Origin: Loxodes magnus
Lineage: Eukaryota; Ciliophora; Karyorelictea; Loxodida; Loxodidae
Assembly (NCBI GenBank): GCA_946699065.1
Contig: CAMPDV010000111.1
Span: 1-64,000, forward strand
Direction: 5' to 3'
DNA: 64,000 nucleotides
Part shown: positions 1 to 64,000 of the stretch, piece after piece
Layout of the letters: each line of letters begins with the position of its first letter
Position numbering within the stretch: the stretch's first letter is position 1
The notes under the pieces: model-generated
Databases searched by the model: none
Seen by the model: only the letters and a program-made list of their open reading frames with translations
What the model was told of the DNA's origin: nothing
Position numbers and translations under genes: made by a program

Positions 1-3000
1 TATCTTATCAAAGCTTCAACACTTAAAAACTGAAATCACTCTTCTTTTCTTACTTTTCTTCTTCACTTTACTTTTAAAACTATCTACTTACTCTTTATGA
101 CTCTTATCTCATCAAAGCTTCAACACTTAAAAACTGAAATCACTCTTCTTTTCTTACTTTTCTTCTTCACTTTACTTTTAAAACTAACTAATTAATCAAA
201 CTCTTATCTTATCAAAGCTTCAACACTTAAAAACTGAAATCACTCTTCTTTTCTTACTTTTCTTCTTCACTTTACTTTTAAAACTATCTACTTACTCTTT
301 ATGACTCTTATCTTATCAAAGCTTCAACACTTAAAAACTGAAATCACTCTTCTTTTCTTACTTTTCTTATTCACCTTACTTTTAAAACTAACTACTTACT
401 CAAACTCTTATCTTATCAAAGCTTCAACACTCACTTAAAAACTGAAATCACTCTTCTTTTCTTACTTTTCTTATTCACCTTACTTTTAAAACTAACTACT
501 TACTCAAACTCTTATCTTATCAAAGCTTCAACACTCACTTAAAAACTGAAATCACTCTTATTTTCTTACTTTTCTTATTCGCCTTACTTTTAAAACTAAC
601 AACTTACTCAAACTCTTATCTTAACAAAGCTTCAACACTTAAAAACTGAAATCACTCTTCTTTTCTTACTTTTCCTATTCACTTTACTTTTAAAACTAAC
701 TACTTACTCAAACTCTTATCTTATCAAAGCTTCAACACTTAAAAACTGAAATCACTCTTCTTTTCTTACTTTTCTTATTCACCTTACTTTTAAAACTAAC
801 TACTTACTCAAACTCTTATCTTATCAAAGCTTCAACACTTAAAAACTGAAATCACTCTTCTTTTCTTACTTTTCTTCTTCACTTTACTTTTAAAACTAAC
901 TAATTAATCAAACTCTTATCTTATCAAAGCTTCAACACTTAAAAACTGAAATCACTCTTCTTTTCTTACTTTTCTTCTTCACTTTACTTTTAAAACTAAC
1001 AACTTACTCAAACTCTTATCTTATCAAAGCTTCAACACTTAAAAACTGAAATCACTCTTCTTTTCTTACTTTTCTTCTTCACTTTACTTTTAAAACTTAC
1101 TACTTACTCTTTATAACTCTTATCTCATCAAAGCTTCAACACTTAAAAACTGAAATCACTCTTCTTTTCTTACTTTTCTTCTTCACTTTACTTTTAAAAC
1201 TAACTACTTACTCAAACTCTTATCTTATCAAAGCTTCAACACTTAAAAACTGAAATCACTCTTCTTTTCTTACTTTTCTTCTTCACTTTACTTTTAAAAC
1301 TAACTACTTACTCAAACTCTTATCTCATCAAAGCTTCAACACTTAAAAACTGAAATCACTCTTCTTTTCTTACTTTTCTTCTTCACTTTACTTTTAAAAC
1401 TAACTAATTAATCAAACTCTTATCTTATCAAAGCTTCAACACTTAAAAACTGAAATCACTCTTCTTTTCTTACTTTTCTTCTTCACTTTACTTTTAAAAC
1501 TATCTACTTACTCTTTATGACTCTTATCTTATCAAAGCTTCAACACTTAAAAACTGAAATCACTCTTCTTTTCTTACTTTTCTTCTTTACTTTACTTTTA
1601 AAACTAACTACTTACTCATACTCTTATCTTAACAAAGCTTCAACACTTAAAAACTGAAATCACTCTTCTTTTCTTACTTTTCTTCTTCACTTTACTTTTA
1701 AAACTATCTACTTACTCTTTATGACTCTTATCTTATCAAAGCTTCAACACTTAAAAACTGAAATCACTCTTCTTTTCTTACTTTTCTTCTTCACTTTACT
1801 TTTAAAACTATCTACTTACTCTTTATGACTCTTATCTCATCAAAGCTTCAACACTTAAAAACTGAAATCACTCTTCTTTTCTTACTTTTCTTCTTCACTT
1901 TACTTTTAAAACTATCTACTTACTCTTTATGACTCTTATCTTATCAAAGCTTCAACACTTAAAAACTGAAATCACTCTTCTTTTCTTACTTTTCTTCTTC
2001 ACTTTACTTTTAAAACTATCTACTTACTCTTTATGACTCTTATCTCATCAAAGCTTCAACACTTAAAAACTGAAATCACTCTTCTTTTCTTACTTTTCTT
2101 CTTCACTTTACTTTTAAAACTAACTAATTAATCAAACTCTTATCTTATCAAAGCTTCAACACTTAAAAACTGAAATCACTCTTCTTTTCTTACTTTTCTT
2201 CTTCACTTTACTTTTAAAACTATCTACTTACTCTTTATGACTCTTATCTTATCAAAGCTTCAACACTTAAAAACTGAAATCACTCTTCTTTTCTTACTTT
2301 TCTTATTCACCTTACTTTTAAAACTAACTACTTACTCAAACTCTTATCTTATCAAAGCTTCAACACTCACTTAAAAACTGAAATCACTCTTCTTTTCTTA
2401 CTTTTCTTATTCACCTTACTTTTAAAACTAACTACTTACTCAAACTCTTATCTTATCAAAGCTTCAACACTCACTTAAAAACTGAAATCACTCTTCTTTT
2501 CTTACTTTTCTTATTCGCCTTACTTTTAAAACTAACAACTTACTCAAACTCTTATCTTAACAAAGCTTCAACACTTAAAAACTGAAATCACTCTTCTTTT
2601 CTTACTTTTCCTATTCACTTTACTTTTAAAACTTACTACTTACTCAAACTCTTATCTTATCAAAGCTTCAACACTTAAAAACTGAAATCACTCTTCTTTT
2701 CTTACTTTTCTTCTTCACTTTACTTTTTAAACTAACTACTTACTCAAACTCTTATCTTATCAAAGCTTCAACATTCACTTAAAAACTGAAATCACTCTTC
2801 TTTTCTTACTTTTTTTATTCAATCTACTTTTAAAACTAACTACTTACTCAAACTCTTATCTTATCAAAGCTTCAACACTTAAAAACTGAAATCACTCTTC
2901 TTTTCTTACTTTTCTTCTTCACTTTACTTTTTAAACTAACTACTTACTCAAACTCTTATCTTATCAAAGCTTCAACACTTAAAAACTGAAATCACTCTTC

Positions 3001-6000
3001 TTTTCTTACTTTTCTTCAACTTACTTTTAAAACTAACTACTTACTCAAACTCTTATCTTATCAAAGCTTCAACACTTAAAAACTGAAATCACTCTTCTTT
3101 TCTTACTTTTCCTATTTACTTTACTTTTAAAACTAACTACTTACTCAAACTCTTATCTTATCAAAGCTTCAACAATCACTTAAAAACTGAAATCACTCTT
3201 CTTTTCTTACTTTTCTTCACCTTACTTTTAAAACTAACAACTTACTCATACTCTTATCTTAACAAAGCTACAACACTCACTTAAAAACTGAAATCACTCT
3301 TCTTTTCTTACTTTTCTTCACCTTACTTTTTAAACTAACTACTTACTCAAACTCTTATCTTATCAAAGCTTCAACATTCACTTAAAAACTGAATCCACTC
3401 TTCTTTTCTTACTTTTCTTCTTCAATCTACTTTTAAAACTATCTACTTACTCTTTATGACTCTTATCTTATCAAAGCTTCAACACTTAAAAACTGAAATC
3501 ACTCTTCTTTTCTTACTTTTCTTATTCACCTTACTTTTAAAACTAACTACTTACTCAAACTCTTATCTTATCAAAGCTTCAACACTCACTTAAAAACTGA
3601 AATCACTCTTCTTTTCTTACTTTTCTTATTCACCTTACTTTTAAAACTAACTACTTACTCAAACTCTTATCTTATCAAAGCTTCAACACTCACTTAAAAA
3701 CTGAAATCACTCTTCTTTTCTTACTTTTCTTATTCGCCTTACTTTTAAAACTAACAACTTACTCAAACTCTTATCTTAACAAAGCTTCAACACTTAAAAA
3801 CTGAAATCACTCTTCTTTTCTTACTTTTCTTCTTCAATCTACTTTTAAAACTAACTACTTACTCTAACTCTTATCTTATCAAAGCTTCAACACTCACTTA
3901 AAAACTGAAATCACTCTTCTTTTCTTACTTTTCTTATTCACCTTACTTTTTAAACTAACTACTTACTCAAACTCTTATCTTATCAAAGCTTCAACATTCA
4001 CTTAAAAACTGAAATCACTCTTCTTTTCTTACTTTTCTTCTTCAATCTACTTTTAAAACTAACTACTTACTCAAACTCTTATCTTATCAAAGCTTCAACA
4101 TTCACTTAAAAACTGAAATCACTCTTCTTTTCTTACTTTTCTTCACCTTACTTTTAAAACTAACTACTTACTCTAACTCTTATCTTATCAAAGCTTCAAC
4201 ACTCACTTAAAAACTGAAATCACTCTTCTTTTCTTACTTTTCTTATTCACCTTACTTTTTAAACTAACTACTTACTCAAACTCTTATCTTATCAAAGCTT
4301 CAACATTCACTTAAAAACTGAAATCACTCTTCTTTTCTTACTTTTCTTCTTCAATCTACTTTTAAAACTAACTACTTACTCAAACTCTTATCTTATCAAA
4401 GCTTCAACACTCACTTAAAAACTGAAATCACTCTTCTTTTCTTACTTTTCTTCTTCAATCTACTTTTAAAACTAACTACTTACTAAAACTCTTATCTTAT
4501 AAAAGCTTCAACACTCACTTAAAAACTGAAATCACTCTTCTTTTCTTACTTTTCTTATTCACTCTACTTTTAAAACTAACTACTTACTAAAACTCTTATC
4601 TTATCAAAGCTTCAACACTTACTTAAAAACTGAAATCACTCTTCTTTTCTTACTTTTCTTATTCACTCTACTTTTAAAACTAACTACTTACTAAAACTCT
4701 TATCTTATCAATGCTTCAACACTTAAAAACTGAAATCACTCTTCTTTTCTTACTTTTCTTCTTCACTTTACTTTTAAAACTAACTACTTACTAAAACTCT
4801 TATCTTATCAAAGCTAAAACACTCACTTAAAAACTGAAATCACTCTTCTTTTCTTACTTTTCTTCACCTTACTTTTAAAACTAACAACTTACTCATACTC
4901 TTATCTTAACAAAGCTACAACACTCACTTAAAAAATGAAATCACTCTTCTTTTCTTTCTTTTCTTATTCACCTTACTTTTTAAACTAACTACTTACTCAA
5001 ACTCTTATCTTATCAAAGCTTCAACATTTAAATACTGAAATCACTCTTCTTTTCTTACTTTTCTTCTTCACCTTACTTTTAAAACTTACTACTTACTCAA
5101 ACTCTTATCTTATCAAAGCTTCAACACTCACTTAAAAACTGAAATCACTCTTCTTTTCTTACTTTTCTTATTCACTTTACTTTTAAAACTAACTACTTAA
5201 TCTAACTCTTATCTTATCAAAGCTTCAACACTTAAAAACTGAAATCACTCTTCTTTTCTTACTTTTCCTATTTACTCTACTTTTAAAACTACTACTTACT
5301 CTTTATAACTCTCAAAGCTTACAAAATTCAAAACTGAAATCACTCTTCTTTTCTTACTTTTCTTCTTCACTTTACTTTTAAAACTAACTACTTACTCATA
5401 CTCTTATCTTAACAAAGCTTCAACACTTAAAAACTGAAATCACTCTTCTTTTCTTACTTTTCTTCTTCACTTTACTTTTAAAACTAACAACTTACTCAAA
5501 CTCTTATCTTATCAAAGCTTCAACACTTAAAAACTGAAATCACTCTTCTTTTCTTACTTTTCTTCTTCACTTTACTTTTAAAACTTACTACTTACTCTTT
5601 ATAACTCTTATCTCATCAAAGCTTCAACACTTAAAAACTGAAATCACTCTTCTTTTCTTACTTTTCTTCTTCACTTTACTTTTAAAACTAACTACTTACT
5701 CAAACTCTTATCTTATCAAAGCTTCAACACTTAAAAACTGAAATCACTCTTCTTTTCTTACTTTTCTTCTTCACTTTACTTTTAAAACTAACTACTTACT
5801 CAAACTCTTATCTCATCAAAGCTTCAACACTTAAAAACTGAAATCACTCTTCTTTTCTTACTTTTCTTCTTCACTTTACTTTTAAAACTAACTAATTAAT
5901 CAAATTCTTATCTTATCAAAGCTTCAACACTTAAAAACTGAAATCACTCTTCTTTTCTTACTTTTCTTCTTCACTTTACTTTTAAAACTATCTACTTACT

Positions 6001-9000
6001 CTTTATGACTCTTATCTTATCAAAGCTTCAACACTTAAAAACTGAAATCACTCTTCTTTTCTTACTTTTCTTCTTCACTTTACTTTTAAAACTAACTACT
6101 TACTCATACTCTTATCTTAACAAAGCTTCAACACTTAAAAACTGAAATCACTCTTCTTTTCTTACTTTTCTTCTTCACTTTACTTTTAAAACTATCTACT
6201 TACTCTTTATGACTCTTATCTCATCAAAGCTTCAACACTTAAAAACTGAAATCACTCTTCTTTTCTTACTTTTCTTCTTCACTTTACTTTTAAAACTATC
6301 TACTTACTCTTTATGACTCTTATCTCATCAAAGCTTCAACACTTAAAAACTGAAATCACTCTTCTTTTCTTACTTTTCTTCTTCACTTTACTTTTAAAAC
6401 TATCTACTTACTCTTTATGACTCTTATCTTATCAAAGCTTCAACACTTAAAAACTGAAATCACTCTTCTTTTCTTACTTTTCTTCTTCACTTTACTTTTA
6501 AAACTATCTACTTACTCTTTATGACTCTTATCTCATCAAAGCTTCAACACTTAAAAACTGAAATCACTCTTCTTTTCTTACTTTTCTTCTTCACTTTACT
6601 TTTAAAACTAACTAATTAATCAAACTCTTATCTTATCAAAGCTTCAACACTTAAAAACTGAAATCACTCTTCTTTTCTTACTTTTCTTCTTCACTTTACT
6701 TTTAAAACTATCTACTTACTCTTTATGACTCTTATCTTATCAAAGCTTCAACACTTAAAAACTGAAATCACTCTTCTTTTCTTACTTTTCTTATTCACCT
6801 TACTTTTAAAACTAACTACTTACTCAAACTCTTATCTTATCAAAGCTTCAACACTCACTTAAAAACTGAAATCACTCTTCTTTTCTTACTTTTCTTATTC
6901 ACCTTACTTTTAAAACTAACTACTTACTCAAACTCTTATCTTATCAAAGCTTCAACACTCACTTAAAAACTGAAATCACTCTTCTTTTCTTACTTTTCTT
7001 ATTCACCTTACTTTTAAAACTAACTACTTACTCAAACTCTTATCTTATCAAAGCTTCAACACTCACTTAAAAACTGAAATCACTCTTCTTTTCTTACTTT
7101 TCTTATTCACCTTACTTTTAAAACTAACTACTTACTCAAACTCTTATCTTATCAAAGCTTCAACACTTAAAAACTGAAATCACTCTTCTTTTCTTACTTT
7201 TCCTATTCACTTTACTTTTAAAACTAACTACTTACTCAAACTCTTATCTTATCAAAGCTTCAACACTTAAAAACTGAAATCACTCCTCTTTTCTTACTTT
7301 TCTTCTTCACTTTACTTTTAAAACTAACTACTTACTCAAACTCTTATCTTATCAAAGCTTCAACACTTAAAAACTGAAATCACTCTTCTTTTCTTACTTT
7401 TCTTATTCACCTTACTTTTAAAACTAACTACTTACTCAAACTCTTATCTTATCAAAGCTTCAACACTTAAAAACTGAAATCACTCTTCTTTTCTTACTTT
7501 TCTTCACCTTACTTTTAAAACTAACTACTTACTCAAACTCTTATCTTATCAAAGCTTCAACACTTAAAAACTGAAATCACTCTTCTTTTCTTACTTTTCC
7601 TATTTACTTTACTTTTAAAACTAACTACTTACTCAAACTCTTATCTTATCAAAGCTTCAACAATCACTTAAAAACTGAAATCACTCTTCTTTTCTTACTT
7701 TTCTTCACCTTACTTTTAAAACTAACAACTTACTCATACTCTTATCTTAACAAAGCTACAACACTCACTTAAAAACTGAAATCACTCTTCTTTTCTTACT
7801 TTTCTTCACCTTACTTTTTAAACTAACAACTTACTCAAACTCTTATCTTATCAAAGCTTCAACATTCACTTAAAAACTGAATCCACTCTTCTTTTCTTAC
7901 TTTTCTTCTTCAATCTACTTTTAAAACTAACTACTTACTCAAACTCTTATCTTATCAAAGCTTCAACACTTAAAAACTGAAATCACTCTTCTTTTCTTAC
8001 TTTTCTTCTTCACCTTACTTTTAAAACTAACTACTTACTCATATTTTTATCTTAACAAAGCTTCAACACTCACTTAAAAACTGAAATCACTCTTCTTTTC
8101 TTACTTTTCTTATTCACCTTACTTTTAAAACTAACTACTTACTCAAACTCTTATCTTATCAAAGCTTCAACACTCACTTAAAAACTGAAATCACTCTTCT
8201 TTTCTTACTTTTCTTATTCGCCTTACTTTTAAAACTAACAACTTACTCAAACTCTTATCTTAACAAAGCTTCAACACTTAAAAACTGAAATCACTCTTCT
8301 TTTCTTACTTTTCTTCTTCAATCTACTTTTAAAACTAACTACTTACTCTAACTCTTATCTTATCAAAGCTTCAACACTCACTTAAAAACTGAAATCACTC
8401 TTCTTTTCTTACTTTTCTTATTCACCTTACTTTTTAAACTAACTACTTACTCAAACTCTTATCTTATCAAAGCTTCAACATTCACTTAAAAACTGAAATC
8501 ACTCTTCTTTTCTTACTTTTCTTCTTCAATCTACTTTTAAAACTAACTACTTACTCAAACTCTTATCTTATCAAAGCTTCAACATTCACTTAAAAACTGA
8601 AATCACTCTTCTTTTCTTACTTTTCTTCTTCACTTTACTTTTAAAACTTACTACTTACTCATACTCTTATCTTATAAAAGCTTCAACACTCACTTAAAAA
8701 CTGAAATCACTCTTCTTTTCTTACTTTTCTTATTCACTCTACTTTTAAAACTAACTACTTACTAAAACTCTTATCTTATCAAAGCTTCAACACTTACTTA
8801 AAAACTGAAATCACTCTTCTTTTCTTACTTTTCTTCTTCACTCTACTTTTAAAACTAACTACTTACTAAAACTCTTATCTTATCAATGCTTCAACACTTA
8901 AAAACTGAAATCACTCTTCTTTTCTTACTTTTCTTCTTCACTTTACTTTTAAAACTAACTACTTACTAAAACTCTTATCTTATCAAAGCTAAAACACTCA

Positions 9001-12000
9001 CTTAAAAACTGAAATCACTCTTCTTTTCTTACTTTTCTTCACCTTACTTTTAAAACTAACAACTTACTCATACTCTTATCTTAACAAAGCTACAACACTC
9101 ACTTAAAAACTGAAATCACTCTTCTTTTCTTTCTTTTCTTATTCACCTTACTTTTTAAACTAACTACTTACTCAAACTCTTATCTTATCAAAGCTTCAAC
9201 ATTCACTTAAAAACTGAAATCACTCTTCTTTTCTTACTTTTCTTCTTCAATCTACTTTTAAAACTAACTACTTACTCAAACTCTTATCTTATCAAAGCTT
9301 CAACACTCACTTAAAAACTGAAATCACTCTTCTTTTCTTACTTTTCTTATTCACTTTACTTTTAAAACTAACTACTTAATCTAACTCTTATCTTATCAAA
9401 GCTTCAACACTCACTTAAAAACTGAAATCACTCTTCTTTTCTTACTTTTCCTATTTACTCTACTTTTAAAACTACTACTTACTCTTTATAACTCTCAAAG
9501 CTTACAAAATTCAAAACTGAAATCACTCTTCTTTTCTTACTTTTCTTATTCACTTTACTTTTAAAACTAACTACTTACTCTTTATAACTCTTATCTTATC
9601 AAAGCTTCAACAATCACTTAAAAACTGAAATCACTCTTCTTTTCTTACTTTTCTTCTTCACTTTACTTTTAAAACTAACTACTTACTCAAACTCTTATCT
9701 TATCAAAGCTTCAACACTTAAAAACTGAAATCACTCTTCTTTTCTTACTTTTCTTCACCTTACTTTTAAAACTAACTACTTACTCTAACTCTTATCTTAT
9801 CAAAGCTTAAACACTCACTTAAAAACTGAAATCACTCTTCTTTTCTTACTTTTCCTATTTACTCTACTTTTAAAACTACTACTTACTCTTTATAACTCTC
9901 AAAGCTTCAACACTTAAAAACTGAAATCACTCTTCTTTTCTTACTTTTCTTATTCACTTTACTTTTAAAACTAACTACTTACTCTTTATAACTCTTATCT
10001 TATCAAAGCTTCAACACTCACTTAAAAACTGAAATCACTCTTCTTTTCTTACTTTTCTTATTCGCCTTACTTTTAAAACTAACAACTTACTCAAACTCTT
10101 ATCTTATCAAAGCTTCAACACTTAAAAACTGAAATCACTCTTCTTTTCTTACTTTTCTTATTCACTCTACTTTTAAAACTAACTACTTACTCAAACTCTT
10201 ATCTTATCAAAGCTTCAACACTCACTTAAAAACTGAAATCACTCTTCTTTTCTTACTTTTCTTATTCGCCTTACTTTTAAAACTAACAACTTACTCAAAC
10301 TCTTATCTTAACAAAGCTTCAACACTTAAAAACTGAAATCACTCTTCTTTTCTTACTTTTCTTCTTCACTTTACTTTTAAAACTAACTACTTACTCATAC
10401 TCTTATCTTAACAAAGCTTCAACACTTAAAAACTGAAATCACTCTTCTTTTCTTACTTTTCTTCTTCACTTTACTTTTAAAACTAACTACTTACTCAAAC
10501 TCTTATCTTATCAAAGCTTCAACACTTAAAAACTGAAATCACTCTTCTTTTCTTACTTTTCTTCTTCACTTTACTTTTAAAACTATCTACTTACTCAAAC
10601 TCTTATCTTATCAAAGCTTCAACACTTAAAAACTGAAATCACTCTTCTTTTCTTACTTTTCCTATTTACTTTACTTTTAAAACTAACTACTTACTCAAAC
10701 TCTTATCTTATCAAAGCTTCAACAATCACTTAAAAACTGAAATCACTCTTCTTTTCTTACTTTTCTTCACCTTACTTTTAAAACTAACAACTTACTCATA
10801 CTCTTATCTTAACAAAGCTACAACACTCACTTAAAAACTGAAATCACTCTTCTTTTCTTTCTTTTCTTATTCACCTTACTTTTTAAACTAACTACTTACT
10901 CAAACTCTTATCTTATCAAAGCTACAACACTCACTTAAAAACTGAAATCACTCTTCTTTTCTTTCTTTTCTTATTCACCTTACTTTTTAAACTAACTACT
11001 TACTCAAACTCTTATCTTATCAAAGCTTCAACATTCACTTAAAAACTGAAATCACTCTTCTTTTCTTACTTTTCTTCTTCAATCTACTTTTAAAACTAAC
11101 TACTTACTCAAACTCTTATCTTATCAAAGCTTCAACACTCACTTAAAAACTGAAATCACTCTTCTTTTCTTACTTTTCTTATTCACCTTACTTTTAAAAC
11201 TAACTACTTAATCTAACTCTTATCTTATCAAAGCTTCAACACTCACTTAAAAACTGAAATCACTCTTCTTTTCTTACTTTTCCTATTTACTCTACTTTTA
11301 AAACTACTACTTACTCTTTATAACTCTCAAAGCTTACAAAATTCAAAACTGAAATCACTCTTCTTTTCTTACTTTTCTTATTCACTTTACTTTTAAAACT
11401 AACTACTTACTCTTTATAACTCTTATCTTATCAAAGCTTCAACAATCACTTAAAAACTGAAATCACTCTTCTTTTCTTACTTTTCTTCTTCACTTTACTT
11501 TTAAAACTAACTACTTACTCAAACTCTTATCTTATCAAAGCTTCAACACTTACTAAAAACTGAAATCACTCTTCTTTTCTTACTTTTCTTCTTCAATCTA
11601 CTTTTAAAACTAACTACTTACTCTAACTCTTATCTTATCAAAGCTTAAACACTCACTTAAAAACTGAAATCACTCTTCTTTTCTTACTTTTCTTATTCGC
11701 CTTACTTTTAAAACTAACTACTTACTAAAACTCTTATCTTATCAAAGCTTCAACACTTAAAAACTGAAATCACTCTTCTTTTCTTACTTTTCTTATTCAC
11801 TCTACTTTTAAAACTAACTACTTAATCTAACTCTAATCTTATCAAAGCTTCAACACTCACTTAAAAACTGAAATCACTCTTCTTTTCTTACTTTTCTTAT
11901 TCGCCTTACTTTTAAAACTAACAACTTACTCAAACTCTTATCTTAACAAAGCTTCAACACTTAAAAACTGAAATCACTCTTCTTTTCTTACTTTTCTTCT

Positions 12001-14059
12001 TCACTTTACTTTTAAAACTAACTACTTACTCATACTCTTATCTTAACAAAGCTTCAACACTTAAAAACTGAAATCACTCTTCTTTTCTTACTTTTCTTCT
12101 TCACTTTACTTTTTAAACTAACTACTTACTCAAACTCTTATCTTATCAAAGCTTCAACACTTAAAAACTGAAATCACTCTTCTTTTCTTACTTTTCTTCT
12201 TCACTTTACTTTTAAAACTATCTACTTACTCAAACTCTTATCTTATCAAAGCTTCAACACTTAAAAACTGAAATCACTCTTCTTTTCTTACTTTTCCTAT
12301 TTACTTTACTTTTAAAACTAACTACTTACTCAAACTCTTATCTTATCAAAGCTTCAACAATCACTTAAAAACTGAAATCACTCTTCTTTTCTTACTTTTC
12401 TTCACCTTACTTTTAAAACTAACAACTTACTCATACTCTTATCTTAACAAAGCTACAACACTCACTTAAAAACTGAAATCACTCTTCTTTTCTTTCTTTT
12501 CTTATTCACTCTACTTTTAAAACTAACTACTTACTAAAACTCTTATCTTATCAAAGCTAAAACACTCACTTAAAAACTGAATCCACTCTTCTTTTCTTAC
12601 TTTTCTTCTTCAATCTACTTTTAAAACTAACTACTTACTCAAACTCTTATCTTATCAAAGCTAAAACACTCACTTAAAAACTGAAATCACTCTTCTTTTC
12701 TTACTTTTCTTCTTCACCTTACTTTTAAAACTAACTACTTACTCAAACTCTTATCTTAACAAAGCTTCAACACTCACTTAAAAACTGAAATCACTCTTCT
12801 TTTCTTACTTTTCTTATTCACACTACTTTTAAAACTAACTACTTAATCAAACTCTTATCTTATCAAAGCTAAAACACTTACTTAAAAACTGAAATCACTC
12901 TTCTTTTCTTACTTTTCTTCTTCACTCTACTTTTAAAACTAACTACTTACTAAAACTCTTATCTTAACAAAGCTTCAACACTCACTTAAAAACTGAAATC
13001 ACTCTTCTTTTCTTACTTTTCTTATTCACACTACTTTTAAAACTAACTACTTAATCAAACTCTTATCTTATCAAAGCTAAAACACTTACTTAAAAACTGA
13101 AATCACTCTTCTTTTCTTACTTTTCCTATTTACTTTACTTTTAAAACTAACTACTTACTCAAACTCTTATCTTATCAAAGCTTCAACACTTACTAAAAAC
13201 TGAAATCACTCTTCTTTTCTTACTTTTCTTATTCACTCTACTTTTAAAACTACTACTTACTCTTTATAACTCTTATCTTATCAAAGCTTCAACAATCACT
13301 TAAAAACTGAAATCACTCTTCTTTTCTTACTTTTCCTATTTACTTTACTTTTAAAACTAACTACTTACTAAAACTCTTATCTTAACAAAGCTTCAACACT
13401 CACTTAAAAACTGAAATCACTCTTCTTTTCTTACTTTTCTTATTCACACTACTTTTAAAACTAACTACTTAATCAAACTCTTATCTTATCAAAGCTAAAA
13501 CACTTACTTAAAAACTGAAATCACTCTTCTTTTCTTACTTTTCCTATTTACTTTACTTTTAAAACTATCTACTTACTCAAACTCTTATCTTATCAAAGCT
13601 TCAACACTTACTAAAAACTGAAATTACTCTTCTTTTCTTACTTTTCTTATTCACTTTACTTTTAAAACTAACTACTTACTCAAACTCTTATCTTATCAAA
13701 GCTTCAACACTCACTTAAAAACTGAAATCACTCTTCTTTTCTTACTTTTCTTCTTCACCTTACTTTTAAAACTAACTACTTACTAAAACTCTTATCTTAT
13801 AAAAGCTTCAACACTCACTTAAAAACTGAAATCACTCTTCTTTTCTTACTTTTCTTATTCACTCTACTTTTAAAACTAACTACTTACTAAAACTCTTATC
13901 TTATCAAAGCTTCAACACTCACTTAAAAACTGAAATCACTCTTCTTTTCTTACTTTTCTTCTTCACCTTACTTTTAAAACTAACTACTTACTAAAACTCT
14001 TATCTTATCAAAGCTAAAACACTTACTTAAAAACTGAAATCACTCTTCTTTTCTTACTT

Positions 14060-17000
14060 TTCCTATTCACTTTACTTTTAAAACTACTACTTACTCTTTA
14101 TAACTCTCAAAGCTTATAAAATTCAAAACTGAAATTACTCTTCTTTTCTAACTTTTCTTCTTCACTCTACTTTTAAAACTACTACTTACTCTTTATAATT
14201 CTCAAAGCTTAAAAAATTCAAAACTGAAATTACTCTTCTTTTCTTACTTTTCCTATTCACTTTACTTTTAAAACTAACTACTTACTCAAACTCTTATCTT
14301 ATCAAAGCTTCAACACTCACTTAAAAACTGAAATCACTCTTCTTTTCTTACTTTTCTTCTTCACCTTACTTTTAAAACTAACTACTTACTAAAACTCTTA
14401 TCTTATAAAAGCTTCAACACTCACTTAAAAACTGAAATCACTCTTCTTTTCTTACTTTTCTTATTCACTCTACTTTTAAAACTAACTACTTACTAAAACT
14501 CTTATCTTATCAAAGCTTCAACACTCACTTAAAAACTGAAATCACTCTTCTTTTCTTACTTTTCTTCTTCACCTTACTTTTAAAACTAACTACTTACTCA
14601 AACTCTTATCTTATCAAAGCTTCAACATTCACTTAAAAACTGAAATCACTCTTCTTTTCTTACTTTTCTTATTCACTCTACTTTTAAAACTAACTACTTA
14701 CTAAAACTCTTATCTTATCAAAGCTAAAACACTCACTTAAAAACTGAAATCACTCTTCTTTTCTTACTTTTCCTATTCACTTTACTTTTAAAACTACTAC
14801 TTACTCTTTATAACTCTCAAAGCTTATAAAATTCAAAACTGAAATTACTCTTCTTTTCTAACTTTTCTTCTTCACTCTACTTTTAAAACTACTACTTACT
14901 CTTTATAATTCTCAAAGCTTAAAAAATTCAAAACTGAAATTACTCTTCTTTTCTTACTTTTCCTATTCACTTTACTTTTAAAACTAACTACTTACTAAAA
15001 CTCTTATCTTATCAAAGCTTCAACACTTACTTAAAAACTGAAATCACTCTTCTTTTCTTACTTTTCTTATTCACTCTACTTTTAAAACTAACTACTTACT
15101 AAAACTCTTATCTTATAAAAGCTTCAACACTCACTTAAAAACTGAAATCACTCTTCTTTTCTTACTTTTCTTATTCACTCTACTTTTAAAACTAACTACT
15201 TACTAAAACTCTTATCTTATCAAAGCTTCAACACTCACTTAAAAACTGAAATCACTCTTCTTTTCTTACTTTTCTTATTTACTTTACTTTTAAAACTAAC
15301 TACTTACTCAAACTCTTATCTTATCAAAGCTTCAACACTCACTTAAAAACTGAAATCACTCTTCTTTTCTTACTTTTCTTCTTCACCTTACTTTTAAAAC
15401 TAACTACTTACTAAAACTCTTATCTTATAAAAGCTTCAACACTCACTTAAAAACTGAAATCACTCTTCTTTTCTTACTTTTCTTATTCACTCTACTTTTA
15501 AAACTAACTACTTACTCAAACTCTTATCTTATCAAAGCTTCAACACTCACTTAAAAACTGAAATCACTCTTCTTTTCTTACTTTTCTTCTTCACCTTACT
15601 TTTTAAACTAACTACTTACTCAAACTCTTATCTTATCAAAGCTTCAACATTCACTTAAAAACTGAAATCACTCTTCTTTTCTTACTTTTCTTATTCACTC
15701 TACTTTTAAAACTAACTACTTACTAAAACTCTTATCTTATCAAAGCTAAAACACTCACTTAAAAACTGAAATCACTCTTCTTTTCTTACTTTTCCTATTC
15801 ACTTTACTTTTAAAACTACTACTTACTCTTTATAACTCTCAAAGCTTATAAAATTCAAAACTGAAATTACTCTTCTTTTCTTACTTTTCCTATTCACTTT
15901 ACTTTTAAAACTAACTACTTAATCTAACTCTTATCTTATCAAAGCTTCAACACTCACTTAAAAACTGAAATCACTCTTCTTTTCTTACTTTTCTTCTTCA
16001 CCTTACTTTTAAAACTAACTACTTACTAAAACTCTTATCTTATCAAAGCTTCAACACTCACTTAAAAACTGAAATCACTCTTCTTTTCTTACTTTTCTTA
16101 TTCACTCTACTTTTAAAACTAACTACTTACTAAAACTCTTATCTTATCAAAGCTTCAACACTCACTTAAAAACTGAAATCACTCTTCTTTTCTTACTTTT
16201 CTTCTTCACCTTACTTTTAAAACTAACTACTTACTCAAACTCTTATCTTATCAAAGCTTCAACATTCACTTAAAAACTGAAATCACTCTTCTTTTCTTAC
16301 TTTTCTTATTCACTCTACTTTTAAAACTAACTACTTACTAAAACTCTTATCTTATCAAAGCTAAAACACTCACTTAAAAACTGAAATCACTCTTCTTTTC
16401 TTACTTTTCCTATTCACTTTACTTTTAAAACTACTACTTACTCTTTATAATTCTCAAAGCTTATAAAATTCAAAACTGAAATTACTCTTCTTTTCTAACT
16501 TTTCTTCTTCACTCTACTTTTAAAACTACTACTTACTCTTTAGAATTCTCAAAGCTTAAAAAATTCAAAACTGAAATTACTCTTCTTTTCTTACTTTTCC
16601 TATTCACTTTACTTTTAAAACTAACTACTTACTCAAACTCTTATCTTATCAAAGCTTCAACACTCACTTAAAAACTGAAATCACTCTTCTTTTCTTACTT
16701 TTCTTCTTCACCTTACTTTTAAAACTAACTACTTACTAAAACTCTTATCTTATCAAAGCTTCAACACTTACTTAAAAACTGAAATCACTCTTCTTTTCTT
16801 ACTTTTCTTATTCACTCTACTTTTAAAACTAACTACTTACTAAAACTCTTATCTTATCAAAGCTTCAACACTCACTTAAAAACTGAAATCACTCTTCTTT
16901 TCTTACTTTTCTTATTTACTTTACTTTTAAAACTAACTACTTACTCAAACTCTTATCTTATCAAAGCTTCAACATTCACTTAAAAACTGAAATCACTCTT

Positions 17001-19800
17001 CTTTTCTTACTTTTCTTATTCACCTTACTTTTAAAACTAACTACTTACTCAAACTCTTATCTTATCAAAGCTTCAACACTTACTTAAAAACTGAAATCAC
17101 TCTTCTTTTCTTACTTTTCTTATTTACTTTACTTTTAAAACTAACTACTTACTCAAACTCTTATCTTATCAAAGCTTCAACATTCACTTAAAAACTGAAA
17201 TCACTCTTCTTTTCTTACTTTTCTTATTCACCTTACTTTTAAAACTAACTACTTACTAAAACTCTTATCTTATCAAAGCTTCAACACTCACTTAAAAACT
17301 GAAATCACTCTTCTTTTCTTACTTTTCTTATTTACTTTACTTTTAAAACTAACTACTTACTCAAACTCTTATCTTATCAAAGCTTCAACACTCACTTAAA
17401 AACTGAAATCACTCTTCTTTTCTTACTTTTCTTATTCACCTTACTTTTAAAACTAACTACTTACTCAAACTCTTATCTTATCAAAGCTTCAACACTTACT
17501 TAAAAACTGAAATCACTCTTCTTTTCTTACTTTTCCTATTTACTTTACTTTTAAAACTAACTACTTACTCAAACTCTTATCTTATAAAAGCTTCAACACT
17601 CACTTAAAAACTGAAATCACTCTTCTTTTCTTACTTTTCTTCTTCACTCTACTTTTAAAACTAACTACTTACTAAAACTCTTATCTTATCAAAGCTTCAA
17701 CACTCACTTAAAAACTGAAATCACTCTTCTTTTCTTACTTTTCTTCTTCACCTTACTTTTAAAACTAACTACTTACTCAAACTCTTATCTTATCAAAGCT
17801 TCAACATTCACTTAAAAACTGAAATCACTCTTCTTTTCTTACTTTTCTTATTCACTCTACTTTTAAAACTAACTACTTACTAAAACTCTTATCTTATCAA
17901 AGCTTCAACACTCACTTAAAAACTGAAATCACTCTTCTTTTCTTACTTTTCTTCTTCACCTTACTTTTAAAACTAACTACTTACTAAAACTCTTATCTTA
18001 TAAAAGCTTCAACACTCACTTAAAAACTGAAATCACTCTTCTTTTCTTACTTTTCTTATTCACTCTACTTTTAAAACTAACTACTTACTAAAACTCTTAT
18101 CTTATCAAAGCTTCAACACTCACTTAAAAACTGAAATCACTCTTCTTTTCTTACTTTTCTTCTTCACCTTACTTTTAAAACTAACTACTTACTAAAACTC
18201 TTATCTTATAAAAGCTTCAACACTCACTTAAAAACTGAAATCACTCTTCTTTTCTTACTTTTCTTATTCACTCTACTTTTAAAACTAACTACTTACTAAA
18301 ACTCTTATCTTATCAAAGCTAAAACACTCACTTAAAAACTGAAATCACTCTTCTTTTCTTACTTTTCCTATTCACTTTACTTTTAAAACTACTACTTACT
18401 CTTTATAACTCTCAAAGCTTATAAAATTCAAAACTGAAATTACTCTTCTTTTCTAACTTTTCTTCTTCACTCTACTTTTAAAACCACTACTTACTCTTTA
18501 TAATTCTCAAAGCTTCAACACTTAAAAACTGAAATCACTCTTCTTTTCTTACTTTTCTTATTCACCTTACTTTTAAAACTAACTACTTACTCAAACTCTT
18601 ATCTTATCAAAGCTTCAACACTCACTTAAAAACTGAAATCACTCTTCTTTTCTTACTTTTCTTCTTCACTTTACTTTTAAAACTAACTACTTACTCAAAC
18701 TCTTATCTTATAAAAGCTTCAACACTCACTTAAAAACTGAAATCACTCTTCTTTTCTTACTTTTCTTATTCACTCTACTTTTAAAACTAACTACTTACTA
18801 AAACTCTTATCTTATCAAAGCTTCAACACTCACTTAAAAACTGAAATCACTCTTCTTTTCTTACTTTTCTTATTTACTTTACTTTTAAAACTAACTACTT
18901 ACTCAAACTCTTATCTTATCAAAGCTTCAACATTCACTTAAAAACTGAAATCACTCTTCTTTTCTTACTTTTCTTATTCACCTTACTTTTAAAACTAACT
19001 ACTTACTCAAACTCTTATCTTATCAAAGCTTCAACACTCACTTAAAAACTGAAATCACTCTTCTTTTCTTACTTTTCTTCTTCACCTTACTTTTAAAACT
19101 AACTACTTACTCAAACTCTTATCTTATCAAAGCTTCAACACTTACTTAAAAACTGAAATCACTCTTCTTTTCTTACTTTTCCTATTTACTTTACTTTTAA
19201 AACTAACTACTTACTCAAACTCTTATCTTATAAAAGCTTCAACACTCACTTAAAAACTGAAATCACTCTTCTTTTCTTACTTTTCTTATTCACTCTACTT
19301 TTAAAACTAACTACTTACTAAAACTCTTATCTTATCAAAGCTTCAACACTCACTTAAAAACTGAAATCACTCTTCTTTTCTTACTTTTCTTCTTCACCTT
19401 ACTTTTAAAACTAACTACTTACTCAAACTCTTATCTTATCAAAGCTTCAACATTCACTTAAAAACTGAAATCACTCTTCTTTTCTTACTTTTCTTATTCA
19501 CTCTACTTTTAAAACTAACTACTTACTAAAACTCTTATCTTATCAAAGCTAAAACACTCACTTAAAAACTGAAATCACTCTTCTTTTCTTACTTTTCCTA
19601 TTCACTTTACTTTTAAAACTACTACTTACTCTTTATAACTCTCAAAGCTTATAAAATTCAAAACTGAAATTACTCTTCTTTTCTAACTTTTCTTCTTCAC
19701 TCTACTTTTAAAACTACTACTTACTCTTTATAATTCTAAAGCTTAAAAAATTCAAAACTGAAATTACTCTTCTTTTCTTACTTTTCCTATTCACTTTACT
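14060..19800. repeat. Higher-order block with divergent ATTC subunits
   Basis: Within the satellite, a distinctive pair of shorter units recurs together. One has the junction CTCAAAGCTTATAAAATTC, the next CTCAAAGCTTAAAAAATTC. The first junction is seen at about 14100, 14810, 15833, 16450, 18410 and 19640, and again near 25265 and 37745. Spacings of about 0.7-2 kb show that multi-unit blocks, not single units, were amplified. Such higher-order structure is typical of satellites homogenised by unequal exchange or replication slippage. Confidence 0.8.
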
Positions 19801-22800
19801 TTTAAAACTAACTACTTACTAAAACTCTTATCTTATCAAAGCTTCAACACTTACTTAAAAACTGAAATCACTCTTCTTTTCTTACTTTTCCTATTTACTT
19901 TACTTTTAAAACTAACTACTTACTAAAACTCTTATCTTATAAAAGCTTCAACACTCACTTAAAAACTGAAATCACTCTTCTTTTCTTACTTTTCTTATTC
20001 ACTCTACTTTTAAAACTAACTACTTACTAAAACTCTTATCTTATCAAAGCTTCAACACTCACTTAAAAACTGAAATCACTCTTCTTTTCTTACTTTTCTT
20101 ATTTACTTTACTTTTAAAACTAACTACTTACTCAAACTCTTATCTTATCAAAGCTTCAACATTCACTTAAAAACTGAAATCACTCTTCTTTTCTTACTTT
20201 TCTTATTCACCTTACTTTTAAAACTAACTACTTACTCAAACTCTTATCTTATCAAAGCTAAAACACTCACTTAAAAACTGAAATTAATCTTCTTTTCTTA
20301 CTTTTCTTATTCACTCTACTTTTAAAACTAACTACTTACTCAAACTCTTATCTTATCAAAGCTTCAACACTTACTTAAAAACTGAAATCACTCTTCTTTT
20401 CTTACTTTTCCTATTTACTTTACTTTTAAAACTAACTACTTACTCAAACTCTTATCTCATCAATGCTTACAAAATTCAAAACTGAAATTACTCTTCTTTT
20501 CTTACTTTTCTTCTTCACTTTACTTTTAAAACTAACTACTTAATCAAACTCTTATCTTATCAAAGCTTCAACACTTACTTAAAAACTGAAATCACTCTTC
20601 TTTTCTTACTTTTCTTATTCACTCTACTTTTAAAACTAACTACTTACTAAAACTCTTATCTTATCAATGCTTCAACACTTAAAAACTGAAATCACTCTTC
20701 TTTTCTTACTTTTCTTCTTCACTTTACTTTTAAAACTAACTACTTACTAAAACTCTTATCTTATCAAAGCTTCAACACTTAAAAACTGAAATCACTCTTC
20801 TTTTATTACTTTTCTTATTCACCCTACTTTTTAAACTAACTACTTACTCAAACTCTTATCTTATCAAAGCTTCAACATTCACTTAAAAACTGAAATCACT
20901 CTTCTTTTCTTACTTTTTTTATTCAATCTACTTTTAAAACTAACTACTTACTCTAACTCTTATCTTATAAAAGCTTCAACACTTACTTAAAAACTGAAAT
21001 CACTCTTCTTTTCTTACTTTTCTTCTTCACTCTACTTTTAAAACTAACTACTTACTCAAACTCTTATCTTATCAAAGCTTCAACACTTACTTAAAAACTG
21101 AAATCACTCTTCTTTTCTTACTTTTCTTATTCACTTTACTTTTAAAACTAACTACTTACTCAAACTCTTATCTTATCAAAGCTTCAACACTTACTTAAAA
21201 ACTGAAATCACTCTTCTTTTCTTACTTTTCTTATTCACTCTACTTTTAAAACTAACTACTTACTAAAACTCTTATCTTATCAATGCTTCAACACTTAAAA
21301 ACTGAAATCACTCTTCTTTTCTTACTTTTCTTCTTCACTTTACTTTTAAAACTAACTACTTACTAAAACTCTTATCTTATCAAAGCTTCAACACTCACTT
21401 AAAAACTGAAATCACTCTTCTTTTCTTACTTTTCCTATTTACTTTACTTTTAAAACTAACTACTTACTCAAACTCTTATCTTATCAAAGCTTCAACATTC
21501 ACTTAAAAACTGAAATCACTCTTCTTTTCTTACTTTTCTTCTTCACCTTACTTTTAAAACTAACTACTTACTCAAACTCTTATCTTATCAAAGCTTCAAC
21601 ACTTAAAAACTGAAATCACTCTTCTTTTCTTACTTTTCTTATTCACCTTACTTTTAAAACTAACTACTTACTCAAACTCTTATCTTATCAAAGCTTCAAC
21701 ACTCACTTAAAAACTGAAATCACTCTTCTTTTCTTACTTTTCTTCTTCACTTTACTTTTAAAACTAACTACTTACTCAAACTCTTATCTCATCAATGCTT
21801 ACAAAATTCAAAACTGAAATTACTCTTCTTTTCTTACTTTTCTTCTTCACTTTACTTTTAAAACTAACTACTTACTAAAACTCTTATCTTATCAATGCTT
21901 CAACACTTAAAAACTGAAATCACTCTTCTTTTCTTACTTTTCTTCTTCACTTTACTTTTAAAACTAACTACTTACTAAAACTCTTATCTTATCAAAGCTT
22001 CAACACTTACTTAAAAACTGAAATCACTCTTCTTTTCTTACTTTTCTTCTTCACTTTACTTTTAAAACTAACTACTTACTCAAACTCTTATCTTATCAAA
22101 GCTTCAACACTTAAAAACTGAAATCACTCTTCTTTTCTTACTTTTCTTATTCACTTTACTTTTAAAACTAACTACTTACTAAAACTCTTATCTTATCAAA
22201 GCTTCAACACTTACTTAAAAACTGAAATCACTCTTCTTTTCTTACTTTTTTTATTCAATCTACTTTTAAAACTAACTACTTACTCTAACTCTTATCTTAT
22301 AAAAGCTAAAACACTCACTTAAAAACTGAAATCACTCTTCTTTTCTTACTTTTCTTCTTCACTCTACTTTTAAAACTAACTACTTACTCAAACTCTTATC
22401 TTATCAAAGCTTCAACACTTACTTAAAAACTGAAATCACTCTTCTTTTCTTACTTTTCTTATTCACTTTACTTTTAAAACTAACTACTTACTCAAACTCT
22501 TATCTTATCAAAGCTTCAACACTTACTTAAAAACTGAAATCACTCTTCTTTTCTTACTTTTCTTATTCACTCTACTTTTAAAACTAACTACTTACTAAAA
22601 CTCTTATCTTATCAATGCTTCAACACTTAAAAACTGAAATCACTCTTCTTTTCTTACTTTTCTTCTTCACTTTACTTTTAAAACTAACTACTTACTAAAA
22701 CTCTTATCTTATCAAAGCTTCAACACTCACTTAAAAACTGAAATCACTCTTCTTTTCTTACTTTTCCTATTTACTTTACTTTTAAAACTAACTACTTACT

Positions 22801-25800
22801 CAAACTCTTATCTTATCAAAGCTTCAACATTCACTTAAAAACTGAAATCACTCTTCTTTTCTTACTTTTCTTCTTCACCTTACTTTTAAAACTAACTACT
22901 TACTCAAACTCTTATCTTATCAAAGCTTCAACACTTAAAAACTGAAATCACTCTTCTTTTCTTACTTTTCTTATTCACCTTACTTTTAAAACTAACTACT
23001 TACTCAAACTCTTATCTTATCAAAGCTTCAACACTCACTTAAAAACTGAAATCACTCTTCTTTTCTTACTTTTCTTCTTCACTTTACTTTTAAAACTAAC
23101 TACTTACTCAAACTCTTATCTCATCAATGCTTACAAAATTCAAAACTGAAATTACTCTTCTTTTCTTACTTTTCTTCTTCACTTTACTTTTAAAACTAAC
23201 TACTTACTAAAACTCTTATCTTATCAATGCTTCAACACTTAAAAACTGAAATCACTCTTCTTTTCTTACTTTTCTTCTTCACTTTACTTTTAAAACTAAC
23301 TACTTACTAAAACTCTTATCTTATCAAAGCTTCAACACTTACTTAAAAACTGAAATCACTCTTCTTTTCTTACTTTTCTTCTTCACTTTACTTTTAAAAC
23401 TAACTACTTACTCAAACTCTTATCTTATCAATGCTTCAACACTTAAAAACTGAAATCACTCTTCTTTTCTTACTTTTCTTCTTCACTTTACTTTTAAAAC
23501 TAACTACTTACTAAAACTCTTATCTTATCAAAGCTTCAACACTTACTTAAAAACTGAAATCACTCTTCTTTTCTTACTTTTCTTATTCACTCTACTTTTA
23601 AAACTAACTACTTACTAAAACTCTTATCTTATCAATGCTTCAACACTTAAAAACTGAAATCACTCTTCTTTTCTTACTTTTCTTCTTCACTTTACTTTTA
23701 AAACTAACTACTTACTAAAACTCTTATCTTATCAAAGCTTCAACACTTACTTAAAAACTGAAATCACTCTTCTTTTCTTACTTTTCTTCTTCACTTTACT
23801 TTTAAAACTAACTACTTACTCAAACTCTTATCTTATCAAAGCTTCAACACTTAAAAACTGAAATCACTCTTCTTTTCTTACTTTTCTTATTCACTCTACT
23901 TTTAAAACTAACTACTTACTAAAACTCTTATCTTATCAATGCTTCAACACTTAAAAACTGAAATCACTCTTCTTTTCTTACTTTTCTTCTTCACTTTACT
24001 TTTAAAACTAACTACTTACTAAAACTCTTATCTTATCAAAGCTTCAACACTTACTTAAAAACTGAAATCACTCTTCTTTTCTTACTTTTCTTATTCACTC
24101 TACTTTTAAAACTAACTACTTACTAAAACTCTTATCTTATCAATGCTTCAACACTTAAAAACTGAAATCACTCTTCTTTTCTTACTTTTCTTCTTCACTT
24201 TACTTTTAAAACTAACTACTTACTAAAACTCTTATCTTATCAAAGCTTCAACACTTACTTAAAAACTGAAATCACTCTTCTTTTCTTACTTTTCTTATTC
24301 ACTCTACTTTTAAAACTAACTACTTACTAAAACTCTTATCTTATCAAAGCTTCAACACTCACTTAAAAACTGAAATCACTCTTCTTTTCTTACTTTTCCT
24401 ATTTACTTTACTTTTAAAACTAACTACTTACTCAAACTCTTATCTTATCAAAGCTTCAACATTCACTTAAAAACTGAAATCACTCTTCTTTTCTTACTTT
24501 TCTTCTTCACCTTACTTTTAAAACTAACTACTTACTCAAACTCTTATCTTATCAAAGCTTCAACACTCACTTAAAAACTGAAATCACTCTTCTTTTCTTA
24601 CTTTTCTTATTCACCTTACTTTTAAAACTAACTACTTACTCAAACTCTTATCTTATCAAAGCTTCAACACTTACTTAAAAACTGAAATCACTCTTCTTTT
24701 CTTACTTTTCTTCTTCACTTTACTTTTAAAACTAACTACTTACTAAAACTCTTATCTCATCAATGCTTACAAAATTCAAAACTGAAATTACTCTTCTTTT
24801 CTTACTTTTCTTCTTCACTTTACTTTTAAAACTAACTACTTACTAAAACTCTTATCTTATCAAAGCTTCAACACTTACTTAAAAACTGAAATCACTCTTC
24901 TTTTCTTACTTTTCTTATTCACTCTACTTTTAAAACTAACTACTTACTAAAACTCTTATCTTATCAATGCTTCAACACTTAAAAACTGAAATCACTCTTC
25001 TTTTCTTACTTTTCTTCTTCACCTTACTTTTAAAACTAACTACTTACTCAAACTCTTATCTTATCAAAGCTTCAACATTCACTTAAAAACTGAAATCACT
25101 CTTCTTTTCTTACTTTTCTTATTCACTCTACTTTTAAAACTAACTACTTACTAAAACTCTTATCTTATCAAAGCTAAAACACTCACTTAAAAACTGAAAT
25201 CACTCTTCTTTTCTTACTTTTCTTATTCACCTTACTTTTAAAACTAACTACTTACTCTTTATAACTCTCAAAGCTTATAAAATTCAAAACTGAAATTACT
25301 CTTCTTTTCTAACTTTTCTTCTTCACTCTACTTTTAAAACTACTACTTACTCTTTATAATTCTCAAAGCTTAAAAAATTCAAAACTGAAATTACTCTTCT
25401 TTTCTTACTTTTCCTATTCACTTTACTTTTAAAACTAACTACTTACTAAAACTCTTATCTTATCAAAGCTTCAACACTTACTTAAAAACTGAAATCACTC
25501 TTCTTTTCTTACTTTTCCTATTTACTTTACTTTTAAAACTAACTACTTACTAAAACTCTTATCTTATAAAAGCTTCAACACTCACTTAAAAACTGAAATC
25601 ACTCTTCTTTTCTTACTTTTCTTATTCACTCTACTTTTAAAACTAACTACTTACTAAAACTCTTATCTTATCAAAGCTTCAACACTCACTTAAAAACTGA
25701 AATCACTCTTCTTTTCTTACTTTTCTTATTTACTTTACTTTTAAAACTAACTACTTACTCAAACTCTTATCTTATCAAAGCTTCAACATTCACTTAAAAA

Positions 25801-26600
25801 CTGAAATCACTCTTCTTTTCTTACTTTTCTTATTCACCTTACTTTTAAAACTAACTACTTACTCAAACTCTTATCTTATCAAAGCTAAAACACTCACTTA
25901 AAAACTGAAATTAATCTTCTTTTCTTACTTTTCTTATTCACTCTACTTTTAAAACTAACTACTTACTCAAACTCTTATCTTATCAAAGCTTCAACACTTA
26001 CTTAAAAACTGAAATCACTCTTCTTTTCTTACTTTTCCTATTTACTTTACTTTTAAAACTAACTACTTACTCAAACTCTTATCTCATCAATGCTTACAAA
26101 ATTCAAAACTGAAATTACTCTTCTTTTCTTACTTTTCTTATTCACTTTACTTTTAAAACTAACTACTTAATCAAACTCTTATCTTATCAAAGCTTCAACA
26201 CTTACTTAAAAACTGAAATCACTCTTCTTTTCTTACTTTTCTTATTCACTCTACTTTTAAAACTAACTACTTACTAAAACTCTTATCTTATCAATGCTTC
26301 AACACTTAAAAACTGAAATCACTCTTCTTTTCTTACTTTTCTTCTTCACTTTACTTTTAAAACTAACTACTTACTAAAACTCTTATCTTATCAAAGCTTC
26401 AACACTTAAAAACTGAAATCACTCTTCTTTTATTACTTTTCTTATTCACCCTACTTTTTAAACTAACTACTTACTCAAACTCTTATCTTATCAAAGCTTC
26501 AACATTCACTTAAAAACTGAAATCACTCTTCTTTTCTTACTTTTTTTATTCAATCTACTTTTAAAACTAACTACTTACTCTAACTCTTATCTTATAAAAG
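19741..26600. repeat. Kilobase-scale duplication inside the satellite
   Basis: Rare variants recur in the same order at a fixed offset. AAATTAATCT occurs at 20281 and 25908, and TTTTATTACT at 20801 and 26428; both pairs are exactly 5627 bp apart. Roughly 19741-20960 and 25368-26590 are therefore copies of one block. Nested inside, CTCTTATCTCATCAATGCTT occurs at 21781, 23113 and 24749 (offsets 1332 and 1636). A similar duplication with offset 4488 links about 1091 to 5579 near the left edge. Confidence 0.75.
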
Positions 26601-29600
26601 CTAAAACACTCACTTAAAAACTGAAATCACTCTTCTTTTCTTACTTTTCTTATTCACTCTACTTTTAAAACTAACTACTTACTCAAACTCTTATCTTATC
26701 AAAGCTTCAACACTTACTTAAAAACTGAAATCACTCTTCTTTTCTTACTTTTCTTATTCACTTTACTTTTAAAACTAACTACTTACTCAAACTCTTATCT
26801 TATCAAAGCTTCAACACTTACTTAAAAACTGAAATCACTCTTCTTTTCTTACTTTTCTTATTCACTCTACTTTTAAAACTAACTACTTACTAAAACTCTT
26901 ATCTTATCAAAGCTTCAACACTTACTTAAAAACTGAAATCACTCTTCTTTTCTTACTTTTCTTATTCACTCTACTTTTAAAACTAACTACTTACTAAAAC
27001 TCTTATCTTATCAAAGCTTCAACACTCACTTAAAAACTGAAATCACTCTTCTTTTCTTACTTTTCCTATTTACTTTACTTTTAAAACTAACTACTTACTC
27101 AAACTCTTATCTTATCAAAGCTTCAACATTCACTTAAAAACTGAAATCACTCTTCTTTTCTTACTTTTCTTCTTCACCTTACTTTTAAAACTAACTACTT
27201 ACTCAAACTCTTATCTTATCAAAGCTTCAACACTCACTTAAAAACTGAAATCACTCTTCTTTTCTTACTTTTCTTATTCACCTTACTTTTAAAACTAACT
27301 ACTTACTCAAACTCTTATCTTATCAAAGCTTCAACACTCACTTAAAAACTGAAATCACTCTTCTTTTCTTACTTTTCTTATTCACTCTACTTTTAAAACT
27401 AACTACTTACTAAAACTCTTATCTTATCAATGCTTCAACACTTAAAAACTGAAATCACTCTTCTTTTCTTACTTTTCCTATTTACTTTACTTTTAAAACT
27501 AACTACTTACTCAAACTCTTATCTTATCAAAGCTTCAACACTTACTTAAAAACTGAAATCACTCTTCTTTTCTTACTTTTCTTATTCACCTTACTTTTAA
27601 AACTAACTACTTACTCAAACTCTTATCTTATCAATGCTTCAACACTTAAAAACTGAAATCACTCTTCTTTTCTTACTTTTCTTATTCACTTTACTTTTAA
27701 AACTAACTACTTACTAAAACTCTTATCTTATCAAAGCTTCAACACTTAAAAACTGAAATCACTCTTCTTTTCTTACTTTTCTTATTCACCCTACTTTTTA
27801 AACTAACTACTTACTCAAACTCTTATCTTATCAAAGCTTCAACATTCACTTAAAAACTGAAATCACTCTTCTTTTCTTACTTTTTTTATTCAATCTACTT
27901 TTAAAACTAACTACTTACTCTAACTCTTATCTTATAAAAGCTAAAACACTCACTTAAAAACTGAAATCACTCTTCTTTTCTTACTTTTCTTCTTCACCTT
28001 ACTTTTAAAACTAACTACTTACTCAAACTCTTATCTTATCAAAGCTTCAACACTTACTTAAAAACTGAAATCACTCTTCTTTTCTTACTTTTCTTATTCA
28101 CTTTACTTTTAAAACTAACTACTTACTAAAACTCTTATCTTATCAAAGCTTCAACACTTACTTAAAAACTGAAATCACTCTTCTTTTCTTACTTTTCTTA
28201 TTCACTCTACTTTTAAAACTAACTACTTACTAAAACTCTTATCTTATCAATGCTTCAACACTTAAAAACTGAAATCACTCTTCTTTTCTTACTTTTCTTC
28301 TTCACTTTACTTTTAAAACTAACTACTTACTAAAACTCTTATCTTATCAAAGCTTCAACACTTACTTAAAAACTGAAATCACTCTTCTTTTCTTACTTTT
28401 CTTATTCACTCTACTTTTAAAACTAACTACTTACTAAAACTCTTATCTTATCAATGCTTCAACACTTAAAAACTGAAATCACTCTTCTTTTCTTACTTTT
28501 CTTCTTCACTTTACTTTTAAAACTAACTACTTACTAAAACTCTTATCTTATCAAAGCTTCAACACTTACTTAAAAACTGAAATCACTCTTCTTTTCTTAC
28601 TTTTCTTATTCACTCTACTTTTAAAACTAACTACTTACTAAAACTCTTATCTTATCAAAGCTTCAACACTTAAAAACTGAAATCACTCTTCTTTTCTTAC
28701 TTTTCTTATTCACTCTACTTTTAAAACTAACTACTTACTAAAACTCTTATCTTATCAAAGCTTCAACACTCACTTAAAAACTGAAATCACTCTTCTTTTC
28801 TTACTTTTCCTATTTACTTTACTTTTAAAACTAACTACTTACTCAAACTCTTATCTTATCAAAGCTTCAACATTCACTTAAAAACTGAAATCACTCTTCT
28901 TTTCTTACTTTTCTTATTCACTCTACTTTTAAAACTAACTACTTACTAAAACTCTTATCTTATCAAAGCTAAAACACTCACTTAAAAACTGAAATCACTC
29001 TTCTTTTCTTACTTTTCTTATTCACCTTACTTTTAAAACTAACTACTTACTCAAACTCTTATCTTATCAAAGCTTCAACACTCACTTAAAAACTGAAATC
29101 ACTCTTCTTTTCTTACTTTTCTTATTCACTCTACTTTTAAAACTAACTACTTACTAAAACTCTTATCTTATCAATGCTTCAACACTTAAAAACTGAAATC
29201 ACTCTTCTTTTCTTACTTTTCCTATTTACTTTACTTTTAAAACTAACTACTTACTCAAACTCTTATCTCATCAATGCTTACAAAATTCAAAACTGAAATT
29301 ACTCTTCTTTTCTTACTTTTCTTCTTCACTTTACTTTTAAAACTAACTACTTAATCAAACTCTTATCTTATCAAAGCTTCAACACTTACTTAAAAACTGA
29401 AATCACTCTTCTTTTCTTACTTTTCTTATTCACTCTACTTTTAAAACTAACTACTTACTAAAACTCTTATCTTATCAATGCTTCAACACTTAAAAACTGA
29501 AATCACTCTTCTTTTCTTACTTTTCTTCTTCACTTTACTTTTAAAACTAACTACTTACTCAAACTCTTATCTTATCAAAGCTTCAACACTTAAAAACTGA

Positions 29601-32600
29601 AATCACTCTTCTTTTCTTACTTTTCTTATTCACTCTACTTTTAAAACTAACTACTTACTAAAACTCTTATCTTATCAATGCTTCAACACTTAAAAACTGA
29701 AATCACTCTTCTTTTCTTACTTTTCTTCTTCACTTTACTTTTAAAACTAACTACTTACTAAAACTCTTATCTTATCAAAGCTTCAACACTTACTTAAAAA
29801 CTGAAATCACTCTTCTTTTCTTACTTTTCTTATTCACTCTACTTTTAAAACTAACTACTTACTAAAACTCTTATCTTATCAATGCTTCAACACTTAAAAA
29901 CTGAAATCACTCTTCTTTTCTTACTTTTCTTCTTCACTTTACTTTTAAAACTAACTACTTACTAAAACTCTTATCTTATCAAAGCTTCAACACTTACTTA
30001 AAAACTGAAATCACTCTTCTTTTCTTACTTTTCTTATTCACTCTACTTTTAAAACTAACTACTTACTAAAACTCTTATCTTATCAAAGCTTCAACACTCA
30101 CTTAAAAACTGAAATCACTCTTCTTTTCTTACTTTTCCTATTTACTTTACTTTTAAAACTAAATACTTACTCAAACTCTTATCTTATCAAAGCTTCAACA
30201 TTCACTTAAAAACTGAAATCACTCTTCTTTTCTTACTTTTCTTCTTCACCTTACTTTTAAAACTAACTACTTACTCAAACTCTTATCTTATCAAAGCTTC
30301 AACACTTAAAAACTGAAATCACTCTTCTTTTCTTACTTTTCTTATTCACCTTACTTTTAAAACTAACTACTTACTCAAACTCTTATCTTATCAAAGCTTC
30401 AACACTTACTTAAAAACTGAAATCACTCTTCTTTTCTTACTTTTCCTATTTACTTTACTTTTAAAACTAACTACTTACTCAAACTCTTATCTCATCAATG
30501 CTTACAAAATTCAAAACTGAAATTACTCTTCTTTTCTTACTTTTCTTCTTCACTTTACTTTTAAAACTAACTACTTACTAAAACTCTTATCTTATCAAAG
30601 CTTCAACACTTACTTAAAAACTGAAATCACTCTTCTTTTCTTACTTTTCTTATTCACTCTACTTTTAAAACTAACTACTTACTAAAACTCTTATCTTATC
30701 AATGCTTCAACACTTAAAAACTGAAATCACTCTTCTTTTCTTACTTTTCTTATTCACCCTACTTTTTAAAACTAACTACTTACTCAAACTCTTATCTTAT
30801 CAAAGCTTCAATTTTCACTTAAAAACTGAAATCACTCTTCTTTTCTTACTTTTTTTATTCACTCTACTTTTAAAACTAACTACTTACTAAAACTCTTATC
30901 TTATAAAAGCTAAAACACTCACTTAAAAACTGAAATCACTCTTCTTTTCTTACTTTTCTTCTTCACTCTACTTTTAAAACTAACTACTTACTCAAACTCT
31001 TATCTTATCAAAGCTTCAACACTTACTTAAAAACTGAAATCACTCTTCTTTTCTTACTTTTCCTATTTACTCTACTTTTAAAACTAACTACTTACTAAAA
31101 CTCTTATCTTATCAAAGCTTCAACACTCACTTAAAAACTGAAATCACTCTTCTTTTCTTACTTTTCTTATTCACCTTACTTTTAAAACTAACTACTTAAT
31201 CTAACTCTTATCTTATCAAAGCTTCAACACTCACTTAAAAACTGAAATCACTCTTCTTTTCTTACTTTTCCTATTTACTTTACTTTTAAAACTAACTACT
31301 TACTCAAACTCTTATCTTATCAAAGCTAAAACACTCACTTAAAAACTGAAATTAATCTTCTTTTCTTACTTTTCTTATTCACTCTACTTTTAAAACTACT
31401 ACTTACTCTTTATAACTCTCAAAGCTTACAAAATTCAAAACTGAAATTACTCTTCTTTTCTTACTTTTCTTATTCACTTTACTTTTAAAACTAACTACTT
31501 TTCTTATTCACTCTACTTACTCTTTATAACTCTTATCTTATCAAAGCTTCAACAATCACTTAAAAACTGAAATCACTCTTCTTTTCTTACTTTTCCTATT
31601 TACTTTACTTTTAAAACTAACTACTTACTCAAACTCTTATCTCATCAATGCTTACAAAATTCAAAACTGAAATTACTCTTCTTTTCTTACTTTTCTTCTT
31701 CACTTTACTTTTAAAACTAACTACTTACTCAAACTCTTATCTTATCAAAGCTTCAACACTTACTTAAAAACTGAAATCACTCTTCTTTTCTTACTTTTCC
31801 TATTTACTTTACTTTTAAAACTAACTACTTACTCAAACTCTTATCTCATCAATGCTTACAAAATTCAAAACTGAAATTACTCTTCTTTTCTTACTTTTCT
31901 TCTTCACCCTACTTTTTAAACTAACTACTTACTAAAACTCTTATCTTATCAAAGCTTCAACACTTACTTAAAAACTGAAATCACTCTTCTTTTCTTACTT
32001 TTCTTCTTCACTTTACTTTTAAAACTAACTACTTACTAAAACTCTTATCTTATCAAAGCTAAAACACTCACTTAAAAACTGAAATCACTCTTCTTTTCTT
32101 ACTTTTCTTATTCACACTACTTTTTAAACTAACTACTTACTCAAACTCTTATCTTATCAAAGCTTCAACACTTAAAAACTGAAATCACTCTTCTTTTCTT
32201 ACTTTTCTTCTTCACCTTACTTTTAAAACTAACTACTTACTAAAACTCTTATCTTATCAAAGCTTCAACATTCACTTAAAAACTGAAATCACTCTTCTTT
32301 TCTTACTTTTCTTATTCACACTACTTTTAAAACTAACTACTTAATCAAACTCTTATCTTATCAAAGCTTCAACACTTACTTAAAAACTGAAATCACTCTT
32401 CTTTTCTTACTTTTCCTATTTACTTTACTTTTAAAACTAACTACTTACTAAAACTCTTATCTTATCAAAGCTTCAACACTTACTTAAAAACTGAAATCAC
32501 TCTTCTTTTCTTACTTTTCTTATTCACCTTACTTTTAAAACTAACTACTTACTCAAACTCTTATCTTATCAAAGCTTCAACACTTAAAAACTGAAATCAC

Positions 32601-35600
32601 TCTTCTTTTCTTACTTTTCTTATTCACTCTACTTTTAAAACTACTCTTTATCTCATCAATGCTTACAAAATTCAAAACTGAAATTAAAACTAACTACCTA
32701 CTCAAACTCTTATCTTCATCAAAGCTTCAACACTTAAAAACTGAAATTAATCTTCTTTTCTTACTTTTCTTATTCACTCTACTTTTTAAAACTACTACTT
32801 ACTCTTTATAACTCTCAAAGCTTACAAAATTCAAAACTGAAATTACTCTTCTTTTCTTACTTTTCTTATTCACTTTACTTTTAAAACTAACTACCTACTC
32901 AAACTCTTATCTTATCAAAGCTTCACTCACTTAAAAACTGAAATCACTCTTCTTTTCTTACTTTTCTTATTCACTTTACTTTTAAAACTAACTACTTACT
33001 CAAACTCTTATCTTATCAAAGCTTCAACACTTAAAAACTGAAATCACTCTTCTTTTCTTACTTTTCTTATTCACCTTACTTTTAAAACTAACTACCTACT
33101 CAAACTCTTATCTCATCAAAGCTTCAACACTTAAAAACTGAAATTAATCTTCTTTTCTTACTTTTCTTATTCACTCTACTTTTAAAACTACTACTTACTC
33201 TTTATAACTCTCAAAGCTTACAAAATTCAAAACTGAAATTACTCTTCTTTTCTTACTTTTCTTATTCACTTTACTTTTAAAACTAACTACCTACTCAAAC
33301 TCTTATCTTATCAAAGCTAAAACACTCACTTAAAAACTGAAATCACTCTTCTTTTCTTACTTTTCTTATTCACTTTACTTTTAAAACTAACTACTTACTC
33401 AAACTCTTATCTTATCAAAGCTAAAACACTCACTTAAAAACTGAAATCACTCTTCTTTTCTTACTTTTCTTATTCACCTTACTTTTAAAACTAACTACCT
33501 ACTCAAACTCTTATCTCATCAAAGCTTCAACACTTAAAAACTGAAATCACTCTTCTTTTCTTACTTTTCTTATTCACTTTACTTTTAAAACTAACTACTT
33601 ACTCAAACTCTTATCTTATCAAAGCTTCAACACTTACTTAAAAACTGAAATCACTCTTCTTTTCTTACTTTTCTTCTTCACCTTACTTTTAAAACTAACT
33701 ACTTACTCTTTATAACTCTTATCTTATCAAAGCTTCAACAATCACTTAAAAACTGAAATCACTCTTCTTTTCTTACTTTTCCTATTTACTTTACTTTTAA
33801 AACTAACTACTTACTAAAACTCTTATCTTATCAAAGCTTCAACACTTACTTAAAAACTGAAATCACTCTTCTTTTCTTACTTTTCTTATTCACCTTACTT
33901 TTAAAACTAACTACTTACTAAAACTCTTATCTTATCAAAGCTTCAACACTCACTTAAAAACTGAAATCACTCTTCTTTTCTTACTTTTCTTCTTCACCTT
34001 ACTTTTAAAACTAACTACTTACTCAAACTCTTATCTTATCAAAGCTTCAACACTTAAAAACTGAAATTACTCTTCTTTTCTTACTTTTCTACTTCAATCT
34101 ACTTTTTAAACTAACTACTTACTCTAACTCTTATCTTATCAAAGCTTCAACACTTACTTTGAAACTGAAATCACTCTTCTTTTCTTACTTTTCTTATTCG
34201 CCTTACTTTTAAAACTAACTACTTACTCAAACTCTTATCTTATCAAAGCTTCAACACTCACTTAAAAACTGAAATCACTCTTCTTTTCTTACTTTTCTTA
34301 TTCACACTACTTTTAAAACTAACTACTTAATCAAACTCTTATATTATCAAAGCTTCAACACTTACTTAAAAACTGAAATCACTCTTCTTTTCTTACTTTT
34401 CCTATTTACTTTACTTTTAAAACTAACTACTTACTCAAACTCTTATCTTATCAAAGCTTCAACACTCACTTAAAAACTGAAATCACTCTTCTTTTCTTAC
34501 TTTTCTTATTCACACTACTTTTAAAACTAACTACTTACTCAAACTCTTATCTTATCAAAGCTTCAACACTCACTTAAAAACTAAAATCACTCTTCTTTTC
34601 TTACTTTTCTTATTCACCTTACTTTTAAAACTAACTACTTACTCAAACTCTTATCTTATCAAAGCTTCAACACTTACTTAAAAACTGAAATCACTCTTCT
34701 TTTCTTACTTTTCTTATTCACCTTACTTTTAAAACTAACTACTTACTAAAACTCTTATCTTATCAAAGCTTCAACACTCACTTAAAAACTGAAATCACTC
34801 TTCTTTTCTTACTTTTCTTCTTCACCTTACTTTTAAAACTAACTACTTACTCAAACTCTTATCTTATCAAAGCTTCAACACTTAAAAACTGAAATCACTC
34901 TTCTTTTCTTACTTTTCTTATTCACACTACAGTTAAAACTAACTACTTAATCAAACTCTTATATTATCAAAGCTTCAACACTTACTTAAAAACTGAAATC
35001 ACTCTTCTTTTCTTACTTTTCCTATTTACTTTACTTTTAAAACTAACTACTTACTAAAACTCTTATCTTATCAAAGCTTCAACACTTAAAAACTGAAATC
35101 ACTCTTCTTTTCTTACTTTTCTTATTCACCTTACTTTTAAAACTAACTACTTACTAAAACTCTTATCTTATCAAAGCTAAAACACTCACTTAAAAACTGA
35201 AATCACTCTTCTTTTCTTACTTTTCTTATTCACCTTACTTTTAAAACTAACTACCTACTCAAACTCTTATCTCATCAAAGCTTCAACACTTAAAAACTGA
35301 AATCACTCTTCTTTTCTTACTTTTCTTATTCACTTTACTTTTAAAACTAACTACTTACTCTTTATAACTCTTATCTTATCAAAGCTTCAACAATCACTTA
35401 AAAACTGAAATCACTCTTCTTTTCTTACTTTTCCTATTTACTCTACTTTTAAAACTAACTACTTACTCAAACTCTTATCTTATCAAAGCTTCAACACTCA
35501 CTTAAAAACTAAAATCACTCTTCTTTTCTTACTTTTCTTATTCACACTACTGTTAAAACTAACTACTTAATCAAACTCTTATATTATCAAAGCTTCAACA

Positions 35601-37897
35601 CTCACTTAAAAACTGAAATCACTCTTCTTTTCTTACTTTTCTTATTCACTTTGCTTTTAAAACTAACTACCTACTCAAACTCTTATCTTATCAAAGCTTC
35701 AACAATCACTTAAAAACTGAAATCACTCTTCTTTTCTTACTTTTCTAATTCACACTACTTTTAAAACTAACTACTTACTAAAACTCTTATCTTATCAAAG
35801 CTAAAACACTCACTTAAAAACTGAAATCACTCTTCTTTTCTTACTTTTCTTATTCACCTTACTTTTAAAACTAACTTCTTACTCAAACTCTTATCTCATC
35901 AAAGCTTCAACACTTAAAAACTGAAATCACTCTTCTTTTCTTACTTTTCTTATTCACCTTACTTTTAAAACTGACTACCTATTAAACTCTTATCTCATCA
36001 AAGCTTCAACACTTACTAAAAACTGAAATCACTCTTCTTTTCTTACTTTTCTTCTTCACTTTACTTTTAAAACTAACTACTTACTCAAACTCTTATCTTA
36101 TCAAAGCTTCAACACTTACTAAAAACTGAAATCACTCTTCTTTTCTTTCTTTTCTTATTCACACTACTTTTAAAACTAACTACTTACTCAAACTCTTATC
36201 TTATCAAAGCTTCAACACTTACTTAAAAACTAAAATCACTCTTCTTTTCTTACTTTTCTTATTCACCTTACTTTTAAAACTAACTACTTATTCAAACTCT
36301 TATCTTATCAAAGCTTCAACACTTACTTAAAAACTGAAATTACTCTTCTTTTCTTACTTTTCTACTTCAATCTACTTTTTAAACTAACTACTTACTCTAA
36401 CTCTTATCTCATCAAAGCTTCAACACTTAAAAACTGAAATCACTCTTCTTTTCTTACTTTTCTTATTCACCTTACTTTTAAAACTAACTTCCTACTCAAA
36501 CTCTTATCTCATCAAAGCTTCAACACTTAAAAACTGAAATCACTCTTCTTTTCTTTCTTTTCTTATTCACTTTACTTTTAAAACTAACTACTTACTCTTT
36601 ATAACTCTTATCTTATCAAAGCTTCAACATTCACTTAAAAACTGAAATCACTCTTCTTTTCTTACTTTTCTTCTTCAATCTACTTTTAAAACTAACTACT
36701 TACTAAAACTCTTATCTTATAAAAGCTTCAAAACTCACTTAAAAACTGAAATCACTCTTCTTTTACTACTTTTTTTATTCACACTACTTTTAAAACCAAC
36801 TACTTACTCAAACTCTTATCTTATCAAAGCTTCAACACTTACTTAAAAACTGAAATCACTCTTCTTTTCTTACTTTTCTTCTTCACTTTACTTTTAAAAC
36901 TAACTACTTACTCAAACTCTTATCTCATCAAAGCTTCAACACTTAAAAACTGAAATCACTCTTCTTTTCTTACTTTTCTTATTCACACTACTTTTTAAAC
37001 TAACTACTTACTCAAACTCTTATCTTATCAAAGCTTCAACATTCACTTAAAAACTGAAATCACTCTTCTTTTCTTACTTTTCTTCTTCACTTTACTTTTA
37101 AAACTTACTCCTTACTCTTTATAACTCTTATCTCATCAAAGCTTCAACACTTAAAAACTGAAATCACTCTTCTTTTCTTACTTTTCTTCTTCACTTTACT
37201 TTTAAAACTAACTACTTACTCAAACTCATATCTCATCGAAGCTTCAACACTTAAAAACTGAAATCACTCTTCTTTTCTTACTTTTCTTCTTCACTTTACT
37301 TTTAAAACTATCTACTTACTCTTTATAACTCTTATCTTATCAAAGCTTCAACACTCACTTAAAAACTGAAATCACTCTTCTTTTCTAACTTTTCCTATTC
37401 ACTTTACTTTTAAAACTACTACTTACTCTTTATAACTCTCAAAGCTTACAAAATTCAAAACTGAAATTACTCTTCTTTTCTTACTTTTCTTATTCACTTT
37501 ACTTTTAAAACTAACTACTTACTCTTTATAACTCTTATCTTATCAAAGCTTCAACACTCACTTAAAAACTGAAATCACTCTTCTTTTCTTACTTTTCTTC
37601 TTCACTCTACTTTTTAAACTAACTACTTACTAAAACTCTTATCTTATCAAAGCTAAAACACTCACTTAAAAACTGAAATCACTCTTCTTTTCTTACTTTT
37701 CCTATTCACTTTACTTTTAAAACTACTACTTACTCTTTATAACTCTCAAAGCTTATAAAATTCAAAACTGAAATTACTCTTCTTTTCTAACTTTTCTTCT
37801 TCACTCTACTTTTAAAACTACTACTTACTCTTTATAATTCTCAAAGCTTAAAAAATTCAAAACTGAAATTACTCTTCTTTTCTTACTTTTCTTCTTC

Positions 37898-38920
37898 ATT
37901 TTTCTCAAAAATCGAATTTTACTTATCTTTTCAAACTTTTGATACCTGATAATTTTGCAATCACATAAAAAAGCTGATTTTTAGATTCTTTATCACGATT
38001 TATAACTTTGCTTTGTAATCGTATCTTGCTTATCTTTTCAAACTTTTGATATTTGATAATTTTAAATTGTCTAAGTTATTTCAATTCTATTTATTACTTT
38101 ACATTCTTCTCTTATTTAGCATCTTCATATCACTTTAGTTTTATTGCATTTCTGTTTTTTTTTGCCCTATTTTTTCTTTTCTCTCCTAAGTCAATTGACT
38201 TTAGTTTTTTTTTTTTAATTACTTTCAATTTCTCAAAAATTTGCTTTTTTTTATTTTTTGGTTTCTTTTCTTCAGCTTACTAATTTTTTTTTCATATTTG
38301 TCTTGTCTTACGTTTTTTTTATTTTATCATTTATTTTAGAAATTTCTTCGTTTATTTTTAATTTTTTTTTCTATAGTTAATGCAATTGTGTTTTTTTTTT
38401 TCAAAAGCATATTAAATTTCTATAAATCAATTACTTTTTTTCTATCTTATTCCAACCAACGTTTTTTTTTGACTTATCAGACTTTGATTTTTTTAAATAC
38501 AAAAAATCACATGAATCGTTTTTTTTAGATATATTACCTCTTTATTTAAACTTTGTAAATTTTTTTTTTATTAAATGTTATTTTTTTTTTTATTTTTTTT
38601 ATGTTTTCTTTTTTTTCTTCGTTTTCTAAAGCTATAAATAACCAAATTAGTTTATCAAAAATGATTTTTAATGCTTATTGTACATTAGTCCATTACTTGT
38701 TTACTATTTTTTCAAATAGTTTTATATCCAAAGGATTTTCTTGTTTTGCTTCATCCAAACTTTTCCTGTAGTGCTATTCTCTTACTTCAAAAAGTTCATT
38801 TTAACTTTTATCATTTTGAAAACTTTTTTATTTTTTTCAGATATCTTTTCATACATTAATTTAATAAAAATTCGTTTTTAAAGCTCTTGTTTAAAAGTAT
38901 TTTAAAGTTTATTCCTTCCA
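37898..38920. other. Array border: decayed satellite, then T-rich DNA
   Basis: Satellite identity fades after 37897. CTTATCTTTTCAAACTTTTG occurs at about 37922 and again at about 38029, some 107 bp apart and close to the satellite period, so these may be degraded units. The rest to 38920 is very T-rich on the plus strand with many runs of 8-11 T. The short hydrophobic open frame at 38053-38283 is a by-product of this composition. I see no gene. Confidence 0.6.
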
Positions 38921-38929
38921 AAAAAAATC

Positions 38930-39850
38930 TAGGAGTGTAAAAAGCTGGCGAAAAAAAAAAAATTATATTTTTCATAATTTTAAGCTTAACAATATCTTTT
39001 TTCTCCTTTTATTAACTCTAAAAATCAAAAAATCAAAAAAGCAAAAAAATTTCATTACCCAAAATAAAAAAAGTTATCACGACCTAATTCAAAAAATATT
39101 AGCACAACCCAAAATCAAATTATTTCGAAACCAAAATCGAAAATTTGTCTGTCATTTTTTTATTCCTATTTTTTTTCAAAACCCTTTTATATTTTGAAAC
39201 TTTTTTTGAAAATTTATACCATTCTGACCTTTATCCATCCCGATTTCCCCCAGTTTGTTCCGTCCGAAAAAAGTCTTGCAGTGTAAAAAGCTGAGCAAAA
39301 AAACAAAATTAAATTTTTCACGATTTAATGCTTTAAATACTCTTATTCGCCTTTTGTTTAGCTCTAAAAAATAAAAAATACCGAAACCCAATTCTTAAAA
39401 TTTTTATCACGAACCAAAATCGAAAATTTTCAAATCAAAAAAAACAAAAGCTTGCTCAACCAAAATCAAAAATCAAAAGTTTTCAAATCCAATATCTAAA
39501 CTTTCAAATCCCAATTAAAAAAATTTCAAAACTAAAACTAAAATTTTCAAAATCAATATCAAAGGTATAGCAAACGTTATCAAAACCAATATCGAAATTT
39601 TCAAAACCAATATCGAAATTTTCAAATCCAATATCAAAAATTTTCAAAATCAAAATTAAAAAAATGGTCTTAATTTTTTTTATTGCCATTTTTTTCGAAA
39701 ACCTTTTATACTTTAAAATTTTTTCTTAAAAAAATTTGTTCCTTTCTGTCCTTTTACCAATCCCGAAATCCCCCAACTTGTTCCGTCCCAACTCAGCCCT
39801 ATAGTGTAAAACGCTGAGCAAAAAAAGGCTTTGACGCTTTTTGCCATTTT
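38930..39850. repeat. Dispersed repeat, three diverged copies
   Basis: The motif GTGTAAAAAGCTG or a close variant occurs at about 38935, 39280 and 39803, each followed by a run of A. The latter two are preceded by a shared segment containing TTTTATA, a CCATCCCGA-like or CCAATCCCGA-like stretch, CCCCC and TTGTTCCGTCC. Copies are 345 and 523 bp apart. The plus strand is A-rich here, the reverse of the T-rich stretch before it. A short frame at 39176-39391 (minus) crosses one copy and is not convincing as a gene. The repeat family is not recognised. Confidence 0.6.
39400..39660. repeat. AT-rich minisatellite, about 20-bp period
   Basis: Degenerate copies of CCAATATCGAAATTTTCAAA are strung together; the clearest are at 39585-39640. 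On the minus strand this encodes a repeated ENFDIGF peptide, which explains the open frame at 39504-39689. Nothing suggests a real protein. Confidence 0.75.
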
Positions 39851-39989
39851 CAGGGCTTCTAACTAATGAAAATTTAATCAGCTGTAAAAAAAATGTACTA
39901 GACTAAATTTTTCCTATCGTAAAAACACATTATGCTTACTTGTATATAATAAAAAGGATTATAACGAACGTAACTAACTTTTATACAAA

Positions 39990-40262
39990 AAATGCACAAG
40001 CACATAACTCAAAAAAAAATCTAATACTGTACTAAAAATTTAAAAATTTTTTACTTTAGTACATACTCAAAAAAATTTCTTACATTTGGGAATTTAAAGT
40101 TTTTTAAACTCTAATACATAACTCAAAAATTTTCTAATACTGGAAAATTTAAAATTTTTTTGGCTAGCACATAACTTCAACAAATTTTCTAACACTTTAA
40201 AAATTTAAAACTATTTTTACTCTAGTACGTACCTCAAAAAAATTTCTAACACTTGAAATTAA
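39990..40262. repeat. Tandem repeat, five copies of 53-60 bp
   Basis: Five units share ACATAACTCAAAAA, then TTTCTAATACT, then an AAATTTAAAATTTTTT block. The ACATAACTC-like heads lie at about 40002, 40061, 40116, 40169 and 40227. It lies 0.3 kb beyond the 3' end of the WD40 gene. From 40263 to 40553 there is only AT-rich DNA, probably including the 3' UTR of that gene. Confidence 0.75.
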
Positions 40263-40553
40263 AAAAAATAAACTCTGCTTTTATTTTTTTTTAAAATACT
40301 TAAATTAAAAAAAATTTCGATTGTTAATATAAGACTTTGCTTTAAATAAGTTTAACATTTATTAAAAAAAATAATTAAGATAAAAAGAAAAGACTTATAA
40401 AAAATTATGGAATCTTAAATTTTTTTCTTTACTTGAAAAAATAATAATAAGCAGAAGAATGTACTCAATAAGAATAAAGACTTAGAAAAATTTTAAATTT
40501 TTAAATTCTTAAATGTAAAATTAAATAGTTTAAATAGTTTAACTCCAAATAGA

Positions 40554-42868
40554 TCACTTGATGTATTTCTACTTGTCCTTTACACTCATTGTAGTATTAG
40601 CCATTACGCAGTTCTAAAATGATAAGCCATAGTCACCATATACTTTACTCCAGTCAGTCTAAATAATTAATAATTGGGAATGTTGAAATTTGAACTTACC
40701 TATTACTAATTATTTGTTTATTCTCCATTCAATATCCTTCCTAAGTTCCATCTTCGAATGTTGTAGTCTTTTGCTTAAGGTGTTACAAATATGCTCTGAT
40801 TGCTTGATACCAACCATTGGTTGTCCCTAGATAATGATAAACTACCCACTGTGTCCGTATGACCCAATAATACACAGATACACTATCCAGTATTGATATT
40901 TCAGATTCTTATACTCTTGTCTTCAGATCCAGATAAAATATACTTGTTGTTACTTGAGAATATTACCGAAAAGACATAAGATGAGTGTCCCGATAAGACC
41001 ATTGTACAAGACAGAGTTCGAGAGTTCCATAAACGAATTGTTTTGTCACCCGATCCAGATATGATGTAAGTGGAATCACTGGATATAGCCACAGCTAATA
41101 CAGAATATGTGTGACCACTCATGGTCTTACAGGTACCTGTCTTGATATTGTAAAGTCTAAGAGTAGTATCTACACTTCCCGATACAATGAACTCTGAATC
41201 ACTGGATATAGCCACAGAAGATACATAACCAGTGTGACCACTCATGGTCTTACAGGTACCTGTCTTGACGTCCCATAGTCTCACCGTCTAATCTACACTT
41301 CCCGATACGATGAACTCTGAATCACTCGATATAGACACAGATCATACAGTACTAGTGTGACCACTCATGGTCTTACAGGTACCTGTCTTGACGTCCCATA
41401 GTCTCACCGTATTATCTGCACTTCCCGATACGATGAACTCTGAATCACTCGATATAGCCACAGCATATACATGACTAGTGTGACCACTCATGGTCTTACA
41501 GGTACCTGTGGCTATGTTGTAGAGTCTTAGAGTTTTGTCACGAGATCCAGATACTATTAAGTTAGCATCTGGAGAGATGGCAACTGAAGTGACTGAGTCT
41601 GAGTGGCCAGTGAGTATGTGAGGGTGTTCAGTTGAGATTGAGGTTAGATTAGCGTTAGAGAGGTCGCAGTTGATAAATTTAGTATTACGCATGTTGGTTG
41701 ATGAGAGATTAGAGTTGGAGAAATTGCAGGAGGTGAAGATCGTGTCCGAAAGATCAGAGTTTGTTAAGTCAGTGCTTGATAAGTTTTAATTTGTGAATTA
41801 GAAATTCATGTAGTTCAATATTGTAAATGAGTTTGAAGCTAACTGTGATATTTAAGTTTGATTTCTCGAAAGATTCAATACTTACAAACATTTTTATTAC
41901 AAATCTTAATCACTTAGTTTAAACAACTCATACAAAACTGAAACTTGCTTCATTAGACTTACTTTATTCAAAATATTCTAACCCAAATTTTAAACCGATA
42001 GATTTTAACTTTTAAATTCAATAATGATCTATCGCAATTTATCAATATTTAAATCTCCGAAATCTTAAATTTACTAATTAGCCACATATGGCTACACTTA
42101 TACCTATTATATCATTTCTGGAAGGTTTTAACTGTTTTACTAATCTACCTATCGATTTTCCTAGAAATATTGTTCAATTAACGAAATCGCCAACTACTTT
42201 GTCAGTAACTAACCATTAATCTTTTATTTTATAAACAATGTTACACCGAAAATTTACTACTATAAAAAGATCGATTAATCAACTTCGCTGACAACTAAAC
42301 TTTATTCCCTCTTTAGTTAGCCTATCTCACTCAGAATTCGATTAAATTATTCCTAATGTGCCTATTAATTTACTTAACCCTGTTAGAACTATTAACTAGC
42401 CTAAATATCCTGGTTTAACCTATCGAGACGAAATAATAACTCTTAAATTCGACTATTCTTAACTTTCTTTACATTTATTTTATTCTTTAGCAATTATTAA
42501 ACAGTCATTCTCAAAATTAACTTAAATAAATCTTGATTTTCTTCTATACTTTTTCTTTCTCCTTCGCTTTGCGCTTATTACTTTTCTTAAATCTCTTGTA
42601 ACTCCTTTACCTGCTTATTAAATTGATTTTATTAACTGAAAATGTTTAACTAATAGTCTAAATTTTGAGGCTAAATTATGAAACCTTAAAGCTAGTCAAG
42701 TCTCATATTATACATTTATTAATGAACCCTACATACCACCAGCTAAGTCAATTAATAGATTGCCTATAAACAGTTCAGACATGAACAACAACCACATGGT
42801 AACTATTTTGCTTGATGAGTACCTTAGTTATAATAATTTCCACAGTTTGGACACTAACTATTATTCAT
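40554..42868 (-). CDS. RING/coiled-coil/pentapeptide/WD40 protein, 757 aa
   Basis: CDS is complement(40554-40658, 40700-42868). The ATG at 42868 is chosen because a zinc-binding motif starts at once: Cys 6, 9, 25, 27, 30, 33 and 46 plus His 49, with an LPCGC core, give a RING-like finger (possible E3 ubiquitin ligase). Residues about 60-290 are Gln/Glu-rich and helical. Residues about 330-410 are pentapeptide repeats (xxxDL, xxxNL). Residues about 421-716 form seven WD40 repeats, enough for one propeller, each starting GHT or GHS with RLWD-type ends. In-frame TAA/TAG sit at Gln-like sites, e.g. SVDQTVRLWD. Two in-frame TGAs (41342-41344, 40901-40903) fall on blade Trp positions (STVWSVSIS; IRIWNINTG). 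The final TGA at 40554-40556 is the stop. RING plus propeller suggests a substrate-recruiting ligase; this is inference. Blades 2-4 are nearly identical, a sign of recent internal duplication. Confidence 0.88.
40659..40699 (-). other. 41-nt spliceosomal intron
   Basis: The donor GTAAGTTC follows codon 723 and the acceptor is AATTATTTAG. Length 41 is not a multiple of three, so removal is needed to keep frame. Afterwards the protein continues as TDWSKVYGDYGLSFQ and reaches a TGA stop 35 codons on. It interrupts in phase 0. It is much longer than the 15-nt introns of heterotrich ciliates, which argues mildly for a karyorelict. Confidence 0.75.
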
Positions 42869-43340
42869 TTGTAAAAACAATTTTTAATTTTTTTTTATAT
42901 AGATAAATTATGATAGAAAGATAATTCAAAATTTAAAAATAAAATTATTAAATTTAAAATTTAAATTTAACTAAAATAGTCTTGAGATTTTTTTTCCTTG
43001 TTGGAATTTCTTTCTTCAAATAAAATTGTTATAAAGTTTTTAAAAAATTTTTCAACTTAAACTCTTTCATTTTATCTTCTTCTTTAGCTATATTATCTTC
43101 TTTATCAATTTATTTATTCTAATATCCCACTTGCTCAGCTTTTTCTTTTTATTCATCATGTTCTTTCGCTTCTTTACCCTTAGTCACAGAAATTTCATAT
43201 TATAAGTTTTTTTCTAATTCGATTAATTCTAATCTCTTAAGCAACATCCTATTGAAAATTTTAATTTCCAGATAAATTATTCCTAATTTTTTTTTGGAAA
43301 TTAGATGATTTAATTTTATTCATATTTTATTAGTCTTCTA

Positions 43341-44312
43341 ATTTAGCCAGATCCAAAAAAAATGATAGAATTGTTCAAAAAAGGCTTTTATACCACCTCC
43401 TAAAAAGGGGAGAGAAAGTAAGAACCCTCATCTTTAACTCAAACATCTTCTTCCTAGAAATAATCTTCTACTCAAAACCTTCAAGAATAATAGACTCAAC
43501 TAGGAACTTCCAGATCAACTTAAAAGATTGGACAAAAGCGCCAAAAGGCTACCTCGATGACACCAACTGAAGAGGAAGGACCTAGAAAGGTGCTGGAGAC
43601 GCAAGAAGTAGCAGCCGTGCGAGAGTTTGCGATGCCACAGTTCCAGGAAGAACAGGCATAAATTTTAGTCGCATTCTCTGACCTGAAGGAGGAAGTAAAG
43701 AAGCTACGATTAGAGAATAGAGCTCTAAAAAATCAAGTTACTGAGCTCAAGGAATGGAAAGAAAGCTTCTGGGAGATCTACGATCGAGAGCAAAACACTT
43801 TCTTGAGGGAAATGGGATTGCTGCAGCAGAGAACAACTGTGCTTGAAGAGAACAGCAAGTAGCAACAGTAGTAGGAATTCAAAGTTAGGACAATTCAAGA
43901 TCCAATGGATATAGAAGGAGCTATTAACTTACCGAGGAGTCCAGACAAGAAATGAATTAGGAATAAACCAAGATGTTTTGTATGGAAAAAAACTGGACAT
44001 AAATATAGACAATGTTAGAAATTGAAATTAATTAAATAATAGTACTGGAATAGAAAATAATAAGAAAAATAATAGTACTAATATTAGGATAAGATTAGAC
44101 GAGAATTCTGTAACTAATTTTATCCGTCAGGAAGTCAAATCTACAAACCGAAGTGGTATTCAATCTAAGGCGACTGAAGAAAGAGTCCTGAAGGGAGCTG
44201 GTTCCAGCCAGGCTATCAAACTGGTCCTGTGAACACGAGATTGAAAGTCCTCCAAGTTCACTAAACTCCAATTTAAACTTTTTAATTTAGTAATTTATTT
44301 AGCCAGATCCAA
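43341..44312 (+). mobile_element. CCHC-only retroelement 1 with 16-bp target duplication
   Basis: The 16-mer atttagccagatccaa is present identically at 43341-43356 and 44297-44312 and brackets a 940-bp insert. The insert carries one plus-strand ORF whose ATG is six bases inside the left duplication. Its 3' end is AT-rich without a clear poly(A). The insert lies, in opposite orientation, in the C-terminal coding part of LINE A; removing the insert and one duplication restores LINE A frame across the junction. Direct duplications of this length are typical of target-primed reverse transcription. Confidence 0.85.
43362..44296 (+). CDS. Coiled-coil/CCHC ORF1- or Gag-like protein, element 1
   Basis: No frameshift is seen from ATG 43362. 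Residues 1-65 are Ser/Thr/Gln-rich and unstructured (SSSQKQSSTQNLQEQQTQ). Residues about 85-180 are an acidic/basic heptad-like coiled coil (LKEEVKKLRLENRALKNQV), and DPMDIEG follows. Near residue 204 comes a knuckle RCFVWKKTGHKYRQC. It matches C-x2-C-x4-H-x4-C except that the second Cys is TGG (Trp), so zinc binding is probably lost. The tail has FYPSGSQIYKPK. In-frame TGAs occur at 43953-43955 and 44175-44177. The second aligns with a TGA in element 2, but coding-like sequence continues (RKSPEGSWFQPGY), so the true end is unclear: 271 aa if it stops there. Family role: RNA/DNA-binding partner of a reverse transcriptase. No RT is attached. Confidence 0.75.
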
Positions 44313-47300
44313 TCTTTGCTAATAATTCTTCTATTATTTTAAATAGCAACCACAATCCGGAATATGTTCAAATTAATCAAATTTTCCACATGTGTAATTA
44401 AGATTCTCACTTAAACAATATCTGTCTTAAAGATCCTTTAGAAAGTTGTCGCTTTATGTTCTAGGTTTTTTATACTAATTATTTATTTTCGCTATTTATT
44501 TATTTAATTTTGGATAGGCAATATAAGGAATTATTATTATTTTTCTAATTATTTTTAAATCACTTTACAGTGGGTATCCTTTTTTATCTTTAAATAGTTA
44601 CTTTATAAAATTTATGTTGAACCTTCTTTTTTAACATATTTCGAAAAAGTATTTATGCTAAAATTATATTCCTAATTATTAATATCTATTACGTAATTAT
44701 CAATAAGTTTTGTTACTTAATCTCTATATTAATATCCTACTTAACAGTTGTTCTTAAAAAGAAATCCTATTGTTTATTAGGGAAGATTATACTTTCTTAT
44801 CATATTTTGTAAAAAAATTTTAAAAACTCAAGAGCCATTATATGCTAAAATAGCATTCAGTTAAGATCTATATAACAGGATTCATTAAAAGTATTTCAAG
44901 GAGCTTAAAAGGCATTCCTTGCTATTAAACTCATACTTTAGTTAATTTTATTTAGTGTTCCAGTAACTCCATTTTAGATTACTCAAGGTACTAGTTCACC
45001 AACATATTCTGCTTTAGAGAGTGTGAACGTTCGGCACAAAGTCTTAAAATGTCAAGTTATCACATTTTTATCCTAGATAATGTAAATACTGCCTTTTTTA
45101 TAGCAGACAGATAATTAATTGATGCCTATTTACAGTGATTAATTAAATCTTTTTTTAATGAAGAATTACTCCTAAATATAAAATTTGCTATTTTTTATGT
45201 AATATCATTATTTCCAATCTTCAAGTTTAAGTTATTCCCTTTTCTTTTATGCTTTTTTAGAAACGGAATTGCTTCACATTTGGAGGCATTTATTTTAAGT
45301 TAAGTTCGGTTAAAAGCTCTGTTTGTTTCATCTATTAATGATTACATGTTCTTTTAAGATTTTGAAAGGAGTACTAAATCATTTGCCTATCCTCTGCAAG
45401 TAAAAATATTATTGAAATTATTACATTTGAATCTAATACTATTTATTATACTTTATATATGTCTGATAACAATATCATAATATAACAACGCTAATACTGG
45501 TCCGTGTGAACTTCCTTACATTACTCCATTGTTGTGTTTAAGCTTTTTAGAATAGCTTCCATCTAAGAGGAATTAAGAACTTAGATTTTAATTGAAAGAT
45601 TCGAGTGCTAATATCAATCCTAAAGGTAATTTAACACGTCTCAGCTAATCAAAAAGCATCATCTTTCTATCGAGTCAAACATTTTCTCCACGTCAATCAA
45701 AGTAGCTATTAGTTTAGTTTTACCTTTGGCTTACTTTCGAAATAAATCTATAATTGATTATATTACCAAGATCTACTTAATTGTTTGTCTGCTTTTCATA
45801 AATCCCACTTAGCTTGGGTAAATTAAGTTTCTCTAGCATATTATATTGTATAATCTTTTCGTTAGAGCTTTATAATACAATTTCAATATAGAATTGGCTA
45901 GTGAGATTGGTTGCCAACTTTTTCATTCATCTTTATTACCATTTTTCAAAATTGGAATAATAACTGAAGTATTAAGCTCGTCAGGTATTCTTCCAAGTCT
46001 AAGCATATTATTTAAAAAAGAATGAACTATCATAGTAAGGTAATTTCCTGCATACTTCAACAATTCTCCCTTAATTCCATCTGCCGCTTTACTATTTGGA
46101 ATTTTTTTTAGAATTTCTTAAATTTCTTTCAAAGTGAAAAGTTCTAAATCTTATAAACATGATAATGAATATCTAATAAGTTCTTAATTATTTTAGAATA
46201 TTTTATTTATTCTTTGGTTGCTAAAGTCAATCTATTTCTTTGTCAAGTTTAAATGCTTTTAAATACTAAATTTTCTCATGAATCAACAAAATTTTCTTAT
46301 TTCTCTTGGTTAAAAATCATTTTATTTCTTTGTCTAAGATTAAGAATTTTTTTAGCTTGTGAAAACATATCTTTATTATTTTCATTGAGAAGGAGGAATT
46401 TTTTTCTTCGTTTTATTTTTCTTAAATTATCACAGGTGCAGTTTAAAATTTTTTCATAATTTACTGGATTTGTTATGAAGGTTAATGACTTATTAATTAA
46501 TTCTTCCAAACTACGCTTGAGTTTCTTTATATACTTAATTTGCCCTTTTAGCTTCAATATACTTCTTCGTGAAGTCTTTTGTAAGTTTATTATATTTAGA
46601 GTCTGGAATAAATGGACCTAATATTTCAACTGCAGTATCTTATATATTGCGTTTAATACATGAGTATTAATCCTCTAAATTATTCCTATCAATTTGAAAA
46701 AATTAATTATAAGTTTCAAAAAAATATTCTTAATATTTTACCTGTTAATAGGGCCTTGCATCCTGTTAATTTTATTCTTTCTTTAGGTAATTATGTCCTA
46801 ATAGAGAATAGTGTTGAAGAGAACGTTTACCGTAATTGATATGTGATCAGTAAATAGTTAGTTATAATGAGACTTGAAGTTTTCAAATTGATTAATATTC
46901 AGGTGATTGCTTATTACAATATAGTCATTGCAATACATAAAACCTGTTCCTTTATGTATGCAAGTGTTGCTGTTCGCATTATTTACTATTTCAAGATCAT
47001 TCTGAATAAGAAATTCCTAGAATCTGTTTGTATTATCATAGTCATTATTAGGATTATCTCCATAATCTTATAGAGGAGCATTGAAATCTCCCATTAGAAT
47101 ATGTGGGTTATTTGGGAATTGATTAAGTAGCATATTAATATAGTCATATGCTTGTTCTTTTATGTTCTCATTTTTGCTATTATCTGGCATGTAACAGGAC
47201 TTAATAAATATATTGTCCAGTTTGGCTGTGATAAATCGATTCTAGGATACATCAATTTTATTAGTTTCTTCATTAATATTGAGTTCTTCTTTAATAACTA

Positions 47301-47540
47301 GACATACACCTCCTCCTTTTCCTGAATTTTTGTAATAAGTCCTATAACCTTATATTAATATTGGAGGGAAATCTTGTTTTTACCAAGTTTCATTAATTGA
47401 AAAAATGACCAATACTATTTTCTCTTATGAATTCTTCTACTGCATATAGTTTGCTTGCTATTCCATTTATGTTGACATGTCCAATCTTAATTTGATTGAC
47501 GATACTTCTTTTTTAGTGGTTGTCTTGATCTAAATTAATT

Positions 47541-48760
47541 TGTTTTCCTTGCTGATTTAGTTAAGAGACTCCTTTCAACCCAAGTTCATAAATTAAAATT
47601 TCTTTTTTTTGTCCACTCTTAGCTATTTTGAATTAACATTGCATTTTTCATGAAAGCCTAATTTTCTTCCATTTTATTGATATATTATTTAGTAGATGGA
47701 AAATATGGATTTGGATATTTTATCTTTAATTAATTTATAGAATCTTATTCCAAAGAATTTGCTTGACTATCCTATTTTAGATTTTATGAATGAGAGTTGT
47801 TGAAAATCTAAAAAGATTATTCACAGAATTTTATAGATAGAAATGTTAAATTGGAAGAAATTTACTAATTTAATATTTGGTTCTATTTCAGATTTTCCAT
47901 TAAAGTACATTTTTCTGATGCCACTTTATCAAAAGCTTTGATTTAATTGATTAATTGCTCATTTAGTTGATCATATTATTTCTACAATTTTATGTATTAT
48001 TAAACTTCTTAAAGTAGTTAACAAATTTATATTTCTTATTTTTTTTTTAATTTCTAATTAATTTTATTAATATATGTTTTATAATATGCTTTTGATAATT
48101 CTAGTTATTTATCAAGGTTTATTGTCTTACTTTTAACTGTTTTTATTACATTCAATTTAATCGAATTACTGATTACTATTATTCAAAAATAAATCTTAAG
48201 TTTATGTATTTTTTGACTATTGTAAAAGTATATTTTTATTTAAATTTTAGTTCAGATTTGAAAGCATATCTTTAGAGATCGGAGTGTCTTAGATAATATC
48301 TTAATTTACAAAGATTTTTTGGATGATCTTTTTGTATCTTCGCCAGTAGTATTTTAGGCGGTTAAACTAGTTTTCTACCTATAGGTTTATTTATAAGTAG
48401 TTCTTAAACTTAAAATTAATTTAATAATTAATTCATAAGCAAAACATCTTTAAATATAATTAATTTATAACTATCTTATTAATATGAAATCTCCTTTACT
48501 TGTCATGTCACTTGTTAGTTTATACAAAGTCTCTTGAAGTAGCGTAAAACTCATTGAAATCGCTCATTTCTTTCTTCTGGTACAGATTTGGAATAAACAT
48601 CAATTCTTGCTTATTCCATTTTTTACCTTTGGTATTGTTTTTTATATAAGTCCTTTCCAAACATCTATTTGATTCTTTTTTGAAGCAAACTAATTTTATT
48701 AAATTAATTAATTTCCCTCTAATTATTTTTTCTGTAGATGTCACCCTCAATCATATATTA
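47541..48760 (-). pseudogene. LINE A upstream ORF remnant, coiled coil
   Basis: Upstream of the endonuclease and on the same strand, plausible coding blocks lie in shifting frames. About 48557-48430 reads MSFTLLQETLYKLTSDMTSK. About 48400-48180 reads NKPIGRKLVQPPKILLAKIQ and on. About 48150-47540 is Gln/Lys-rich helix such as KLQKQYDQLNEQLINQIKAF. The likely identity is the RNA-binding ORF1 or N-terminal extension of LINE A, broken by at least two frameshifts. No zinc knuckle is seen. Frame choice rests on composition only, because nearly all frames are open in this code. Confidence 0.5.
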
Positions 48761-48825
48761 AAAAGTTTGTTAGGTTTTATCAAAGCATTAAAAATAAAAT
48801 TTATTTTTAATTTTTGGATAAAATA

Positions 48826-49345
48826 GATAAATAATAAATAAATTTGATTATAGAGCGCGTAACACTCTCGTTGGTGCGCAGCTCTTAAAAAAAAAAATGT
48901 TTCATACTGACAAGAATGTTTGTTACTGATAAAATTATCAGATACTGATAAATCTTGTTCAATACTGGTATAATTATTCAGTACTGATAAGAATGTTCAA
49001 TACTGATATAATTTTAGAATACTCGTAATCTTTAATACTTGCTGGAGGTCCAAGGACATGGCAGTATTGTGTCTCATTGCATCACCAAAGCAGAGGACAA
49101 CATGAGTCAATTATGGGTACTTAAATTCCCCACCTCTGATGAAGCTCGCAATATTATTTCTTTTTTGTTCCAGTATTAAGAATAAACGAACCAAGTCAAG
49201 CCAACGTCGAAGGTCTAAGGACATGGCAGTATTGTGTCTCATTGCATCACCAAAGCAGAGGACGACATGAGTCAATTATGGGTACTTAACTTCCCCAACC
49301 TCTGATGAAAATGACCTTGCTGTTCACCTTCGAACAACTATGGCG
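48826..49345 (-). mobile_element. Hairpin-tailed SINE-like element, copy 2
   Basis: Read on the minus strand, the 3' end is a GAGCTGCG...CGCTC module (48846-48886) followed by a TTTATTTATTATTTATC tail. Upstream lie a short T-run, a degenerate repeat of ATACTGATAA-like units (48905-49030) and two nearly identical GC-richer segments. The module and the segment with GGGGAA and GTACCC match copy 1 at 51685-52088. The left (5') limit near 49345 is a guess. No ORF is evident. Alternatively it is the 3' end of an unrelated LINE. Confidence 0.6.
49047..49309. repeat. 97/98-bp direct repeat pair
   Basis: Copies at 49047-49143 and 49212-49309 differ by about three substitutions and one indel (roughly 96% identity). 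Each starts GGTC(C/T)AAGGACATGG and ends CTCTGATGAA. Their start-to-start distance is 165 bp. They are markedly richer in GC than the flanks. They lie inside the SINE-like copy 2, so they may be a duplicated element body. Confidence 0.9.
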
Positions 49346-49550
49346 GTTTTAAAAATTTTAATATAATAAAAAATTCTTTTCTGTGTACCCTATCCTCTAA
49401 GAATCATCACATAATTGATTCCCTTTTGATTACTTGACTAATTATCTAAATTTTTTATATTTTATTAAAATTTAAATTAGCTAGTTCAATTTTATCATGT
49501 AGCGAGTAAATCTCAATCAATCTAATATATTGCTATTTAGTAAAATAATT

Positions 49551-50267
49551 TCAAGTGAACTATTTCTAAGGTGATAATTTATATATAAAGCACTTAGTAA
49601 TGTAATAAATCTAAATTAAATTAAAATATTAAGCTATCGTTTTTTTTCCATTATCCCAATTTTGCACTTATTTTCTTCAATCAGCATAGTAGTAAGTTCC
49701 TTTTCCTTAACTCAGACCTTCTACTCATTGACCTTCATATCGAGATCCATCCTTATACTTATAAACTCCATATCCATGCATCTTTCCATTTCTCTTCTCT
49801 CCAACATATCCTACCTCGTTTTTTTATACTTTCACTTTCTTATTTGTTCCAACTTCTTTTTACTCTTCTACTTCAAATTTCTCCACGTTACTCTTTATTA
49901 TCTCAAACTCTCTCATTTCTTGTTGTATTATCTCCTACTCTCTCATTTCTTGCTTTATCTTCTCTAACTTCTGCAATGACGTTTCTAAACTCATTCTTTG
50001 ATCAGCTTCTTATTTTCAACTCCCCCTTATTATCACCTCTATCACACAATTCACAGGTGTTTCCTCTCTTTCACCTCTCTTTATCCCTTCTCGATACTCT
50101 CCTTCTTCTACTTCTTCGAAAGGTATTTATCTTATCACTATCTCCCGTAAAACAACTCCATAAGAATATATGTCAGAATAGATACTATATCTCGGTTTCA
50201 TTTCAAATAACTCAGGAGCCATCCATCTTATTATTCCAACCCATTTTTTAGTGCTCAAGTATTTCAT
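49551..50267 (-). pseudogene. Kinase/coiled-coil/MORN gene fragment, 5' truncated
   Basis: The minus frame from about 50267 begins after the activation loop of a protein kinase: GIIRWMAPELFE (subdomain VIII), YSDIYSYGVVL (IX) and VIIRGSWKQEADQRMS (XI), where the invariant Trp is TGA at 50016-50018. A Glu/Lys coiled coil follows (EIIQQEMREFEIIKS). Then come MORN repeats, GKMHGYGVYKYKDGSRYEGQW and on (first 20: GKMHGYGVYKYKDGSRYEGQ), with the MORN Trp as TGA at 49725-49727. The N-lobe, the HRD catalytic loop and DFG are absent, and the 5' side is occupied by a hairpin-tailed element, so this is a cut-off gene. The first terminal TGA is at 49551-49553. TKL-type kinases joined to MORN repeats are plausible ciliate membrane-associated signalling proteins; substrate unknown. 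Confidence 0.8.
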
Positions 50268-50693
50268 AACATAAATAAAATAAATTAAGCTGATTATTGA
50301 ACATGTAGTACCTCGTTGAGGGCCACAATTCTTTCATTATTAAATATTAAATATTAAAAAAAGTGTTCTCATGCTTCTTGTTTTCATTCTATTCGTTTAA
50401 TGATTCACTTCAGCTTCTCAAATGAGGAATCTTTTTATTAAAAATTATTCTTAAATCTTGAATCAATTACTCCAGTATTCTTGAGTAAAGTCCAAATAAG
50501 AATTAGTAATTTATCATTAGCATGCCCGTCAGTCAAACTTTCATACTGCTAGCGAGAACCCTCAGGCAAGTTAGATTTGTCTCTTCTAAGCTAGTCCACC
50601 CTTCCCGCTGTAGCATCTGTGTGAGATTACTCCAATATAGTATAAACTGACCGATTGCCTACTAGTTTTCCTGACCGTGGCCGACATCCATTT
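50268..50693 (-). mobile_element. Hairpin-tailed SINE-like element, copy 3
   Basis: On the minus strand the end reads GTGGCCCTCAACGAGG, TACTACATG, AATAATC, then TTTATTTTATTTATG (tail 50270-50287, module 50288-50330). This aligns with the 3' ends at 51691-51757 and 48826-48886. The body to about 50693 is partly GC-rich (50530-50690) and not obviously similar to the other bodies. It abuts the truncated kinase fragment and probably inserted there. Its apparent open frame (e.g. LTDGHANDKLLILIW) could be a coincidence of the stop-poor code; a 5'-truncated coding element is the alternative. Confidence 0.5.
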
Positions 50694-51684
50694 TTTAATT
50701 TAATATAAAATTAAAGTATCGTCACCTTTATTTGGCTATTCACTAAATTAGAGCTTTAGAAGTTTTTTCTTGTAAGAAGTATATATATAAATTGGAGAGA
50801 AGAAGTAATCACTTAAACAAATAATTATGAAGTGAAGTTATTGGTATTAATCGGCTACTTTATTTTAATTATGTTCAAGTATCGTTCTTTTTATCTTCCA
50901 ACTAATCTCAATTGCTTCTTGTACTTTCTTGTTGTTCTTCTTTAGACTCCAAATATTTATTTGTAATTTATCCTTCAATTTACATTTTTTTAATATTCCT
51001 GTGAAAATTTCTAATTTTAAGATCTGTATCCATTTGTTTTTGAGAAGTGAATTGCTAGTTTATGTAGAGCTGATCATAAGTAATTAGTTTTTTCAATTTT
51101 TATCCAGGAAATTTATCAGAAAATCTTATAAATAAGCCCAAATAGTAGACACATTCGAATATATGCTTAAATTAATCTTTACTTATGCATGGATAGAGCA
51201 TGTTTTTCACTGGATAAAATTGCGTATATGAATCATATTGAAAATTATAAGATTAAGTGCGCAACTTAAAGATTTAAATTATTTCTTTCATATATTCCTT
51301 GCTAAATTTAGTATAGTTTATACCAAAAAATTTCTAAATTCTTTCAAGTTGCTCTCTGAATATCTATGCAGTGGGTATGTCTCCATAGCTTATAATTGAT
51401 TCTTAATAAAATTAATTTTTTATAATATCTTTGATAAGTTTCTCAATTGAAAGCTAGTTAGAAAACATAATTTAATTGTCATTATTAATTCCATAAAACT
51501 AAATTATCTTTTATAATTACTAAAAGTACTAAGATTTTTAGTTATAATTGCATTCAAAGAGACTACCTATATCGGATTCTGGATAAGTCCTAGCTTCGTT
51601 TCGTATTTTAAAGTAGAATTGGAAAAAGTGTTAAGCCATTATATGTTAAAATGGTAGTCAGTTAAAGTCTATGTAACAAGCCTT

Positions 51685-52088
51685 ATTAAAGATAAATAAA
51701 TAAATTAATTAATTGGATTATAGAGCGAGTAGCACTCTCGTTGGACCGCAGCTCTTTAAATTAATTTTATTTAATGTCGAAAAAAAATTTAGGTCTTTCT
51801 ATCCTTGTTTTCTCTTTCTGCAGAACGTCCCTGTAATTTTTCCTTCCAAAACATAGGATACAATATGCGATTACGGGTACATTTCCCCGACCTACGATGA
51901 AGAAAGTTTCCTCCTGGCATTCAGAGTTCTCCAGGTTGTCGCATCATCCTTCTCTTGTTATTTGTTTCTCTTCCTCCGATTTATCCTCCGTTCGCATTCA
52001 TTTTTTAGTTGCCTTGCTGGGCCTCCAATCAGCATCCGAAGGAAAGGGCTTTCCACCCTATTTAAATTATATAATAATAGGGTACTTA
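51685..52088 (-). mobile_element. Hairpin-tailed SINE-like element, copy 1, inside LINE B
   Basis: Aligning LINE B with LINE A leaves about 404 bp unmatched, flanked by AAGCCTT at 51678-51684 and 52089-52095 (7-bp target duplication). On the minus strand the body is GC-rich and ends in GAGCTGCGGTCC, CGAGAG, CTACTCGCTC, ATAATCC and then TTTATTTATTTATC. The end can fold: AGAGC pairs with GCTCT around an inner GAG/CTC stem. A possible frame (NRVESPFLRMLIGG) could mean a 5'-truncated LINE tail rather than a SINE. The short plus-strand frames at 51897-52252 are its antisense. Confidence 0.65.
51691..51757 (-). other. Shared hairpin 3' module and TTTA tail (type copy)
   Basis: This is the best-preserved of three copies (others 48826-48886 and 50270-50330). 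On the minus strand the core is GCTGCGGTCCAACGAG, then a loop, then CGCTCTATAATCC and an A/T tail of TTTA units. A short structured 3' end followed by simple repeats is the usual recognition site for a LINE reverse transcriptase, often borrowed by SINEs. No complete LINE with this 3' end is in the window; LINE A lacks it. Confidence 0.7.
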
Positions 52089-54310
52089 AAGCCTTCCTTG
52101 TCATTATATGCATATTTTTGTTTATCTTCTCTTTCATACTCTATAAACCTCTCATTATAGTTCAAGGAACCATCTCCCCACTGTATTCAGTCTTAGGCAG
52201 TGTAAGCATGCGACAGAGTATTTTTAAGTGTCAGAGAGTAATATTCTTGTAGCTACTGAAGTATAATGCATTCTTTACTGATTCTAACAAATTTAATTCC
52301 TTTATTTGCAGTGGCAGATCAAATGCCCATCTTCTTGTATTAGGACTCCAAGGTAAGTCATTTGGTTCTTCTATTTGACGCGCTAACCTTCCAGTTTCAA
52401 ATTCAATTCAATTTTTTAACTCTTATTTTTTGAGCAAATTGGAGTACTTCACATTTACTAGTGTTTATTTATAGAAAAATCCATTGAAAAATTATAATGA
52501 ATTAATCTATAAGTTATTACATCCTCTAAACAGAACAAGAAAGGAGTGTAAGGCCATCTGCCCATGCTCTGCATACGAAATTTATATTATGCAGATTGTT
52601 GCCTAGTTGTGTGTTTTTTCTGCAAATGTCTGATTACTATATCATAATTTAGGAGTGAGAATACAGGACCATGTGAACTTCCTTGCATAACTCCATTGTT
52701 GTAATGAAGTCTGCAAGAATCTTTGTAATCTATGAGAAAAGAGGAATTAATGTTATTGTAGAAAGACTCTAGTGCCAGTATCAATCCCAGCTGTATTTTT
52801 AATCTCCTAAGATGTTGAAAAAGTGTCCTTCTCTTAATGCTGTCAAACATCTTCTCGACATAAATAAAAGAGTCAAACATCTTTGTTGCGCCTTTTCCTC
52901 CTCTCTAATAGAGGTCAATAATCGGCTACAATGATCATATTTAGATCCTGCTGTTTCATTTTGAGGAATCCCAATTAAACTGGAAGTGTGAGGTTACGTT
53001 CTAAAGAATTTTTTAAGTCCTTTCTGTTAAAGCCTTGCAGAAGATCTTCAGTATAGTATTAATAAGTTAAATTGATCCTCAGTTTTTTCAACTACTCTTA
53101 CTAGCCTTTTAGAAGATAGGGATGATGATGGAATTATTCAGCTTTTATGGAATTCTTTAGAATTTTAACATATTATAGATAAAGCAATGCATTATTAACT
53201 GTATCTCTTCACCAGCTCACTTGATAAATTCACTCTTTATTTCATCTGGTCCAGCTGCCTTGCCATTTGGAATATACTCAATGATCTCTTGAATTTCTTA
53301 AATTTGAAAAAACTAAAAGTTTATAAGTGAGAAGATGGGCAATTGCTAAGTTAAGGATCTCTATAAATGAGTTCTATTTATCGCTTACTAAACTCAATTA
53401 TTTTTTGTAATATTTCTATGTTTTTTTAGCACAAAAGCTTCTCAATTTCAATAAATGAGTCCTAGATTTCTTGTTAAAATTCATTTAATTTCTTACTTTA
53501 GGTTTGATAATCTTTTTTGCTTAACAGAAAATTTTTTCGATGTTTTTATTGAGTTTGAGAAATTTGCCTTTAGTCTGAAGCTTTTTCCACTTCCAATAAG
53601 GTTGCATATATTTGTTCCTAAGTTTTCTATATATAGAATAATCTTCTATTACATTTAATTGATTCTTTCTTACATAAATAGCAATCTCTTGCACTCCTAA
53701 TTTCTCTTTTCGCAGCTGTATATTTCATAATGATATCCTAAGGGAATTTATTGAAATTATTATTTAATATGCCTTCCTATAGTGTTCATTGTATTATTCT
53801 AAAGAAAGTTGTTGTGAAACTATATTATGAGTCTAAGTTGTCTTAATCTACAGTCAATAAATAAGAAAAATTTACTTGAAACTGATTTTAGTAATTTTAT
53901 CTGTCCATTGAATCAAGTAGCTTATCTGTCTTATAGAGCAATGGCTGTTATTTTGGAATATTTGTGGTTGCATTATAAGCTAAAATCACAGATATAGGAA
54001 TATGATCCGTGATTAGTTGATCGTAGTGGACCTAGAAATTATTAAATTTATAAATATAAAGTGTTGAGTTGCCAATATATAGTCATTACAGTAATATTAA
54101 TGATTAGCTCTATGAAGGAATGTAACTATAGGACAAACCCAAGTTATTTTATTTCTTTGGAAGTGGTTGGCATTTTTATAAATCTGCTGGAAATTAACGT
54201 AGAAAAAGAAAGAGTACAGGTCATTCTGCGCTTTTTTGGAGGGTTTAAAAAATATACAGTCTTTAAGAATATTGCACAGAAAAGCTAACCAAACGAAAGC
54301 CCTTTGAAGA

Positions 54311-54899
54311 GAGATAGACATGAAACGCCTTTTAGCAAAAAATATAACTTAAGTTTAATTTAATTAAATTACAAATTTAAATAAACTATTTTATAATCAA
54401 AATTTTTTAAAAGTAGAAAAAGATATAATATATAGTAAAAAAAATAAATTAGATTAAAAAAGCAAAAATAAAAATTGCATAATAAATATATTAATATGGA
54501 AATAAATTAGCAATTAAATTATATAAGAACTAAATAAATTTAGATGCAAATATTTTAATTTAATTAAAAATTATAAAGTCAGACTATAATTATATAAAAT
54601 AACTCAAACTGAAAAGAAGAAAATTAAAGATAATTTAAGATTGAGAGGAATTAAAATATTTGTATATATAACTAAAGTACTTAAGTAAAAATAAATTAAA
54701 CTGCAATATAGTAAATTTATTTAAAAATTAATAAAAATATATAATAAATTAAAATAAACATTATATGATTGTTAAAGAACTAACTTTCTGTAAAATTTTA
54801 ATATTTAAAATTAGTGTTATTCTTTAAGAAATAACGTTTTGTATAAAAGGATTAAAAAATGACAAGGATAAAAAAGTTAAATTCTTTAATTTAATTTAG
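54311..54899. other. AT-rich gap
   Basis: Nearly 90% A+T by eye, with no recognisable motif, repeat or coding block. It separates the truncated 5' edge of LINE B from the coding-like tract that follows. Confidence 0.6.
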
Positions 54900-55607
54900 A
54901 TATCTAACTCAAGTGCCACAATATTACTCTTTGCTTTTCTGTATACAATTTTTATTGTAGCTTTTTGAAACTATTAATTCGACACAAGTAAGAAAGTCTT
55001 AGCTAGAACTATCAGTAGGTTAATAAGAAATAGTTATGAAATATCTTGGAAAAAGGAAGAAACGGACTCGGGATTTATAACTTAAAAAGGTATTTAAATA
55101 AATCATGAAATTAGCAATAAAACCAGATTAGCCAATCTAAAATCTAGTTTAAGGAAAGAGAATATCAAAATGTTCAAATAGGCCAGATAGTTAAGCTGTA
55201 AAAGGAATAACTTATTATTTTACAGTCAAAGTTAAATATATAGGTGAAAGCAAATAGAAAATATTAATTATAAGAATAAAAGAAAGAAAAAATTCATTTA
55301 GTGCTTTCGATGAAAAATCTATACATAAAATTCTATAATTTTTTATCCTTAAAAAATTATATTAAAAAAAGTGGTCAAAATATAATATAATTTGAAAAAA
55401 AGTATTAGGAAAATAAAAAGCTTTAATGTAATGGCCTAAAAAGATAATAGAAAAAAGGAATATATACGAATGAATATTAATTATAAAAAGAACTAGGCAA
55501 ACCCTAAAATTTTGGAAAAAAGATAAAATTTTTTTAATAAAATTCAAGCAATAAAGATTTATGGACGCGGGGTTAAAAAATGTCAAAATCATCAAATACT
55601 TTTTTGA
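54900..55607 (+). CDS. Unrecognised basic protein-like tract
   Basis: One plus frame is free of TGA-like terminal context up to a TGA at 55605-55607 and has balanced, protein-like composition. It begins with a possible membrane helix (ATILLFAFLYTIFIVAF, about 54912-54963). A long Lys/Arg/Asn-rich part follows, for example TSKKVLARTISRLIRNSYE and IKIYGRGVKKCQNHQILF. Several TGAs read as Trp (SQIYRWKQ, CFRWKIY). No start codon is convincing, so it may be an exon or a decayed element. No domain is recognised. The minus-strand open frame 55362-55595 is its antisense. Confidence 0.35.
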
Positions 55608-56556
55608 TATTTATAATAAAAAACATTTTTTAATTATTTCAAAAGTATAAACAAATATAAATTGAAAACTTATAGTTGATCATTTTTATTATTACAGCTT
55701 CGAATTAATAGAAACTTTACTATATTAGTTACTATTAAATAAATATTAAATTTATAAAGGTTTAAAAATAAAAAATAATTTTTAATGCATTAAAATTAAA
55801 TAATTTTCTAAATGTCTTTTTGAAGTTTTCAATTAAATATAAAAAAGTTAAATAACGAACTTAGAGTAAGTAATAATTCAGCAATTGGAAGAATGAATTT
55901 CAATTTCTTAGTTTTATGACTTTTTCTTTTATAGCTTCATTATTAAGGAATTTTAGCAGTTGATGATAAATACCATTTCAATAAATTTTGTAATTTCTAA
56001 AATTTTGACTAATAAGAATGTTAATTTCTCATTTTTGTGTAAATTAGCTAAAAAAAGATCTATAAACTTAATAAAAATAAAAAAATTTTAATCATAAAAT
56101 TAAGAATAAATTGTAACAAAGTGAAGATTATACCAATTAATTTTTTAATAACTTTAATTTTCTTTTATACCAAATTGCAAAAATTAAAATATAGTTCAAA
56201 ATTCCATAGAGTTTAGTTTCTCTTTGTAGGAATAATATTCTTTTTTACAAAAGACGAATAAGAAAACACACATTAAAGACATTTTTAAAGTAATTTTATC
56301 ATTTTAAAGTTTTCTAGTAGAAATATTTGGAAATTAATTCCATTTTATATAGTCAATCTATAATATTTATTAATAATAACTATAAAAACTTATTTATAAA
56401 AATAAATTTAATTAGAATCATTATATTATATTGAAAGATTCATGTTACAGTGAAAAATAATTTAAGACGAAAATATTTATAAATTTTAAAGATAAAAACT
56501 AAGGCTAGCAAATATAATTAAAATTAATGTTATTATCATTATTTGAATAGAAAAAA
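55608..56556. other. AT-rich gap
   Basis: Very AT-rich sequence without a coding block I can defend, apart from short A/T simple runs. It contains the 5' flank of CCHC element 2; no clear target duplication was found there. Confidence 0.5.
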
Positions 56557-57482
56557 TGGAAGGATAAAGAATGATACACAAAAACTCTACTAAGGAGGAG
56601 AAGAAAATTGAAGGAGCTTACCAAGCTATAACCCAACCCTAGTAGAAAGAAGCCTTTAGACCTTTCAATAAGCACCTTTACACCTAGTTAGATACTCCCC
56701 CGATCGCCAAAAAATCAAAAAAACAAAACTTAATATAATAAAAACCGTTAAGTCAATTCTAAATCCTGCAATCACAAGAGAAAGACTAGCTAATAGTCTA
56801 GAGTTAACAGAGATGGTGCAGAATCTCAAGGTGGAAAAAAATATGAAAAAGCAATTATTAGGTAAAAACATGCAAATTTCCGAAAGAATAGAGCTTCGAT
56901 TTGAACGGGAGATCCAGTTACTTCAAGATGAGCTAGCAACTCTGAAGATAGAGTTGGTGACTGCCAAGCAAACTATTTCCGAGCAAAAAAAAAACTGGAT
57001 ATGATGTATGAAGCGGTAACGAAGCCAAAGTAGCAACTTCTTCCTTTAACTTCCATAGTTGAAATAGACCTAATGGAGCTGGAAAACTCTCATCGCTCCG
57101 AAAATTTGAAACTCAATTCCCCAGCTCAAAAGACTCAGACTAAAAAGAAAAAAAATGCTACATATATTGCTCAACTAAGTACTTCTATCTCAATTGTCCG
57201 GAATTTCTAAGAAGGTAGAAATAATATTGGGTTATACTCTAATAGCAAGAGTAACAAAAAAGAAGGCAAAGATACTAAAGCAATAAGATATATTTCACGC
57301 CTTAGGGGAGATTCTATAAAAAAAAGCCGTCAAGACAGAATCAAGAACTATAAGTTTGAATGAGAAACCTATTCTATGAAAATCCTAATCCTCCTGATTT
57401 TGATGACCTATCCTCCTGGTTGGAGTACCAACAAAACCCTCTCGTCTTTAGCAGGAAAATACGTTAATCGATAAGAGGTTGA
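56557..57482 (+). pseudogene. Coiled-coil/CCHC ORF1- or Gag-like protein, element 2
   Basis: It starts at ATG 56557 (MEGQRMIHKNSTKEEKKIEG). After a frame change in a 7-A run (about 56723) it has a long coiled coil (ERIELRFEREIQLLQDELAT). After a second change in the 10-A run at 56985-56994 it continues EAVTKPKQQLLPLTSIVEID. After a third in an 8-A run (about 57150) comes the knuckle KCYIYCSTKYFYLNC. The His is Tyr and the second Cys is displaced, so zinc binding is doubtful. The tail KIYFTPQGRFYKKK matches element 1, and the frame ends on TGA 57480-57482 after KIRQSIRG. All three shifts are at A-runs: either mutation or homopolymer sequencing error. No RT is nearby on this strand. Confidence 0.7.
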
Positions 57483-58169
57483 AATACAGGAAAAAATATT
57501 TCTTGACTTTTACTTCATCTATTATTATTATTATTAGAAAGTAGAAAATTCATTATTAATACATTTTACAAGGTTTTTAAAAAAATATGTTAAATTGCTA
57601 ATTTTTTGTTCACCAAGCAATATACATTTAATTAAAAATATATAATAGTTATCTATTAAATTTACCTAAAATTAATCAATATTTGTTATAGTTTAAACTA
57701 ATTATAAAATTAAAGGTTAAGAATCATTAAGGAGCAAAAGTTAAGGAAGATTTTTATTCTTAAGGAATTAAAAAGTTTTATTATTTAAATCATTTGTATT
57801 TTTTATGTATGCAGAGGTAATAAAATTTTAATTAAACAGTTACTTTATCTATCTTTATACTAATTAATAACATTCATCATTTTCAATTTATTTAATCTTA
57901 TTTCTAAATATATTACAATTTTGTTAGAATAAAGGCTATAATTAATCTATTTGCTAAAGAATTTTCCTTTTTGATTTTTTATGCTTTTTAATTTAGTATT
58001 ATTTAAGATTTGGAAATGTTATTTATTTAATTTTATTTCTTGATGAGCATATTTGTTGCTATTAATTGCAAAGTAATTCTTATGTAACATTTAATAAATT
58101 ATAATAATAATAAATTATCGGATTTCCCCTTTAATAGGATCATTAAAGTTTTAGTTAAGTTTTATTAAT
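57483..58169. other. AT-rich gap with short ATT repeat
   Basis: A run of ATT units at 57518-57536 lies just past element 2 and may be its 3' simple-repeat tail. The remainder is AT-rich with no recognisable gene. Confidence 0.5.
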
Positions 58170-59012
58170 AATAATATACAGTTAAAAATGCCAGGAATAA
58201 GAAAAGGCTTTCTAGATGCCAAGGAGTTAAAGAAGCCAAGAGTCGGTGGGACTCATTAAGTAACTCCTCCGCACAAACCTTAGAAACACGACTATGAAGT
58301 AGGAATAACCTAAAACAAAATCCTGAAGAAATAGAAACTTAACCAAACCTAATCATATTAAAAAATCAGATCTTTCAAGGCACAAGAGAAAGATTGATAC
58401 TAAGTTGACTACGAAGAATGGGATGTCCCTTACAACGTCGAAAAACTACATAAACTGGTGGAGCTCTCAGAGTCGAGAATGCACAAATGCGGGAGAGACT
58501 TGAATAAGTCTCGCAAGAATCATTAGAGTTCCAAGAAATGTAAACTGTTATCTATTACCTCAAGAAAGAGATCACCAAGATGAAAGGATCCTAAGTGGAG
58601 TTTCCTGAAGTGACAGTTAATTTCCAACTTCAACCTTAGATTCAGCTGAACAAGATGAACGTGGAACCTATCTCAATACTCTCCATCCTTGCTGTGAAAA
58701 AAACCTAAAGAACAACAGCCAAGACAAAAAAGAGTGCTTAAAAGATGTTATTACTGCATGTAGACGAATCACCTAATGAGACAATGTTTGGAGTTCAAAA
58801 AATTCAAAGTAAAAAATCAAGAGAATTATGGAAGAAACTAGCCAAGATATATTACTCGAATGGATAATCTACAGAGAAAATTTATTCAAGAAACTGGCAA
58901 CTCCAAGAGGAGCTTTGCCTTTAACAATAATTTAGACAGATCCCTCTTAGCTTTTTAGCATAAAAAGAGAGGTTAATTTCATTAATTAATAAAATATAAA
59001 AGTTTTATTAAT
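58157..59012 (+). mobile_element. CCHC-only retroelement 3 with 13-bp direct repeats
   Basis: AAGTTTTATTAAT occurs at 58157-58169 and 59000-59012 and brackets an 830-bp insert with one plus-strand ORF starting 18 bases in. The duplication is low-complexity, so chance is possible, but its placement mirrors element 1. The right repeat touches the stop codon of element 4 on the other strand, so element 3 seems to have landed at the end of element 4, tail to tail. Confidence 0.6.
58188..58975 (+). pseudogene. Coiled-coil/CCHC ORF1- or Gag-like protein, element 3
   Basis: It opens MPGIRKGFLDAKELKKPRVG. The frame changes near 58469, passes through a coiled coil (NAQMRERLEQVSQESLEFQE, YYLKKEITKMKG), and changes back in the 7-A run near 58700. 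It has the only intact zinc knuckle of the family, RCYYCMQTNHLMRQC, a perfect C-x2-C-x4-H-x4-C at about 58742-58790. The C-terminus ends near QHKKRG, like IRG in element 2, but here the next codon is TAA rather than TGA. The next in-frame TGA lies beyond the element, at about 59020. Confidence 0.7.
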
Positions 59013-59714
59013 CAGTTTTTATGAAATGTATCTTGTTGATTCCTAAGTTGTTGATAGATTTTTTTATTCTTTCATTTCAGCTCAGTTCTCTTCTAGCTCC
59101 TTTTAAGAATATTCTACTTGTAACTCTTTTTATCGTTTTCTTAATTTTATCTTATTTGCTTTCCTTTTTGATTCATGTAATTCTATTTCATATTGAAATT
59201 TTCTTCTTTAAATTTAACTTTCTCATGAGCAATATTTAGCACAGTTTGTTCCCTAGTCTTTTTTCTTCTATTATTGAAATTTTTAATTTATCGCCACTGT
59301 TTTTCCACGTATACTAACCTTTTACAGAATCAACATCTTAATTTAAGTTTCTAATTATAAATGTAAACTAACTTTTACTCTTTCTTAATATCCATAGAGT
59401 CTTCATTTATTTAGTTTTATTGGAATTTATTATCCAAAAACAGCTGCTAAATCTAATTTTAAGTAGTCAGAAGAGATATAATTAATTTAATAAATTATAG
59501 TATTTACAAAATAAATTTGTAATTATTATATTTCTATTACCTTTCTATCTTTTTTTAATTTTGTTAGCTTTTCAATCCATTCTTAAATAATCAGATTATT
59601 TTTTAATTTGATTCCTAATTTATTGTTCTTGTGTTACTTACTTCAATTTTATTTTAATGAAGTCGCTTACTTAAAACTTTTTCTTCTTTGAATACTAAAT
59701 GTTAGGGGTTACAT
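59012..59714 (-). pseudogene. Coiled-coil/CCHC ORF1- or Gag-like protein, element 4
   Basis: Minus strand, from ATG 59714 (MQPLTFSIQRRKSFKQATSL) through a helical region (IIQEWIEKLTKLKKDRKVIE). A frame change follows, then DSMDIKKEQ (compare DPMDIEG in element 1) and the knuckle RCWFCKRLVYVEKQW. That is C-x2-C-x4-H-x4-C with His as Tyr and the last Cys as Trp (TGG). A basic tail (NNRRKKTREQTVLN) ends at TGA 59012-59014. The hydrophobic plus-strand frame 59021-59239 is simply its antisense. Confidence 0.6.
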
Positions 59715-61147
59715 TAGTAAGCTTTTATAATAATTTTATTTTAAACTTTCTTATTTTCTAATTTTGTTATTTATCTTATAATGCTTTAAATAAACATATT
59801 CTACTTTTAATTTATTATTTTATGATTAAGTAACTGTATATTCTAGTAGTATTCTTTTACTAAGAATACTAAAGTTATATATGTTTTTAATTCCTAAATT
59901 AGTTATAAAGTCTATATTAAGTATTGTTTTTAGTTTTTATATTAATAGCAGATTATCAAAATTTATTTTATTTATCAGACAATAAATCGAAAAATAGAAG
60001 TTAATATCCCTTTATTGTTTAGACAGGAACTAATTTAGCTATTAATTCTCTATGTCTCATTTATAAGCTTCGCTAGATTTTATCTAAAATGCTTATATTG
60101 AATATGTAAGTATTTACTGTGATTGATATATGCTAGCTTTATAATATTTGATGTCTCTTTTAATAATAATGCATAATAAAAGAGTAATAAATACTTACAA
60201 TTAGATTTTCCTTAGCAAGTACTTAGTAAAGTATAATGTTCCTATTAATTGAGGGAAAAGTAAGAATATTAAATATTAGCTGCTAATGAATAAGTGTTTA
60301 ATAGCTATAGTTTAAGAGAATAGAAAAGTTTAATAATTAAAATACTCCTGTCCGTCATCTATTTCTTTCATATCATTCTATTTTGTTTTTGCGAATAATC
60401 CATTTTTTTCTTAAGGTTTATTAATCTTATTTACTGCGATTAATGGTTACATATATACATAAATCTAATTAAACAACTTTAGAATAATTTCCAAATAATT
60501 TAATATTCTTATTTTGCAATTTAATATCTCAAAACTTTAGTTTTAAGTATTTTATTGAAAAAATAACAAAACTATATACCCTTGTTTCTTATAGTTTAAT
60601 GAAAAATTTAGAGAAGAAATATATATAAATTCACTTTATTCTAAAAGTATTTTTCTAATATTATTTAATACTTTTAATTCTTTTGAATTCTTTTATGAAT
60701 AGACCAATTAATTTTTCAAAAAATGTTCTTATTAAATAAAAATCTTATCCAAAGCAAATTTTAATATTTTTATGATTTAAAATATTTTCTCTTATTTTTA
60801 TTTTATTTTGTTTTTCTTTCAATAATTTTGATAAATTTTTTTAATTGAAAGTAAACTTTTTTAAAATTAAATTAAAAGTTTTTCACTTAAAGCTTATTTT
60901 AATTATTTATATTTAAAAATGTTTTTAATCTTATATTTTATTTAATTTTTATTTGTTTCATCTATATATTTTTAATAGTATTTATACTTTTTTTCAATAA
61001 TTTTTAAATTCCTGAATTTTTTTATTTACTATTTAAATTTTTAACTCTAAAAAGAAAATTACAATATAAAAATCATTAAGCAGAAATTTAATTAAAGCAA
61101 TTTAAAATTTAATTTTCTTACAAATATAAATACAAAATTTAAGGTTT
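59715..61147. other. AT-rich gap
   Basis: Long AT-rich stretch upstream of element 4 with T-rich simple sequence (especially 60650-61060). I found no motif, no clear repeat and no coding block I would defend. Confidence 0.5.
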
Positions 61148-62010
61148 GGATTTTTGGAGATATTTTAACCTCTTTTCCGCCATCCTCTGGGTTGTCCTAG
61201 AGGCTAAATTCTAAAGTTGAAAATCTCTCAAGCTCTTCTCCTTGATATGTATTTCATCTTTGATATATCTTTTGCATAGATAGTGATTTGTACCTATTTT
61301 CTTGTACATTTTCCAGAATTTGTTGTATTATATATTTAATTTTTATTTTTATCTGATAATTTATTTTCTTTTTGTTCTACAGCTTCTTCTAGTAGTTTCA
61401 GAACTCTTATTTAAAGTAAAATTTCTAGCTTCTTTTCTATAGTCGCGTTTTATAGATACTGTAATAATATCTTTTCATTTCTCGTTTAGGTTTAAACCTG
61501 CAGTTTTCTAACCTTCTATTATCATTGGTTTATTTCCCTATTCCTTTAGTTTCATTTAACGCTTCAATTTTTGTTGATTTATTCTATTTTTTCTATCTTT
61601 TTGCTCAGTTCTTTCTACTTCTATTGCTAATTCTATACTTGGTTGTTCTGTTCTTGTGAAATATTTCAGGAGACTTAATATCTCTTTCTTAAGTCATGAA
61701 TCTCGATTCTTTCTCCTCTACTATTTCAAATTTTTCAAAAATCTCTAATTGCTTTTTTTCTTTATTTTTTTGAACTTTTTCTGGAGGTCCAGTTCCATTT
61801 TTATCAGCTAGCCATAGCTTATTTACTACTCTGTGGTGAAATTTGAGTCTCCCAAGTGTATAATATTTTTAGCCTATTTTCTAGGTTATCTTCAGTGATG
61901 GAACTTTTGATTTATGGGCAACTTTTTTGGAATCCTTTCCCTGTCCTAGATTTTCTAAGATGTTGCTAACTCCTGTTTTATTAATGCCTATAATTAACTT
62001 TTCAAAGCTC
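61148..62010 (-). pseudogene. Possible fifth CCHC-element remnant
   Basis: The minus strand shows coding-like blocks in more than one frame. The upstream block reads GVSNILENLGQGKDSKKVAH and NKLWLADKNGTGPPEKVQKN. A middle block reads TEQPSIELAIEVERTEQKDR. Near 61290 comes KMYKKIGTNHYLCKRY, which resembles the family knuckle (TNH shared with element 3) with its first two Cys lost. The size and the helix-then-knuckle order fit the CCHC family. Frame changes and missing Cys make this tentative. Confidence 0.35.
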
Positions 62011-62094
62011 AAGCATTTAATTATTTATATTCATAATAAATATGTAAAAATATTAAAACTGACATTTGAATCAATAAAGAAGAAGTTGATACAA

Positions 62095-62696
62095 AAAAGA
62101 TAAAAATAGAAAAAAGCTATTTAGTCATATAAGTTAATGAAGAGACTAAATATAACAGTAGGAAAAATCAAGATATCTGTATGAAAGTGAGATCTATACC
62201 CATTTAAAGCATATCACAAAACAAGAGCAAACAATCTAAAATTTAGCAATAAAAGCTAACAGAACTGAGAGATAGGTATGAAAAAGTATAAGAAAATTGG
62301 CAAAAATGCAATTGAAAATCAAAAAATGACAAATATAAAAACAGGTAATAGAGGATAAAATGATCTGGAACAAGATAATGCTTGCATCTTCAAGAAATTA
62401 TCTTAGTTAATTACGAAGAAATACTATTTCTTGCAGAAGCGAAAAACACCTTTATCAACAGTCCTAATTTTTTCATAATAGGTAGAACTTATTGAGAAGA
62501 GAGATACTTATTAGAAAAGAAAATATCATAATATTTTAGGAAGATGTTCTGCTATCCCTTGAGAATTATATATAAGAAGAAATTGACACTTAATCAGGAA
62601 CTAGAACAGTAGAAAAGAGTAGATTGGAGAGTAAAGTAGTTCTATCACTGATATAAATCGACTACTTGGAAATGGGTTGTAAATCCCAGAAAATAA
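62095..62696 (+). CDS. Unrecognised coding tract, possible exon
   Basis: A plus frame has helix-rich, balanced composition: KLTELRDRYEKVQENWQK, then LFLAEAKNTFINSPNFFIIG and LTLNQELEQQKRVDWRVKQF. TGAs fall at natural Trp sites (RTYWEERY, FYHWYKS). It ends at VVNPRKQ directly before GTAAGC (62697), with a T-rich acceptor TTTATTTTAG ending at 62790, so a 94-nt intron is possible. No start codon or domain is recognised. It may join the tract at 63104. Confidence 0.4.
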
Positions 62697-63103
62697 GTAA
62701 GCTTCTTACATTTAGCCTATTTAAATGTCAATATTCCTTTATAATTATTTTAATTATATTTATTAAAAAATTTAAATTGATTTATTTTAGAATTAACTAA
62801 AGTCTCTTTAATTAAGTAAAATACTTATTACTATATAGTTAGTCTAAGCTATAGAAGGTTATAGATCTAGTTATAATTATACCTTATATTGAGAAATCAT
62901 TTTTATCTTATTATAAAAATGTAAACTATAAATGCTAGTATGAGCAAACGGACAAGAAATTTAATGTCTTTCAACTATTAAAGATATAAAACAAACTTTA
63001 GACTACTTGTTATAAATATCTAATTACCTTATATATTTACCACTTTATGATTAAGTAAGTTGCTATTTGACTTAATTAATCCTTTTGCTTTCGTTTTTGT
63101 TAG
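62697..63103 (+). other. Possible introns and small exon
   Basis: Two intron-like segments are visible: 62697-62790 (GTAAGC...TTTATTTTAG) and 63055-63103 (GTAAGTTGC...TTTTTGTTAG). Between them a frame reads VIDLVIIIPYIEKSFLSYYK. Reading phases across the second junction do not agree perfectly, so the exon structure is only a proposal. Confidence 0.3.
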
Positions 63104-64000
63104 AAATCAAATAAGCTAAATAAAATGGAAAATATCAAAATTCTAGCAACCCACAAATACTTGCCTACTATGAATCTAAGGCTTAGCTATGTTTAAAAGC
63201 AAAAAAAGGATACTGAAGAAGATTATTTTATCTACTTAGATGTTTGTACAACTAGGATCCCTAGATATAGTGCATTGATATTTCTATTCCTGAAATTGAA
63301 TAAAAGCAAAGTCTAAATAAAATGAGTTCTTGCTAAAAAGAACTTAATAACTATGGTTTTTCGCATAAGACTTCTGCTTTTGATTAATTATACTAAATCA
63401 CCAATTATACTCTTATAAGATATAAAGTTATTTTCTTAGAATTAAATCTCTCAGTAAATAAGAGTTATGAGAAGAGATTGATATTAACCTTTGTTTAAAC
63501 CAGGAATTATAGAGTATGAACAGGATGTAAGATAAGTGTAAGTAGATTTATTATAAATAAAGAAGCAGTTTATTGAACTAACATTGAGTCAGTTTTTGCT
63601 TAAACTAAAATTAGCCTAAATGCTTCATTAAGTGTAATAAGATTTCTCAAAAATCTAGCCTTTTTTAGCGCATTAATTTTTAAATACCCAAGGCATTCTT
63701 ACTAGCATTTTTAACCTTAGATTTATTATAGTTCTATAAAACAGTAGAATTTAATAAAGGTTTGTACCTGAAAATAATGAATATTCCTAGAATTAATCAG
63801 TAAATATGTAAGAAGAGTGCAATTTTCACTCCTAGCATATCATCATTTTCATTAGTGTAAGTACAAGCAAGAGATAGTTTTGCCTCTAGAAGGCAAAGAT
63901 AGAGGATTATGTAAATAAGCAAACAAATTTGAATTTATAGAAACGTACTAAGAAACTATTTACAGATTTAGAAATTTTGAATCAATATTAAAGAGTTATT
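63104..64000 (+). CDS. Unrecognised coding tract, runs off right edge
   Basis: After a strong acceptor (TTTTTGTTAG ending 63103), one frame stays protein-like to the window end: ESKAQLCLKAKKGYWRRLFY, KELNNYGFSHKTSAFDQLY, SLLAYHHFHQCKYKQEIVL, EGKDRGLCKQANKFEFIE. TGAs sit at Trp-like places (YRVWTGCK, VYWTNIE, TWKQWIF). A competing frame begins with an ATG at 63125, but its composition is poorer after about 40 codons. No domain is recognised. Without a start, stop or homologue, gene or decayed element cannot be decided. Confidence 0.4.

Follow-up and report, generated by a model that had tools for sequence, protein, structure and literature searches.

Gene structure and domain layout

The gene at positions 40554-42868 of the window (the whole 64,000-nucleotide stretch analysed here) raises the question of how one codon, TGA, can stand for tryptophan inside a gene and for stop at its end, and why the sense TGAs lie where they do. 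On the - strand, the frame that opens with the ATG at 42868-42866 runs unspliced for 771 codons, 74 of which (71 TAA/TAG and three TGA) differ from a table 11 reading. Many in-frame TAA and TAG codons at Gln-like sites had already been claimed in an earlier note on this DNA, and the claim is borne out both by these 71 codons and by the paralogs, where Gln columns mix them with CAA and CAG. The first 340 codons contain 36 TAA and 23 TAG next to 12 CAA/CAG, and the unspliced frame after codon 340 contains 8 TAA, 4 TAG, 3 TGA and 6 TGG. The load of TGA is low in the gene frame (3/771) compared to the five alternative frames of this interval, each of which carries 16 to 23. The coding sequence has a GC content of 33.6%, and the 100 bases 3' of the stop have 17%; the published values for the macronuclear genome of L. 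magnus, a karyorelict ciliate and almost certainly the source of this DNA, are 33.5% for coding sequence and 18.6% for 3'-UTRs (PMC11441545).

Exon 1 (40700..42868, - strand, 723 codons) encodes four consecutive parts. At the N-terminus, a zinc site (42722..42853, - strand) shows the ligand pattern C-x2-C-x15-C-x-C-x2-C-x2-C-x12-C-x2-H, which fits the eight-ligand spacing of RING domains. Across the paralogs, seven of the eight ligands are invariant; of the 41 rows long enough to include the remaining one, C25, 40 keep it. The RING profile zf-C3HC4_4 of Pfam stayed under its cut-off of 30 (13.2 bits, E 0.1), and we therefore call this N-terminus RING-like on the basis of its ligand pattern. 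The Gln-rich middle is followed by pentapeptide repeats (41624..41809, - strand; Pfam Pentapeptide E 1e-11, with Pentapeptide_4 above cut-off) and by a WD40 propeller (40739..41611, - strand; Pfam WD40 E 3.8e-71) with hypervariable codons at 466, 468, 484 and 486 and at the equivalent places in adjacent blades. An AlphaFold2 model of the propeller, made without alignment, reached a mean pLDDT of 83.4 and a pTM of 0.84, and its best structural matches were WD40 propellers, including one designed seven-bladed protein. A Pfam search of pieces spanning codons 1-420 revealed no NACHT domain at E up to 1.

The intron and the end of the gene

The interval 40554-42868 has 2315 bases and is thus indivisible by three. 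Without splicing, the TGA at 40554-40556 lies off frame and an extra in-frame TGA appears at codon 761 (40588-40586), whereas excision of 41 nt (40659..40699, - strand; GTAAGT...TTTAG) yields a gene of 758 codons in which TGA occurs twice internally and once more as the last codon. Exon 2 (40554..40658, - strand) then adds 34 codons and the stop, and its codon score is +4.9 in the spliced frame versus -6.9 and -16.0 in the other two. The earlier note had described a terminal TGA after a natural C-terminus; this TGA is indeed a conserved stop among the paralogs, but it is out of frame until the intron is removed.

The placement of the intron is based on the tail frame and codon score given above and on the splice sites of paralogs from the same genome. 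These could be compared in 49 tails, namely the window and 48 of the 57 fetched paralogs, the remaining nine of which stop short of codon 720. Of these tails, 45 have a donor that begins with GTAA and 47 have TAG as acceptor, with the AG lost in L022 and L032; in L016 to L019 the GT donor is lost and 36 nt are retained, which preserves the frame. Intron length ranges from 26 to 45 nt and is a multiple of three in 14/49 tails, yet 44 of the 49 spliced tails reach a TGA at the same place, codon 35 of exon 2 (only TGA was sought as stop), which argues that the intron is real. With 41 nt, the intron of the window gene is longer than most published introns of L. magnus, which average 19.3 bp with 93% of at most 25, as obtained by intron calling with a maximum of 40 nt (PMC11441545), a limit under which an intron of 41 nt could have gone unnoticed.

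Codon meaning across the paralog family

In order to assign residues to codons, we searched the assembly (705,730,643 bases in 7843 contigs, of which the window is C111:1-64000) and found the family at a minimum of 58 places including the window, this number resulting from 58 scored candidates out of 39,780. The alignment, made with TGA masked, had 57 distinct rows, one for the window and the others for 56 paralogs of the same genome that differ from each other; some near-identical pairs (L013/L014, L063/L064) may be alleles or haplotypes, and the rows share ancestry, so that the column counts given below are not independent.

The codon-to-residue comparison in a WD40 alignment that had been suggested as a check could be made within this family. 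Codon 656 (40901..40903, - strand), the invariant Trp of the WD motif in blade 6, reads TGA in 42 of 52 rows and TGG in the other 10, with no other codon, and therefore TGA at this place is Trp. The two codons can replace each other at this Trp, with a caution from the shared ancestry of the rows: parsimony places just three TGA/TGG changes here. The second internal TGA, codon 509 (41342..41344, - strand), occupies the R1 top-face position of blade 3, and its column is hypervariable: across the 57 rows it shows TAT (21), TTA (12), TGA (8) and no TGG, next to TGT, TCA, AGA and others. The earlier note had placed both TGAs at WD40 Trp positions; both are present and codon 656 deserves that description, but codon 509 has no fixed Trp. 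A P value of 0.003-0.011 for two random nonsense hits both falling on Trp presupposes a Trp site at codon 509 and does not hold, this codon being variable.

Over the whole of exon 1, the 57 rows contain 125 TGAs, of which 49 belong to columns with a Trp majority, a class that makes up 8 of the 735 well-filled columns. Another 52 are found in hypervariable columns of the propeller, 15 in a variable loop (codons 693-695) and nine elsewhere. Two of the last nine hit the otherwise invariant Gly of codon 482, and TGAs outside Trp and hypervariable columns may indicate that some copies are decaying. TGA-free partial matches to the family exist, and all of them terminate ahead of codon 656. For glutamine, the share of Gln codons exceeds 90% in 15 columns, which together hold 508 TAA/TAG and 209 CAA/CAG; TAA/TAG and CAA/CAG are mixed in 13 of them.

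A dead pseudogene under table 6, in which TGA is stop only and both internal TGAs are nonsense mutations, has next to no chance of being the right description: two neighbours in the window, one a kinase-MORN fragment and the other a LINE-like element, do give a decayed impression on inspection, and 2/57 family rows have TGA at the conserved Gly, but an internal TGA is found in 33/33 rows with full-length exon 1, TGA is the majority codon in a Trp-only column, and parsimony dN/dS is 0.38 for the rest of the propeller (omitting its 26 hypervariable sites and another six codons that vary, 668 and 693-697) and 0.24 for the pentapeptide part, so that this reading is refuted by the paralog columns unless all full-length members are dead.

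The interpretation given in the earlier note is supported for this gene by the codon 656 column and the conserved end TGA of the paralogs: TAA and TAG are read as Gln, and TGA as Trp inside the gene and as stop at its end, which is the code of table 27. The dual use of TGA in Loxodes is already published, and the finding as such is an instance of known biology. What the family offers is a single codon column that is TGA or TGG across many similar genes of one genome, and, since TGA is sense in one of its columns and stop in another, the rule separating the two can be measured with existing RNA-seq.

Codons ahead of the stop and the translation machinery

Of the five tails without TGA at the usual stop codon, L022, L040, L035 and L037 have one 1 to 6 codons later and L020 has one 27 codons later; in L040 the usual stop is replaced by TGG. 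Exon-2 codons 4-34 are free of TGA in all 49 tails, and no sense TGA comes nearer to the stop than the 32 codons seen in L042 and L052. Codons 1-34 of exon 2 hold 78 TAG versus 6 TAA, counts that derive mostly from a few shared columns, which is the opposite of exon 1 with its 1046 TAG and 2131 TAA. In 39/49 tails, a TAG stands five codons ahead of the stop and is followed by conserved residues. According to a figure legend of the genome study, TAA and TGA, but not TAG, are depleted before stops throughout the Loxodes genome (PMC11441545, Fig. 3C legend).

These tails bear on the code of table 28 (Condylostoma type), under which all three codons would be both sense and stop. Its sense meanings are identical to those of table 27, and the earlier note had accordingly allowed for both tables. 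While the pattern does fit table 27, table 28 fits worse, as it has to accommodate those 39 tails with their conserved residues beyond the TAG, and the base composition matches that of L. magnus, whose code is table 27. We favour table 27 because TAG, unlike TAA, is common before the stop, as it is in Loxodes, and we consider table 28 very improbable in a comparison where only TGA was sought as stop, so that an individual copy ending in TAA or TAG would escape notice.

In the published models, the distance to the mRNA end separates sense from stop UGA (PMC4967479, PMC11441545), and the family tails, with exon-2 codons 4-34 free of TGA, would be compatible with such a rule. By default, UGA is likely read by the tRNA-Trp, for which a 4-bp anticodon stem is reported in Loxodes (PMC13092985); close to the mRNA end, eRF1 would outcompete this tRNA and UGA would act as stop (model of PMC4967479).

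A mutated eRF1 had been named in the earlier note as a thing to look for, and a search of the genome with PF03463 yielded two near-identical eRF1 genes (L107 and L108) as well as a further match (L106) that we take to be pelota. Other eukaryotes generally carry the eRF1 motifs TASNIKS and YLCDNKF. In contrast, both Loxodes copies have RAQNIKS and FLCENTF; the portion that was read holds no internal TGA, and both end with ...DPDEDFL followed by TGA.

Hypervariable sites on the propeller face

To locate the variable codons, we compared 304 WD40 repeats of the 57 genes over 41 offsets each. Five offsets (22, 6, 4, 24 and 3) have an entropy of 2.2 or more, and the next one reaches 1.96. The four most variable (22, 6, 4 and 24) make up the set R1-2, R1, D-1 and D+1, with a spacing of 2, 16 and 2; for WD40 proteins, R1-2, R1 and D-1 have been described as hotspots of interaction on the top face (PMC3419727). 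The AlphaFold2 model places the variable residues where strand a begins and in the b-c turn. In fungal HNWD genes, codons 7, 9, 25 and 27 are reported to be under diversifying selection, the d-a loop and b-c turn being their structural locations (PMC1805685, PMC2873952).

The dN/dS test used the four offsets given by the literature in blades 2-5, pairwise over 52 rows, where 1237 of 1326 pairs were usable and the others had too few sites. At the four offsets, pN was 0.50 and pS 0.214, compared to 0.071 and 0.152 for the rest of these blades, and the pairwise dN/dS was 3.27 versus 0.44. In 1236/1237 gene pairs, pN at the four offsets exceeded the pS of the rest. When the set of four offsets was slid along the repeat (26/52 rows), pN reached at most 0.309 versus 0.487 for the unslid set, the highest values belonging to slides that overlap other variable sites. 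Parsimony gave a dN/dS of 3.53 at 26 hypervariable sites, which were picked with the data in view, so that the pairwise test with literature offsets is the fairer one; next to the values already given for the rest of the propeller and the pentapeptide part, it gave 0.50 for the N-terminal part. The four top-face codons of each WD40 repeat thus show an excess of amino-acid change.

The 304 repeats show 214 distinct combinations of the four residues, and at the level of whole genes 53 distinct sets occur among the 57 genes. Among 32 genes, the synonymous difference was 0.221 between blades within a gene and 0.223 between different blades of different genes, while it was 0.077 for the same blade of different genes. 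The binding face of the family seems to have been diversified by selection, as in fungal non-self recognition genes, and the family looks like a new, HNWD-like recognition repertoire. A literature search for a hypervariable or RING-pentapeptide WD40 family in Loxodes, ciliates or protists found no paper, which is weak evidence given that few subscription journals were covered. In such a repertoire, the diversified propeller face would bind variable targets and the RING-like end would relay a signal, putatively via ubiquitylation. That the locus is a table 27 gene with context-dependent TGA, and a member of a diversified recognition family with at least 58 places, appears very likely to us from sequence comparison.

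Tryptophan codon choice at the variable sites

At the five hypervariable offsets, Trp is encoded by 51 TGA and 7 TGG, and at the other offsets by 43 TGA and 190 TGG. As 42 of these 43 TGAs are at the WD Trp, nearly all from column 656, the counts without this column become 51:7 at hypervariable versus 2:177 at other offsets (TGA:TGG). The R1 offset has 31 TGA and no TGG, and therefore the Trp reading at R1 rests on the code and not on the column.

Hypervariable codons end in G or C in 13% of cases versus 41% elsewhere in the repeats. With such a supply of A- and T-ending codons, a new Trp would arise in one step as TGA and not as TGG, and this one-step origin is the simplest reading of the counts. 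Under a code in which UGA is Trp, the residue would be one step away from TTA, TCA, AGA, GGA and TAA. The commonest neighbours of TGA in the parsimony reconstruction, which is uncertain at such fast sites, were TAA, TAT, TGG and TTA.

The same bias gives room to a different view of the variable codons, namely that they are relaxed surface sites whose excess change comes from recombination and biased codon supply and not from positive selection. The A/T-ending bias can depress pS at these sites, so that synonymous change is under-counted, and the likeness of the same blade between genes (the 0.077 above) may come from exchange as well as from recent ancestry. However, pN at the four offsets (0.50) is still 3.3 times the neighbouring pS of 0.152, slid sets of offsets (26/52 rows) reach at most 0.309 versus 0.487 unslid, and the sites coincide with the published HNWD codons and include the hotspots R1-2, R1 and D-1. 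We therefore regard relaxation as unlikely, albeit as a view that deserves consideration, and retain diversification by selection. Going one step further, we lean slightly towards the combined proposal that the family is convergent on the HNWD positions and that its ambiguous code widens the set of residues that selection can sample. If true, there would be a link between an unusual genetic code and the amino acids on offer to selection at such sites.

Genomic setting

Downstream of the gene, a 104-bp tandem satellite, C-rich on the + strand, fills the start of the contig (1..37902) and covers 37.9 kb of the window. Tandem repeats account for 231 Mbp of the 706-Mbp macronuclear assembly of L. 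magnus (PMC11441545). On contigs of at least 500 kb, 10/12 family places are no more than 45 kb from a contig end, where 1.1 would be expected, a limit that was chosen knowing the 40.6 kb of the window gene itself. Overall, 46/58 places are within the same distance, 37 of which are transcribed towards the end. As contig ends are points where the assembly tends to stop in satellite, this shows a link to satellite arrays and at most suggests a subtelomeric location of the family. We inspected 41 contig ends (40 and that of the window), most of them on contigs chosen for carrying the gene, and found a 14-base satellite motif at 17. In 14 of these 17, the C-rich strand is at starts or the G-rich strand at ends, and the reversed strand was seen at the start of C68 and at the ends of C464 and C29 (one copy in the last). 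A telomeric nature of the satellite is a lead at this stage. Neither the protein nor the satellite had a relative among viral contigs.

The rest of the window was scanned with Pfam at E up to 0.01 and TGA read as Trp, covering 43-64 kb in all six frames and 37.9-43 kb in a single + frame; the only matches were to an EEP endonuclease, the tail of a kinase and a MORN repeat. ARAGORN and Rfam (gathering cut-offs) found no RNA in the window. In the kinase-MORN piece, which looks truncated, TGAs face Trp in the MORN repeat and in a kinase MLT (Leu in B-Raf), and one TGA faces a MORN Gly; as support for TGA as Trp, this piece is weak. A LINE-like element is spread over several frames and looks decayed by eye.

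Comparison with known systems

The karyorelict code of table 27, known from Loxodes and Parduczia, has the same sense and stop meanings as the gene described here and, as far as the published account goes, the same scarcity of TAA, but not of TAG, before the stop. There is no difference in principle; what is added is that these features occur within one paralog family of one genome, and that Trp-TGA is frequent at diversifying codons. Condylostoma (table 28) is alike in its context-dependent UGA, for which the cited model assumes translation by default and termination near transcript ends (PMC4967479), and unlike in that TAG near the stop is plainly sense in the Loxodes family.

With respect to architecture, COP1 is an example of a RING-type E3 ligase with a WD40 substrate domain. 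Such ligases share with the Loxodes family the N-terminal zinc-ligand spacing and the C-terminal WD40 propeller; unlike them, the Loxodes proteins have pentapeptide repeats in between, and their role as ligases is putative.

A further parallel is found in the HNWD/NWD genes of Podospora anserina (het-d, het-e, het-r). In contrast to these, the Loxodes family combines the propeller with a RING-like site and pentapeptide repeats, with no NACHT domain found, and shows no homogenisation of blades within a gene (32 genes). In both, as far as the fungal reports describe them, four diversified codons per repeat have identical spacing and map to the d-a loop and b-c turn of the propeller, the genes form a multigene family, and Trp occurs at the selected sites. 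If true, this likeness would extend the fungal principle of selection on a propeller rim to ciliates, a eukaryotic lineage far removed from fungi, in proteins whose signalling end is of another kind.

Codon usage and tail variants in the gene family

Based on 304 WD40 repeats of 41 residues from 57 genes of the family (the RING-like/pentapeptide/WD40 gene of the window and its paralogs), codons at the hypervariable sites (repeat offsets 3, 4, 6, 22 and 24) were found to end strongly in A or T. In contrast, C-ending codons are abundant in the conserved propeller frame. For tyrosine, TAT was counted 315 times versus 5 for TAC at the hypervariable offsets, whereas the other repeat offsets showed 42 TAT and 107 TAC.

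Variants were also detected when the tails of the family, comprising the short intron, the last 34 codons and the stop TGA, were compared. Four paralogs on contig C331 (L016-L019) carry ATAAAT at the intron donor, and the 36-nt stretch remains in frame; the intron has apparently been turned into coding sequence. In another paralog (L040), TGG replaces the usual stop TGA and the following in-frame TGA lies three codons downstream, a position at which nine of the 48 other tails have a second TGA.

Members of the family are frequently located close to contig ends, with transcription mostly directed towards the end, and C331 harbors four near-identical copies.

Repetitive elements in the window

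A 104-bp satellite array of 37.9 kb (about 370 copies, 1-37902) is located between the start of contig C111 and the gene. Its + strand is C-rich, with a skew of about -0.85. A motif of this satellite was present at 17 of 41 examined contig ends, 14 of them showing the same polarity and three the reversed one (C68 start, C464 end and C29 end). No telomeres were detected in Loxodes according to PMC11441545.

A decayed LINE-like element (about 44300-47500, - strand) was recognized by an EEP endonuclease (Pfam, E 4.2e-10) and by RT-like motifs in shifted frames, identified by eye. On the + strand, a stretch with a zinc-knuckle-like end (about 43500-44030), also found by eye, possibly represents ORF1. 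Visual inspection further revealed a sequence of some 90 bases that occurs twice in direct orientation at about 49040-49310; an Rfam search of the window gave no match.

In-frame TGA codons in a kinase-MORN fragment

A fragment combining kinase C-lobe and MORN sequence (49677-50258, - strand) contains in-frame TGAs. The upstream kinase part was searched for by eye and not found. Within the MORN part, TGA 49727-49725 is placed opposite Trp but TGA 49679-49677 opposite Gly; TGA 50018-50016 stands opposite a kinase Trp, a position occupied by Trp in MLT and by Leu in B-Raf.
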